From a virus: DNA of 37,434 nucleotides. The position numbers were made by a program, and so were the translations under genes. The stretch spans positions 1 through 37,434 of IMG/VR virus record IMGVR_UViG_3300037264_009342; one strand, written 5' to 3'. Position 1 is the stretch's first letter. Each line of letters opens with the position of its first letter. The notes under the pieces are model-generated. The model was not told the DNA's origin. It made no database searches and saw nothing but the letters and a program-made list of their open reading frames with translations. Shown here piece after piece: positions 1 through 37,434 of the stretch.

Positions 1-246
1 GGGTCCGGGCCGGTGGGGGTTGCCAAGGACATTCTCGAACGAGGCGGGAAGATCGCCGACAGGATGGGCAATGCGTACGGCTATATCGATACGTTCTCGA
101 AGGTTTTTTCGCTGATCGTCAAGGTCGAAGAGCAGGGTTGGACGATGGAAGAGGCGGTCCTGACGGTGGATGACTACTACGCCAATTACAACCGCTTGGG
201 CGACGTCACAAATTGGCTGCGCCGCAACTTCGGCGGAGCGTCGTTT
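1..246. repeat. Terminal direct repeat, left copy
   Basis: Bases 1-246 match 37189-37434 except at one site: C at 120 against G at 37308. The difference is a third codon position (GTC/GTG, both Val) in the giant gene. This shows that the contig closes on itself with a 37,188-bp unit. It fits either a circularly assembled, circularly permuted genome or a true short direct terminal repeat. An imperfect overlap argues for real variation between molecules rather than a pure k-mer artefact. Confidence 0.95.
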
Positions 247-1089
247 GCCGCCTTCACCGACCAAACGGCCAAGCGGGCGGTGCGCGGAGTGCGCAATCGG
301 GCGGGCACGATGGCGGCGATGATCGCGTTTCCCGGCTTGCTGACGTTGGCGACCAAGCTGCTGCTCGGGGTGGACGACGAAGAGGCGGAGTTGCTGCAAT
401 CGGGCACGCTCTATGACAAGATCAACAAGTACTGGCAGCCGTTGATTCCCTTCCGGGACAGCAAGGGCAAGCTCCTGCGTTGGGACCTCCGGTGGATTAT
501 TCCGCTGGTGAGCGACTTCCGGATTCAGACTGGGCCTGGTGGTATCGGGTTTCCGTTGCTGTTTACCGAACCGGTGTCCAACTCGTTGATCGAATTGATG
601 ATGAATCGCGAGGGGTACACGGGCCGGGACATCTTCACCCGCGACGCTTCGACGGCGGTCCACGCGGCGGAGTTGACCGCCTACCTCGCCCGGTCTTTGG
701 TTCCGCTGCCGGCCATTGTGACCAAGGGCGCCGTGCGGATCGTCGAGGCGGCCCGCGGGGGGGACGAGGGTTACTTTCTGCGGACGGTGGCCAAGGAGAT
801 TTTCGGGGTGAACATTCGGGCGGCGAGCGTCGATCGCCAGACGGTGTACAAGATCCTCCGTCAGCGACACAGCCGAGCTGATCAGGACGGTATGCGGGCG
901 ATTGTGAAGTGGTGGGACAACGTCTACCGGATTCCCGAACGGCCCGGTAAGGAAGCCCGGTCACCGGTGAGCGATGCAGGCCTGACGCGGTCCATCGTGG
1001 CGGCTAGGAAGCGTGAAGCGATCCCGCCTGACGAGGACGCACGGGAGACGGGGTTTTTCCGGCGCATCGGCGAGCGGGCGGTGGATTGA
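1..1089 (+). CDS. C-terminal part of the giant virion (polyvalent/ejection) protein
   Basis: This is the 3' end of the gene that starts at 31543. Frame 1 is open from base 1 and is continuous with the frame that reaches 37434; joined through the repeat they make one 2,244-aa protein. A GTG at 13 could look like a start but has no role once the contig is closed. The segment is mostly helical. It has a hydrophobic stretch around MAAMIAFPGLLTLATKLLLG (about bases 309-370) that could insert in a membrane, then a charged C-terminus ending at TGA 1087-1089. The helical, aromatic-rich pattern resembles the C-terminal domains of 'large polyvalent protein' phage proteins (LPD38-like); this is by eye only. 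In podoviruses such giant late proteins are usually packaged in the capsid and ejected with DNA. Not an independent gene. Confidence 0.8.
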   Translation, partial: GSGPVGVAKDILERGGKIADRMGNAYGYIDTFSKVFSLIVKVEEQGWTMEEAVLTVDDYYANYNRLGDVTNWLRRNFGGASFAAFTDQTAKRAVRGVRNRAGTMAAMIAFPGLLTLATKLLLGVDDEEAELLQSGTLYDKINKYWQPLIPFRDSKGKLLRWDLRWIIPLVSDFRIQTGPGGIGFPLLFTEPVSNSLIELMMNREGYTGRDIFTRDASTAVHAAELTAYLARSLVPLPAIVTKGAVRIVEAARGGDEGYFLRTVAKEIFGVNIRAASVDRQTVYKILRQRHSRADQDGMRAIVKWWDNVYRIPERPGKEARSPVSDAGLTRSIVAARKREAIPPDEDARETGFFRRIGERAVD

Positions 1090-1099
1090 CGTCGGACTG

Positions 1100-1255
1100 A
1101 TGGTTTTTGGGGAGAAAGACAATCCGCCGATTCCGCCGATGAGGTTACACCTGATCGGTGGAAATCTGCGCCATTTGCGGATCATTCCTGTTGGTGCCGT
1201 CGTGCGAATCGACCGTGTTTGTCACAGGCCGGTCAGATCCGGCTTGGGTATGTGA
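1100..1255 (+). CDS. Possible 51-aa small protein
   Basis: ATG 1100 to TGA 1255 would encode 51 aa beginning MVFGEKDNPP, with a strand-like, basic middle (MRLHLIGGNLRHLRIIPVGA). It lies 10 bases after the giant gene's stop, on the same strand. No convincing Shine-Dalgarno sequence is visible and no family is recognised. The composition looks protein-like (alternating hydrophobic and charged residues), which is the main support. It may be non-coding. Confidence 0.3.
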   Translation: MVFGEKDNPPIPPMRLHLIGGNLRHLRIIPVGAVVRIDRVCHRPVRSGLGM

Positions 1256-1396
1256 GCAAAGGACAATGAATTCACAGCTTTGAACACGGGGAACGAACAG
1301 ATTGGCAAAGGCGTTTTATGACGTAAGTGCCGTGTTGACAGGTACTTACGATCATGGACGACTATGTAACGCACAGTCGCACGGCCTCTACTACTA
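1256..1396. other. Intergenic control-like region
   Basis: No gene is seen here. It holds the inverted repeat at 1323-1349 with an embedded TTGACA, and is locally richer in A and T than its surroundings. Together with 1568-1769 it separates the late giant gene from the small-gene operon at 1770, so a promoter, operator or replication/packaging signal is plausible. None is proven. Confidence 0.4.
1323..1349. promoter_or_regulatory. Inverted repeat with embedded -35-like hexamer
   Basis: The arms GTAAGTGCC (1323-1331) and GGTACTTAC (1341-1349) pair at 8 of 9 positions around a 9-base spacer. The spacer ends in a perfect -35 hexamer, TTGACA (1335-1340). No good -10 sits 16-18 bases downstream on the plus strand. 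It looks like an operator or a hairpin; a promoter role is uncertain. Confidence 0.4.
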
Positions 1397-1567
1397 CTAC
1401 CAGTCTTGTAAGTCTCTTAGGTACTGAAGTTCCCTGGCGAGACCTGTGAGAATGGCCTCGGTGACTGCGATGGGCAGCGTTCCCGTTTCATCCTCGTAGG
1501 CATCGAGAAGCCGATCGACCGTTGGGTTCTGGGATGGTTCGATTTTCGACCGCGGGTTGTTTTCCAT
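1397..1567 (-). CDS. Possible 56-aa acidic protein
   Basis: On the minus strand ATG 1567 to TAG 1397 encodes 56 aa, starting MENNPRSKIEPSQNPTVDRL and ending in LQYLRDLQDW. The chain is acidic and helical (DRLLDAYEDETGTLPIAVTE), with codon use typical of a real small protein. It is below 60 codons and easily missed. It would be divergent from the operon at 1770. A TATA-rich sequence at 1647-1656, about 80 bases upstream, could serve as its -10 region. The Shine-Dalgarno sequence is weak. No family recognised. Confidence 0.45.
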   Translation of the reverse strand: MENNPRSKIEPSQNPTVDRLLDAYEDETGTLPIAVTEAILTGLARELQYLRDLQDW

Positions 1568-1623
1568 CTGGAGCCTATCGGCAGTCCGGGCGGCTTGGTT
1601 GAGGAAAAAATCAGGAATAGAGG

Positions 1624-1656
1624 TTGACGCGGCTTAGCTCGTAGTGCATTGTATAT
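1624..1656 (+). promoter_or_regulatory. Candidate promoter/operator of the TACATTGTA family
   Basis: TTGACG at 1624-1629 is followed by CATTGTATATACG at 1647. The sequence CGTAGTG-CATTGTATA-ACG matches the minus-strand site at 23395-23410 except for a 5-base deletion (ATGTA) and one added T, so the two are clearly related. The deletion changes the spacing to about 17 bases before CATTGT or 20 before TGTATA. The opposite strand reads TATACAAT, a good -10. The site may serve the plus operon at 1770, the minus ORF at 1567, or both. Confidence 0.45.
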
Positions 1657-1769
1657 ACGTCGCTGCAGCGACGAAGCCTCCCCTTGGGGCGTGGCTCGAG
1701 GCCCAAACGGTGGCTTCTTTGGTTCGTTCCTTCGTGGCTGTGGCGATCTACCAGTTCGGGAGAATTCGG

Positions 1770-2231
1770 ATGTTTGTCGAAATGACGCTGTTTGGCGGTG
1801 ATCACCAGCCGACCCGCCGGGTTCGGGTGAACGCCCTGTTCGTGATCGAACTTCGTGAGGTGGAGAAGTGTACGGCGATAACGTTGGCCAGGGCGGGTGC
1901 GTTGCAGACGCTCAACGTGGTCGGCTCGCTTGCGGAGTTGACGCCGCGGTTGGAGGCGGCGTGGCGCGACCACCTAGCCGTGATGCTAGGGAACTTGGTG
2001 AACGGTGAGCAATTGGCCCACATCGAGGCGACGGTCCTGGAGCGGGTCAAGCAGGCCACGATGGGGCAGGTTCGCGATTCGGTGATGGCTGAGCTGCAGC
2101 GAGTGAGCGGCGAGTTGGAGCGCGAGGAGTTGGAGGCGCGTGGGCAGGTGAGTAGCGAACGGGCGGAGGGCGAGGATCGCGGCGGGGCACGAAAGCAACG
2201 CGCCGGCGGTGCGGTCGCGGTGAAAGGCTAG
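1770..2231 (+). CDS. Unknown 153-aa protein with coiled-coil C-terminal half
   Basis: The start ATG 1770 is chosen because GGGAGA (1758-1763) lies 6 bases before it; the open frame extends upstream without a better site. The N-terminal ~70 residues alternate strands and helices (MFVEMTLFGGDHQP...NALFVIELREVEKC). The rest is strongly helical and charged, with heptad-like runs (about residues 75-130: VLERVKQATMGQVRDSVMAE and following), and ends in an Arg/Gly-rich tail. It is the first gene of a three-gene plus-strand set (1770-2667) that follows the promoter-like site at 1624. No family is recognised; a DNA-binding or scaffold-like role is possible but unsupported. Confidence 0.6.
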   Translation: MFVEMTLFGGDHQPTRRVRVNALFVIELREVEKCTAITLARAGALQTLNVVGSLAELTPRLEAAWRDHLAVMLGNLVNGEQLAHIEATVLERVKQATMGQVRDSVMAELQRVSGELEREELEARGQVSSERAEGEDRGGARKQRAGGAVAVKG

Positions 2232-2240
2232 GTTGTCCGT

Positions 2241-2471
2241 ATGCTCGAAGAAATCTGGATGCTGCGGGTGTTCATTTCAGGCCCCCACGCGACGTTCGAC
2301 CTGTGCGGAACCAAAGAACAAGTAGAGGTAGCCATGGAGGACTTCACGTCGCCGGTCGGCGGCGAGTGGTGGAGTGCGAGCTTGTGGGGAATGGCCGTCG
2401 ACAGGCCGACTGCGATTGTGCGTTTTCGCAGGTGCGAGGTCAACGGGTTTGTGATGAGTCAGTATTCGTAA
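2241..2471 (+). CDS. Unknown 76-aa protein
   Basis: ATG 2241, nine bases after the previous stop, with a modest AGG-containing sequence upstream (TAGGTTG). The 76-aa product has an alternating strand/helix pattern (LRVFISGPHATFDLCGTKEQ, then AMEDFTSPVGGEWWS). The 'HATFDLCGTKEQVEVAMEDF' stretch looks like a small sensor-type alpha/beta fold. Middle gene of the 1770-2667 set. No homolog recognised. Confidence 0.5.
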   Translation: MLEEIWMLRVFISGPHATFDLCGTKEQVEVAMEDFTSPVGGEWWSASLWGMAVDRPTAIVRFRRCEVNGFVMSQYS

Positions 2472-2484
2472 CGGGAGCACGAGC

Positions 2485-2667
2485 ATGATTCTGATGAGCG
2501 AGTTGGAAGCGTTGGTGGTGATGGGCGTGGTGGCCGGGGCCCTCGGTTTTCTGTGGGGGCGGGTGACCGGTGTACGTGAATATCAGGAGCAAAATGGGCA
2601 TCGTGGTGTGCCTCGTCTCGCGGATAGCGTGGAACGCACGCTGGCGGAGCTCCGCCACCACGTATAA
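2485..2667 (+). CDS. Small membrane protein, 60 aa
   Basis: ATG 2485 follows GGGAGC (2473-2478) at good spacing. Residues about 6-27 form one hydrophobic helix (LEALVVMGVVAGALGFLWGR), followed by a charged cytosolic-type tail with a helix ending LAELRHHV. The single N-terminal membrane segment and short tail resemble many phage inner-membrane small proteins (superinfection exclusion, holin-like or lysis-accessory). The function is not known. Last gene of its set. Confidence 0.55.
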   Translation: MILMSELEALVVMGVVAGALGFLWGRVTGVREYQEQNGHRGVPRLADSVERTLAELRHHV

Positions 2668-3074
2668 ACACAACAGATTGAGACCCATAGCCGCTAAAGT
2701 CTAAGTGTTGTGTGTTCGCTTCTTCGTGGTGTGTTTAGAATCATGTTTGGAGTGTGCGCAACATAATCCCCATTATAGGGTGTTGGATGGTTGATTCCTG
2801 CCTCCGGTGGACAGGCCGGTCTGCGACATTCGGCGATGATCACTGTTGACCACGGAAGCCGATGGAGTTGGCGGAAGCTGGCGATCGACCTGGTCGTGGG
2901 GTTGCTGGTGTGGTTGTGGTCCTGCGGTAGCTGATGGTTCAACAGTGGGCAGGCGCACGGATAAACGTTGTTAATCGGTTTGGTGCGCGGCGATCTTAAG
3001 CCTGAAAAGTGGCGCCCGGGCGTAAGGTCTTGGCATCAACCTGGGGAGGGGGGCCGGGGGGTGGGGCATATCGA
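2668..3074. other. Intergenic region between convergent units
   Basis: About 400 bases lie between the plus set ending at 2667 and the minus gene ending at 3075. Visible are a weak long-loop pair (AACACAAC near 2668 with GTTGTGTGTT near 2706), a small perfect hairpin ATAAT-CCCC-ATTAT near 2764-2778, a G-rich tract at about 3043-3065, and one possible mini-ORF (listed separately). No T-tracted terminator is seen. Confidence 0.5.
2836..2934 (+). CDS. Possible 32-aa membrane mini-protein
   Basis: ATG 2836 to TGA 2934 gives 32 aa: a short charged start (MITVDHGSRWSWRK) and a hydrophobic helix (LAIDLVVGLLVWLWSC). The basic/aromatic start before a membrane helix is a typical small membrane protein layout. 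There is no clear Shine-Dalgarno sequence, so this is a low-confidence call. Confidence 0.22.
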   Translation: MITVDHGSRWSWRKLAIDLVVGLLVWLWSCGS

Positions 3075-3758
3075 CTACGTTCCTTCATTCCCCTCGTTGA
3101 CACTCGCTACGACTTCCTCAGCCTCTTGCCTGTCGGCAGCCGCCCTCGGAAACTTGTCCTCGTCCGGACACTCCCCGGCCCGCCACATGACCCGGACGGA
3201 TCGGCGGTCGGCGAACCGCTCGACGTTCACGAAAACAGGCAATTCCGACTCGTAGTCGTCCTGTCTCGAATTGTCCAGATCCCAATAGACGTTGATCCCG
3301 GTGACCACGTTCGCCTCGGTGTACACGTTCAATACTGTGCCGTGCGACGGCGGAGTGGTCATGTCACCGGAAAAGTAGACGTGGTCTCCGACCTCGAACG
3401 GCCGATCCGCTTCAGTCGGTGCCGGCGACAGCCGACTAAGGTGATCCAGCGCGGGGTCGTCGTCATCCTGGTCATCCTGGTCATCCTGTTCGGGCTCACT
3501 CGGTTGATCATCGCCTGGTTTGTCGATCCGGACGAAACGCAGATCGTTCGCCAGAGCCCGCACCCGCCACTGCTGCGGCCCGGTGTACGTGTCGAGCAGT
3601 GTCCGCAACTCCGCCGGCGTAGTGTCACAGTTGCCGACCGGGCAATGGCCGTCTCTCATGTCGCGGCAGCCAGGGCAGTCGGACTCGCATTTCCAGTCGC
3701 CCGTGATGCAGTCGCGCCCGAAGCGGGGTGGTAGCTGGTGTGGAACGGTTACGTACAC
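3075..3758 (-). CDS. Unknown 227-aa protein: Cys-rich N-terminus, acidic linker, SH3-like domain
   Basis: Start GTG 3758 lies inside the end of the upstream gene (stop 3749-3751), so the two overlap by 10 bases and are probably translated together. Residues ~17-44 carry six Cys (CITGDWKCESDCPGC, then C and GNC), consistent with metal binding. A short helical part follows. An acidic linker (EPEQDDQDDQDDDDPA) is encoded by a 9-base tandem repeat at about 3462-3490. The C-terminal half (FEVGDHVYFSGDMTTPPSHG..VNVYWDLDNS) reads like an SH3/KOW-type barrel that recognises a short motif or nucleic acid. No family recognised. Second gene of the minus pair that starts from the promoter at 4303. Confidence 0.6.
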   Translation of the reverse strand: MYVTVPHQLPPRFGRDCITGDWKCESDCPGCRDMRDGHCPVGNCDTTPAELRTLLDTYTGPQQWRVRALANDLRFVRIDKPGDDQPSEPEQDDQDDQDDDDPALDHLSRLSPAPTEADRPFEVGDHVYFSGDMTTPPSHGTVLNVYTEANVVTGINVYWDLDNSRQDDYESELPVFVNVERFADRRSVRVMWRAGECPDEDKFPRAAADRQEAEEVVASVNEGNEGT

Positions 3759-4294
3759 GCTGCACCGCCCTTCATTGCGCTAGCCGCCTCGGAGTGCGCG
3801 TTGACCGCCGCGCAGAGATCGTCCCCGTCCGCCGCTAGAACTGCATCGCCTGCCATTCCGACCAGCCCCGCTTTTACGGTGTAGGCGGTGAGGTACGCTG
3901 CCACGTGATCGCGCTCGAGTGACGGAGGGATTATGAGCTTGGATCGCCCGCTCGGGTTGGGGGGGCCTAGCGCCGTGCGTACATGACCGTCCGGCCACAA
4001 ACGGCGTACCACTCCGCCGCGGTAGACGTGGCCTGTCCATTGGCCGCGTTTGTTTTGAGCCAAGATGCAGCTACGGCGTCCGAGATGCCCATGGGCGATG
4101 AGACGGTCCAAGACCGCTGTCCACTCCCCTTGATGCCGCACTGTGCAACGATAGCCAGGCCGCAGTGTTCCAATTGTGATTGTCACGTTTGTCTGCAAAA
4201 CCCCGCCCACGCCCGGATGGTGATGACGATGCCCACGTAGGCAGGGTCCCGGGCGAGGCGGGGCTGTTTCTTTTTGGGTCAGCATCATCACCAC
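3749..4294 (-). CDS. Unknown protein of up to 181 aa
   Basis: The frame starts at GTG 4294 (alternatives GTG 4291, ATG 4288, ATG 4285, or inner GTGs). The candidate promoter at 4303-4331 would start RNA at about 4296, so an upstream start would be nearly leaderless; an internal start is possible. The early part is His/Pro-rich. From about residue 37 it reads as a compact beta domain (VTITIGTLRPGYRCTVRHQG, then ILAQNKRGQWTGHVYRGGVV), followed by a helical, Ala-rich C-terminus. No family recognised. First gene of the 4294-3075 pair. Confidence 0.5.
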   Translation of the reverse strand: MVMMLTQKETAPPRPGPCLRGHRHHHPGVGGVLQTNVTITIGTLRPGYRCTVRHQGEWTAVLDRLIAHGHLGRRSCILAQNKRGQWTGHVYRGGVVRRLWPDGHVRTALGPPNPSGRSKLIIPPSLERDHVAAYLTAYTVKAGLVGMAGDAVLAADGDDLCAAVNAHSEAASAMKGGAACT

Positions 4295-4302
4295 CGTCGT
4301 AC

Positions 4303-4331
4303 AATGTACATCACTTTCGGGGTGGAGTCAG
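4303..4331 (-). promoter_or_regulatory. Promoter/operator of the TACATTGTA family (minus strand)
   Basis: On the minus strand CTGACT (4331-4326), 17 bases, then TACATT (4308-4303). The -10 overlaps the palindrome GTACATTGTAC. The 16-base stretch AGTGATGTACATTGTA is identical to that at the 23395 site. It lies directly before the 4294 gene. Confidence 0.55.
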
Positions 4332-4401
4332 AAGAAATCTAAGAAATCTGCCAAATTCTTTCGCGGCGTTGACGTGAGATGGGGGCCGATCCCTGGTGTT
4401 C

Positions 4402-4546
4402 ACGCCCGGGGTTTCCTCCCCGCATGAATGCGGGGGATCGGGCGTCCGACATCCGAGACGTGGTATGCGGGGGCTCGGGCGTCCGTCCTCGGGCATCCAT
4501 CCTCGGGTGTCCGCCATCCGCCATCCCACATCCGACATCGAAAGGG
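4402..4546. repeat. Composite repeat: hairpin B plus ATCCGAC-type units
   Basis: It starts with the GC hairpin CCCCGCATGAATGCGGGG (4418-4435) and continues through several GGGCGTCC / CATCCG variants. It ends with a run of CCGCCATCC-CATCC-GACATCGAAAGG just upstream of the 4575 gene. Several family members seem to have accumulated here by nested insertion. No gene is seen in 4332-4574. Confidence 0.75.
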
Positions 4547-4574
4547 GCTTGGCATCGTCCGCCGCGGGGTTAGG

Positions 4575-5093
4575 ATGGTGGGCATGGGTGCGGTGAATCC
4601 AGCCGGGGACTCGACGGGCCTGATCAGTTTACTACCCGACCCGGCTGTGTGGGGCCCGCTGATCATCGCGCCCGCGTCCCCGTTGTGGGTGAGTCCGGCC
4701 GTACCCCTGGGCTGGGTGTCGCCCATTGCCCTGGCGGCGCCGGTTGTTCCGCCTCCGGTATCCCCGCCCACCATCTACCTTCGCACGAGCGAGGGGGCGA
4801 TGTGGTGTTGGCTGCACATTCTGGCCTCGCGCTCCGTCGGCTCGGATAGTAAGCTCAATCTTGAGATTTCCCCTATATTCGACGGGGTGAACACGCGGGT
4901 TACGCGGAAGCCCGTGCTCGAATATCTGCTCGATCTGGTGGCGTATCCGAGTGAGCGTTACTTCATGAATCTGGACATCGAAGACGTTGGCGAAGGGTTC
5001 GTCGTTGCCGTTCGCCTCACCGGCGGCGCAAGCGAAATCGTGGTCAATACCCTGCAGATTCGACGCGGAACCGTAGCCCAGGGGCATCGTTGA
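4575..5093 (+). CDS. Unknown 172-aa protein preceding the portal
   Basis: ATG 4575 (alternative ATG 4584, both downstream of GGGGTTAGG). The N-terminal ~75 residues are Pro/Ala/Val-rich and low in charge (e.g. LIIAPASPLWVSPAVPLGWV), like a flexible or surface-exposed arm. The C-terminal ~95 residues form a compact alpha/beta domain (WCWLHILASRSVGSDSKLNL, VLEYLLDLVAYPSERYFMNL). Its TGA 5091-5093 shares a base with the portal ATG (TGATG), so it is coupled to the head genes and is probably a minor structural or packaging factor. No family recognised. First gene of the structural operon; no TACATTGTA site precedes it. Confidence 0.6.
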   Translation: MVGMGAVNPAGDSTGLISLLPDPAVWGPLIIAPASPLWVSPAVPLGWVSPIALAAPVVPPPVSPPTIYLRTSEGAMWCWLHILASRSVGSDSKLNLEISPIFDGVNTRVTRKPVLEYLLDLVAYPSERYFMNLDIEDVGEGFVVAVRLTGGASEIVVNTLQIRRGTVAQGHR

Positions 5094-7321
5094 TGGCGTA
5101 CGAGTCGGACACCTCTACGGATTCTGGGCGAGCCAATGCCAAGGCCTCCTACGACATCGATTGGGACACAGCCTCTGACGAGCAGGTCGTCAGCTTCGTG
5201 TTCTCCAACTACCGAGAAGGGAAGGGCCGCCGCGAAGCGTGGGAAATCGAAGCCGATCGCCAACTCGCCTGGCTGCGGGGCAATCAGTCCGACCACCTAT
5301 GGAAGTGGCTCGAGGAGGAGTCGTCCGCCGATGTGGTTCCGTTAGCCGAACGCGTACCCATTCAGGTCAATCGACTTCGGCCTTTTGTGTTGCAGCAACT
5401 GGCGATGTTGGTGGGTCGCCCGTTGGCGATGCGCGTGTTCCCGCGTACCGCGGATCAAGACGACGTGGCCGCGGCTCGGCTGAGTGAGAAGGTACTGGCC
5501 TTCTACTTCCAGGCCGGGGTGACCAGCGGCTCGCGAATGCTCTATGACGCGCTGTGGGAAATGTTCGGGACCGGGCTGCACTTTGCCAAGGTGACGTGGG
5601 ATCCGCACCGCGGGCGGCGGGACCGCTTTGGGCCCCGAGACGTAGGGATCGATGACGCGGATGAACCGACGGGTCGCACCCGGTTCCAAAAGATGATCGC
5701 CGGGATGCTGGGCACACGTGAGGCCGACGTTCCCCTTGACGCGGACGGCGGGTTCGAGACGCCGGCCGGTGAGCTCGCCGTCGAGTTTTGCTCCGCGTTT
5801 GACGTTACCGAGCCCGCTAACGCCAGGAATGTGGGAGAGTCCCCATGGTTGATCCATTCCCGCCTGCGTCCGATGCGCTACGGTCGAGAACGATACGGCA
5901 AACGCTTTGCCGAGGTGCAGCCGGACAAGGGTGAGCTCCGAGACGTGCGACGGTTCACCTCGTACACCAGCGCAGCGCTCGGCTCGGACAATGAGTGCGA
6001 TGAGATCTTGATCCATGAGTTGTGGGTTCCGAAAAGTGACTCCGTGCCCAACGGGTGTTTGGTCGTTGTGGCCGGCGGGAAGCTGATCCACAAATCGGAG
6101 CACCCCTATGTAGACGGTCTGATCCCGTTCGTACCTTTGCAGGAGCTTCCGGACCCTCAGTTTTTCAGGCCAGGGTGTACCATTCGAGACGCGATGTCTC
6201 TGCAACAAGCGATCAACGTGACCCGCTCGATGGAAATGGGGCATCTCTATCAGACCATCAACCCGCACGTAATGGCTGAGGCGAGCGTGGACGTGCCGCG
6301 TGACGCGTTTTCCCGGGTGGGGCCGCAGTTCATTAAGGTGTCGGACGACGCACTGGTATCGGGCCGGATTCGACCGTGGGTGCCCAACCCGCTGCCTAAC
6401 CACGCGATCCCGCTGGATCAACTCAACCGCTCCGACCTGGAGGACGTGACGCGGGTCCACGCCAACACGCTCGGGCGTGTAGAAAGCTCCTCGCAAAGCG
6501 GGCGGGCCGTGGCCTTGAATCAGCAGGCGAACGTGCGAGCGTCGACCGTCACGCGGCGGCTGCTCGAAGAATCGTTTTCCAAGATCGGACAGATGATGCT
6601 CAGCCGGGCGGCTCAGTTCGTGACCGGGTCGCAGTTGGCCGTCTTGGCCGGCGAGCGGGGCCCGACCGAAGTATTTTCGTTTACCGGAAAGCAGTTGCTC
6701 GGCAAAGATCGAACGTCGGGGCCCTGGAACTTCAATGTCAAGGTCGTGCTCAGTGAGGAGCGAGAGTTCGAGGCGATGCTCGAACAGGTGGATACGCTGA
6801 CCGCTCGGGGCTGGTTGAACCCGGGCAGCGAGTCGGATCGGATCGCCGTTCGGCGTTGGCTCGGCGACAAGTTCGTCGGCGACTTCGATGAGGACGGCCC
6901 GCATCGGGGCAACGCAACCATCGAAAATCGGGACATGGTGGCGGGCAAAACGGTCAGCGTGGCGCTGGGCGACGATAATCCGGTACACATCATGGAGCAC
7001 CGGCGTTTCACGACGACTGCGGATTACCGCGAGGCTGCTGCCTTGGACGCGGGGATCGACGTTCGATTCAGGGCCCATCTACGGCAGCACGAACTCGAAA
7101 ACGCTGAGGGCATTCTACGCCCCATGGCGATCGCGGAGAGTGTTCGCGGTAGATTGGCCCAGGAATATGGGTTGGGCGGCCCGGGTGGTCCTGGGGCCGA
7201 CCGGGCGGGTCCTGGTCAGCCCGTGGTGGTCGGACCCGGACCAATGAACGGACGGGGTGGTCCGCCAGGAAATGGAAGCGGTGGCGGCGGGCGGATGTTC
7301 CCGTCGGTCGGAACGGCGTAA
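5093..7321 (+). CDS. Portal protein
   Basis: 742 aa from ATG 5093, which overlaps the previous stop. It is the size of podovirus portals (about 550-750 aa). The N-terminal part reads like a portal wing: REAWEIEADRQLAWLRGNQ followed by RVPIQVNRLRPFVLQQLAML, the conserved helix that normally introduces the 'GNRP/GRP' region, here LVGRPLAMRVFP (about residues 104-115). The middle has the expected 'WEMFGTGLHFAKVTWDPH' strand pair; later comes a long clip/stem helical region (SLQQAINVTRSMEMGHLYQT and VTRRLLEESFSKIGQMMLSR). The C-terminus is Gly/Pro-rich. The portal forms the dodecameric DNA channel at one capsid vertex and docks terminase. Followed by scaffold and capsid, the standard order. Confidence 0.85.
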   Translation: MAYESDTSTDSGRANAKASYDIDWDTASDEQVVSFVFSNYREGKGRREAWEIEADRQLAWLRGNQSDHLWKWLEEESSADVVPLAERVPIQVNRLRPFVLQQLAMLVGRPLAMRVFPRTADQDDVAAARLSEKVLAFYFQAGVTSGSRMLYDALWEMFGTGLHFAKVTWDPHRGRRDRFGPRDVGIDDADEPTGRTRFQKMIAGMLGTREADVPLDADGGFETPAGELAVEFCSAFDVTEPANARNVGESPWLIHSRLRPMRYGRERYGKRFAEVQPDKGELRDVRRFTSYTSAALGSDNECDEILIHELWVPKSDSVPNGCLVVVAGGKLIHKSEHPYVDGLIPFVPLQELPDPQFFRPGCTIRDAMSLQQAINVTRSMEMGHLYQTINPHVMAEASVDVPRDAFSRVGPQFIKVSDDALVSGRIRPWVPNPLPNHAIPLDQLNRSDLEDVTRVHANTLGRVESSSQSGRAVALNQQANVRASTVTRRLLEESFSKIGQMMLSRAAQFVTGSQLAVLAGERGPTEVFSFTGKQLLGKDRTSGPWNFNVKVVLSEEREFEAMLEQVDTLTARGWLNPGSESDRIAVRRWLGDKFVGDFDEDGPHRGNATIENRDMVAGKTVSVALGDDNPVHIMEHRRFTTTADYREAAALDAGIDVRFRAHLRQHELENAEGILRPMAIAESVRGRLAQEYGLGGPGGPGADRAGPGQPVVVGPGPMNGRGGPPGNGSGGGGRMFPSVGTA

Positions 7322-7325
7322 CTCG

Positions 7326-7388
7326 GAACCCCGGCGTGTACGCCGGGTGGTTGCCGTCCAGCATGAATGCGGGCGGCTCGGGCAGCGA
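7326..7388. repeat. Hairpin B elements after the portal gene
   Basis: CCCGGCGTGTACGCCGGG (7330-7347) is a 7-bp stem with a 4-base loop. It is followed by a diverged copy of the GCATGAATGCGGG..GCTCGGGC element (7370-7385). The hairpins fill the portal-scaffold gap and could act in mRNA processing or stability. Confidence 0.65.
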
Positions 7389-7404
7389 TTGAAAGGTTAA
7401 CACA

Positions 7405-8160
7405 ATGCCAGAGACAGCGGTTGCACCGGCGAAACCAACAGCAACAACGGCGCCGGCGCCGACGTACTCGGCGGACGAGCGGCAAATTGTCGAGACGATG
7501 CGACGTAACGGAATCAGCGGCGACGAACTTTTGCGGCGTGCCTCGCGCGATTGGCAGCGAGAGCAAACGGACGCTTCGCCGCCGGAGCCGGCGAAAAAGG
7601 GTGATGATATCCCGACCGTGGCGGACGTGGAGCGAGTCGCCGAAGCGAAGATTCATCGGGCGGAGTTGGCGCGAAAGCGAGATGACCAACGAGCGGCGGG
7701 CCTGGCTATGCAGAGCAAGGTCGAAAGTGAAGTTGACGCGGTGCTCGAACAGTATCCGGGGCTCAGTGGGAATGAGGATCTAGTCAGGCAGGTGCAATTC
7801 TCCGTTGGGACTCGTTTGCAGCGGAGCCCGGACCTAACGGATCCAGCGAAAACGTCGGATAGGGCGTTTGCTAAAGCTATCCGCGAGGAAGCTGAGAAGG
7901 TCATCCAAGCGAATCAGGCCGCATTCGGCGCAGCGGGCAAGCTCAGCGGCAAAGAGGACCTGGCGAGCCGGCTGACCGCCCAACGCACGGCGGGCGAGGG
8001 CCCAGGGGCCGGTCGGACAGGCTCGTCGACGACCGGGCCGGTCAGTAAGCTGTTCGAGCCGATCGTGTACGGACTGGGAAAAGAGGTATTCTTGGACGAG
8101 GATGAGATTGGCGAGCTTGCGGAACGCGAGGCGAACGCGATGATCGCCGCAGGCAAGTGA
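7405..8160 (+). CDS. Scaffolding protein (probable)
   Basis: 251 aa from ATG 7405, with GAAAGG at 7390-7395. It sits between portal and capsid, the usual place of the scaffold. The composition fits: disordered Ala/Pro/Thr N-terminus, long charged helices (VADVERVAEAKIHRAELARK, then SKVESEVDAVLEQYP), a linker, and a helical C-terminus (DEDEIGELAEREANAMIAAG) that in this class contacts coat protein. Scaffold guides procapsid assembly and is then released. It is recognised by position and character, not by a sequence motif, because scaffolds diverge fast. Confidence 0.75.
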   Translation: MPETAVAPAKPTATTAPAPTYSADERQIVETMRRNGISGDELLRRASRDWQREQTDASPPEPAKKGDDIPTVADVERVAEAKIHRAELARKRDDQRAAGLAMQSKVESEVDAVLEQYPGLSGNEDLVRQVQFSVGTRLQRSPDLTDPAKTSDRAFAKAIREEAEKVIQANQAAFGAAGKLSGKEDLASRLTAQRTAGEGPGAGRTGSSTTGPVSKLFEPIVYGLGKEVFLDEDEIGELAEREANAMIAAGK

Positions 8161-8161
8161 C

Positions 8162-8253
8162 GATGTCGGATGGCGGACGTCGGAAGTGGAATGTGGATTG
8201 TTACGCTGATTCGTAACAAGTCCCATGCCCGACATCCGACATCGAGTAGGTAG
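8162..8253. repeat. ATCCGAC palindromic element (scaffold/capsid gap)
   Basis: The left arm ATGTCGGATGGCGGACGTCGG leads to a GTTACG-CTGATT-CGTAAC hairpin and the right arm CATGCCCGACATCCGACATCGAG. The outer arms pair over most of their length. It ends about 25 bases before the capsid ATG. Confidence 0.8.
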
Positions 8254-8278
8254 GCTTCCGGGCACGATGACATGAACA

Positions 8279-9514
8279 ATGGCTTCAGGGACAGCCACGC
8301 CGGTAACCGTCGCGGATCTTCTGCGCACGGTATACCTGCCGTCGATGCGTAAGCAGTTCTCTTCAAAATCAGTCTTGTTGCAGGTCCTGGAGCGACGCAC
8401 GGAAACGGTCGCCGAAGGACTTTCCATCTCATTCCCGAGACTCAAGAACACCGGCCAAGGGTACGGGTGGTCCACGATCGGAAACCTCCCCGCGGGCGGT
8501 CATGCCGACGTCGGGCGGTCCAACTGGAACTACAAACGTCAGTATGCGGCCCTGAAACTCAGCGGGGCGCTAATGGACGCCAGTCGGGCCGCCACCAGCG
8601 CCGACGCCCAGGCCCTCAAGATCATGACGACGGCGAAGATGACGGGCATCCGGCGCCGGGCGAATTTTCTGTTGTACGGGGACGGGACGGGTGTCCTGGC
8701 CACGCCAAGCGCTGCGTCGAGCGCTACGAGTTTCACCGTAGCGAACGCTCGCGGCCTCGAACGCCAGATGCTCATCGACGTGCTGTTGGCGTCCAACGGA
8801 ACCGTTGCCGCCGGGGTGGATGGCGCCGAGTGCGCGGTCAACAAGGCAACGGGTGTCGTCACCTTAACGTCCGGGTCTCTGGCCGACTTCGCTACGGTCA
8901 ACGCCTCCCCAACGCTGTATAAGGTCTACGAACACGGCTCACGCAACGACGTGGTGTTCGGCCTGGATGCGGCGGTCTCGAACGCCAACCCGGCAAGCGG
9001 CTTTTTTGGGAGCGTAGACCGCACACTGGCTACCAATGAGGACTGGAAAGGGAACGTGCTGGATAACCCGGCGGGCGTCGGCGGCACGCCGCGTGCGATC
9101 ACGTTCCGGTTGATGCAGGATGCGTTGGACCTCGTTGAGTCCAACAGCGACGGGACGGTGGACCTGATCATCTGCGGCTTCAAGGTCTGGCAGATCCTCG
9201 CGGACATCCTCACCGATCAGAAACGGTACGTCGGGTCCGACAACAAGCTGAACGGGTGGATGCGAGCGCATGACTTCGCCGGAACCCCGGTGGTACGCGA
9301 CGAGCATTGCCCCCAGGACCAAATGTTCTTCCTGGATAAGTCGAGTTTTCGGATCCTGCAGAACGACCCGGGCGATTGGTGGTCCCCAGACGGCACGATG
9401 TTCGATCGCGTGCCCGGCCAAGAGGCGGTGCAGATCATTTGGCGCCATCCGTGGCAATTATCGTGCGACGCCCCGGCGGCCAACGCGGTCATTAAGGACT
9501 TGTCCACAACGTAA
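8279..9514 (+). CDS. Major capsid protein (HK97-fold family)
   Basis: 411 aa from ATG 8279, typical length. After an N-terminal helix (TPVTVADLLRTVYLPSMRKQ) comes the strongly conserved-looking beginning of a phage coat: VLEFL-like core 'ISFPRLKNTGQGYGWSTIGN' and 'KRQYAALKLSGALMDASRAA', with an RRANFLLYGDGTGVLA segment that is a hallmark of environmental podovirus coats. The rest includes long beta stretches and a C-terminal P-domain-like part (ILQNDPGDWWSPDGTMF, VQIIWRHPWQLSCDAPAA). It follows scaffold and precedes a 209-aa protein. No Shine-Dalgarno sequence of note, despite the expected high expression; the upstream element may matter. Not clearly assignable to a P22- or T7-like subgroup. 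Confidence 0.85.
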   Translation: MASGTATPVTVADLLRTVYLPSMRKQFSSKSVLLQVLERRTETVAEGLSISFPRLKNTGQGYGWSTIGNLPAGGHADVGRSNWNYKRQYAALKLSGALMDASRAATSADAQALKIMTTAKMTGIRRRANFLLYGDGTGVLATPSAASSATSFTVANARGLERQMLIDVLLASNGTVAAGVDGAECAVNKATGVVTLTSGSLADFATVNASPTLYKVYEHGSRNDVVFGLDAAVSNANPASGFFGSVDRTLATNEDWKGNVLDNPAGVGGTPRAITFRLMQDALDLVESNSDGTVDLIICGFKVWQILADILTDQKRYVGSDNKLNGWMRAHDFAGTPVVRDEHCPQDQMFFLDKSSFRILQNDPGDWWSPDGTMFDRVPGQEAVQIIWRHPWQLSCDAPAANAVIKDLSTT

Positions 9515-9590
9515 CCGGATGTGGGAGGTGGGATGTGACGCGGCGCGCCTGTACATCCGACATCGAACGTCCGCCATCCGACCTCAAAAA
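9515..9590. repeat. ATCCGAC palindromic element (after capsid gene)
   Basis: Left arm GGATGTGGGAGGTGGGATGTG, centre ACGCGGCGCGCCTGT, right arm ACATCCGACATCGAACGTCC and CCATCCGACCTC. It ends with AAAAAGGAG, which is also the Shine-Dalgarno sequence of the 9601 gene. Confidence 0.75.
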
Positions 9591-9600
9591 GGAGTGATTC

Positions 9601-10230
9601 ATGCCGACAAGTAGCGTGGGTGCGGGCGTCGTCGACGACAACGCCATACAGTGGAAATACGGGTACCACACGATATGGCCGCACACGGCCAAAGGCCTCT
9701 TGGAGGTGGCCGGCGTCCAGACGTCGCTCGGAGCCGGAGGAGCCGTCTTCTCCGAACTATCCCTGGCCGGGTCTGAACTGTCCGGGCTGGCCATGGAAAC
9801 GGGTGATGAGCTTTATGACCTCGTCGACCTGATGGGCCACCCCGGCTGGATGATGGACCTGACCAGGGACATTCAGTGCCAGATCGTTTTCGACGGAGGG
9901 GCGACGGGCGGTCGATCGGGAATCGTCTGGAAGGCGTTCTGTAAGGGCCTCGCATCGGGCGTGGCGATGACCGACGTCTTGGTCTCGCCCGACGGATCGA
10001 TCACCTTCGCGTCGTTCACCGAAGCTGCGGTGGTCAGCGGCATCTTCAAGACTGAGTGGAAACCGTTCAACGTCAGCGGGGCCGGCTTAGCCACGGATTC
10101 GTTTCTTGGCGTATGCATTGAACTCGACGCGGACGGCACCGCCTCGGCGGATGAGCTCAAGCTGATCTGCGCCAGGCTGAAATACACGATCGCGGCCTGC
10201 GACCCGAGCGGACGCCGGCAATTGACGTAG
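9601..10230 (+). CDS. Virion protein of 209 aa (capsid-associated?)
   Basis: ATG 9601 after AAAGGAG (9587-9593). 209 aa with a beta-rich pattern: VQTSLGAGGAVFSELSLAGS, then IQCQIVFDGGATGGRSGIVW and FKTEWKPFNVSGAGLATDSF. It follows the capsid gene directly, where decoration (cement) or minor head proteins usually lie. The repeated jelly-roll-like strands fit a decoration role, but no family is recognised. Late structural operon, same strand as neighbours. Confidence 0.6.
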   Translation: MPTSSVGAGVVDDNAIQWKYGYHTIWPHTAKGLLEVAGVQTSLGAGGAVFSELSLAGSELSGLAMETGDELYDLVDLMGHPGWMMDLTRDIQCQIVFDGGATGGRSGIVWKAFCKGLASGVAMTDVLVSPDGSITFASFTEAAVVSGIFKTEWKPFNVSGAGLATDSFLGVCIELDADGTASADELKLICARLKYTIAACDPSGRRQLT

Positions 10231-10312
10231 CGAAAAACGCTTCCGTCGCTCGGGGTAGGTCGGTCGCCCGGCCGCTCTACCTCGGCGGCGGACATTCGGA
10301 GTCTTGAGACAA
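10231..10312. other. Intergenic stretch before repeat hairpin
   Basis: It contains a hairpin-capable sequence (GGTAGGTCGG..CGGCCGCTCTACC, about 10255-10280). No gene is seen. Confidence 0.4.
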
Positions 10313-10328
10313 GGAAACGAAGTTCCCG

Positions 10329-10382
10329 ACGCAAAGACGCTAAGGCGCAAAGTTTACCCTTAGCGCCTTTGCGTCTTTGCGT
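10329..10382. repeat. Long hairpin, ACGCAAAGACGC family
   Basis: The 24-nt arms at 10329-10352 and 10359-10382 enclose the 6-base loop TTTACC and pair at 22 of 24 positions. The arms consist of ACGCAAAGACGCTAAGGCGC units. This kind of element (GACGCAAAGACGC) is a familiar interspersed repeat in diverse bacterial genomes. The tailspike ATG lies only 5 bases beyond, and no ordinary Shine-Dalgarno sequence is present, so translation must start next to a stable stem. Partial copies occur at about 16928-16952 and 34704-34740. Confidence 0.8.
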
Positions 10383-10387
10383 GACCC

Positions 10388-13300
10388 ATGCCGACTGTCG
10401 ACCTATCTGGCGTGGTGCTTTCTCAATCGGTCGGCGTCGCCCCGCTCTACGTACACGTGGACTGCAGCGCCGCAACGACCGACCACGCACCGGGCCTCAT
10501 CCTCTACAACGACAAAGTCACGTTCAACGACGGGTCCGCCAATACCGACGCGACCGCGCAAGTGCGCGACGTGACCGGCCGGGCCCTTTTCATGAGCAAC
10601 AAGACGGTCAACGATCCAAGTGGATCCGGCGTTGACCTACTCCTGAGCGACTACGCGACCCTTAAAGACCTCATCCAGCAGGCTTCGCCGACGGGTATCG
10701 AGGCCTACTTTTCGGCGGGGGGCGGCAACCGCGGATTCAGGGCCATTACCACGCGGCCTACGGTTGCGGCGACGGCGTTGTCGCTCACGTCAGCCGCCGT
10801 CTCTTGTTTCGGCGTCGAAAAGGCGATGGTGCTGGAATTGGATGGCGTCTTCAACGCCTTCCACGACGTGATCTTCCGGATCGATTTCGGGGATCCCGCG
10901 GGGCGACGATGGGGCAACCGCCAGGACGTCAACAACAACGTACACCTGGGGCCCATCAGCGGGCACGTGTACGAGACGCCCGGCTCCTACACCATCACGA
11001 TTTCTGCGTTCACCCACCGTGGTCTGGTCGCCACCAAGACGATCGCCGTGGCAGTGAGTGCCTTCGCGGGCACGACGTATTACTTCGCTCAGGCCGGGTC
11101 GGACGGGGCGGCGGGCACCAGCGAAGGAGCCGCCAAGAAGACCTGGACGCACGCGATGACCCTGGTCGCGGCCAATATCCGGTTGCTGTTCAAACGGGGC
11201 GACACATGGCCCAACACGGACGTCACCGCTAGGAAAACGATCACGGTGGCGGACACGACGACCACCGCGTTCATCATCGGGGCGTACGGCACGGGGGCTC
11301 GGCCCATCTTCAACTGTGCCAACAACATCGGCCCCTACGACCTCGGTGCGGCGGACGGCGGGCGAGTGACCGACGGTCGCTACGTGGGGACGAACGGGTC
11401 CGGTGCGCCTGGGACCGGAAACTGCATCACTTCGATCGGGCAAAAAGGGCTGCTGTTACGGCTCGATCTGAACGGGTTCCTAAACGGCCTCAGTCAGGGC
11501 AGCAGCACCCCGCCCAAGGCGGACTTCGGTATCGTCGATTCCCGCATGCGTGAGATGCGGGACTACGACATCTACACCCAGGGCACGACGAGCGGAGCGC
11601 CGGAAAGCCACGTCGGCATCCTGGCCAACGTACTGATGGCGGTCCGGGACGAGCACCACATCCGGTTCCACGGCGCAAAGTCGGTCATGGGGTACAACTA
11701 CTTCGGTGGGCGGATCAACGACGGGAAACACTATCTCCGGGTTCTGGGCAATTTCAGCGGGGCGGGGAACGAATCGGAGTTCAATCAAGTCTGCGACAAC
11801 GTCTTTGCCCACCCGAACCACGCGTTCAATCAGTCCTTGATCCAAATTGGCGCTCAAAATTCAACGAGCATCCGCAATCTGCGCGACCTGATCGTCGAAC
11901 GAAACGTCATCCGCAATCGGGACGACTACCTACGGGAGACGTTCGACGAGCCGGGGTCCTGGGTCTACGGAACCGGCTGGGCCCATGATGAGGTGAACGA
12001 TGAGGTCGATTTCACCGCCCCGGCCGCCAATCTGGAATTGAGACTCAGCGTTACCGGCGGGCTGACCTACAAGGTGCGCTACACCCTGCGAAACATGACC
12101 GCCGCGACCGTGACCATCCAACTCGGCGGCACGTCAGGAACCGTGCGATCGACTAACGGCACCTTCACTGACACCATCGTCTGCGGCGGCTCGAGCAGTC
12201 AGGACTTGGAAGTGGCTGCTACGGGCGCCGGCACGATCGACGACATCATCGTCAGCGGGGCGGCAATCGTCGGACTCAAGACGGCCTTCCAGTTGGACCC
12301 TGGCGCCGCAACCTCCACGATGAGCAGACTCACCTTCCGAAACAACGTCATCGACGGGTGCAAGACCGGGATCGACACCACCGCAACCGCCGGGATGGTG
12401 ATGAGCGATTTCTGGCTGTGGAACAATCTGTATACACGCGTCCTCGATGGCAACGCTCGCTTCTTCCAAGGGGATTTGGCGTTCACCGGTTTGGTGCTAG
12501 CCAACAACGTCATCAACCTACCCGGTGCCGACAGCGACGCGGTCAAACAGCGATTCTTTACCGTTGCAACGGCCCACCTTCGAACGGACATCTTCGAACT
12601 GGGGAATCAGGTCTACATGCCCAACGCGACCTCTGCGCAGGTCATCACCGCGCAGGGCACGACCTACACCCTGGCCGCGTGGCAGGCCCTGGCCTTCCCC
12701 GATGCTGCGAAGGGTGACGGCGACGTCACCGCGGCCCCGACGTTCAAACGCGGATACTGGAACGGAACCGCGGGCTTGAAGATTCTTGACGCCACGCTGC
12801 CCACGTCGCCCGCCAGCGAGCCGAGCGGTATGGAATGGGATGCTTACTACGGCCGTCTCTGGGGCGTCGGCGATGAAGCCCGAATCTGGCACTGCCTGCC
12901 GGACGGCTCGGACTTGATCAAGTTTCCCGGCGGGAACACCCGCTACAGCCCGGCCCATGATTTCGAGGGGATCACCATCGCCGTGCCGGGCAGCAACTTC
13001 GTCTACACCCTCCAGGAACGCGAAGTCGCGGACGTCGACGACACGATCACGATCAAGGAGATAAACCGAACGACCGGCGCGATCGTTCGAACCTTCGTGC
13101 TGACCGGAGTCAGCGGCTTCCCGAGCCCTTCGGACCCCAACCTGGGTCCGGAGGGCTTGTGTTTTGTGCCCGACGTGGACGACGCCGAAGGTGGTCTGTT
13201 TCACCTGATTGTGCAACAGACGCAACGCGTCCACGTATTTAGGCTGAGCATCAAATCCAGCCCCTCCGCGGTGGACGTGACCCACGTCGAGTCGTACCTG

Positions 13301-13897
13301 CCGGCGGACGGGGCGTGGACCGAAGGGAGCGGGTTGAGCTACGACCCCACCGACGACACGATCTACGTCATCACCGACGCGGAAGCCCTGATGCGGATCC
13401 TCGATCGTCATGGTGGGTTCATTGAGCAGTTAGCGTTGACCGCGGAGGCGGGGTTCGGGGCGCAGGAGGGCGTGGCCGTAACGGACAAGTACCTGTTCAT
13501 CGCCAACGACACGCCTCCGGCGGTGTTCCGTTATGATTGGGGCGGGATCCGGTATCGATCCTTGTCGGCGTCCAGTCCGCAAGTCAACGTTGGATTGCGG
13601 GTACCGAGCGCCATCGCGGACATGGACGGGAACCATCGAGCTCAGTCGACCGCCTGGGACATGGGGCCATACGAGTTAGGGGCGCCGCCGCTGCCCGACG
13701 TGTGGGGCCCGTGGTTGGCGGGAATGGGCGGAATCGTACAGGCTGCTCGTGGTTTGAGCGTCTTGGCCGTGCCCGGTCGTTTCCCTCCGTTCGATTTGAC
13801 CGCCCCGCCGGGCGGACCCGCGTCAACGCCAGTGGTGGTTAGTCGAGGGCACGGTGTGTTCATTCCGCCCGGCATTCGGATCGGTGGGAAGCACTGA
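10388..13897 (+). CDS. Tailspike/tail fibre: PKD-like, beta-helix and beta-propeller domains
   Basis: 1,169 aa from ATG 10388, the largest gene of this operon. N-terminal strands include a first PKD-like unit (VVLSQSVGVAPLYVHVDCS) and a clear PKD domain at about 117-225 (FRIDFGDPAG, HVYETPGSYTITISA). From about 227 the chain reads as a right-handed beta-helix (GTTYYFAQAGSDGAAGTS; many N-rich coils), with a jelly-roll CBM-like insert at about 520-625 (GSWVYGTGWAHDEVNDEVDF). At about 813-1050 lies a beta-propeller resembling SdiA-regulated/phytase-like domains (SGMEWDAYYGRLWGVGDEAR, GPEGLCFVPDVDD). The typical helix end motif (STAWDMGPYELG) comes after it. Likely trimeric receptor-binding or glycan-degrading spike. 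There is no virion-attachment domain to name, so head-tail position is inferred from order. Confidence 0.75.
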   Translation: MPTVDLSGVVLSQSVGVAPLYVHVDCSAATTDHAPGLILYNDKVTFNDGSANTDATAQVRDVTGRALFMSNKTVNDPSGSGVDLLLSDYATLKDLIQQASPTGIEAYFSAGGGNRGFRAITTRPTVAATALSLTSAAVSCFGVEKAMVLELDGVFNAFHDVIFRIDFGDPAGRRWGNRQDVNNNVHLGPISGHVYETPGSYTITISAFTHRGLVATKTIAVAVSAFAGTTYYFAQAGSDGAAGTSEGAAKKTWTHAMTLVAANIRLLFKRGDTWPNTDVTARKTITVADTTTTAFIIGAYGTGARPIFNCANNIGPYDLGAADGGRVTDGRYVGTNGSGAPGTGNCITSIGQKGLLLRLDLNGFLNGLSQGSSTPPKADFGIVDSRMREMRDYDIYTQGTTSGAPESHVGILANVLMAVRDEHHIRFHGAKSVMGYNYFGGRINDGKHYLRVLGNFSGAGNESEFNQVCDNVFAHPNHAFNQSLIQIGAQNSTSIRNLRDLIVERNVIRNRDDYLRETFDEPGSWVYGTGWAHDEVNDEVDFTAPAANLELRLSVTGGLTYKVRYTLRNMTAATVTIQLGGTSGTVRSTNGTFTDTIVCGGSSSQDLEVAATGAGTIDDIIVSGAAIVGLKTAFQLDPGAATSTMSRLTFRNNVIDGCKTGIDTTATAGMVMSDFWLWNNLYTRVLDGNARFFQGDLAFTGLVLANNVINLPGADSDAVKQRFFTVATAHLRTDIFELGNQVYMPNATSAQVITAQGTTYTLAAWQALAFPDAAKGDGDVTAAPTFKRGYWNGTAGLKILDATLPTSPASEPSGMEWDAYYGRLWGVGDEARIWHCLPDGSDLIKFPGGNTRYSPAHDFEGITIAVPGSNFVYTLQEREVADVDDTITIKEINRTTGAIVRTFVLTGVSGFPSPSDPNLGPEGLCFVPDVDDAEGGLFHLIVQQTQRVHVFRLSIKSSPSAVDVTHVESYLPADGAWTEGSGLSYDPTDDTIYVITDAEALMRILDRHGGFIEQLALTAEAGFGAQEGVAVTDKYLFIANDTPPAVFRYDWGGIRYRSLSASSPQVNVGLRVPSAIADMDGNHRAQSTAWDMGPYELGAPPLPDVWGPWLAGMGGIVQAARGLSVLAVPGRFPPFDLTAPPGGPASTPVVVSRGHGVFIPPGIRIGGKH

Positions 13898-14010
13898 TGT
13901 TCGATGTGGGATGGCGGATGTGGGATGGCGGATGTGTTGCGAATCGCGCCACGTCCGACATCCGACATCCGCCATCCCACATCGAACATCCCACATTCCA
14001 CATTTCACAT
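13898..14010. repeat. ATCCGAC palindromic element (largest full copy)
   Basis: It begins at the tailspike stop. The left arm is ATGTGGGATGGCGGATGTGGG and ATGGCGGATG. The centre is TGTTGCGAATCGCGCCACG; the right arm has the complement (CCGACATCCGACATCCGCCA, then TCCCACATCGAACATCCCAC). The arms pair over more than 40 bases with few mismatches. A trailing run of CACATTCCACATTTCACAT leads to the AGGGG of the next gene. Confidence 0.85.
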
Positions 14011-14021
14011 AGGGGCCGCTG

Positions 14022-14735
14022 ATGGGGTTGATGAACCTCCAGACTATGCGGGAGTTCACCGGCCAACTCATGGGCGACACGTCGGGCACGCTCTTTACGC
14101 CCGAAGTGCTCCGCGATTGGATCAACCTCGCGTATGAGAGCGTGTACGACCTGCTGGCGGAGTCCGCCGCAAGCTGGAACATGCACGTCCCGACGTCGGC
14201 GGCGATCATCACCACCGTGGCCAAGACCCGTGAATATCTGTTGCCCTCCAACGTGTACAACATCAGGCGAATCCTGGAGGTCACCCGCACGGACGTCAGT
14301 CCACCCCAGCGGCTGGCTATTTTGGATTCATCCGCCCGCGATGGGGGCGATGGACCCGGTCGGCGAAGCTGGACGAACGCGGAGTGTGGCGCGGTGTACG
14401 TGTATCGCAGAGGAAATCCGCCTGGTTTCGATTCATCCCCGACGGCGCAAGTTACCGACATGGCCTGGGTGGTAGGCTTCTCGGTCCAAGATCCTGGGGT
14501 GCAAACACTTAGGGTCGATTTTATGCCACAGCATGCCCAGTTGATTGCTGATGAGCAATTGCCGACCGACGTTCCGCCAGAGCTGATGGATCTGATCGTC
14601 TATAAGGCGGCGATCATCGGGAAAATAAGCATGAATCGTGACGCGTCCGGGTCGGAAAGGCTGTATGCCGAAAAGCTGGCATCCAGCCGACGAACCATCA
14701 CCCAAATGGCGGGCCGCGGCACGCGGTGGCTCTGA
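14022..14735 (+). CDS. Head-tail adaptor-like protein
   Basis: 237 aa from ATG 14022 (AGGGG 11 bases upstream; ATG 14031 is an alternative). It starts with a helical segment typical of podovirus adaptor/gp4-like proteins: LMGDTSGTLFTPEVLRDWIN, then AYESVYDLLAESAASWNMHV, followed by strands and a C-terminal helix pair (MDLIVYKAAIIGKISMNRDA). 'Helix - RDWIN - strand' at the N-terminus is what leads to the adaptor call. It is followed with 1-base overlap by the nozzle-like protein, as adaptors usually are. Forms the ring under the portal. Family assignment by eye. Confidence 0.65.
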   Translation: MGLMNLQTMREFTGQLMGDTSGTLFTPEVLRDWINLAYESVYDLLAESAASWNMHVPTSAAIITTVAKTREYLLPSNVYNIRRILEVTRTDVSPPQRLAILDSSARDGGDGPGRRSWTNAECGAVYVYRRGNPPGFDSSPTAQVTDMAWVVGFSVQDPGVQTLRVDFMPQHAQLIADEQLPTDVPPELMDLIVYKAAIIGKISMNRDASGSERLYAEKLASSRRTITQMAGRGTRWL

Positions 14736-16852
14736 TGCCGCAACCTCGACTGCCCGCGTTCTCCTTCACCGGCCCGTTCATGGGCCTCAATACGACCCAC
14801 GATCCGCGTCACCTGGCGCCCGGCTTTGCGGCGCGATGTCGGAACCTTTTGCTCAGCGAGGGCTACTTGCGGCCCAGGCCACCACTGAAGATTTGGGGCG
14901 TACCGTTCGGGGCGTACCGCGTGCCGTTGAAACCCATTTCGCTATTCGTCTGGCAGTCGGACGAGGCTGGGCCGGCGCCCGCCAGCGATTCTTTCGTGAT
15001 CGCTCAGGCCACGGACGGCGTCGACCTGGTCTATATGAGCTATCCCTTTGGCGTTAACGGCCTCGGTGATTGGCGCGTCATGAATTTCGCGCAGGGTGGA
15101 ATCAATCGGGGGTTCGGACCCGCAAGTTACGTAGTGTTTGGGAATCAGTTGTACATCGCGGACGGCGGACATCGCGTGTTGCGCTTCGACCGAGCGAGCG
15201 ACCGAATGTACAACGTCGGAATCCAGCCGCCTGGGAGTGAGGCTTTTACGGTATGGGGACTGTTGACCGAAGCCGGGCCCGGTATCACACCGGGTGATCT
15301 TCAGTTCGCCGTGACCTACTTCGACGTGGCTACCGGGTTCGAGTCCAACCCGCTCTACAGCCCGATCGTGTCCGTACCCTTCCCGCCCTTCTCGGCTAAG
15401 GCCATCGGCGTCGTCTACAACGGTCCGCCCGCGACGCGGAACACCGAAGGCATCACCCACTTTAGAATCTACAAGCGAAACCTGAGCACCAAGGAAGTTG
15501 GGTATCGGTTGTGTTACACCGCCGGTATCGATCACCTGGGTGAGCACAAGCTGAATTTGGGTGACGGGGTTCTGGAGCAATTGGGTATCAGCACCGCCAG
15601 TTCCGGCCCGTGGGCCCCGTCGCTCAACGGTCTTCCGCCGGAGAAAACAACGACCGTGTACGCTTTCCAGGGACGGATGTGGTACGCCTCGACCCTAGCG
15701 GACGATCTCTACTTTTCAGCGCCGGGCGTCGCCGCTCACGTCGATTCGTCACCGCTGACCGGCTCATTTCGCCGTGTGGGCGAGTCGGACGGGATTGGGA
15801 TCACCGGCTTGGCGGAAGTGTCGGGCAGTCTGGTCATTGGCAAGCCGCGTGCGTTGTGGCTCCTGGGCGGGCAGGTCACTCACCAAAGCAACGAAGAGGT
15901 GGCGACTGGGGTACCCGCACCGGCTCCGACCGACCAGTTGATCCGCTCGCGGTCGGACGTCGGCTGCGCCAACCGCGGCGGCGGGAACGGGCTGATCGCG
16001 GCGGCCGGGGGCGTCTACTTCAATGCCGACTCCGGGTTCTTCCGCTTCAACGGTGACACCAGCGTCGTCCTGACCGACCTGATCAAACCAACGTGGCTTG
16101 CCTTTGCACGCGGTCAGTTTCAGGTCGAGCTCGGCGAGCAGAATCAACGTATCACCTATGCGCTGGACCGAACCAATGGCATCCTTTACATGTGCCAGTC
16201 GAACGCACTCACGCCCTATCAAGAGTTCCCGTTCGGGAAGAGCCCCGTCCCCGTGTTGGCCTATCACTATGGCCGCGATCGGGGTGACGGGGTAGGGGTC
16301 TGGTCGGAGATCACCCACGAACCCGGCGGAAGAATCACCTGCGTGGCCGGCGTTCCCGCTGAGTCGATAGCCGCTGATCCAAGCGTTCCCCAAACACCCG
16401 CAGAGGACAAGTACCGAGCCGAGTGGCTGGCGGGCCTGGTCAATTTTGTACAGGGCGCCCCGCCCAACGGCGCCTACCTGTGCAGCGATCGCTACCCCGA
16501 TAACGCTGCTGCAGACTGGGAATACGCAAGCCCCGCGTTCAATTTCGCGGCGGGCCTGCGGCAGTTGGTCCACTGGCTACGAATTCTGCACCTCGAGGCG
16601 GTCTACCTGCCGAACGAGGGAGTGCCGGCTGGGTTTGGAATGGTTGACGTATCTTGCCGCTCCGGTGACGCCGTGCTGCGAACCGCCGCCATAGACCTCA
16701 AGAACGGGGTGCACACCGCTATCGTGGTACAAGCGGCGGCTGAAGACTTGCAGGTGATCTTGTCGTCCAATGCCGACTGGGTGAACGGCTGGGATCCAAG
16801 TGTCCTAATCCGGGGCGTGCAGATAGACTTTGAGCCGATTGGCGAGTTTTAG
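14735..16852 (+). CDS. Tail nozzle-like (tail tubular protein B-type) protein
   Basis: 705 aa from ATG 14735, whose A is the last base of the adaptor stop (TGATG); an in-frame GTG at 14726 is less likely. The N-terminus has the signature of beta-propeller nozzle proteins: FTGPFMGLNTTHDPRHLAPG, then ARCRNLLLSEGYLRPRPPL, which corresponds to the 'G-G-N...A..L.N....dG.l..R.G' opening. Repeated beta sheets with bits such as LYIADGGHRVLRFD and ENGLIAAAGGVYFNADSGFF-like stretches support a propeller. Typically a hexamer below the adaptor. Length fits (about 600-800 aa). Confidence 0.7.
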   Translation: MPQPRLPAFSFTGPFMGLNTTHDPRHLAPGFAARCRNLLLSEGYLRPRPPLKIWGVPFGAYRVPLKPISLFVWQSDEAGPAPASDSFVIAQATDGVDLVYMSYPFGVNGLGDWRVMNFAQGGINRGFGPASYVVFGNQLYIADGGHRVLRFDRASDRMYNVGIQPPGSEAFTVWGLLTEAGPGITPGDLQFAVTYFDVATGFESNPLYSPIVSVPFPPFSAKAIGVVYNGPPATRNTEGITHFRIYKRNLSTKEVGYRLCYTAGIDHLGEHKLNLGDGVLEQLGISTASSGPWAPSLNGLPPEKTTTVYAFQGRMWYASTLADDLYFSAPGVAAHVDSSPLTGSFRRVGESDGIGITGLAEVSGSLVIGKPRALWLLGGQVTHQSNEEVATGVPAPAPTDQLIRSRSDVGCANRGGGNGLIAAAGGVYFNADSGFFRFNGDTSVVLTDLIKPTWLAFARGQFQVELGEQNQRITYALDRTNGILYMCQSNALTPYQEFPFGKSPVPVLAYHYGRDRGDGVGVWSEITHEPGGRITCVAGVPAESIAADPSVPQTPAEDKYRAEWLAGLVNFVQGAPPNGAYLCSDRYPDNAAADWEYASPAFNFAAGLRQLVHWLRILHLEAVYLPNEGVPAGFGMVDVSCRSGDAVLRTAAIDLKNGVHTAIVVQAAAEDLQVILSSNADWVNGWDPSVLIRGVQIDFEPIGEF

Positions 16853-16927
16853 AATGCCGCGGGGTTCGTCGCTGCTCTTTGCGGCTTGGCGTCGGTGCGC
16901 GAGACGCCTAGGCCCTTGCAACTTGTC

Positions 16928-16955
16928 GCGCATTGACGCGAAGACGCAAAGAAGA
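16928..16955. repeat. Partial ACGCAAAGACGC repeat, also ribosome-binding region
   Basis: CGCGCATTGACGCGAAGACGCAAAGAAGAG is a diverged single arm of the 10329 hairpin family. AGAGAGGA directly after it is the Shine-Dalgarno sequence of the 16967 gene. The 114-base gap 16853-16966 has no other feature. Confidence 0.55.
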
Positions 16956-16966
16956 GAGGAAATCAG

Positions 16967-17422
16967 ATGGCTACGCCGTTCAGTTTCGTACGTGAATACA
17001 CTCCGACCGGGGTGAACACGACGCAGTTTCAGATCATCGCCGCGGCCAATCGCGACATCGAGTTGCTCGCGATTGAGCTCATCCCCCAGGGCTCCACGTC
17101 CGCAACCGCCCCGATCAAGTTCGTGTTGAAAAAGGCGACGGATGGGGGCGCCGGGGTGGCAAACACCGATGGGATCATCAAAGGGCCACGTGTGGTGGTC
17201 GCCATCGCCACGACCTTCCTTATTTGGTCGGCGGCTGAGGCTGAGCCGGCTTATGGGCCGGAGCCGGCTTCCCTGCGCCACACTTTCGGCTGTCATCAGC
17301 AAAGCCCACGACTGTGGGTCCCGCCGGAACAGGTAATCATCCCCGGCGGGGAGCGATGGTCGGTCGTATACAAGGCGGGTCCGCTCGTCTTGGTCGGATA
17401 CCAGGCCTACTTCAGGGAATAA
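16967..17422 (+). CDS. Unknown 151-aa beta-rich virion protein
   Basis: ATG 16967 after AGAGAGGA (16953-16960). 151 aa with continuous beta-strand pattern (TTQFQIIAAANRDIELLAIE, ATTFLIWSAAEAEPAYGPEP, WSVVYKAGPLVLVGYQAYF). No charge clusters, no membrane segment. The pattern of a single-domain beta sandwich and the position after the nozzle gene suggest a minor tail or capsid protein. No family recognised. Ends 3 bases before the next GTG. Confidence 0.55.
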   Translation: MATPFSFVREYTPTGVNTTQFQIIAAANRDIELLAIELIPQGSTSATAPIKFVLKKATDGGAGVANTDGIIKGPRVVVAIATTFLIWSAAEAEPAYGPEPASLRHTFGCHQQSPRLWVPPEQVIIPGGERWSVVYKAGPLVLVGYQAYFRE

Positions 17423-17425
17423 CCC

Positions 17426-17689
17426 GTGCCCGGCGGCGGCGGTCCAGTTCAACCCGTGCCCCCCCCGGCATCGGGGCCACCACCGGTTCCAACTGGTGGG
17501 CAGCCTGATCCACCGGCCGGACTGCTGCAGAGTCCGTATGCGGGATGTCGGATGTCCGATGTCGGATGTGGCGCGAGTCGCAACACATCCGCTATCCCCA
17601 ATCCGACATCCGACATGGCCATTTGGGTGTTGCAGGGTGGCCCGCCGCCGCTCCCGCCGCCGGGGACCTTCGACCCAGGGAGGCGGTAG
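17426..17689 (+). CDS. Pro/Gly-rich 87-aa protein with an in-frame repeat insert
   Basis: GTG 17426, with AGGGA at 17414-17418. It starts with a Pro/Gly-rich segment (VPPPASGPPPVPTGG), then an element-encoded block at residues ~41-66 (CRMSDVGCGASRNTSAIPNP), then another Pro-rich tail. The middle is the translation of an ATCCGAC palindromic element at 17540-17617, inserted without a frameshift or stop. Without the insert the gene would encode about 60 aa. Low-complexity linkers like this occur in small tail or internal proteins. It may not make a folded protein; the Shine-Dalgarno sequence and tight spacing favour a gene. Confidence 0.45.
   Translation: MPGGGGPVQPVPPPASGPPPVPTGGQPDPPAGLLQSPYAGCRMSDVGCGASRNTSAIPNPTSDMAIWVLQGGPPPLPPPGTFDPGRR
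17540..17617. repeat. ATCCGAC palindromic element inside a reading frame
   Basis: GCGGGATGTCGGATGTCCGA, GTCGGATGTG, centre GCGCGAGTCGCAACAC, then ATCCGCTATCCCCAATCCG and ACATCCGACATGG. The centre is the reverse complement of the centre at 27594 (GTTGCGACTCGCGCC), so this copy is inverted. Confidence 0.8.
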
Positions 17690-17695
17690 TTTCCT

Positions 17696-17760
17696 CCCCG
17701 CATGAATGCGGGGGCTCGGGCATCCTTCACCAGACATCATCCGTCACCAGACATCGGAGC
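17696..17760. repeat. Hairpin B plus CATC-repeat tail
   Basis: CCCCGCATGAATGCGGGG (17696-17713), followed by GCTCGGGCATCC and a partial run CATCATCCGTCACCAGACATCGGAG. The run supplies the GGAG of the 17766 gene. The hairpin is base-identical to that at 4418. Confidence 0.75.
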
Positions 17761-17765
17761 ACGTA

Positions 17766-18443
17766 GTGCCGCTACTGGCCCAAACGCATCCTGAGCCGAT
17801 ACTCCGGGAGCTTCGGCAACTGTGGCGGAGCGTGGATGGGTTGCAGGCCGAGGTACGACGGCTGTCCAGGGCGGAGAGTCCTAGTCCGAATGCCATTTCC
17901 GGTCGAACGAATCTCCTACAGGGTTCCGTAGAGGCCTGGACCTACCTCCTGGACACGGGTCCGATCACGTTCACGGCGTCGCCGCAGAAGGTGACGTGGT
18001 TGGTGGGTGCGATCCGGGGCAGCTACACCCACCTGGCGCTTTCCGTCGCCATCATCAGCCGAGTTCTGTCCGGCATCGTCACCGAAAAATGGACCCTCGC
18101 CGGGCAAACCGCGGTCCAGCCGCCCTTTGTCAACCTTGGGGCGTCGCCGCCGGCGGTGAATTCCGCCTCGAAGCAGCTCTACGCCTGGGACGGAGCGGGG
18201 GTCGGACCGTTGGTGGTTCCAGCCGCCTTGGGGGATGCGGGGGCTGGGTACCCGAACCGCGCGTACTATCCGCACTGCCCGATCGAGGCGGACAGTATCG
18301 ACACGCTGATCCTGGAAGGTACGTTCACGGGCGGGGTCAGCATCTGCATGCAGGCGATGCTGGTCGGAATGTACGTGCGGCACCGGAACAGCGCCGGGCA
18401 GACGGTGGACCCACGGTGGATCATCGGCTGCCAGGGGCCTTAG
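17766..18443 (+). CDS. Unknown 225-aa protein: coiled coil plus beta domain
   Basis: GTG 17766 is chosen over the upstream in-frame ATG 17706, because the upstream bases are repeat sequence and GGAG (17755-17758) is well placed. Residues ~9-33 form a coiled coil (ILRELRQLWRSVDGLQAEVR). A beta-rich domain follows (TYLLDTGPITFTASPQKVTW, then YTHLALSVAIISRVLSGIVT). A helix-then-beta layout fits a trimeric fibre or virion attachment protein. No family recognised. Structural operon, after the 17426 gene. Confidence 0.55.
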   Translation: MPLLAQTHPEPILRELRQLWRSVDGLQAEVRRLSRAESPSPNAISGRTNLLQGSVEAWTYLLDTGPITFTASPQKVTWLVGAIRGSYTHLALSVAIISRVLSGIVTEKWTLAGQTAVQPPFVNLGASPPAVNSASKQLYAWDGAGVGPLVVPAALGDAGAGYPNRAYYPHCPIEADSIDTLILEGTFTGGVSICMQAMLVGMYVRHRNSAGQTVDPRWIIGCQGP

Positions 18444-18512
18444 GATGTCGGATGTCGGAGGTGGAATGTATGCGTGTTAGTGAAACGCATACATCCACAG
18501 TCCACATCGAAA
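18444..18512. repeat. ATCCGAC palindromic element with unusual hairpin centre
   Basis: GATGTCGGATGTCGGAGGTGG, then a GTATGCGT-GTTAGTGAA-ACGCATAC hairpin as centre (AATGTATGCGTG...), then CATCCACAGTCCACATCG. The trailing AAAAGAGG is the Shine-Dalgarno sequence of the 18525 gene. The centre is unlike the TTGCGACTCGCGCC centre of other copies. Confidence 0.8.
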
Positions 18513-18524
18513 AGAGGTTGGTAC

Positions 18525-18755
18525 GTGCACGTGCACGAGGTTGGATTCGATCTCGAGCTGGTGGCGACGGACGAGCTCTGGAAGGAGCTTGGTCGCCGTT
18601 TCGAAATCGCCTCGATGGTGTCGAAGGATCCGGTCGACGGTCACCTACAGGTATTGAGCACGGCCAAGACCGCGTTGGAGGTTTTGGGTTTGTTGTCTTT
18701 GGGCCAGCAGGCGGTCGGGAAAGTCCTGTTTGAGAGCGCACCCGGCGGGCAATGA
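18525..18755 (+). CDS. Unknown 76-aa protein
   Basis: GTG 18525, after AGAGG (18513-18517); the upstream frame is repeat-derived. 76 aa, mixed alpha/beta (VHVHEVGFDLELVATDELWK, then LSTAKTALEVLGLLSLGQQA). It ends overlapping the next gene by 4 bases (ATGA at 18752). The short helical C-terminus is hydrophobic but not a clear membrane span. Precedes a membrane-anchored coiled-coil protein, so the two may act together (lysis or tail-associated). No family recognised. Confidence 0.5.
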   Translation: MHVHEVGFDLELVATDELWKELGRRFEIASMVSKDPVDGHLQVLSTAKTALEVLGLLSLGQQAVGKVLFESAPGGQ

Positions 18756-19171
18756 GTAAGCAACTGAAAAACATGTTCAACGGAAACTTGCCCGCGACGG
18801 CATTGATGTTGTTGGTCGGCCTGGGGAGCGGAACGGGCGGGGTATATTTCTCGGCACCGAGCACGGAAAACATCCGCTCCATCGTGCGGACGGAGTTCGA
18901 TCGCCTGTCGGAGTTCTCCCGCGCGGAACGGATCGCCCAGATTGCGGCCGCGGTCGGACCGCTGGCCGAGCAAATCAAAGGTTTCGGTGACATCGTGGCC
19001 GCGTACGGGGTCACCCGGATGGAGGGCTTCCAACGACTCAAGGCCGTGGAAACGCAAATCGACGAGAAGTCCGACGCGGTCAATAAGCGATTGGATTCAG
19101 TCGACGCCGCGCTCCTGAGGCTTTGCGACAAGGTGGATCGGCTTCTGACGGGCGGTGTACGCGAACCATGA
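18752..19171 (+). CDS. Membrane-anchored coiled-coil protein, 139 aa (possible holin/spanin-like)
   Basis: ATG 18752 overlaps the previous stop (ATGA). Residues ~12-32 form one membrane helix (LPATALMLLVGLGSGTGGVY). A long amphipathic helical region follows (FDRLSEFSRAERIAQIAAAV; VETQIDEKSDAVNKRLDSVD) with coiled-coil character. One N-terminal membrane anchor with a periplasmic or cytosolic coiled coil fits an i-spanin or an internal virion protein. No holin-specific motif is seen. Its place near the end of the operon is where lysis genes often lie; this is an inference. Confidence 0.55.
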   Translation: MSKQLKNMFNGNLPATALMLLVGLGSGTGGVYFSAPSTENIRSIVRTEFDRLSEFSRAERIAQIAAAVGPLAEQIKGFGDIVAAYGVTRMEGFQRLKAVETQIDEKSDAVNKRLDSVDAALLRLCDKVDRLLTGGVREP

Positions 19172-19226
19172 CGCCCTGCGCGTGTTGGGGCGTTTTAGGA
19201 CGGTTGTTTTACAGAAAGGAAAGCAA

Positions 19227-19526
19227 ATGGCGGCAGACCAGGGACTTATCGATTCGGTAGCGAACGAGAACGTGAAGGTCGGGGCGGGTGCGCCGGTGCA
19301 CTACGCGGCATCCTTAATGCAGGCCCACGCGGGGCACATGGCCAGGTTGAACATCATCGCTGAAAACGGGCTGCAGGGATTCCTCGCCGTGCATCAGGCT
19401 GCCACCGCGGCGGCGGTCCGGGCGTTCACCGAAATGGACGCGCTGGAGGCGATGAGCAACGCGGTCATCGGGCAGCAGGGCGCCAAGGTGGCGCAGAGCA
19501 CGCCGCCGGAGACCGGGAAGGTTTAG
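19227..19526 (+). CDS. Unknown helical protein, 99 aa
   Basis: ATG 19227 with AAAGGA (19215-19220) 6 bases before; the frame upstream is open but lacks a site. 99 aa, almost wholly helical and Ala-rich (YAASLMQAHAGHMARLNIIA, AATAAAVRAFTEMDALEAMS). Polar N- and C-termini. This fits a minor virion protein of the 'GxxxA-rich' type that is packaged in the head. No family recognised. Confidence 0.5.
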   Translation: MAADQGLIDSVANENVKVGAGAPVHYAASLMQAHAGHMARLNIIAENGLQGFLAVHQAATAAAVRAFTEMDALEAMSNAVIGQQGAKVAQSTPPETGKV

Positions 19527-19527
19527 C

Positions 19528-19608
19528 CCGATCTCGGACCTGGGACGTCGGACGTGGCGCGTACATCCGTCACGTCCGACGTCCGACGTCCGTCGTTCCA
19601 CGTTCGAG
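19528..19608. repeat. ATCCGAC-type element, GTCCGACGTCC variant
   Basis: The element reads CTCGGACCTGGGACGTCGG, ACGTGGCGCGTACATCCGTC, then CACGTCCGACGTCCGACGTCC and GTCGTTCCACGTTCG. Here the units carry C instead of A (GACGTCC), so the copy has diverged in a concerted way. It lies directly before the 19616 GTG. Confidence 0.75.
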
Positions 19609-19615
19609 GTTCAGA

Positions 19616-20587
19616 GTGGCCGCTAAGAAAAAACTGATCCTGTGGCTGGAAATCAACAGCCCGCTCTCCACGTTCGATCAGTTGGAGCCGCTCAAGACTC
19701 GCGATCCCGCGTGGACCGGATCGACCACCTACAAGACGGCCGTCGAGCAAGTGTTGCTGCAGTGGTCGTACAGCGGCATGCCCGCGCTGATCACCACGCA
19801 ACCGCACTATTACGACGCCACCGGCTCATTCCCTATCTTCCGCCCGTACAACGCCTCGACCAACCCCTACGGCTTGATCTTCCCGCCCGGGATGACCATC
19901 TATGCCGGGTTCAAGCCCAGTACGCTAAGTCCGATCGATGACGCGAACGACTGGCTGGGCATCGCGGACATGAGTTCGAGGTTTCGGTCGAGCAATAAGC
20001 TCTCACCCGAGGTCAGCCGCGATGTGTGCTGTTTCGAAAACGAGACCACGATCATGGGTCCCTTGGAGGCGGGTTTCATTCCAGCGTGGGGCAAGCTCGA
20101 GCGCGGGCTACGGGCGCTGTCTCGCACGGGGGTGACCATATGGTGGAACCTGCCACGTATTCTACCGAATCAGTTACCGCTCGCTCCCCAACTTGAGGCG
20201 GTGACCAGGCGGTTTCTGAAGACCGTTAGGCGTTCGTGCCGCAACTCGGTCGTGTTCGATGCTACGCGATCGTACAACGCGGCCCCATCGGCCCAGGCGA
20301 CGTTGCTGGAGCCGCACACGCGGGACGTGATGGGTCCCTCGCGGATCCAGCGCCGGGCGATCGTATCGAACGACGGGCAGTTTCAACTGGGCGACGGGAC
20401 GATGCACGCCAAGGCGGTCTTTACGCCGACGCTGATCGCCCCGGCGGATCCCAACGTCGCGGGGGTGATCGATCAGGCGGATGTGCTGAACGTGTACTTT
20501 GACTTTCCGCGCGACGCGTTGATCGCGGTCAACGCGTTGGTCACGAACCTTTACAGCCGGGGGATTGGGGCGGCGCCGCCGCCGTAG
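19616..20587 (+). CDS. Unknown TIM-barrel-like protein A, paralogue of the 26604 protein
   Basis: GTG 19616, 323 aa; the upstream sequence is a repeat element. It starts with a strand ending in an acidic residue (LILWLEINSP). Motifs shared with the 26604 protein in the same order and similar spacing: W-x-E-x-N (10-14), GFKP (98-101), an E-E-T type segment FENET (140-144), a helix with W (158-168) and GVTIWWNLP (172-180), then helix and strand ends. Alternating strands and helices fit a (beta/alpha)8 barrel, and strand ends with E or N are usual for glycoside hydrolase-type active sites. No family recognised. It is the last gene of the structural operon, ending 5 bases from the convergent minus gene. 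A cell-wall-degrading role is possible but not shown. Confidence 0.6.
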   Translation: MAAKKKLILWLEINSPLSTFDQLEPLKTRDPAWTGSTTYKTAVEQVLLQWSYSGMPALITTQPHYYDATGSFPIFRPYNASTNPYGLIFPPGMTIYAGFKPSTLSPIDDANDWLGIADMSSRFRSSNKLSPEVSRDVCCFENETTIMGPLEAGFIPAWGKLERGLRALSRTGVTIWWNLPRILPNQLPLAPQLEAVTRRFLKTVRRSCRNSVVFDATRSYNAAPSAQATLLEPHTRDVMGPSRIQRRAIVSNDGQFQLGDGTMHAKAVFTPTLIAPADPNVAGVIDQADVLNVYFDFPRDALIAVNALVTNLYSRGIGAAPPP

Positions 20588-20592
20588 GTCGT

Positions 20593-21087
20593 TTACACTA
20601 TGATCGCTGAGACGGAAGCAAATACCCGCTCGATCTCAGCTTCGAGACGTGTACGGCTATTGGGGTGCAACTTACCTAATACGCCTCCCAGATTCTTCTG
20701 TGCCCATGCCCAATCAGCGAACGAGGTCGGCCACCGCCCTTCGTATGCCCGGCTCGCCCCGAGCCAGTCGGCCAACATTTCTCGAACGGCCCACTTCGGC
20801 ATGGGAAGAGGATCGTAGGCATCCATTGGTGGATCACATCGGGTGTGCCCCGTTCGGGGAATCCAATACTCCCAGTGATGGGGATGCCGATTCTGGTGCC
20901 GGAGCCATGCAATTGCGAATTCGACGGGTCGGTCATGTGCTCCGAAGAACTGCCGGTCGTAGGCCCAAAGCTCGGACGGTAAAAACTTAGACCAGTCGTG
21001 GATAACAAGTCTCCAGACGGGCGCACCCGTTCTCAATCCGGCCAGGAACACGAACCACTTGTGTTTGATCGTTAACCAAATCGTCAT
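20593..21087 (-). CDS. DUF5662-like phage protein
   Basis: ATG 21087 is the start, because it overlaps the upstream stop as ATGA; the longer frame to 21147 is not needed. 164 aa beginning MTIWLTIKHKWFVFLAGLRT, with HDWSKF and RHQNRHPHHWEYW later. The 'HKWFVF...HDWSKF...H..HH..HW' pattern is that of DUF5662-type proteins common in phages (putatively metal binding through His). The function is unknown. Last gene of the minus cluster. Confidence 0.7.
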   Translation of the reverse strand: MTIWLTIKHKWFVFLAGLRTGAPVWRLVIHDWSKFLPSELWAYDRQFFGAHDRPVEFAIAWLRHQNRHPHHWEYWIPRTGHTRCDPPMDAYDPLPMPKWAVREMLADWLGASRAYEGRWPTSFADWAWAQKNLGGVLGKLHPNSRTRLEAEIERVFASVSAIIV

Positions 21088-21416
21088 GGTTTGACCAACG
21101 TGAACGCGGCAGGTTCTTCGGCCAGCAGTAGGAACGTGGGCCGGCACTCAAGTCTCCTTGCGTTCATCAGGTCGGCGTACGACTCGATGTCGAGTTCGAT
21201 TGAACCCTCGAACGTAGTGCCCGAATGGAATAGCCCGGCAGATAGTTCTACACCAAGTTCCGTTGCGTAGACCGAACGCCCGCCCCGCAGCCAATCGCTG
21301 AATACCAACTTGACCGGTACCTTCAATCCTTGTCCTCCATGCCCTTGACGATGGATGGCGGCGTTCGGAACCGTGCTCCTGCCGTCGCTCATACAGTGGG
21401 CAAATAACGCGTCCAC
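21084..21416 (-). CDS. Unknown 110-aa protein
   Basis: The start is given as GTG 21416, but the same frame is open back to 21465. There it reads RTYYLWPLIDDEEVDALFAH, so a longer N-terminus from a non-ATG start is possible. It contains basic and aromatic stretches and a beta-rich C-terminal half (VPVKLVFSDWLRGGRSVYAT; FEGSIELDIESYADLM). Its TGA overlaps the next ATG (ATGA), so it is coupled to the DUF5662-like gene. No family recognised. Confidence 0.55.
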   Translation of the reverse strand: MDALFAHCMSDGRSTVPNAAIHRQGHGGQGLKVPVKLVFSDWLRGGRSVYATELGVELSAGLFHSGTTFEGSIELDIESYADLMNARRLECRPTFLLLAEEPAAFTLVKP

Positions 21417-21461
21417 CTCTTCATCATCGATCAGCGGCCAAAGGTAATAGGTCCGACACCG

Positions 21462-21608
21462 TCACGTCATCCTGCGGACATGCCGCCATCGGCGGCGAAT
21501 TCGGACCCGCCGCGCGTGGTACGCCTTTCGGGCAGACTTCTCAAGCCACCGGACATGCCGCCATCGGCGTCGAATCCGTCCTGTGTATTCCTCCTGGTTT
21601 ACGTCCAT
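21462..21608 (-). CDS. Possible 48-aa basic protein with internal duplication
   Basis: ATG 21608 is preceded by GAGGAAAGG (21623-21615), a good Shine-Dalgarno sequence. 48 aa, very basic. The segment RIRRRWRHVR occurs twice (about 11-20 and 36-45), due to a DNA direct repeat (GGACATGCCGCCATCGGCG, twice at about 21476 and 21552). It may be a repeat-derived open frame rather than a real gene. Its TGA is followed in the same frame by the beginning of the 21416 gene, so the two could once have been one. Confidence 0.35.
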   Translation of the reverse strand: MDVNQEEYTGRIRRRWRHVRWLEKSARKAYHARRVRIRRRWRHVRRMT

Positions 21609-21626
21609 CACGAACCTTTCCTCAGT

Positions 21627-21653
21627 CCCGGCCCCGGCGTATCCCGCCGGGGC
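21627..21653. repeat. GC hairpin, B-like
   Basis: GGCCCCGGCG-TATCC-CGCCGGGGCC is a perfect 10-bp stem. It stands between the methyltransferase stub and the 21608 gene on the minus strand. There is no T-tract, so a simple intrinsic terminator is not supported. Confidence 0.6.
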
Positions 21654-21724
21654 CAAGGACGGGAGGGGAAAAACTGTCCGGCTGCGGTTGGTCGTCAGGT
21701 GCCGGACTACTCTGGTAAACTCCA

Positions 21725-21835
21725 GAGACCCGTGTAATCACACTCCAGCCGAGTGCGGGCGCTCTTGCATCCGAGCCTTCGCGCTCCGTACCGGGGTTTT
21801 TCGCCTCATGGCGTCTCGGCCCGGAGGATTTCAAC
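21725..21835. repeat. Diverged B-type elements beside the methyltransferase stub
   Basis: GAGTGCGGGCGCTCTTGCATCC (about 21750-21771) and GGTTTTTCGCCTCATGGCGTC / CTCGGCCCGGAGG (about 21795-21825) look like diverged copies of the element GGTTTCCTCCCCGCATGAATG / CGGGGGCTCGGGCATCC. The second covers the end of the methyltransferase frame. Degenerate, so moderate confidence. Confidence 0.45.
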
Positions 21836-21949
21836 GTCCGATGCCGTCGGATTGCGACGGACCTCAGCGACCCGCATCCCCGCCCGTTCCAAGCCCAGGT
21901 CGAAGCCGCCGATCCCAGTGAACAAGGAACCGAAGGTAAATTGAGGCAT
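21806..21949 (-). pseudogene. 5' stub of a DNA cytosine-5 methyltransferase
   Basis: ATG 21949 overlaps the stop of the previous gene (TGATG). The first ~25 residues (MPQFTFGSLFTGIGGFDLGL, then ERAGM) are motif I of C5-cytosine methyltransferases (F-x-G-x-G-G, binding S-adenosylmethionine). After residue ~27 homology stops: VAEVRRNPTASDVEILRAET followed by TGA. The expected acidic motif II segment, the PCQ catalytic loop (motif IV) and the target-recognition domain are missing, and no continuation is seen in the next 200 bases. Only 47 aa remain of the ~300+ in a normal enzyme. The break coincides with diverged repeat sequence. It cannot methylate DNA as it stands. Confidence 0.75.
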
Positions 21950-22707
21950 CACGCCCGAGCGGCAGCTTGTACCGGCATCTCGTTCCACTCCTGCCCGCGC
22001 CACTTTCGCCCGCGAGCTTTCTTGTGGATGCCGCCCCACTGTTTGAAGAAAAACGGCACGCCCGCCGCGATGCACTGGTCGTGAACGTTTGCCACCCACT
22101 CCGGCTTCATCACTCGAGCGCCGGGACCGCTCTCGCCCCCGACGATCACCCAATCGATATTGGTCAGGTCCAGCGGCCCGATATCCTCAAGCAAAGGTTC
22201 TACGCTCAAGAATCGCACGCACGGCCCGATGATTTGCCGCAGGTCGTCAATCCTGGGCACCCCCCTGGTTCGATCTTCGACGCTGACCCCAACCCATAAC
22301 GCCGGCCACAACAGCGGGGCGATCGCCGTTGAAGTCCGTCCCCATGAGTCCACGAACGTACGCATTCGGCGGGCGCGTTTGGTCAACACCTGGTAGACGT
22401 GGCGCTGGTTGAAGGCCATCACCTCGAACACGCGTTCGATGTACACCATCGGCACCGATTCGTGGAACAGGTCGCTCATCGAGCAGACGAATATCCGCCT
22501 GGGCTTCTTCCATCGGCTCGGATCGCCGAGGGACTCGGGCACCAGACGCAACTCGAAGCCGTCTTCGTAGGGGTGCCCTTCGACCCCTTTGAAGCGATTG
22601 GCGAACCGCTCGGCGTAGCAGTGGGTGCAGCCGGGGCTGACCTTGGTGCAGCCCCGCACCGGGTTCCACGTTGCGTCCGTCCACTCGATGGTAGAAACGT
22701 TGCTCAT
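21949..22707 (-). CDS. Phage Gp37/Gp68-like protein (DUF5131)
   Basis: 252 aa from ATG 22707, overlapping the previous small ORF as ATGA. The N-terminus has IEWTDATWNPVRGCTKVSPG followed by CTHCYAE: a C-x7-C-x2-C cluster with the CYAE signature of DUF5131 (phage Gp37/Gp68), a family related to radical SAM proteins. Further motifs: RIFVCSMSDLFHESVP, HVYQVLTKRARRM, WVGVSVEDR, FLSVEPLLEDIG, WVIVGGESGPGARVM, PFFFKQWGG, all typical. Probably an iron-sulfur enzyme acting on a nucleotide or nucleic acid; the substrate is unknown. Third frame of a coupled cluster. Confidence 0.85.
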   Translation of the reverse strand: MSNVSTIEWTDATWNPVRGCTKVSPGCTHCYAERFANRFKGVEGHPYEDGFELRLVPESLGDPSRWKKPRRIFVCSMSDLFHESVPMVYIERVFEVMAFNQRHVYQVLTKRARRMRTFVDSWGRTSTAIAPLLWPALWVGVSVEDRTRGVPRIDDLRQIIGPCVRFLSVEPLLEDIGPLDLTNIDWVIVGGESGPGARVMKPEWVANVHDQCIAAGVPFFFKQWGGIHKKARGRKWRGQEWNEMPVQAAARA

Positions 22708-22784
22708 TCGTAATGTTCCCGATCGCTCGACGGCGCTTCCGCACAGGTCCCAAGGGTCAACAACTCATCGGTCCAGTTATTCAT
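22704..22784 (-). CDS. 26-aa linker ORF, translation-coupled at both ends
   Basis: ATG 22784 overlaps the stop of the 23017 gene (ATGA), and its TGA (22706-22704) overlaps the ATG of the Gp37/Gp68 gene (ATGA). The product would be 26 aa, MNNWTDELLTLGTCAEAPSS and six more, acidic. It is too short for most gene finders. The double 4-base overlap is hard to get by chance and supports translation, whether the peptide has a function or only carries ribosomes across. Confidence 0.5.
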   Translation of the reverse strand: MNNWTDELLTLGTCAEAPSSDREHYE

Positions 22785-23017
22785 GATGACGACTCGCCTT
22801 CTCCTTCGTCTTTAACTATCCATCGGCGTTTCTGCTGAATCTGCCGTATCTGCTCGGCCTCGCAAAGGCCGCAAACCGGAAATGTGAAACGGCTCGACCA
22901 ATGATGCAGCGTCACGGTTGCATAGCCTCGATCCGTCGGCTTAACCTCGCACGAACACATAAAGCATTGAGGCTTGTCGACGACGACAATCACTGGCACA
23001 CCTACCCCATCCCCCAT
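22781..23017 (-). CDS. Small zinc-ribbon protein
   Basis: Up to 78 aa from ATG 23017; a GTG at about 22993 (with GGGTAGG upstream) is an alternative and would avoid repeat-derived codons. Two CxxC pairs (CFMCSCEV near residues 18-25 and CGLCEAEQ near 49-54) fit a zinc ribbon, followed by a basic helix (IRQIQQKRRWIVKDE) and an acidic Ser tail. Such proteins commonly bind nucleic acid or act as adaptors. First frame of the coupled cluster after the leader from the 23395 promoter. Confidence 0.6.
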   Translation of the reverse strand: MGDGVGVPVIVVVDKPQCFMCSCEVKPTDRGYATVTLHHWSSRFTFPVCGLCEAEQIRQIQQKRRWIVKDEGEGESSS

Positions 23018-23056
23018 CCGACATCCGACGTCCGACGTCCGACATCCAACATCAAA
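23008..23056. repeat. Single arm of an ATCCGAC element
   Basis: CATCCCCCATCCGACATCCG, ACGTCCGACGTCCGACATCC, AACATCAAAA. Only the right-arm type is present; no partner is nearby. It overlaps the start region of the zinc-ribbon gene. Confidence 0.7.
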
Positions 23057-23394
23057 AAAGTGGTCCGATGCGGTCAGATTTTGCCGCGGTCGTCACCGCG
23101 CAACCCAGCCTTGTGCCCGTTACAGGTGCTCGCGGGCCCATCAGGACTGACCAGTTGGGACTGCCTATATCCACCCTTACACCCTGGGGATGGACAGGCG
23201 CACCGAACAGAGGACGGCCACCGCGAATCAGCGCTGCGGAACACTCGCCTGTTCCGGTCGACCTTGATCGGAGCTTTCGTCCTCTAAAAAGCGTCTGGAC
23301 CTAACGCGACCCAAAGGTCAATTCGCTAAGCCGATACGCCTTATCACGACGCCGCGAGGCTTGGACCCGAACTGCCCAAGCCGTCGCGACGTTA
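23057..23394 (-). other. Long untranslated leader or intergenic region
   Basis: About 340 bases lie between the promoter at 23395 and the zinc-ribbon gene with no convincing ORF on either strand. The minus strand has many short complementary segments (for example near 23090-23180), so a structured leader RNA is possible. No known riboswitch core was recognised. Confidence 0.35.
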
Positions 23395-23426
23395 TACAAT
23401 GTACATCACTACGGCCAGGCGGTCAA
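23395..23426 (-). promoter_or_regulatory. Promoter/operator of the TACATTGTA family (minus strand)
   Basis: On the minus strand TTGACC (23426-23421), 17 bases, TACATT (23403-23398). The -10 lies in the palindromic TACATTGTA core. It would transcribe the accessory cluster 23017-20593 independently of terminase. The 16-base stretch AGTGATGTACATTGTA is identical to that at 4303. Confidence 0.6.
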
Positions 23427-23472
23427 GCACAAAATTCGGTGTCAAGTATTCCAAAAACCATTCACGTGGATT

Positions 23473-25143
23473 TCACAGCGGGCGAGCCGCCACGTCCCGC
23501 AGCAGCCGGGCCGCTCGTCGCATCCGGTCGCGGTCCCGACGCTTGGCGGATTCGGCGCCGGGATCCACGCCGGCGTCCACCCCGAGCGACGGCATACGCA
23601 CGAGCTCCGGGCGGTGGTCCAACGACTTCGAACCCGCGATCAACTGCGAAACCAACCGGATGCCCTCCAGGCGTTCCTTCTCCGGTTTGTCCTTTACTCC
23701 GTCCGGGCCGTGGCTGCGGAGCACGGCGCTGCCGATCGTTGGGATCCCGTTGACCCGGTAAAGCTGGATCATCTTGGGCCAGGATCGGTCGGCGACCGTT
23801 CCCTGGTAGATTTCTCCGCCCTCAGCGGGCACCCACGTGCCCGGCTTGGCATTGTCACCAGCTACGGCCTGTCGCCAGCCGGACATGGCGTGGACCTCGG
23901 CGATCTCCATGATCGGGTCCCACCCTTTGATCGCGGAATCCACGCGGTAGGACTCGCGGTACACATAGACCAAGCCCTGGAGGTTCCAGCGCGTGACCGC
24001 GTATCGCAGGGCGTCACACGCGTGGTCCTGTTTCTTCAGCGGCTCATCGGGTCGGTCCGGGTCCCACCGGTACCCGAGCAGCTCCCGGATGGTGTTCGGG
24101 CACTTGGGACTGACCAGGAGCGCCGATGGCCCGGGGAACACCGCGAGCCACAGGCATACCTGAGCCGATTCGCCTTGGCCCCAGTCTATGGCTCGGTAGC
24201 GGATCGTTTCCTGGTAGAGCGGGACGTCCCCGATGCAGCGTTGGGACGTGAACAGCGGGTAGATGCGGCCCGCGGCGAACTCCCAAGCGTCAGCCTCGCT
24301 CTCAGGGTATTCGCGCTTACGCAAGATGGGCGAAACGGCGTCGAGTTCCGCACATCGCGTCTGGAACCAGACGTCATCGCGCCCCGCCCGCTCGGCCCAA
24401 CCCAGGAACGTCGGGACCAGGAGCGTCGGGCCACGCCCGGTATTCGGATCGAGCAGCTCCCCGAATGACCCATACGTCGCCCGCCATAGGTCAAAGAAGT
24501 CTCCGTGCGGGCCGTCAGAGGTGGAGATCACGAAAAGCTGACCGGACGCGACCTCGAGCGCTGGGCGTATGGCAACGACGCAATCGCCCAGCGCTGGGCA
24601 CCGGGCGGCCTCGTCGATAATGATCAGGTCCCCACTGACGCTCCGCGCCGCTTTGCCCGATCCGGCAAGGCACCGGAGCTCACCATTGTGACCGCGGGCC
24701 TCGAACCGCACTTGCTCCTCGTTGTTTTTGGTGGGCGTTAGTCGCATCGACGTGGGCAGTTGATCGTGCATCCACAGGAAGCGGCGTTTGAAGTCCTGCG
24801 CATAGCCACGCTCCTGGGCCAAGACCATGACCGAAAAGTAGCGGGTGTAGATCAGCCGCCAAAGGGCGTAGGCCACGCACAGCCAGGTCAGCCCGAGCTG
24901 TCGGGCTTTCAGCGCGATGAGCGACTCACCCGACGCCATCAATGCCGCGATCCGCCCCTGGCCCGGGAAGAAGATCAGGGGGACAGGCCGCTTGTTGGCC
25001 TTGTCCAGGACCTTGGCGTACCTCGAACACCAACGCTGGAAGCCTTCGAATCCCCGCTGCGTACTGCAGAGGGCGTATTCCTCGATCGCGGATGGCGGAC
25101 GTCGGATGTCGGACGTTAAGGCGATTGTTGTCACATCCGACAT
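23473..25143 (-). CDS. Terminase large subunit (TerL)
   Basis: 556 aa. The ATPase domain shows a Walker A-like ALKARQLGLTW (about residues 77-87; the R-Q-L-G-x-T form common in terminases), Walker B LIIIDEAAR (about 175-183), and a coupling region after it (FVISTSDGPHGDFFDLWRAT). The nuclease part includes YRAIDWGQGESAQVCLWLAV, with the first acidic residue of the RNase H-like fold, and a later helix KKQDHACDALRYAVTRW. After that comes an unusual extra C-terminal domain of ~150 aa rich in strands (GEIYQGTVADRSWPKMIQLY). The first 18 or so residues (MSDVTTIALTSDIRRPPSAI) are encoded by a repeat element; the start may differ. TerL cuts and pumps DNA into the head through the portal. Confidence 0.9.
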   Translation of the reverse strand: MSDVTTIALTSDIRRPPSAIEEYALCSTQRGFEGFQRWCSRYAKVLDKANKRPVPLIFFPGQGRIAALMASGESLIALKARQLGLTWLCVAYALWRLIYTRYFSVMVLAQERGYAQDFKRRFLWMHDQLPTSMRLTPTKNNEEQVRFEARGHNGELRCLAGSGKAARSVSGDLIIIDEAARCPALGDCVVAIRPALEVASGQLFVISTSDGPHGDFFDLWRATYGSFGELLDPNTGRGPTLLVPTFLGWAERAGRDDVWFQTRCAELDAVSPILRKREYPESEADAWEFAAGRIYPLFTSQRCIGDVPLYQETIRYRAIDWGQGESAQVCLWLAVFPGPSALLVSPKCPNTIRELLGYRWDPDRPDEPLKKQDHACDALRYAVTRWNLQGLVYVYRESYRVDSAIKGWDPIMEIAEVHAMSGWRQAVAGDNAKPGTWVPAEGGEIYQGTVADRSWPKMIQLYRVNGIPTIGSAVLRSHGPDGVKDKPEKERLEGIRLVSQLIAGSKSLDHRPELVRMPSLGVDAGVDPGAESAKRRDRDRMRRAARLLRDVAARPL

Positions 25144-25167
25144 TCCAGATCACACATCCGACATCGA
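25089..25167. repeat. ATCCGAC palindromic element between TerS and TerL
   Basis: GCGGATGGCGGACGTCGGATG, TCGGACGTT, centre AAGGCGATTGTTGT, CACATCCGACATTCC, then ACACATCCGACATCG. It supplies the last codons of TerS (ending SMSDV) and the first codons of TerL (MSDV...). Both terminase frames thus end or begin in repeat sequence. Confidence 0.8.
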
Positions 25168-25644
25168 AACCTGGGCGAGCGCGGCGGCCATCTCTTCAGC
25201 CATGCCGATGGTGTCATTTGCGGCTTGGCCGGTGTCGCGTCGCTGCGACGCCAGCTTTAGTGCAGCGGTGACCACGCCGTACTCTGCCGTTGTGACCGCC
25301 GCACGTGTTCGCTCGAGCGCCACGAGTCGCCGCATGGCTCGTTGGCGGGTCTTGGGATTGGCCGATTCGATTTCCTCGCGGACGAGCTGTTCGGCTTTTC
25401 GCCATATCTCGGCGTGGTCCGGGCTTTCGTGCCGCCCGCGCAGACGGCGCATCGTGGTCAGCGCCGTTTCGATGGTGTCGGCCAGCCAGGCGGTGTCCGT
25501 CGACGTCGGACGTGGGGCGTCGGACGTCGGATGTTCGGTGCGATCCCCACCGCGTACGACGGGCGGTTTCCTGCCCGCATGAACGCGGGTGATCGGGCGG
25601 CTGCGTGTTTTAGCTTTTGTGTTGGTCTTTCGCATTTTGCCCAT
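25150..25644 (-). CDS. Probable terminase small subunit (TerS)
   Basis: 164 aa from ATG 25644 (or ATG 25635), just upstream of TerL on the same strand and about 20 bases from a divergent promoter. Residues ~17-45 (HAGRKPPVVRGG..HPTSDAPRPTSTD) are translations of repeat elements, so the N-terminus is not native in origin. The rest is helical and charged (TAWLADTIETALTTMRRLRG, AEIWRKAEQLVREEIESAN, RRLVALERTRAAVTTAEYGV), as in TerS oligomerisation and DNA-binding parts. TerS recognises the packaging site. The assignment rests mainly on position and length; no clear helix-turn-helix is seen. Confidence 0.6.
   Translation of the reverse strand: MGKMRKTNTKAKTRSRPITRVHAGRKPPVVRGGDRTEHPTSDAPRPTSTDTAWLADTIETALTTMRRLRGRHESPDHAEIWRKAEQLVREEIESANPKTRQRAMRRLVALERTRAAVTTAEYGVVTAALKLASQRRDTGQAANDTIGMAEEMAAALAQVSMSDV
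25498..25592. repeat. ATCCGAC arm plus hairpin B inside TerS
   Basis: The arm CGTCGACGTCGGACGTGGGG, CGTCGGACGTCGGATG (25498-25533) and the hairpin CCCGCATGAACGCGGG (25574-25589) are both inside the TerS frame. The translation reads HAGRKPP and HPTSDAPRPTSTD, the same peptide fragments these families encode elsewhere. Confidence 0.75.
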
Positions 25645-25698
25645 TGCGTTCACGAGGCTCGCGCTATACATTGTAGCTATGTCCAAGAAGGTGTCCAA
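25644..25698. promoter_or_regulatory. Divergent promoter/operator for TerS and the RHH gene
   Basis: The palindrome TACATTGTA (25667-25675) is the -10 for both directions. Plus: TTGCGT (25644-25649), 17 bases, TACATT (25667-25672). Minus: TTGGAC (25698-25693), 17 bases, TACAAT (25675-25670, 5 of 6 consensus matches). Plus RNA would start at about 25679, the RHH ATG itself. Confidence 0.55.
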
Positions 25699-26116
25699 GA
25701 AGGTGTCCAAGAAGGCTTGGGCCGTCGCGGCGGCAAAGGCAAATGCGGAAGCCGGAAGGATTGGCCCGACTACGCGGGCGGTGCGGCGGCTGCCGGCGAA
25801 CGGAGCGGCGAAAGCGAGAGCGGCGTCCGGCAGTGGTCGGGTTGTGATCCGGCGAGAGCGGCTCATCAACGATCATGTGCTGATCCGAATGACGAGCGAA
25901 ATGAAGCAAGCTTTGGTGCGCCGCATCAAGACGAACCGTGTGAGTGAGTTTCTGCGCGAGGTCATCGCGAAAGCGTTGCACGGGGAGGTGGACGAGCGGT
26001 TCGCGCGGAGCGAGCAGAAAGCCCACCCCGCCTTGGGGCGGGCGTTGAAGCGATTGGGAGAGGCTGAGCCGGCGCCGTGCACGCCGGTGGCGATTGAGTG
26101 GATGGGCGACCGGTGA
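25679..26116 (+). CDS. Ribbon-helix-helix-like regulator (probable)
   Basis: 145 aa from ATG 25679. The in-frame upstream extension crosses the promoter and repeat and is rejected. The N-terminus carries three 12-base tandem copies giving MSKKVSKKVSKKAW, then a basic, disordered stretch of ~55 residues. About residues 60-100 read HVLIRMTSEMKQALVRRIKT and RVSEFLREVIAKALHGE: a strand, helix, helix pattern like CopG/Arc/MetJ-type DNA-binding domains. The C-terminal ~45 residues are basic. It lies directly at a TACATTGTA palindrome that covers its own promoter, so self-regulation and control of the other three sites is a reasonable guess. It overlaps the next gene (GTGA). Confidence 0.55.
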   Translation: MSKKVSKKVSKKAWAVAAAKANAEAGRIGPTTRAVRRLPANGAAKARAASGSGRVVIRRERLINDHVLIRMTSEMKQALVRRIKTNRVSEFLREVIAKALHGEVDERFARSEQKAHPALGRALKRLGEAEPAPCTPVAIEWMGDR

Positions 26117-26604
26117 GTATCGCAAAGACGGCGGCGCGAACGCCGGTCAGCTTCGCCGTCCCATTCCTGCCGAGGGGAAAGCAATCGACCGAGTTCAATC
26201 GGACCAAGAACGCTAAGGGCCGGTATGCCCACGCGGTTCCACGGGTGAAGCGGAACGCGAGGTCGATTGCGGCGTTCGTGCCGTATTTGGACGCTCCGTT
26301 CGAGGGAGCGGTGCGGGTCGATCTGACGTGCGTTTACTACCGCGTCGGAATGGATCTGGCGTGGAAGGTGACGGCGCCGGACGTGGAACAGTTGGCCAAG
26401 CAAGTGATCGACGTTCTGGCCGCGTGTCAGTATTTCGCCGGAAGCGACGCTCAGGTGGCGTTGCTGACGGTTCGCAAGGTTTTGTCAGCGCCGCCGGATT
26501 CGGTGTTCGAAGCGGAGACGACCAAAAAGCCTCTCGAAGAGGGGTACGTTATGGTGGTGGTCAGTGATCTAACTGGAAATTCGCAATGGGAGCAAGCGAC
26601 GTGA
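26113..26604 (+). CDS. RusA-like Holliday junction resolvase
   Basis: GTG 26113 overlaps the preceding stop (GTGA). 163 aa. A first strand VSFAVPFLPRGKQ fits the RusA 'VPG.P.PKGR' opening. The conserved centre reads APDVEQLAKQVIDVLAACQY, followed by FAGSDAQVALLTVRK. In E. coli RusA the matching segment is PDIDNLLK (D70, D72, K76) with D91 in the later D-D-x-Q-V. Here the first Asp and the Lys are kept, D72 is Glu, and the later Asp is present (SDAQV). RusA resolves four-way DNA junctions before packaging. The fold assignment is good; the D-to-E change may alter activity. Confidence 0.75.
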   Translation: MSIAKTAARTPVSFAVPFLPRGKQSTEFNRTKNAKGRYAHAVPRVKRNARSIAAFVPYLDAPFEGAVRVDLTCVYYRVGMDLAWKVTAPDVEQLAKQVIDVLAACQYFAGSDAQVALLTVRKVLSAPPDSVFEAETTKKPLEEGYVMVVVSDLTGNSQWEQAT

Positions 26605-27593
26605 TGGAATCGACGGTTAGTGAAGAGACGGTAGTGCAGGGAGCGCCTGAGACGTTGACGAACGGAGCGAAGCGTGGCCGGTTGCAGGTGTGGACGGAGT
26701 TCAATCGGCATCCCGCCACGGCGTGGAAAGACCATGTGCCGGGCTTCCCGGCTCCGGCGAACAATGTTCCGCTCGTTGCGCCGCTGTCGGCAGTGGCCAA
26801 TGAGGTGCGGCGCGTGTGGCACGGGGTGGTGGAGTTGGTCCACGTGACTACGGTTCCCAACTACGTCGACGATTGGGCCGCGGTGATGCCGGCGACGGAA
26901 GGGCACGTGCCCTGGAAGTTGGGTTTCAAGCCGGACGCAATGCCCAGGTTTCAATCGCCGGACGCGTGGTTCAAGCTGCTGGGCGTGTTCGCACGCTGCC
27001 AGCAGCTCGGTCGCCAGCAGCGAGGAGGTGCGTTGGTCGAGCGCACGCCAGTGATCGTGGAGTGTGAGACCGCGTTCAAACCGGTATCGAGCGGTATGGA
27101 AGCGTACAACGCGGCGGATTGGGAGCAATGTGTAGACGCCCTAAGGATGTTGCACGGCGTCCCGATGCTCTGGAACCTGCCGAACATTCAAGAGGACACC
27201 CCGGCCCCTGGTGATCTTCATGCTGACACGCTGGCCCTGTGCAAGGTGTTGTTGTCGTGTTCGGATACGAATCTGGTCTCGGCCCAAGAGGGATGGCTGA
27301 CGCACACGCCCGCGGACGCCGCCCTATTGGTGGAGACGCTGGCGTTGGCCGGAATCGATCGCGTGTACCGCAAGTTCTACGTGACCTTGGACGGCCGGTG
27401 GAATCACAGGCCGGGTGAGTTCTATAGCAGGTTGTGCTACACGCCGCAGCAGTTTGTCGATCATCTGCTGGCAAACCTGGACGGTTGGGGTGGTCCGTAT
27501 GCACCGCCGGTGATCATCTACCCGGACGGGATGAGCATGATCCCGCTGGCGGCAATGCTGGGTGAGGCGTTGGCCAAGGCGGGACTGCTTTAG
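26604..27593 (+). CDS. Unknown TIM-barrel-like protein B, paralogue of the 19616 protein
   Basis: ATG 26604 shares a base with the RusA stop (TGATG), with GGGAG at 26588-26592. 329 aa. Motifs in order: W-T-E-F-N (30-34), GFKP (107-110), VECETAFKP (152-160), a helix with W (173) and GVPMLWNLP (185-193), and a final strand/helix (VIIYPDGMSMIPLAAMLGEA). The same motifs in the same order occur in the 19616 protein (WLEIN, GFKP, FENET, GVTIWWNLP). E and N at strand ends of an alternating alpha/beta pattern suggest a (beta/alpha)8 enzyme. No family recognised. It lies between RusA and the internal virion genes. Confidence 0.6.
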   Translation: MESTVSEETVVQGAPETLTNGAKRGRLQVWTEFNRHPATAWKDHVPGFPAPANNVPLVAPLSAVANEVRRVWHGVVELVHVTTVPNYVDDWAAVMPATEGHVPWKLGFKPDAMPRFQSPDAWFKLLGVFARCQQLGRQQRGGALVERTPVIVECETAFKPVSSGMEAYNAADWEQCVDALRMLHGVPMLWNLPNIQEDTPAPGDLHADTLALCKVLLSCSDTNLVSAQEGWLTHTPADAALLVETLALAGIDRVYRKFYVTLDGRWNHRPGEFYSRLCYTPQQFVDHLLANLDGWGGPYAPPVIIYPDGMSMIPLAAMLGEALAKAGLL

Positions 27594-27668
27594 CGATGGC
27601 GGATCTGGGATGTCGGATGTGTTGCGACTCGCGCCATATCCGACATCCGCCATCCGACATCCCACCTC
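27594..27668. repeat. ATCCGAC palindromic element (TTGCGACTCGCGCC centre)
   Basis: GATGGCGGATCTGGGATGTC, GGATGTG, centre TTGCGACTCGCGCC, ATATCCGACATCCGCCATCC, GACATCCCACCTCG. It follows a gene stop directly and ends about 27 bases before the next GTG, as in the other intergenic copies. Confidence 0.8.
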
Positions 27669-27694
27669 GGCGATCCGCGTGGTAGGATTCCGTT

Positions 27695-28810
27695 GTGGCT
27701 TGGCAGAATCCATTCGATCGGGATCCGGCGCGACCGGGGTGGCAGTTCCGGAGACCGCCGCCGCCGCCGGATGATTTCTGGGGAACGGGGCCCGGCCAGC
27801 CGCTGACGCTAGTCGGTCGACCGGGCGGCGCCCCCGGCAGCACGAATCCCGCAGAGCAGCCTTGGGGTGCCACAGGAAACTTCTGGGACTACGAAGGACT
27901 GACGTTCGACCCAAATCTGAGCGACAACTGGCGCTACACCCAGACTGGGGCTGTCGTTCGGTCTGACTTCCTAGACGTTCCCGACTACTACCCGGAGGCG
28001 CTGCAGGACCCCGCCGACTTCTACGCGGCCTATCAGGGCATCCCGGAACCGTTTCGCCCGTACTATTTGGCGACCCTTAGAGACGCGACGCAAAACAACG
28101 CCGACATCGAAGAGCAGCGACGGCTCGCGGTGCAGGGCCTTACCCAGGAACGGAATCGGATTCGTGGCGAGCAAGAGGCATGGCGGAACAGTCCGGAGCG
28201 ACGGGCGACGCTGAACGCTTGGCAAGAACGGTCGCGGCCATCGTTCTCCATTGTGAGCCCAACGGAGCAAGCGGCGTACGATCGCGTCGTTGCTGGCAAC
28301 TACGCCCGGAACCTGCGTCAGAGTCAGGAGAGCGCCGCGTCACGCGGGGTGCTGTCGTCGGGCTCGCAGTTAGGGGCCGAGGCTGGCATTCGGGCCGCCG
28401 CCGACGTGGGCGGCTTGACCATTCGAGCGGCGACCGATCAGGCTAACGCAGCGGCTCGGGAGCGGGCCCTGGGCAACGTGGGGACGCTCCAGACGGCTCA
28501 GGCTGGTTTGGACCTCCAGTACAACACCATGCACGCCGCGGTGACCGATCAGTTGTCCAGAATGCGGGCCGGTTTCGAGAATCAGCCCACGGATTACGTC
28601 GCGTTCGGTCAGCTTGGGGTGGCTTGGGACGCCTATCAGAACATGCTTGAACAGCTTGACGAGGACGAGCTGCGTTTCGAGGAGGCCACGCGGGTCGGGT
28701 TCTTGGACGTTCTCAACCTCGTCGCGGGCGTGGCGTTGGGACTTCCCGGTAGCGGAATTCCCGAAGCGCTCGGGTTCGCGGGACGTGGTGGGGAAGAGGA
28801 TGACGACTGA
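27695..28810 (+). CDS. Internal virion protein candidate, 371 aa
   Basis: GTG 27695 after TAGGATT. The N-terminal ~90 residues are Pro/Gly-rich, with an arm-like composition. Then come long charged helices (DIEEQRRLAVQGLTQERNRI). A segment reads RNLRQSQESAASRGVLSSGS, followed by Q-L-G-A-E-A: the 'A-S-R-G-x-L-x-S-G' pattern seen in podovirus internal/ejection proteins. A hydrophobic end (VLNLVAGVALGLPGSGIPEA) and an acidic tail follow. TGA is overlapped by the next ATG. Likely packaged inside the head and ejected with DNA. Confidence 0.6.
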   Translation: MAWQNPFDRDPARPGWQFRRPPPPPDDFWGTGPGQPLTLVGRPGGAPGSTNPAEQPWGATGNFWDYEGLTFDPNLSDNWRYTQTGAVVRSDFLDVPDYYPEALQDPADFYAAYQGIPEPFRPYYLATLRDATQNNADIEEQRRLAVQGLTQERNRIRGEQEAWRNSPERRATLNAWQERSRPSFSIVSPTEQAAYDRVVAGNYARNLRQSQESAASRGVLSSGSQLGAEAGIRAAADVGGLTIRAATDQANAAARERALGNVGTLQTAQAGLDLQYNTMHAAVTDQLSRMRAGFENQPTDYVAFGQLGVAWDAYQNMLEQLDEDELRFEEATRVGFLDVLNLVAGVALGLPGSGIPEALGFAGRGGEEDDD

Positions 28811-29313
28811 TGGCGAGATACGGAATCCCAACCGGCGCGGCGATCAACACGGCGGGTGCTCTGTGGTCGGGATGGGACGCCACGGCAAACCGAGCGTTGA
28901 CGCTTAGGGCCGCAGCGGTGCAGGCCTACCAAGACGATCTTAATAGGTTGTATTCTACGATTTTCGGGGGCTTGGCGTCGTTGCGCAACCAAAGAGCACA
29001 AGCTAAGGCGCAAGCCAAACAATCAAGTGGGTGGGGGGCGTTGGGCGGGGCTGGCGGCGGGGCGATCATCGGCGGCCTGGTGGGTGGCCCGGCTGGGGCC
29101 GCGTTAGGGGCCGGGTTAGGCGGGGCCGCCGGGCAAGTGATTGATGCTGAGGTATCCGGGTCTGGCGGCGGCGGCACACAGGCGGCGAACACGTTCACCA
29201 GCACCCTGCAGAGCTATTACCAAGCGCAGCAACTGCGGGGACCGAATATCTGGGCAACTCCGCCTCAATCGATGCCGATCCCGTCGTTCGCTGGTCCGCA
29301 GTACGGGAGGTAA
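28810..29313 (+). CDS. Glycine-zipper protein, probable ejection/membrane protein
   Basis: ATG 28810 overlaps the preceding stop (TGATG). 167 aa. A helical N-terminus (LWSGWDATANRALTLRAAAV) is followed by a long Gly/Ala-rich stretch (GALGGAGGGAIIGGLVGGPA and GAALGAGLGGAAGQV), a glycine zipper able to form membrane channels. The C-terminus is polar with Gln/Pro. Glycine zippers are common in podovirus ejection proteins that form a trans-envelope channel. No specific family is recognised. Confidence 0.65.
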   Translation: MARYGIPTGAAINTAGALWSGWDATANRALTLRAAAVQAYQDDLNRLYSTIFGGLASLRNQRAQAKAQAKQSSGWGALGGAGGGAIIGGLVGGPAGAALGAGLGGAAGQVIDAEVSGSGGGGTQAANTFTSTLQSYYQAQQLRGPNIWATPPQSMPIPSFAGPQYGR

Positions 29314-30677
29314 TGGCGATGGTGATGTCTCCGCCTACGTTTGGCGGCTTGGAACGCGGGCCGTTTTACGACATGCCGCCTCAACCGTCGGCCAGTTTGC
29401 GGGCCGCGATCGGCCAGATCGCGATGGAAGATGATCCGCTCCAAGGCTCGATCAGGGAAGGCCCGGTCCCGGTGGACTGGCCTCAGCCGGGGCGAACGCA
29501 TCAACCGGTAGCTGATCAGCGTCGGGTTTCTGCCATTGCTCCCCGACCGGTGGGTGGTGGCCTGATTCCTTCGTCGCCGGCGGGGCCGCCCGGTGCGGCT
29601 TCCTCGGTCGGGGGGTCCCCGCCCGGCGCTCAACCACTGACGCCCCAGCAGTGGGCGGCGCAAAACTTTCCTGAAATAGCCGATGGTCGGAAGTATCCGA
29701 CGCTTCCAATTTCAACGATGAAGGCGTTGGAGGGTGCGTATAGCGACTATCTGACCACGTGGCGGCATCAATCGTCCATGACCGCACAAGCGGCGCTGCT
29801 CGAGCAAGGCTACGCGGAAATCGCTCAGCGACGCGAGAATCAGGATTCGCAGGAACGCATCGCGGCGGACCGAGTTCCGCCCAATCTGGTGGCGTACATC
29901 ACCAAGCTTCAGGAATCCGGGCGTTGGAAGAACGTCGACCCCAAACTGCAGAAACTGCTATTGGAGGTTGTGGGTAGGGAAGGTGCGGAGTCGAGTCCAA
30001 CGACGTTCGAAGCGGGTTTGACCCGCCGCATGAGCGGCGGAGAAAAGATAGGGCCTGACGACCCGATGCTCGGTTTATGGCGGGAGCGGGGCGGGAAAGC
30101 CGCACCACGCGTGGCAACCGAAGAACAGTTGAAAGCCAAGATCGCCGGCGAATCATTGGCCGCGGGGGACGACCCGCTGACTGCGCTGGCCAAGCTCAGG
30201 GCGGTGGGCAAGGCCGGTAAGGAACCGCGGGGGATGATTGATAGTCGAAAACTCAGTGATCGGCTGTACGGAGGGGAGACGCTGATCGGCCCGTCGCGGA
30301 TATACAAGAAGGGCGATTTGACCAAGAAGTCGCTCGATGCCTGGTCGGAAATGTATGACATGGTGGCGCAGGATGCGCCGTATTTGTCCAAGTCGGACGC
30401 CCGGCGGTTCGTTAAGGGACTCAGAGACGACGCACCGAGCAGCGATGACATATTGAGTGCTTACGAAAAAGGGGCGTTCGGACCGGCAAAACAATGGGCC
30501 GACCCAAAGAAACCAAGACCGGAAAGCGTCCGGGCCGCTCAAGAGATCCTGAATCGGCTGATCGAGCTCGACGACCTGTATGCGGAATACGTAGGCGGGA
30601 ATGCCTTGAAGCCGTCCATGACCGAACGCGAAGCGCCCGAAGAGGACGCCGAGAATGAGGAGAGCGAAGGTTACTGA
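29313..30677 (+). CDS. Internal virion protein candidate, 454 aa
   Basis: ATG 29313 overlaps the previous stop (TAATG); ATG 29319 has better spacing to GGAGG. The first ~110 residues are Pro/Gly-rich and probably disordered. From about 130 there are long helices (YSDYLTTWRHQSSMTAQAAL; IAQRRENQDSQERIAADRVP). The rest is mixed (DPMLGLWRERGGKAAPRVAT; MYDMVAQDAPYLSKSDARRF). The acidic end (REAPEEDAENEESEGY) is long. Context (between the glycine-zipper protein and DHH/giant genes) suggests an ejection protein or a factor packaged with them. No family recognised. Confidence 0.55.
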   Translation: MAMVMSPPTFGGLERGPFYDMPPQPSASLRAAIGQIAMEDDPLQGSIREGPVPVDWPQPGRTHQPVADQRRVSAIAPRPVGGGLIPSSPAGPPGAASSVGGSPPGAQPLTPQQWAAQNFPEIADGRKYPTLPISTMKALEGAYSDYLTTWRHQSSMTAQAALLEQGYAEIAQRRENQDSQERIAADRVPPNLVAYITKLQESGRWKNVDPKLQKLLLEVVGREGAESSPTTFEAGLTRRMSGGEKIGPDDPMLGLWRERGGKAAPRVATEEQLKAKIAGESLAAGDDPLTALAKLRAVGKAGKEPRGMIDSRKLSDRLYGGETLIGPSRIYKKGDLTKKSLDAWSEMYDMVAQDAPYLSKSDARRFVKGLRDDAPSSDDILSAYEKGAFGPAKQWADPKKPRPESVRAAQEILNRLIELDDLYAEYVGGNALKPSMTEREAPEEDAENEESEGY

Positions 30678-30679
30678 GC

Positions 30680-31537
30680 ATGGCAAACAAACAGAATCTA
30701 GTCATTTTTCACGGGAATTGTCCAGACGGATTCACCGCGGCGTGGCTCTTCTGGAGGTGGCTGGGTGAAGATGCGCAGTACGTCGCGGCGGGTTACGGAG
30801 ACCCACCACCGGACGTGGCCGGGCGGAACGTCTACCTCGTGGACTTTTCCTATCCGCGTGACGTCCTGCTGCGGATGAACGAGGAAGCGGCCTCGCTGCT
30901 CGTGCTGGATCATCACAAGACGGCGGAGGAAGCGCTTGCCGGTTTGCCGTTCTGTGTGTTCGACTTGAAACAATGCGGTTCTCAATTGGCCGCGATTTGG
31001 TTGATGCGTGAAGTTCAACTACGGCTCGACAAGGTTGATACGGAGTTCATTCTTTACGTCGCCGACAACGACCTTTGGACTAGACAGCTTGCGAACACGG
31101 ACGAAGTGCGAGCGGCGTACTTAGCCACCCCCTTTGAGTTCGCGGTGTGGACTGAGTTCGTCCTTGAGGGAAAAGATCAGTGGGTAAAGTGGGGACGACT
31201 GATCCTGGCGTACCACCGGCTCATAGTGGAGCATCACAAGAAGCAGAGGTTCTTGATGAATGTCGGCGGGCACGTTGTGCCCGCGTTCAACCTGACGATT
31301 AAAGACGTGGTCAGCATGCTTCTTCACGAAGCGTGCCAAGGCGAGCGGTTCGCTGTCGCCTTTTGGTTCAACGGGCGGAAGTGGGAATACTCGTTACGCT
31401 CGGACGAGCAAGGTGAGGACGTGTCTGATATTGCCAAGCTGTTCGGGGGTGGCGGCCACAAACACGCGGCCGGTTTTCAACTCCTGGAGTGTGACCGGGT
31501 TCTGCGTAGGCTCCTTCCGCTCCAGTGTTCGGGGTAG
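30680..31537 (+). CDS. DHH-DHHA1 family phosphoesterase
   Basis: 285 aa from ATG 30680, with GAAGG at 30665-30669. Motif I FHGNCPDGFTAAWLFW, motif II VYLVDFSYPRD (Asp), motif III LVLDHHKTAEEA (the DHH), motif IV YVADNDLW (Asp), and the DHHA1-type end LFGGGGHKHAAGFQLL are all intact. The enzyme should hydrolyse short RNA/DNA or linear or cyclic dinucleotides using two metal ions. Typical lengths are 270-400 aa. It sits in the internal-virion gene block, not near replication genes, which is unusual. Substrate unknown; nanoRNA turnover or degradation of a host nucleotide signal are both possible. Confidence 0.85.
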   Translation: MANKQNLVIFHGNCPDGFTAAWLFWRWLGEDAQYVAAGYGDPPPDVAGRNVYLVDFSYPRDVLLRMNEEAASLLVLDHHKTAEEALAGLPFCVFDLKQCGSQLAAIWLMREVQLRLDKVDTEFILYVADNDLWTRQLANTDEVRAAYLATPFEFAVWTEFVLEGKDQWVKWGRLILAYHRLIVEHHKKQRFLMNVGGHVVPAFNLTIKDVVSMLLHEACQGERFAVAFWFNGRKWEYSLRSDEQGEDVSDIAKLFGGGGHKHAAGFQLLECDRVLRRLLPLQCSG

Positions 31538-31542
31538 CGCCC

Positions 31543-34500
31543 GTGCCGGAACCGGAAATCTTTGGACCTGAAGCTGCCGACTTTGTTGGTGATGCGGCGG
31601 CAAGTACACGCCTTAATCCCCAGCCGGGTCCGTGGGACGCCACCTGGGCGAACATTGTAGACGACCTGGCCGCTCGACGTGCGGCGGCCCGGGCCCCGGT
31701 CGGACAAAGTCCAGAGCGAAGTGCAACGCTCCAAGCCTTTCGAACCGGCCTCGATCCAAAGCAAACCGCATACTTCGATCGGGTCTTTGGCCCGCAGAGT
31801 CGGTTAACCCGACCGGACGATTTTCCAACTCTACCGGTCGGCTTTGGCGGCATGTCCGATCTCGCGGTCGCGGCCCCGCCATCTCCGACATCCGACGTCC
31901 CCCATCCAACATCCGACATCTTCCCCGAGGGTTGGAACCAACCCGAACTCGAAGCCCAAATCGAAGCGCAGAGTACCGGCGTCGACCCCCTGGGTCTTGC
32001 TGGCCAGACGCGAACCGAACCGTACGACGAGTATCGGAGGATGCGGGCCGCTGCGGAGCGGCGGGCCTATGGCCTGAGCGTTTCACGTGGCACGGACTGG
32101 GGCTTCAGCGCCGAACGACAGCCCGCGTCGTTCCTGCGGGTATTGGCCGACCCGTTCTTTAGGGCCGCTCGGTCGGTGAAGAACTTCGCCCTGGAACAAG
32201 ACGTTCTGAACCCGCTGATTGAGGACGTGGTCGAGAAGGAACTGAGCCACCGCGTCGCCCAAGGGGTGATCCCGCCCCCCGGTGAGCGGCGGAAGTTCTG
32301 GGACGAAAATTCCAAGCAAGAATGGGCCGGGAACCGGCTGGCGTGGCCTGCACCGGCCAATGTTGAGACGGGCGAGGCCCTGATCCCGGCGATGAAAAGG
32401 GCCATTCGCAAGGAGTTGACTGAACTGGGCATGCCCATGTTCGCGCCGGAAGCGGTGAAAGGCCAACTCGAGCTGTACGACCACTACCGAGAAATGGGTG
32501 CGGACGAACTCGGACCACGAGACGTTGCGAGCGTTCGCAACAAGTTGGCCAGATTCGCCGGCGAGACTGCGGCGTTCATCGGCGAACTGGCCATACTTCG
32601 TCGTCCGTTCCTGGGCGTTGGGCGGCTCGCCGGGCGGGCCCTGCTGCCCGCTCGGGTGTCCGGGCTTACCGCTGAGTCGGTGGCGCTTGAGGCGGCGCGG
32701 ACCGCTGAGCGGGCCCGGTTCGGCGGGGCGTTAGCCACGGAGCTCGGTGTCGGCGCCCAGGCTGCTCTGCACGGTCAGGAGCTGCTGCCGGCCATGGCGG
32801 GTTTCGCTCCGATCGCCGCGACCGGGCTGTTGCGGAATCCGTTCACCGCGGCCGGCGTTCAGGCCGGCGTGTTTGGCGGCGGCGCGTATCTCCGGGGCGG
32901 GGACGTGTCCGACGTGGTGATCGAGGGCGTCTTGGGCCCGTTGATCTTCAACGCGGGGGCGATGCTTCGGTATCCCCTGAGTCTGCGTGGTTTCGACGCC
33001 ATCCCCGGTATCCCGCCGGGGGCCGGACCACGCATGCGCGAGGCGACCTGGGAAGATTTACGGCGCAGTTCCGATCCCGTCGCCCGAGCGGTGTACACGT
33101 GGAACGAGATGGCACGCGGCGGGGCGTCGGAAGAGGCGGTTCGGGCCGCGGGGCAACGGATGCAAGAACTCCGCGAGCGCATGGCGGACCCGAACTCGAA
33201 GTGGGAGTTCACCCGGGGACAACGCGAGCTGATGGATCGGTTCGTCGATTGGAACGAATTCATCGGGCGACCGGCGGGGACGACTCCAAACTCCGGGGAA
33301 CCACCCGGCGTGAACGCCGGGGCTCGGGCGTCCGATGTCCGACCACCGACAACATCCCCGGGAGAGGTTCCGAATGAGGCGATTCCCGGAGGCGTGCCTG
33401 TGCGCGGGGGAGAGTTGGCGACGCCCGCGACCATACAAACCATTCAACGAGGAGGAGCCGGCTATGCCGCTCAACAAGGGCAACAGCAAGAAGGTGTTAC
33501 GCGAGAACGCGCTGGAGTTGATGAAGGCCGGTTACCCGCGGGACCAGGCGTGGGCGGCGGCCTACAAGAAGGCCCGGGCGGCCAAAGGCAAGAAGGGGAA
33601 GTAGCTCGCCTCGAATTGCCCGCCTCCGTCGCAGAATCCGAGGGGCTGGGTTCCCCCACGGCTGCGGCGGAAGGCGGTTATTCGCGAGAACAGATCGCGG
33701 CGTACGAAGAGGCCAACCCACGTCCGCGCAAGCCCGGCGTGGACTTGCCCCCGGAAGTAGCCAACAAACCGCACGTTCGAGCCTACGAGGAGACGCGTCG
33801 CGAGCGACTCGCCGTTGCGGAATTGTCCTGGGAAGAAGCCCGCGAAGCGGCTATGCCGGGTCTGGCGGCCCAAATCGAACAGCAGCAAATAGCCTCGGCC
33901 AAGGACTCGGCGGAACGGCACGCACAACGGCGAGCCGCGAAAGCGGCGGCCAGACAAACGACGCCGCAGGGCCGCGGGCAATACGTCCCCGGCGCTCGCG
34001 TGGGGATCGGAGAGGCGGAGAAGCGGGTTATCGAAATCTTCGACAGTCACCCTGACCTGTTTGAAGGGAGCGGGATCCAAGAGGGCAACTTCGATTATGA
34101 GCACGGGCGCCGTGGCGAAGATATCATTCGGCCCGGCTACAGCTTCAAGGAAACCTCAGCCGGTGCGGCGCGGGAACTGAAGGAGCGGCTGCCGAAACAC
34201 CTGCAGATGCACGTCAAAATCATTCCACGCGGCGATCCGCGCTGGAACTCGGCGGATGGGGCGGACGTTATGGCGGACGTCGGGACAGACGCGATGGCCG
34301 AAGCGATCACCGGATTCGCCGAGTTGGGGACCGGCAAACAGGCGAAGATCAGGCGTGCGGCTGAATTGGTTGTGAATGAACCCCGGCTGTTTACGCCGGA
34401 AGACTTGATCACGGTCCACAACTACAAAATGATTTCTGAGGGCGAGATTGTAGTCCAGAAACAGGCCGCTAAGTTCAAGGTCGGCGATACGCTGGACATT

Positions 34501-37434
34501 CTGGGTGAGAAGCACACTGTCACCGAGTCCGACGACTTCTGGGTCGTGCTCGAAAACGGCCTGACCCTCGGCCTGCCGCCGTCGACGAAGATCGCGGTTC
34601 CGAAAGAACCGCCCGCACCTTCGCCCGCGACGCCGGACCATATCCCTGAACCCGGCAAAATGGTCGAGCCGCAAGACGTTCCGACGTCCGAACCGGCCGG
34701 GGAGCCTCTCGCAGAGACGCAAAGACGCAAAGGATCAGAGGCGAAGCTGGTTGCCACTGAAGCACGGGCGTCGATTCAAAGCGAGAGGGTTCCCTATGAT
34801 CAATGGTTGAAAAGGAATCCTCAGCCCCCACGCGCATACAGAATGGAAGACGCGCACGCCGGGGCGGAATGGGCCGAGCTACGGAATCGGGAGTCAGATT
34901 ACCTTCAACTGCCCGTTGAGTATCGGCGTGATTTGACGGAAGCGGCTCCGGACCATTTTCCTGAACCCGGCGAAATGGTAGAGGCGCAAGACGTTCCGAC
35001 GTCCGAACCGGCCGGCGATGTCACACCGCGCGCCTATTCCGCACCGCCGGAGGACCAACTGGCTCCGGCTATCGAAGCGATGGAAGCACAGAGCTGGTCC
35101 GCCATTCTGAAGGGAAGAAGCACGACTGGCGAAAGGCAGACGATTCTCTGGACCGCTGAACAGAATGCCAGAAGGATCGCCGTTGTCATGGGCGGGCCGA
35201 CGGCCAAGGGAGTCAAGGTGTTCCCCTCGATGGTCGGCGAGCCCAACGGTTGGTGGGTCGAGACGCGGCTTGGAAAGAACCCGTACGATTTTATGCGGTT
35301 TTTTATTCGCGACGCCGAGCCCGCGGTCGCCCGACGCGGCGGACCGAATGGAGAGCCGACCGACGTTGCGGACATCGTTGGCGGACAGCCCCGGATGAAT
35401 GCGAGGGCTCTGGCGGGGGCTACGACGCAAGAATCGACATCCGCCGAACCCAGTACGACCTCGCCGGGATTCCCCATTCCGGCCCGCCCCGGACCTGGAC
35501 AGGCCCCTACTGCCCTCGCAGAGACCGGGTCCGGGGCACCCCTTGAATCTTCCTCCTCCGAAGGCGGACCCGGGTCGGAATTAACGACCCCGGCCCGGTC
35601 CGCCCCGCTTTTGGACGTTGGGGACATAGGCCCGTCGCCGCCGTCGCCCGCAGCATGGCCGCCGTCCGAGTTCACCCCGGAGCAACGAGAGTACCTGCGA
35701 CGGGTGGCCAAAGAGGAGCCGGACCGCCCGACGCACGGCATGGGCGCCGCGTTGGCGAATCCAGACGCGCCACGCAATCGGGTGGCGGAAACCTACGATG
35801 CAATCGCCAAACGCATCCTGAGCGTTCCCCAGGGCACGCTACAGGGCTTCCTGTTGGACGTGTTCGGGCGGGCGGTCTACGGAAACGAGTGGCGGCTGCC
35901 GCCCCATATCCGACTCGGGTTCCAATCGATCAAAGGCGAACGGGCGTTCCGGGAATGGCAGGCCTCGAAGCTCACAGAGCGGATGGAGGAACTGGCCAAG
36001 CTGTCCCACGACGACAGCCCAGAACGCTGGGACAACCTGGAGGCGGTCTTTCTGGGTCGCAAGACACCCGAATCGCTCCCGCCGGCTGTGCAGGGCGTCT
36101 ATCGAACGTTCGAAGCCCTGAGCCAGGCCCAGACCGACGAAATTCTCGCCGACCCTGAGATGTGGCCCCATTTGCGGGAGCTGGGCGGCCTGATGAACGT
36201 CGAGGAGATGATCAGGCACCGCCGCGAGGACATGCCCGGCGTCTACCTGCGTTCGATCTACCAGACGGTGACCACCGCGGAAGGGATAGAGTGGTCGAAG
36301 GTTTTCTTCTGGTCGGAACGTGGGCACCGGTTCCGCGAGTCACGAGCGGTCGGCGCGAGGTTAAAAGGCGGCCCGTTTAAGCCCAAGGCCGGTGAGCACG
36401 GCGACTACACGCTGAAACGAGCGGACGGGACGACATGGCAATGGGCCAAAGAGGATGTAGACCTGGCCTACGAGGCCTACGGCCGGGAGATCAACGCCAA
36501 TAAGGAGAAATACGGGGAGTCGGTCTACGACCGGGTCAAGCTGATCACGCCGTTCGGAGAGAAGAAACGCAAAGAGCTGGTGCCATATCCGGTTCCGGTC
36601 CGCATGGCCCAGACCTTGGTGCAGATGGGAGAATTTCTGGCCACCTGGAAGCTGTTTAAGGTCCTGGCTCGGACGGTAGCCATCCATCGCAGTCCGCCGA
36701 CCGAAGATGACCCGCACCCCATGCAGGGCACGTTCGAGGTTCCACCAGGGGTGTTGGAATACAAGCTGATACCCGACGAGCCGGCCTACGGTCCGCTTCG
36801 GGATACCATGGTCCCCGAGCCGGTCTGGGAAAACATCATGGAGGTTCGCCGGGTCAACACCAGTCTGGCAGCGGCGCTGTGGGACGGATTCTCCCACAAG
36901 TGGCGCTGGTCCAAGGTTGTCGCCAGCCCCGCAACTTGGTTTCGCAACTACATGACCCAGAACATGATCTGGGCGCTGGACGTACACCCGGCAGCGCACC
37001 CGTCTGCCGCTCGCAAAGCGGTCAACGACATCGCAGAGCGTGGTCCGTACTGGCGGACGCTGGTGCGCTACGGAGTGCTGGGCACGGACTTCGCACGGAC
37101 GGATGCGCTCGAGTTAAAGGGGATGTTGGATACCCCGGGGGCCGAGCAATTGACCGTGCTGCTGTGGGAAATGGCGGCAAAGCACGCGGGGTCCGGGCCG
37201 GTGGGGGTTGCCAAGGACATTCTCGAACGAGGCGGGAAGATCGCCGACAGGATGGGCAATGCGTACGGCTATATCGATACGTTCTCGAAGGTTTTTTCGC
37301 TGATCGTGAAGGTCGAAGAGCAGGGTTGGACGATGGAAGAGGCGGTCCTGACGGTGGATGACTACTACGCCAATTACAACCGCTTGGGCGACGTCACAAA
37401 TTGGCTGCGCCGCAACTTCGGCGGAGCGTCGTTT
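31543..37434 (+). CDS. Giant virion protein, N-terminal 1,964 codons (continues at base 1)
   Basis: GTG 31543 (GGGG upstream) opens a frame without a stop to the window end. It continues in frame through the terminal repeat to TGA 1087-1089: 2,244 codons in all. Layout by residue: 1-100 mixed; 104-127 repeat-derived (MSDLAVAAPPSPTSDVPHPT); 200-340 helical; 341-483 hydrophobic, perhaps membrane-active; 585-690 Pro/Gly/Gln-rich linker that overprints a small gene; 715-830 charged helices; 977-1020 SH3-like; 1030-1158 with a 105-residue-spaced duplication; 1285-1370 low-complexity Pro/Ser; 1380-2244 a long conserved-looking helical/aromatic region (FTPEQREYLRRVAKEEPDRP; WRWSKVVASPATWFRNYMTQ). 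It resembles large polyvalent/ejection proteins of podoviruses, where several activities are joined. Two ancestral genes may have fused near 33300-33750. Confidence 0.75.
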   Translation, partial: MPEPEIFGPEAADFVGDAAASTRLNPQPGPWDATWANIVDDLAARRAAARAPVGQSPERSATLQAFRTGLDPKQTAYFDRVFGPQSRLTRPDDFPTLPVGFGGMSDLAVAAPPSPTSDVPHPTSDIFPEGWNQPELEAQIEAQSTGVDPLGLAGQTRTEPYDEYRRMRAAAERRAYGLSVSRGTDWGFSAERQPASFLRVLADPFFRAARSVKNFALEQDVLNPLIEDVVEKELSHRVAQGVIPPPGERRKFWDENSKQEWAGNRLAWPAPANVETGEALIPAMKRAIRKELTELGMPMFAPEAVKGQLELYDHYREMGADELGPRDVASVRNKLARFAGETAAFIGELAILRRPFLGVGRLAGRALLPARVSGLTAESVALEAARTAERARFGGALATELGVGAQAALHGQELLPAMAGFAPIAATGLLRNPFTAAGVQAGVFGGGAYLRGGDVSDVVIEGVLGPLIFNAGAMLRYPLSLRGFDAIPGIPPGAGPRMREATWEDLRRSSDPVARAVYTWNEMARGGASEEAVRAAGQRMQELRERMADPNSKWEFTRGQRELMDRFVDWNEFIGRPAGTTPNSGEPPGVNAGARASDVRPPTTSPGEVPNEAIPGGVPVRGGELATPATIQTIQRGGAGYAAQQGQQQEGVTRERAGVDEGRLPAGPGVGGGLQEGPGGQRQEGEVARLELPASVAESEGLGSPTAAAEGGYSREQIAAYEEANPRPRKPGVDLPPEVANKPHVRAYEETRRERLAVAELSWEEAREAAMPGLAAQIEQQQIASAKDSAERHAQRRAAKAAARQTTPQGRGQYVPGARVGIGEAEKRVIEIFDSHPDLFEGSGIQEGNFDYEHGRRGEDIIRPGYSFKETSAGAARELKERLPKHLQMHVKIIPRGDPRWNSADGADVMADVGTDAMAEAITGFAELGTGKQAKIRRAAELVVNEPRLFTPEDLITVHNYKMISEGEIVVQKQAAKFKVGDTLDILGEKHTVTESDDFWVVLENGLTLGLPPSTKIAVPKEPPAPSPATPDHIPEPGKMVEPQDVPTSEPAGEPLAETQRRKGSEAKLVATEARASIQSERVPYDQWLKRNPQPPRAYRMEDAHAGAEWAELRNRESDYLQLPVEYRRDLTEAAPDHFPEPGEMVEAQDVPTSEPAGDVTPRAYSAPPEDQLAPAIEAMEAQSWSAILKGRSTTGERQTILWTAEQNARRIAVVMGGPTAKGVKVFPSMVGEPNGWWVETRLGKNPYDFMRFFIRDAEPAVARRGGPNGEPTDVADIVGGQPRMNARALAGATTQESTSAEPSTTSPGFPIPARPGPGQAPTALAETGSGAPLESSSSEGGPGSELTTPARSAPLLDVGDIGPSPPSPAAWPPSEFTPEQREYLRRVAKEEPDRPTHGMGAALANPDAPRNRVAETYDAIAKRILSVPQGTLQGFLLDVFGRAVYGNEWRLPPHIRLGFQSIKGERAFREWQASKLTERMEELAKLSHDDSPERWDNLEAVFLGRKTPESLPPAVQGVYRTFEALSQAQTDEILADPEMWPHLRELGGLMNVEEMIRHRREDMPGVYLRSIYQTVTTAEGIEWSKVFFWSERGHRFRESRAVGARLKGGPFKPKAGEHGDYTLKRADGTTWQWAKEDVDLAYEAYGREINANKEKYGESVYDRVKLITPFGEKKRKELVPYPVPVRMAQTLVQMGEFLATWKLFKVLARTVAIHRSPPTEDDPHPMQGTFEVPPGVLEYKLIPDEPAYGPLRDTMVPEPVWENIMEVRRVNTSLAAALWDGFSHKWRWSKVVASPATWFRNYMTQNMIWALDVHPAAHPSAARKAVNDIAERGPYWRTLVRYGVLGTDFARTDALELKGMLDTPGAEQLTVLLWEMAAKHAGSGPVGVAKDILERGGKIADRMGNAYGYIDTFSKVFSLIVKVEEQGWTMEEAVLTVDDYYANYNRLGDVTNWLRRNFGGASF
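31852..31922. repeat. ATCCGAC element in the giant gene
   Basis: ATGTCCGATCTCGCGG, then CCGCCATCTCCGACATCCGAC, GTCCCCCATCCAACATCCGA. It is translated as MSDLAVAAPPSPTSDVPHPT in frame. One-and-a-half arms are present rather than a full palindrome. Confidence 0.7.
33294..33350. repeat. Hairpin B with CATCC tail in the giant gene
   Basis: CCCGGCGTGAACGCCGGG (33304-33321), then GCTCGGGCGTCCGATGTCC and GACCACCGACAACATCCCC. It is encoded in frame as part of the linker. It is the kind of element that elsewhere lies between genes, and here precedes the nested small gene. Confidence 0.7.
33464..33604 (+). CDS. Nested 46-aa phage protein in a different frame of the giant gene
   Basis: ATG 33464 to TAG 33604, shifted +1 relative to the giant frame. 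A near-perfect Shine-Dalgarno sequence GGAGGAG (33451-33457) stands 6 bases before the ATG. The peptide is basic and helical: MPLNKGNSKKVLRENALELM, then KAGYPRDQAWAAAYKKARAA and KGKKGK. It matches the widespread small phage protein pattern 'MPL.KG.SKK....N...EM..G.P..QA.AIA...' whose function is unknown. In the giant frame the same bases give low-complexity Gly/Gln/Arg text, as expected where another frame sets the sequence. Probably translated from the same mRNA, independently of the giant protein. Confidence 0.75.
   Translation: MPLNKGNSKKVLRENALELMKAGYPRDQAWAAAYKKARAAKGKKGK
34633..35015. repeat. Direct repeat pair in the giant gene, 315 bp apart
   Basis: 34633-34700 and 34948-35015 share 68-bp copies differing at few bases (CCGGACCAT..CCTGAACCCGGC.AAATGGT..AG.CGCAAGACGTTCCGACG). 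The translations are PDHIPEPGKMVEPQDVPTSE and PDHFPEPGEMVEAQDVPTSE. The spacing is a multiple of three, so the frame is kept. The unit between contains a tail of another repeat family. Confidence 0.85.
34704..34740. repeat. ACGCAAAGACGC-family copy in the giant gene
   Basis: GCCTCTCGCAGAGACGCAAAG followed by ACGCAAAGGATCAGAG. It is in frame and translated (LAETQRRKGSE). It is related to the hairpin at 10329 and is a familiar bacterial interspersed motif. Confidence 0.65.
35386..35420. repeat. Diverged hairpin-B copy in the giant gene
   Basis: GCCCCGGATGAATGCGAGGGC, TCTGGCGGGGGC is a diverged copy of the CCCCGCATGAATGCGGGGGCTCGG element. It is in frame (QPRMNARALAG) and starts a low-complexity linker. 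Confidence 0.5.
37189..37434. repeat. Terminal direct repeat, right copy
   Basis: Copy of bases 1-246, with G at 37308 where the left copy has C (120). See the left copy. Position 37188 is the last unique base of the genome unit. Confidence 0.95.

Follow-up and report, generated by a model that had tools for sequence, protein, structure and literature searches.

How a short phage gene comes to lie wholly within another reading frame of a giant gene, and which of the two frames is the older, are the questions raised by positions 33464-33604 of a viral DNA of 37,434 nucleotides (a single virus record, IMGVR_UViG_3300037264_009342; this whole stretch is the window in what follows). Overlapping genes are usually told as the birth of a new gene inside an old one, and the preliminary description of this DNA likewise treated the short gene as overprinted. 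The order is reversed here: the giant frame ran over an old conserved gene, and this happened in at least two giant-gene lineages. The reading that we favor, with a probability of roughly three in four, is that a conserved head-region gene that ordinarily stands alone now lies inside a linker of the giant gene, in the +1 frame, and still works.

The giant frame and its linker

The first 246 nucleotides of the window recur at positions 37189-37434 with one mismatch (245/246), and the contig is a closed circle of 37,188 bases. Because this terminal repeat joins the ends in frame, the giant open reading frame (ORF) closes through position 1. Its first 1,970 codons (31525..37434, + strand) begin with GTG and run without a stop to the window end; the continuation after circular closure occupies 1..1089 (+ strand), the first 246 nt being the terminal repeat. 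The total is 2,250 codons, stop-free from 31525 across the circular join to 1089 and close to the 2,244 codons counted at first. Just upstream, a DHH phosphoesterase gene (30680..31537, + strand; phrog_4771, E 5.7e-67) overlaps the start of the giant ORF by 13 nt.

Over 33280..33603 (+ strand), a linker-like stretch that contains the small gene, the giant frame loses its coding signature. Its codon score is -0.04 across 33280-33393, 0.05 across 33394-33462, and -0.08 across 33463-33603, and over the small gene only 0.2% of in-frame windows score so low; directly after the small gene (33604-33738) it stands at 0.23, which no out-of-frame window matches. Since no start codon from 33604 to 33852 is led by GGAGG, translation from upstream is the simplest account of the downstream half of the frame. 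Two further low-score, linker-like stretches of the giant (~34680-34850 and ~35380-35660) hold no nested member of the small gene's family.

The host frame is indeed rich in Gly, Gln, and Arg over the small gene, as had been observed; this composition arises from reading the small gene's Lys, Asn, Ser, and Gln codons out of frame. The claim that the small gene is fully nested also stands, the giant frame being stop-free throughout. When synonymous codons were resampled (same small protein, phage codon use), the giant frame stayed open over the small gene in 13% of cases by chance, so that openness alone is weak evidence for selection on the giant frame there.

Searches with the window giant gave no significant Pfam, PHROGs, or NCBIfam domain. 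The segment PDH[IF]PEPG..MVE.QDVPTSEPAG occurs twice in the protein, at residues 1037 and 1142 (window 34633-35050). Another candidate duplication, in which residues 716-738 (GYSREQIAAYEEAN) would copy the small protein, was rejected when 10% of shuffles scored equally. The window giant shares its size, its many segments, and its linkers with the polyvalent phage proteins (Iyer et al. 2017, PMC5512222; a search of the article's text does not find the word "overlap"), but no polyvalent domain was detected in it; even so, it may act like a polyvalent protein.

A conserved family in the nested frame

The small ORF (33464..33604, + strand) encodes 46 aa, from ATG 33464 to TAG 33602-33604, and is read in the +1 frame relative to the giant ORF from GTG 31525. 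The strong ribosome binding site reported for it is present: the Shine-Dalgarno AGGAGGAG (33450..33457, + strand) lies 6 nt 5' of the ATG, with the spacer CCGGCT, where a weakly structured leader ends. Only 1.8% of the giant gene is as weakly structured as the initiation region around ATG 33464, whose folding energy is -9.9 kcal/mol against a giant-gene mean of -18.4 kcal/mol.

Membership in the PHROG_2423 family bears out the earlier impression of a recognizable small phage protein. The match (E 2.3e-14) begins at residue 1 and aligns residues 1-44 with positions 1-44 of the 52-position profile; the family-invariant P2, N15, G23, Q28, and A31 are all kept, as is the conserved MPL start (M1, P2, L3). 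When the phage's other genes are read in either of the shifted frames, none of 1,333 windows reaches the codon score of the small frame. Both frames are open across the whole small gene, and the coding signature is present for the nested frame. AlphaFold2 models the protein, with good confidence, as a two-helix hairpin (helices 9-21 and 26-44; pLDDT 86.7). Solved structures yielded no sequence match and the PDB no meaningful fold match for this model; among viral predicted structures, the best fold matches were short phage proteins or the N-termini of larger phage proteins, and these matches are consistent with the protein's own family. By profile match, invariant residues, and codon score, the small ORF is a true overlapping gene, real but easily missed and presumably translated.

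Elsewhere, the family has at least 194-225 relatives in IMG/VR per scan and 445 phage records. Most of its members are separate genes of ~40-60 aa whose neighbors, in podo-, myo-, and cyanophages, are portal, MuF, head protease, scaffold, and capsid genes; several form the N-terminus of head maturation proteases, and one Pbunavirus record labels its member (EPa61_78) "virion protein." Because family members adjoin or fuse with head-module genes, a role in or near head assembly is probable. From these sequences, the family is evidently old and widespread and usually a separate head-module gene. Because hundreds of phages have it as a gene on its own, the small frame is the older one and the giant frame a newcomer over ~47 codons, which turns the proposed overprinting around.

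The window copy shares family, length, MPL start, and invariant residues with EPa61_78 of Pbunavirus and with the N-terminal domain of the Obolenskvirus head maturation protease. These relatives are separate or N-terminally fused, whereas the window copy lies wholly inside another gene, in another frame. It is the only PHROG_2423 copy in the closed-circle genome, and it sits outside the usual portal-protease-capsid surroundings: the portal gene (5090..7321, + strand; phrog_156, E 3.2e-26), which belongs to the head module, and the major head protein gene (8279..9514, + strand; phrog_14242, E 6.7e-33) lie elsewhere, with the host giant ending ~4 kb before the portal on the closed circle.

Some variety is apparent within the family. 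A single ORF (L106:6001-8538) unites PHROG_2423, a NUDIX hydrolase, and a head maturation protease, and in cyanophage MED4-184 the family gene (L208:5001-5129) carries no annotation in the deposited record. Among prokaryote genomes sampled from three phyla, 7 of 984 matched; three of these seven are genomes that had been used as centers.

A second giant lineage

A scan for nesting covered 135 small-gene loci, drawn from IMG/VR, GTDB contigs, and phage records. In one of them (L177, with an ORF of 1,845 aa), the small gene lies inside a giant ORF. The family's common Met-Lys pair puts a stop in the other frame, so +1 is normally the sole possible offset. Of the 105 relatives with full context, 16 have no stop in the host frame across the small gene, and L177 alone among them has a host frame longer than 240 codons. 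Small ORFs within ORFs of 120-240 aa (L062, L092, L093, L094, L130, and L176) were treated as chance overlaps, their host ORFs being short; the three of these six loci scanned against PHROGs gave no match or a downstream match only. A later genome search added L202, where the small gene lies inside an ORF that is truncated and still spans at least 1,301 aa. Both L177 and L202 are contig fragments; L202 measures 4.3 kb and was binned with a Verrucomicrobiota genome. The two giants are homologous (E 4e-26 around the nested gene and 3e-21 at the C-terminus), with no detectable homology of the window giant to either.

This pair allows, for the second lineage, the kind of comparison of rates in both frames that had been recommended, and it reveals which frame selection acts on there. 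Nucleotide identity is 82-83% over the small gene and 53-65% in the flanks. The 29 differences over the nested gene fall 7/2/20 on small-frame positions 1/2/3 (chi-square 17.9 on 2 df, calculated by hand), so that 20 of the 29 are at third positions and the small frame is spared; amino-acid changes number 9 of 57 in the small frame and 26 of 58 in the giant frame. At the C-terminus of the same giants, the ordinary third-position pattern of the giant frame is seen. The substitutions over the nested gene point to selection on the small frame, with the giant frame merely kept open. Frames interrupted in relatives had been another suggested check: L177 and L202 keep both frames open, and the collections searched held no relative of the window giant.

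Both L177 and L202 carry a second copy of the giant protein's terminal domain immediately upstream of the small gene, whose ATG sits where the stop of that copy would be expected. A terminal-type domain in this position favors a former gene end, hence fusion, in the L177/L202 lineage. The L177 small gene has a weak Shine-Dalgarno. An [FY]MP motif occurs in five copies at apparent linkers of the L202 giant, one of them just after the nested gene, and in two copies in L177; it is possibly a processing or linker signal. The L202 ORF also has a sub-threshold ART-PolyVal match (PF18760, E 5e-6).

Expression, origin, and competing explanations

If the conserved gene still works within the giant linker, one mRNA would be expected to give both products. 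Ribosomes in the giant frame would read through the small gene and produce a tolerated Gly/Gln/Arg linker; other ribosomes would initiate internally at the strong Shine-Dalgarno and make the 46-aa two-helix protein, which might then be used in or near head assembly. The arrangement could have originated through loss of a stop that fused neighboring genes around the small gene or through insertion of the small gene into an existing linker. A fusion of two genes whose spacer held the small gene and a repeat element had been offered at the outset as an alternative to overprinting. The fusion is plausible; the repeat element was not found, and the short repeats D1 and D2, considered as a mobile element, were rejected as being at chance level. 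Insertion, in which the small gene and its leader would have entered a giant linker that already existed, is a serious contender to fusion, at somewhat less than even odds: the window gene has a leader of its own and lies in a long linker, away from the portal-capsid neighborhood, and the giant's other low-signal linkers have no such gene, but in L177 and L202 the terminal-type domain stops right at the small ATG, as it would at a former gene end.

Other explanations dispense with a working nested gene or with its age. The giant frame might not be one gene at all, with an upstream gene A, the small gene, and a downstream gene B as three distinct genes, in which case a missing stop or a sequence error would create the apparent continuity. 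The lack of a coding signature for the giant frame over 33280-33603 would fit such a layout, as would the ATG located 5 nt past the small-gene stop in L177 and L202. We nevertheless consider it unlikely, since the frame is stop-free from 31525 to 1089 and identical before and after the small gene, and continuity is seen in three independent contigs. GTG 33400, which lies behind GGAGG and could start gene B, was rejected as a second gene start because 84% of codon shuffles contain an in-frame GGAGG-NTG by chance; likewise, the FMP motif after the L202 gene recurs elsewhere in the same open frame at linker-like positions. Less likely still is that the small ORF is a dead copy in the linker whose translation has been lost. 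Its distance from the usual portal-capsid neighborhood could be so explained, but the invariant residues, start, Shine-Dalgarno, and codon use are all intact, it is the sole family copy in a circularly closed genome, and the small frame is under selection in L177 and L202. True overprinting, with the small gene born de novo inside the giant gene, would account for its being fully nested in a linker, yet is hardly credible given a family distribution in which the gene is widespread and separate and the window copy an ordinary member.

Fully nested phage genes are already known, the classical ones being Rz1 in Rz and phiX174 B, E, and K. The window pair is like these in using one DNA stretch in two frames with, presumably, internal initiation; it is unlike them in that the nested gene belongs to an old stand-alone family, the host frame is the newcomer, and the host gene is very large. 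This reversed history, together with its recurrence inside giant phage proteins, is a useful variant of nesting. Giant phage proteins may thus grow by fusing across neighboring genes or by taking insertions of them. A practical consequence is that genomes may seem to lack a conserved phage gene that they in fact carry, because gene callers that forbid overlap would miss nested genes. It is also conceivable, if rather improbable, that nesting in giant, possibly virion-injected proteins is recurrently favored as a co-expression device and is no accident. Synthesis of the small protein would then be tied to that of the giant through the shared mRNA, through internal initiation at a fixed ratio, or through a Shine-Dalgarno pause between giant domains.

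Searches for relatives of the phage found no close relatives of its giant, portal, capsid, or terminase in IMG/VR and no giant homologues in GTDB genomes; the collections may omit contigs very near the window genome, and the lack of close relatives is provisional. Relatives of the DHH gene (L006-L056) had structural genes without a match and no giant homologue. Two distant Manatee Spring podoviruses (L138 and L139) yielded no small gene and no giant, and the annotation of two further Manatee Spring records (L140 and L141) has no giant gene.

Two other genes of the phage can be recorded here. The terminase large subunit (23473-25143, - strand) is encoded opposite to and far from the portal and capsid genes. 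A gene at 21949-22707 (- strand) matches phrog_2045 (E 2e-92), one relative of which is annotated DUF5131; the phage has this protein in common with Gordonia and Mycobacterium phages, at ~47% identity.
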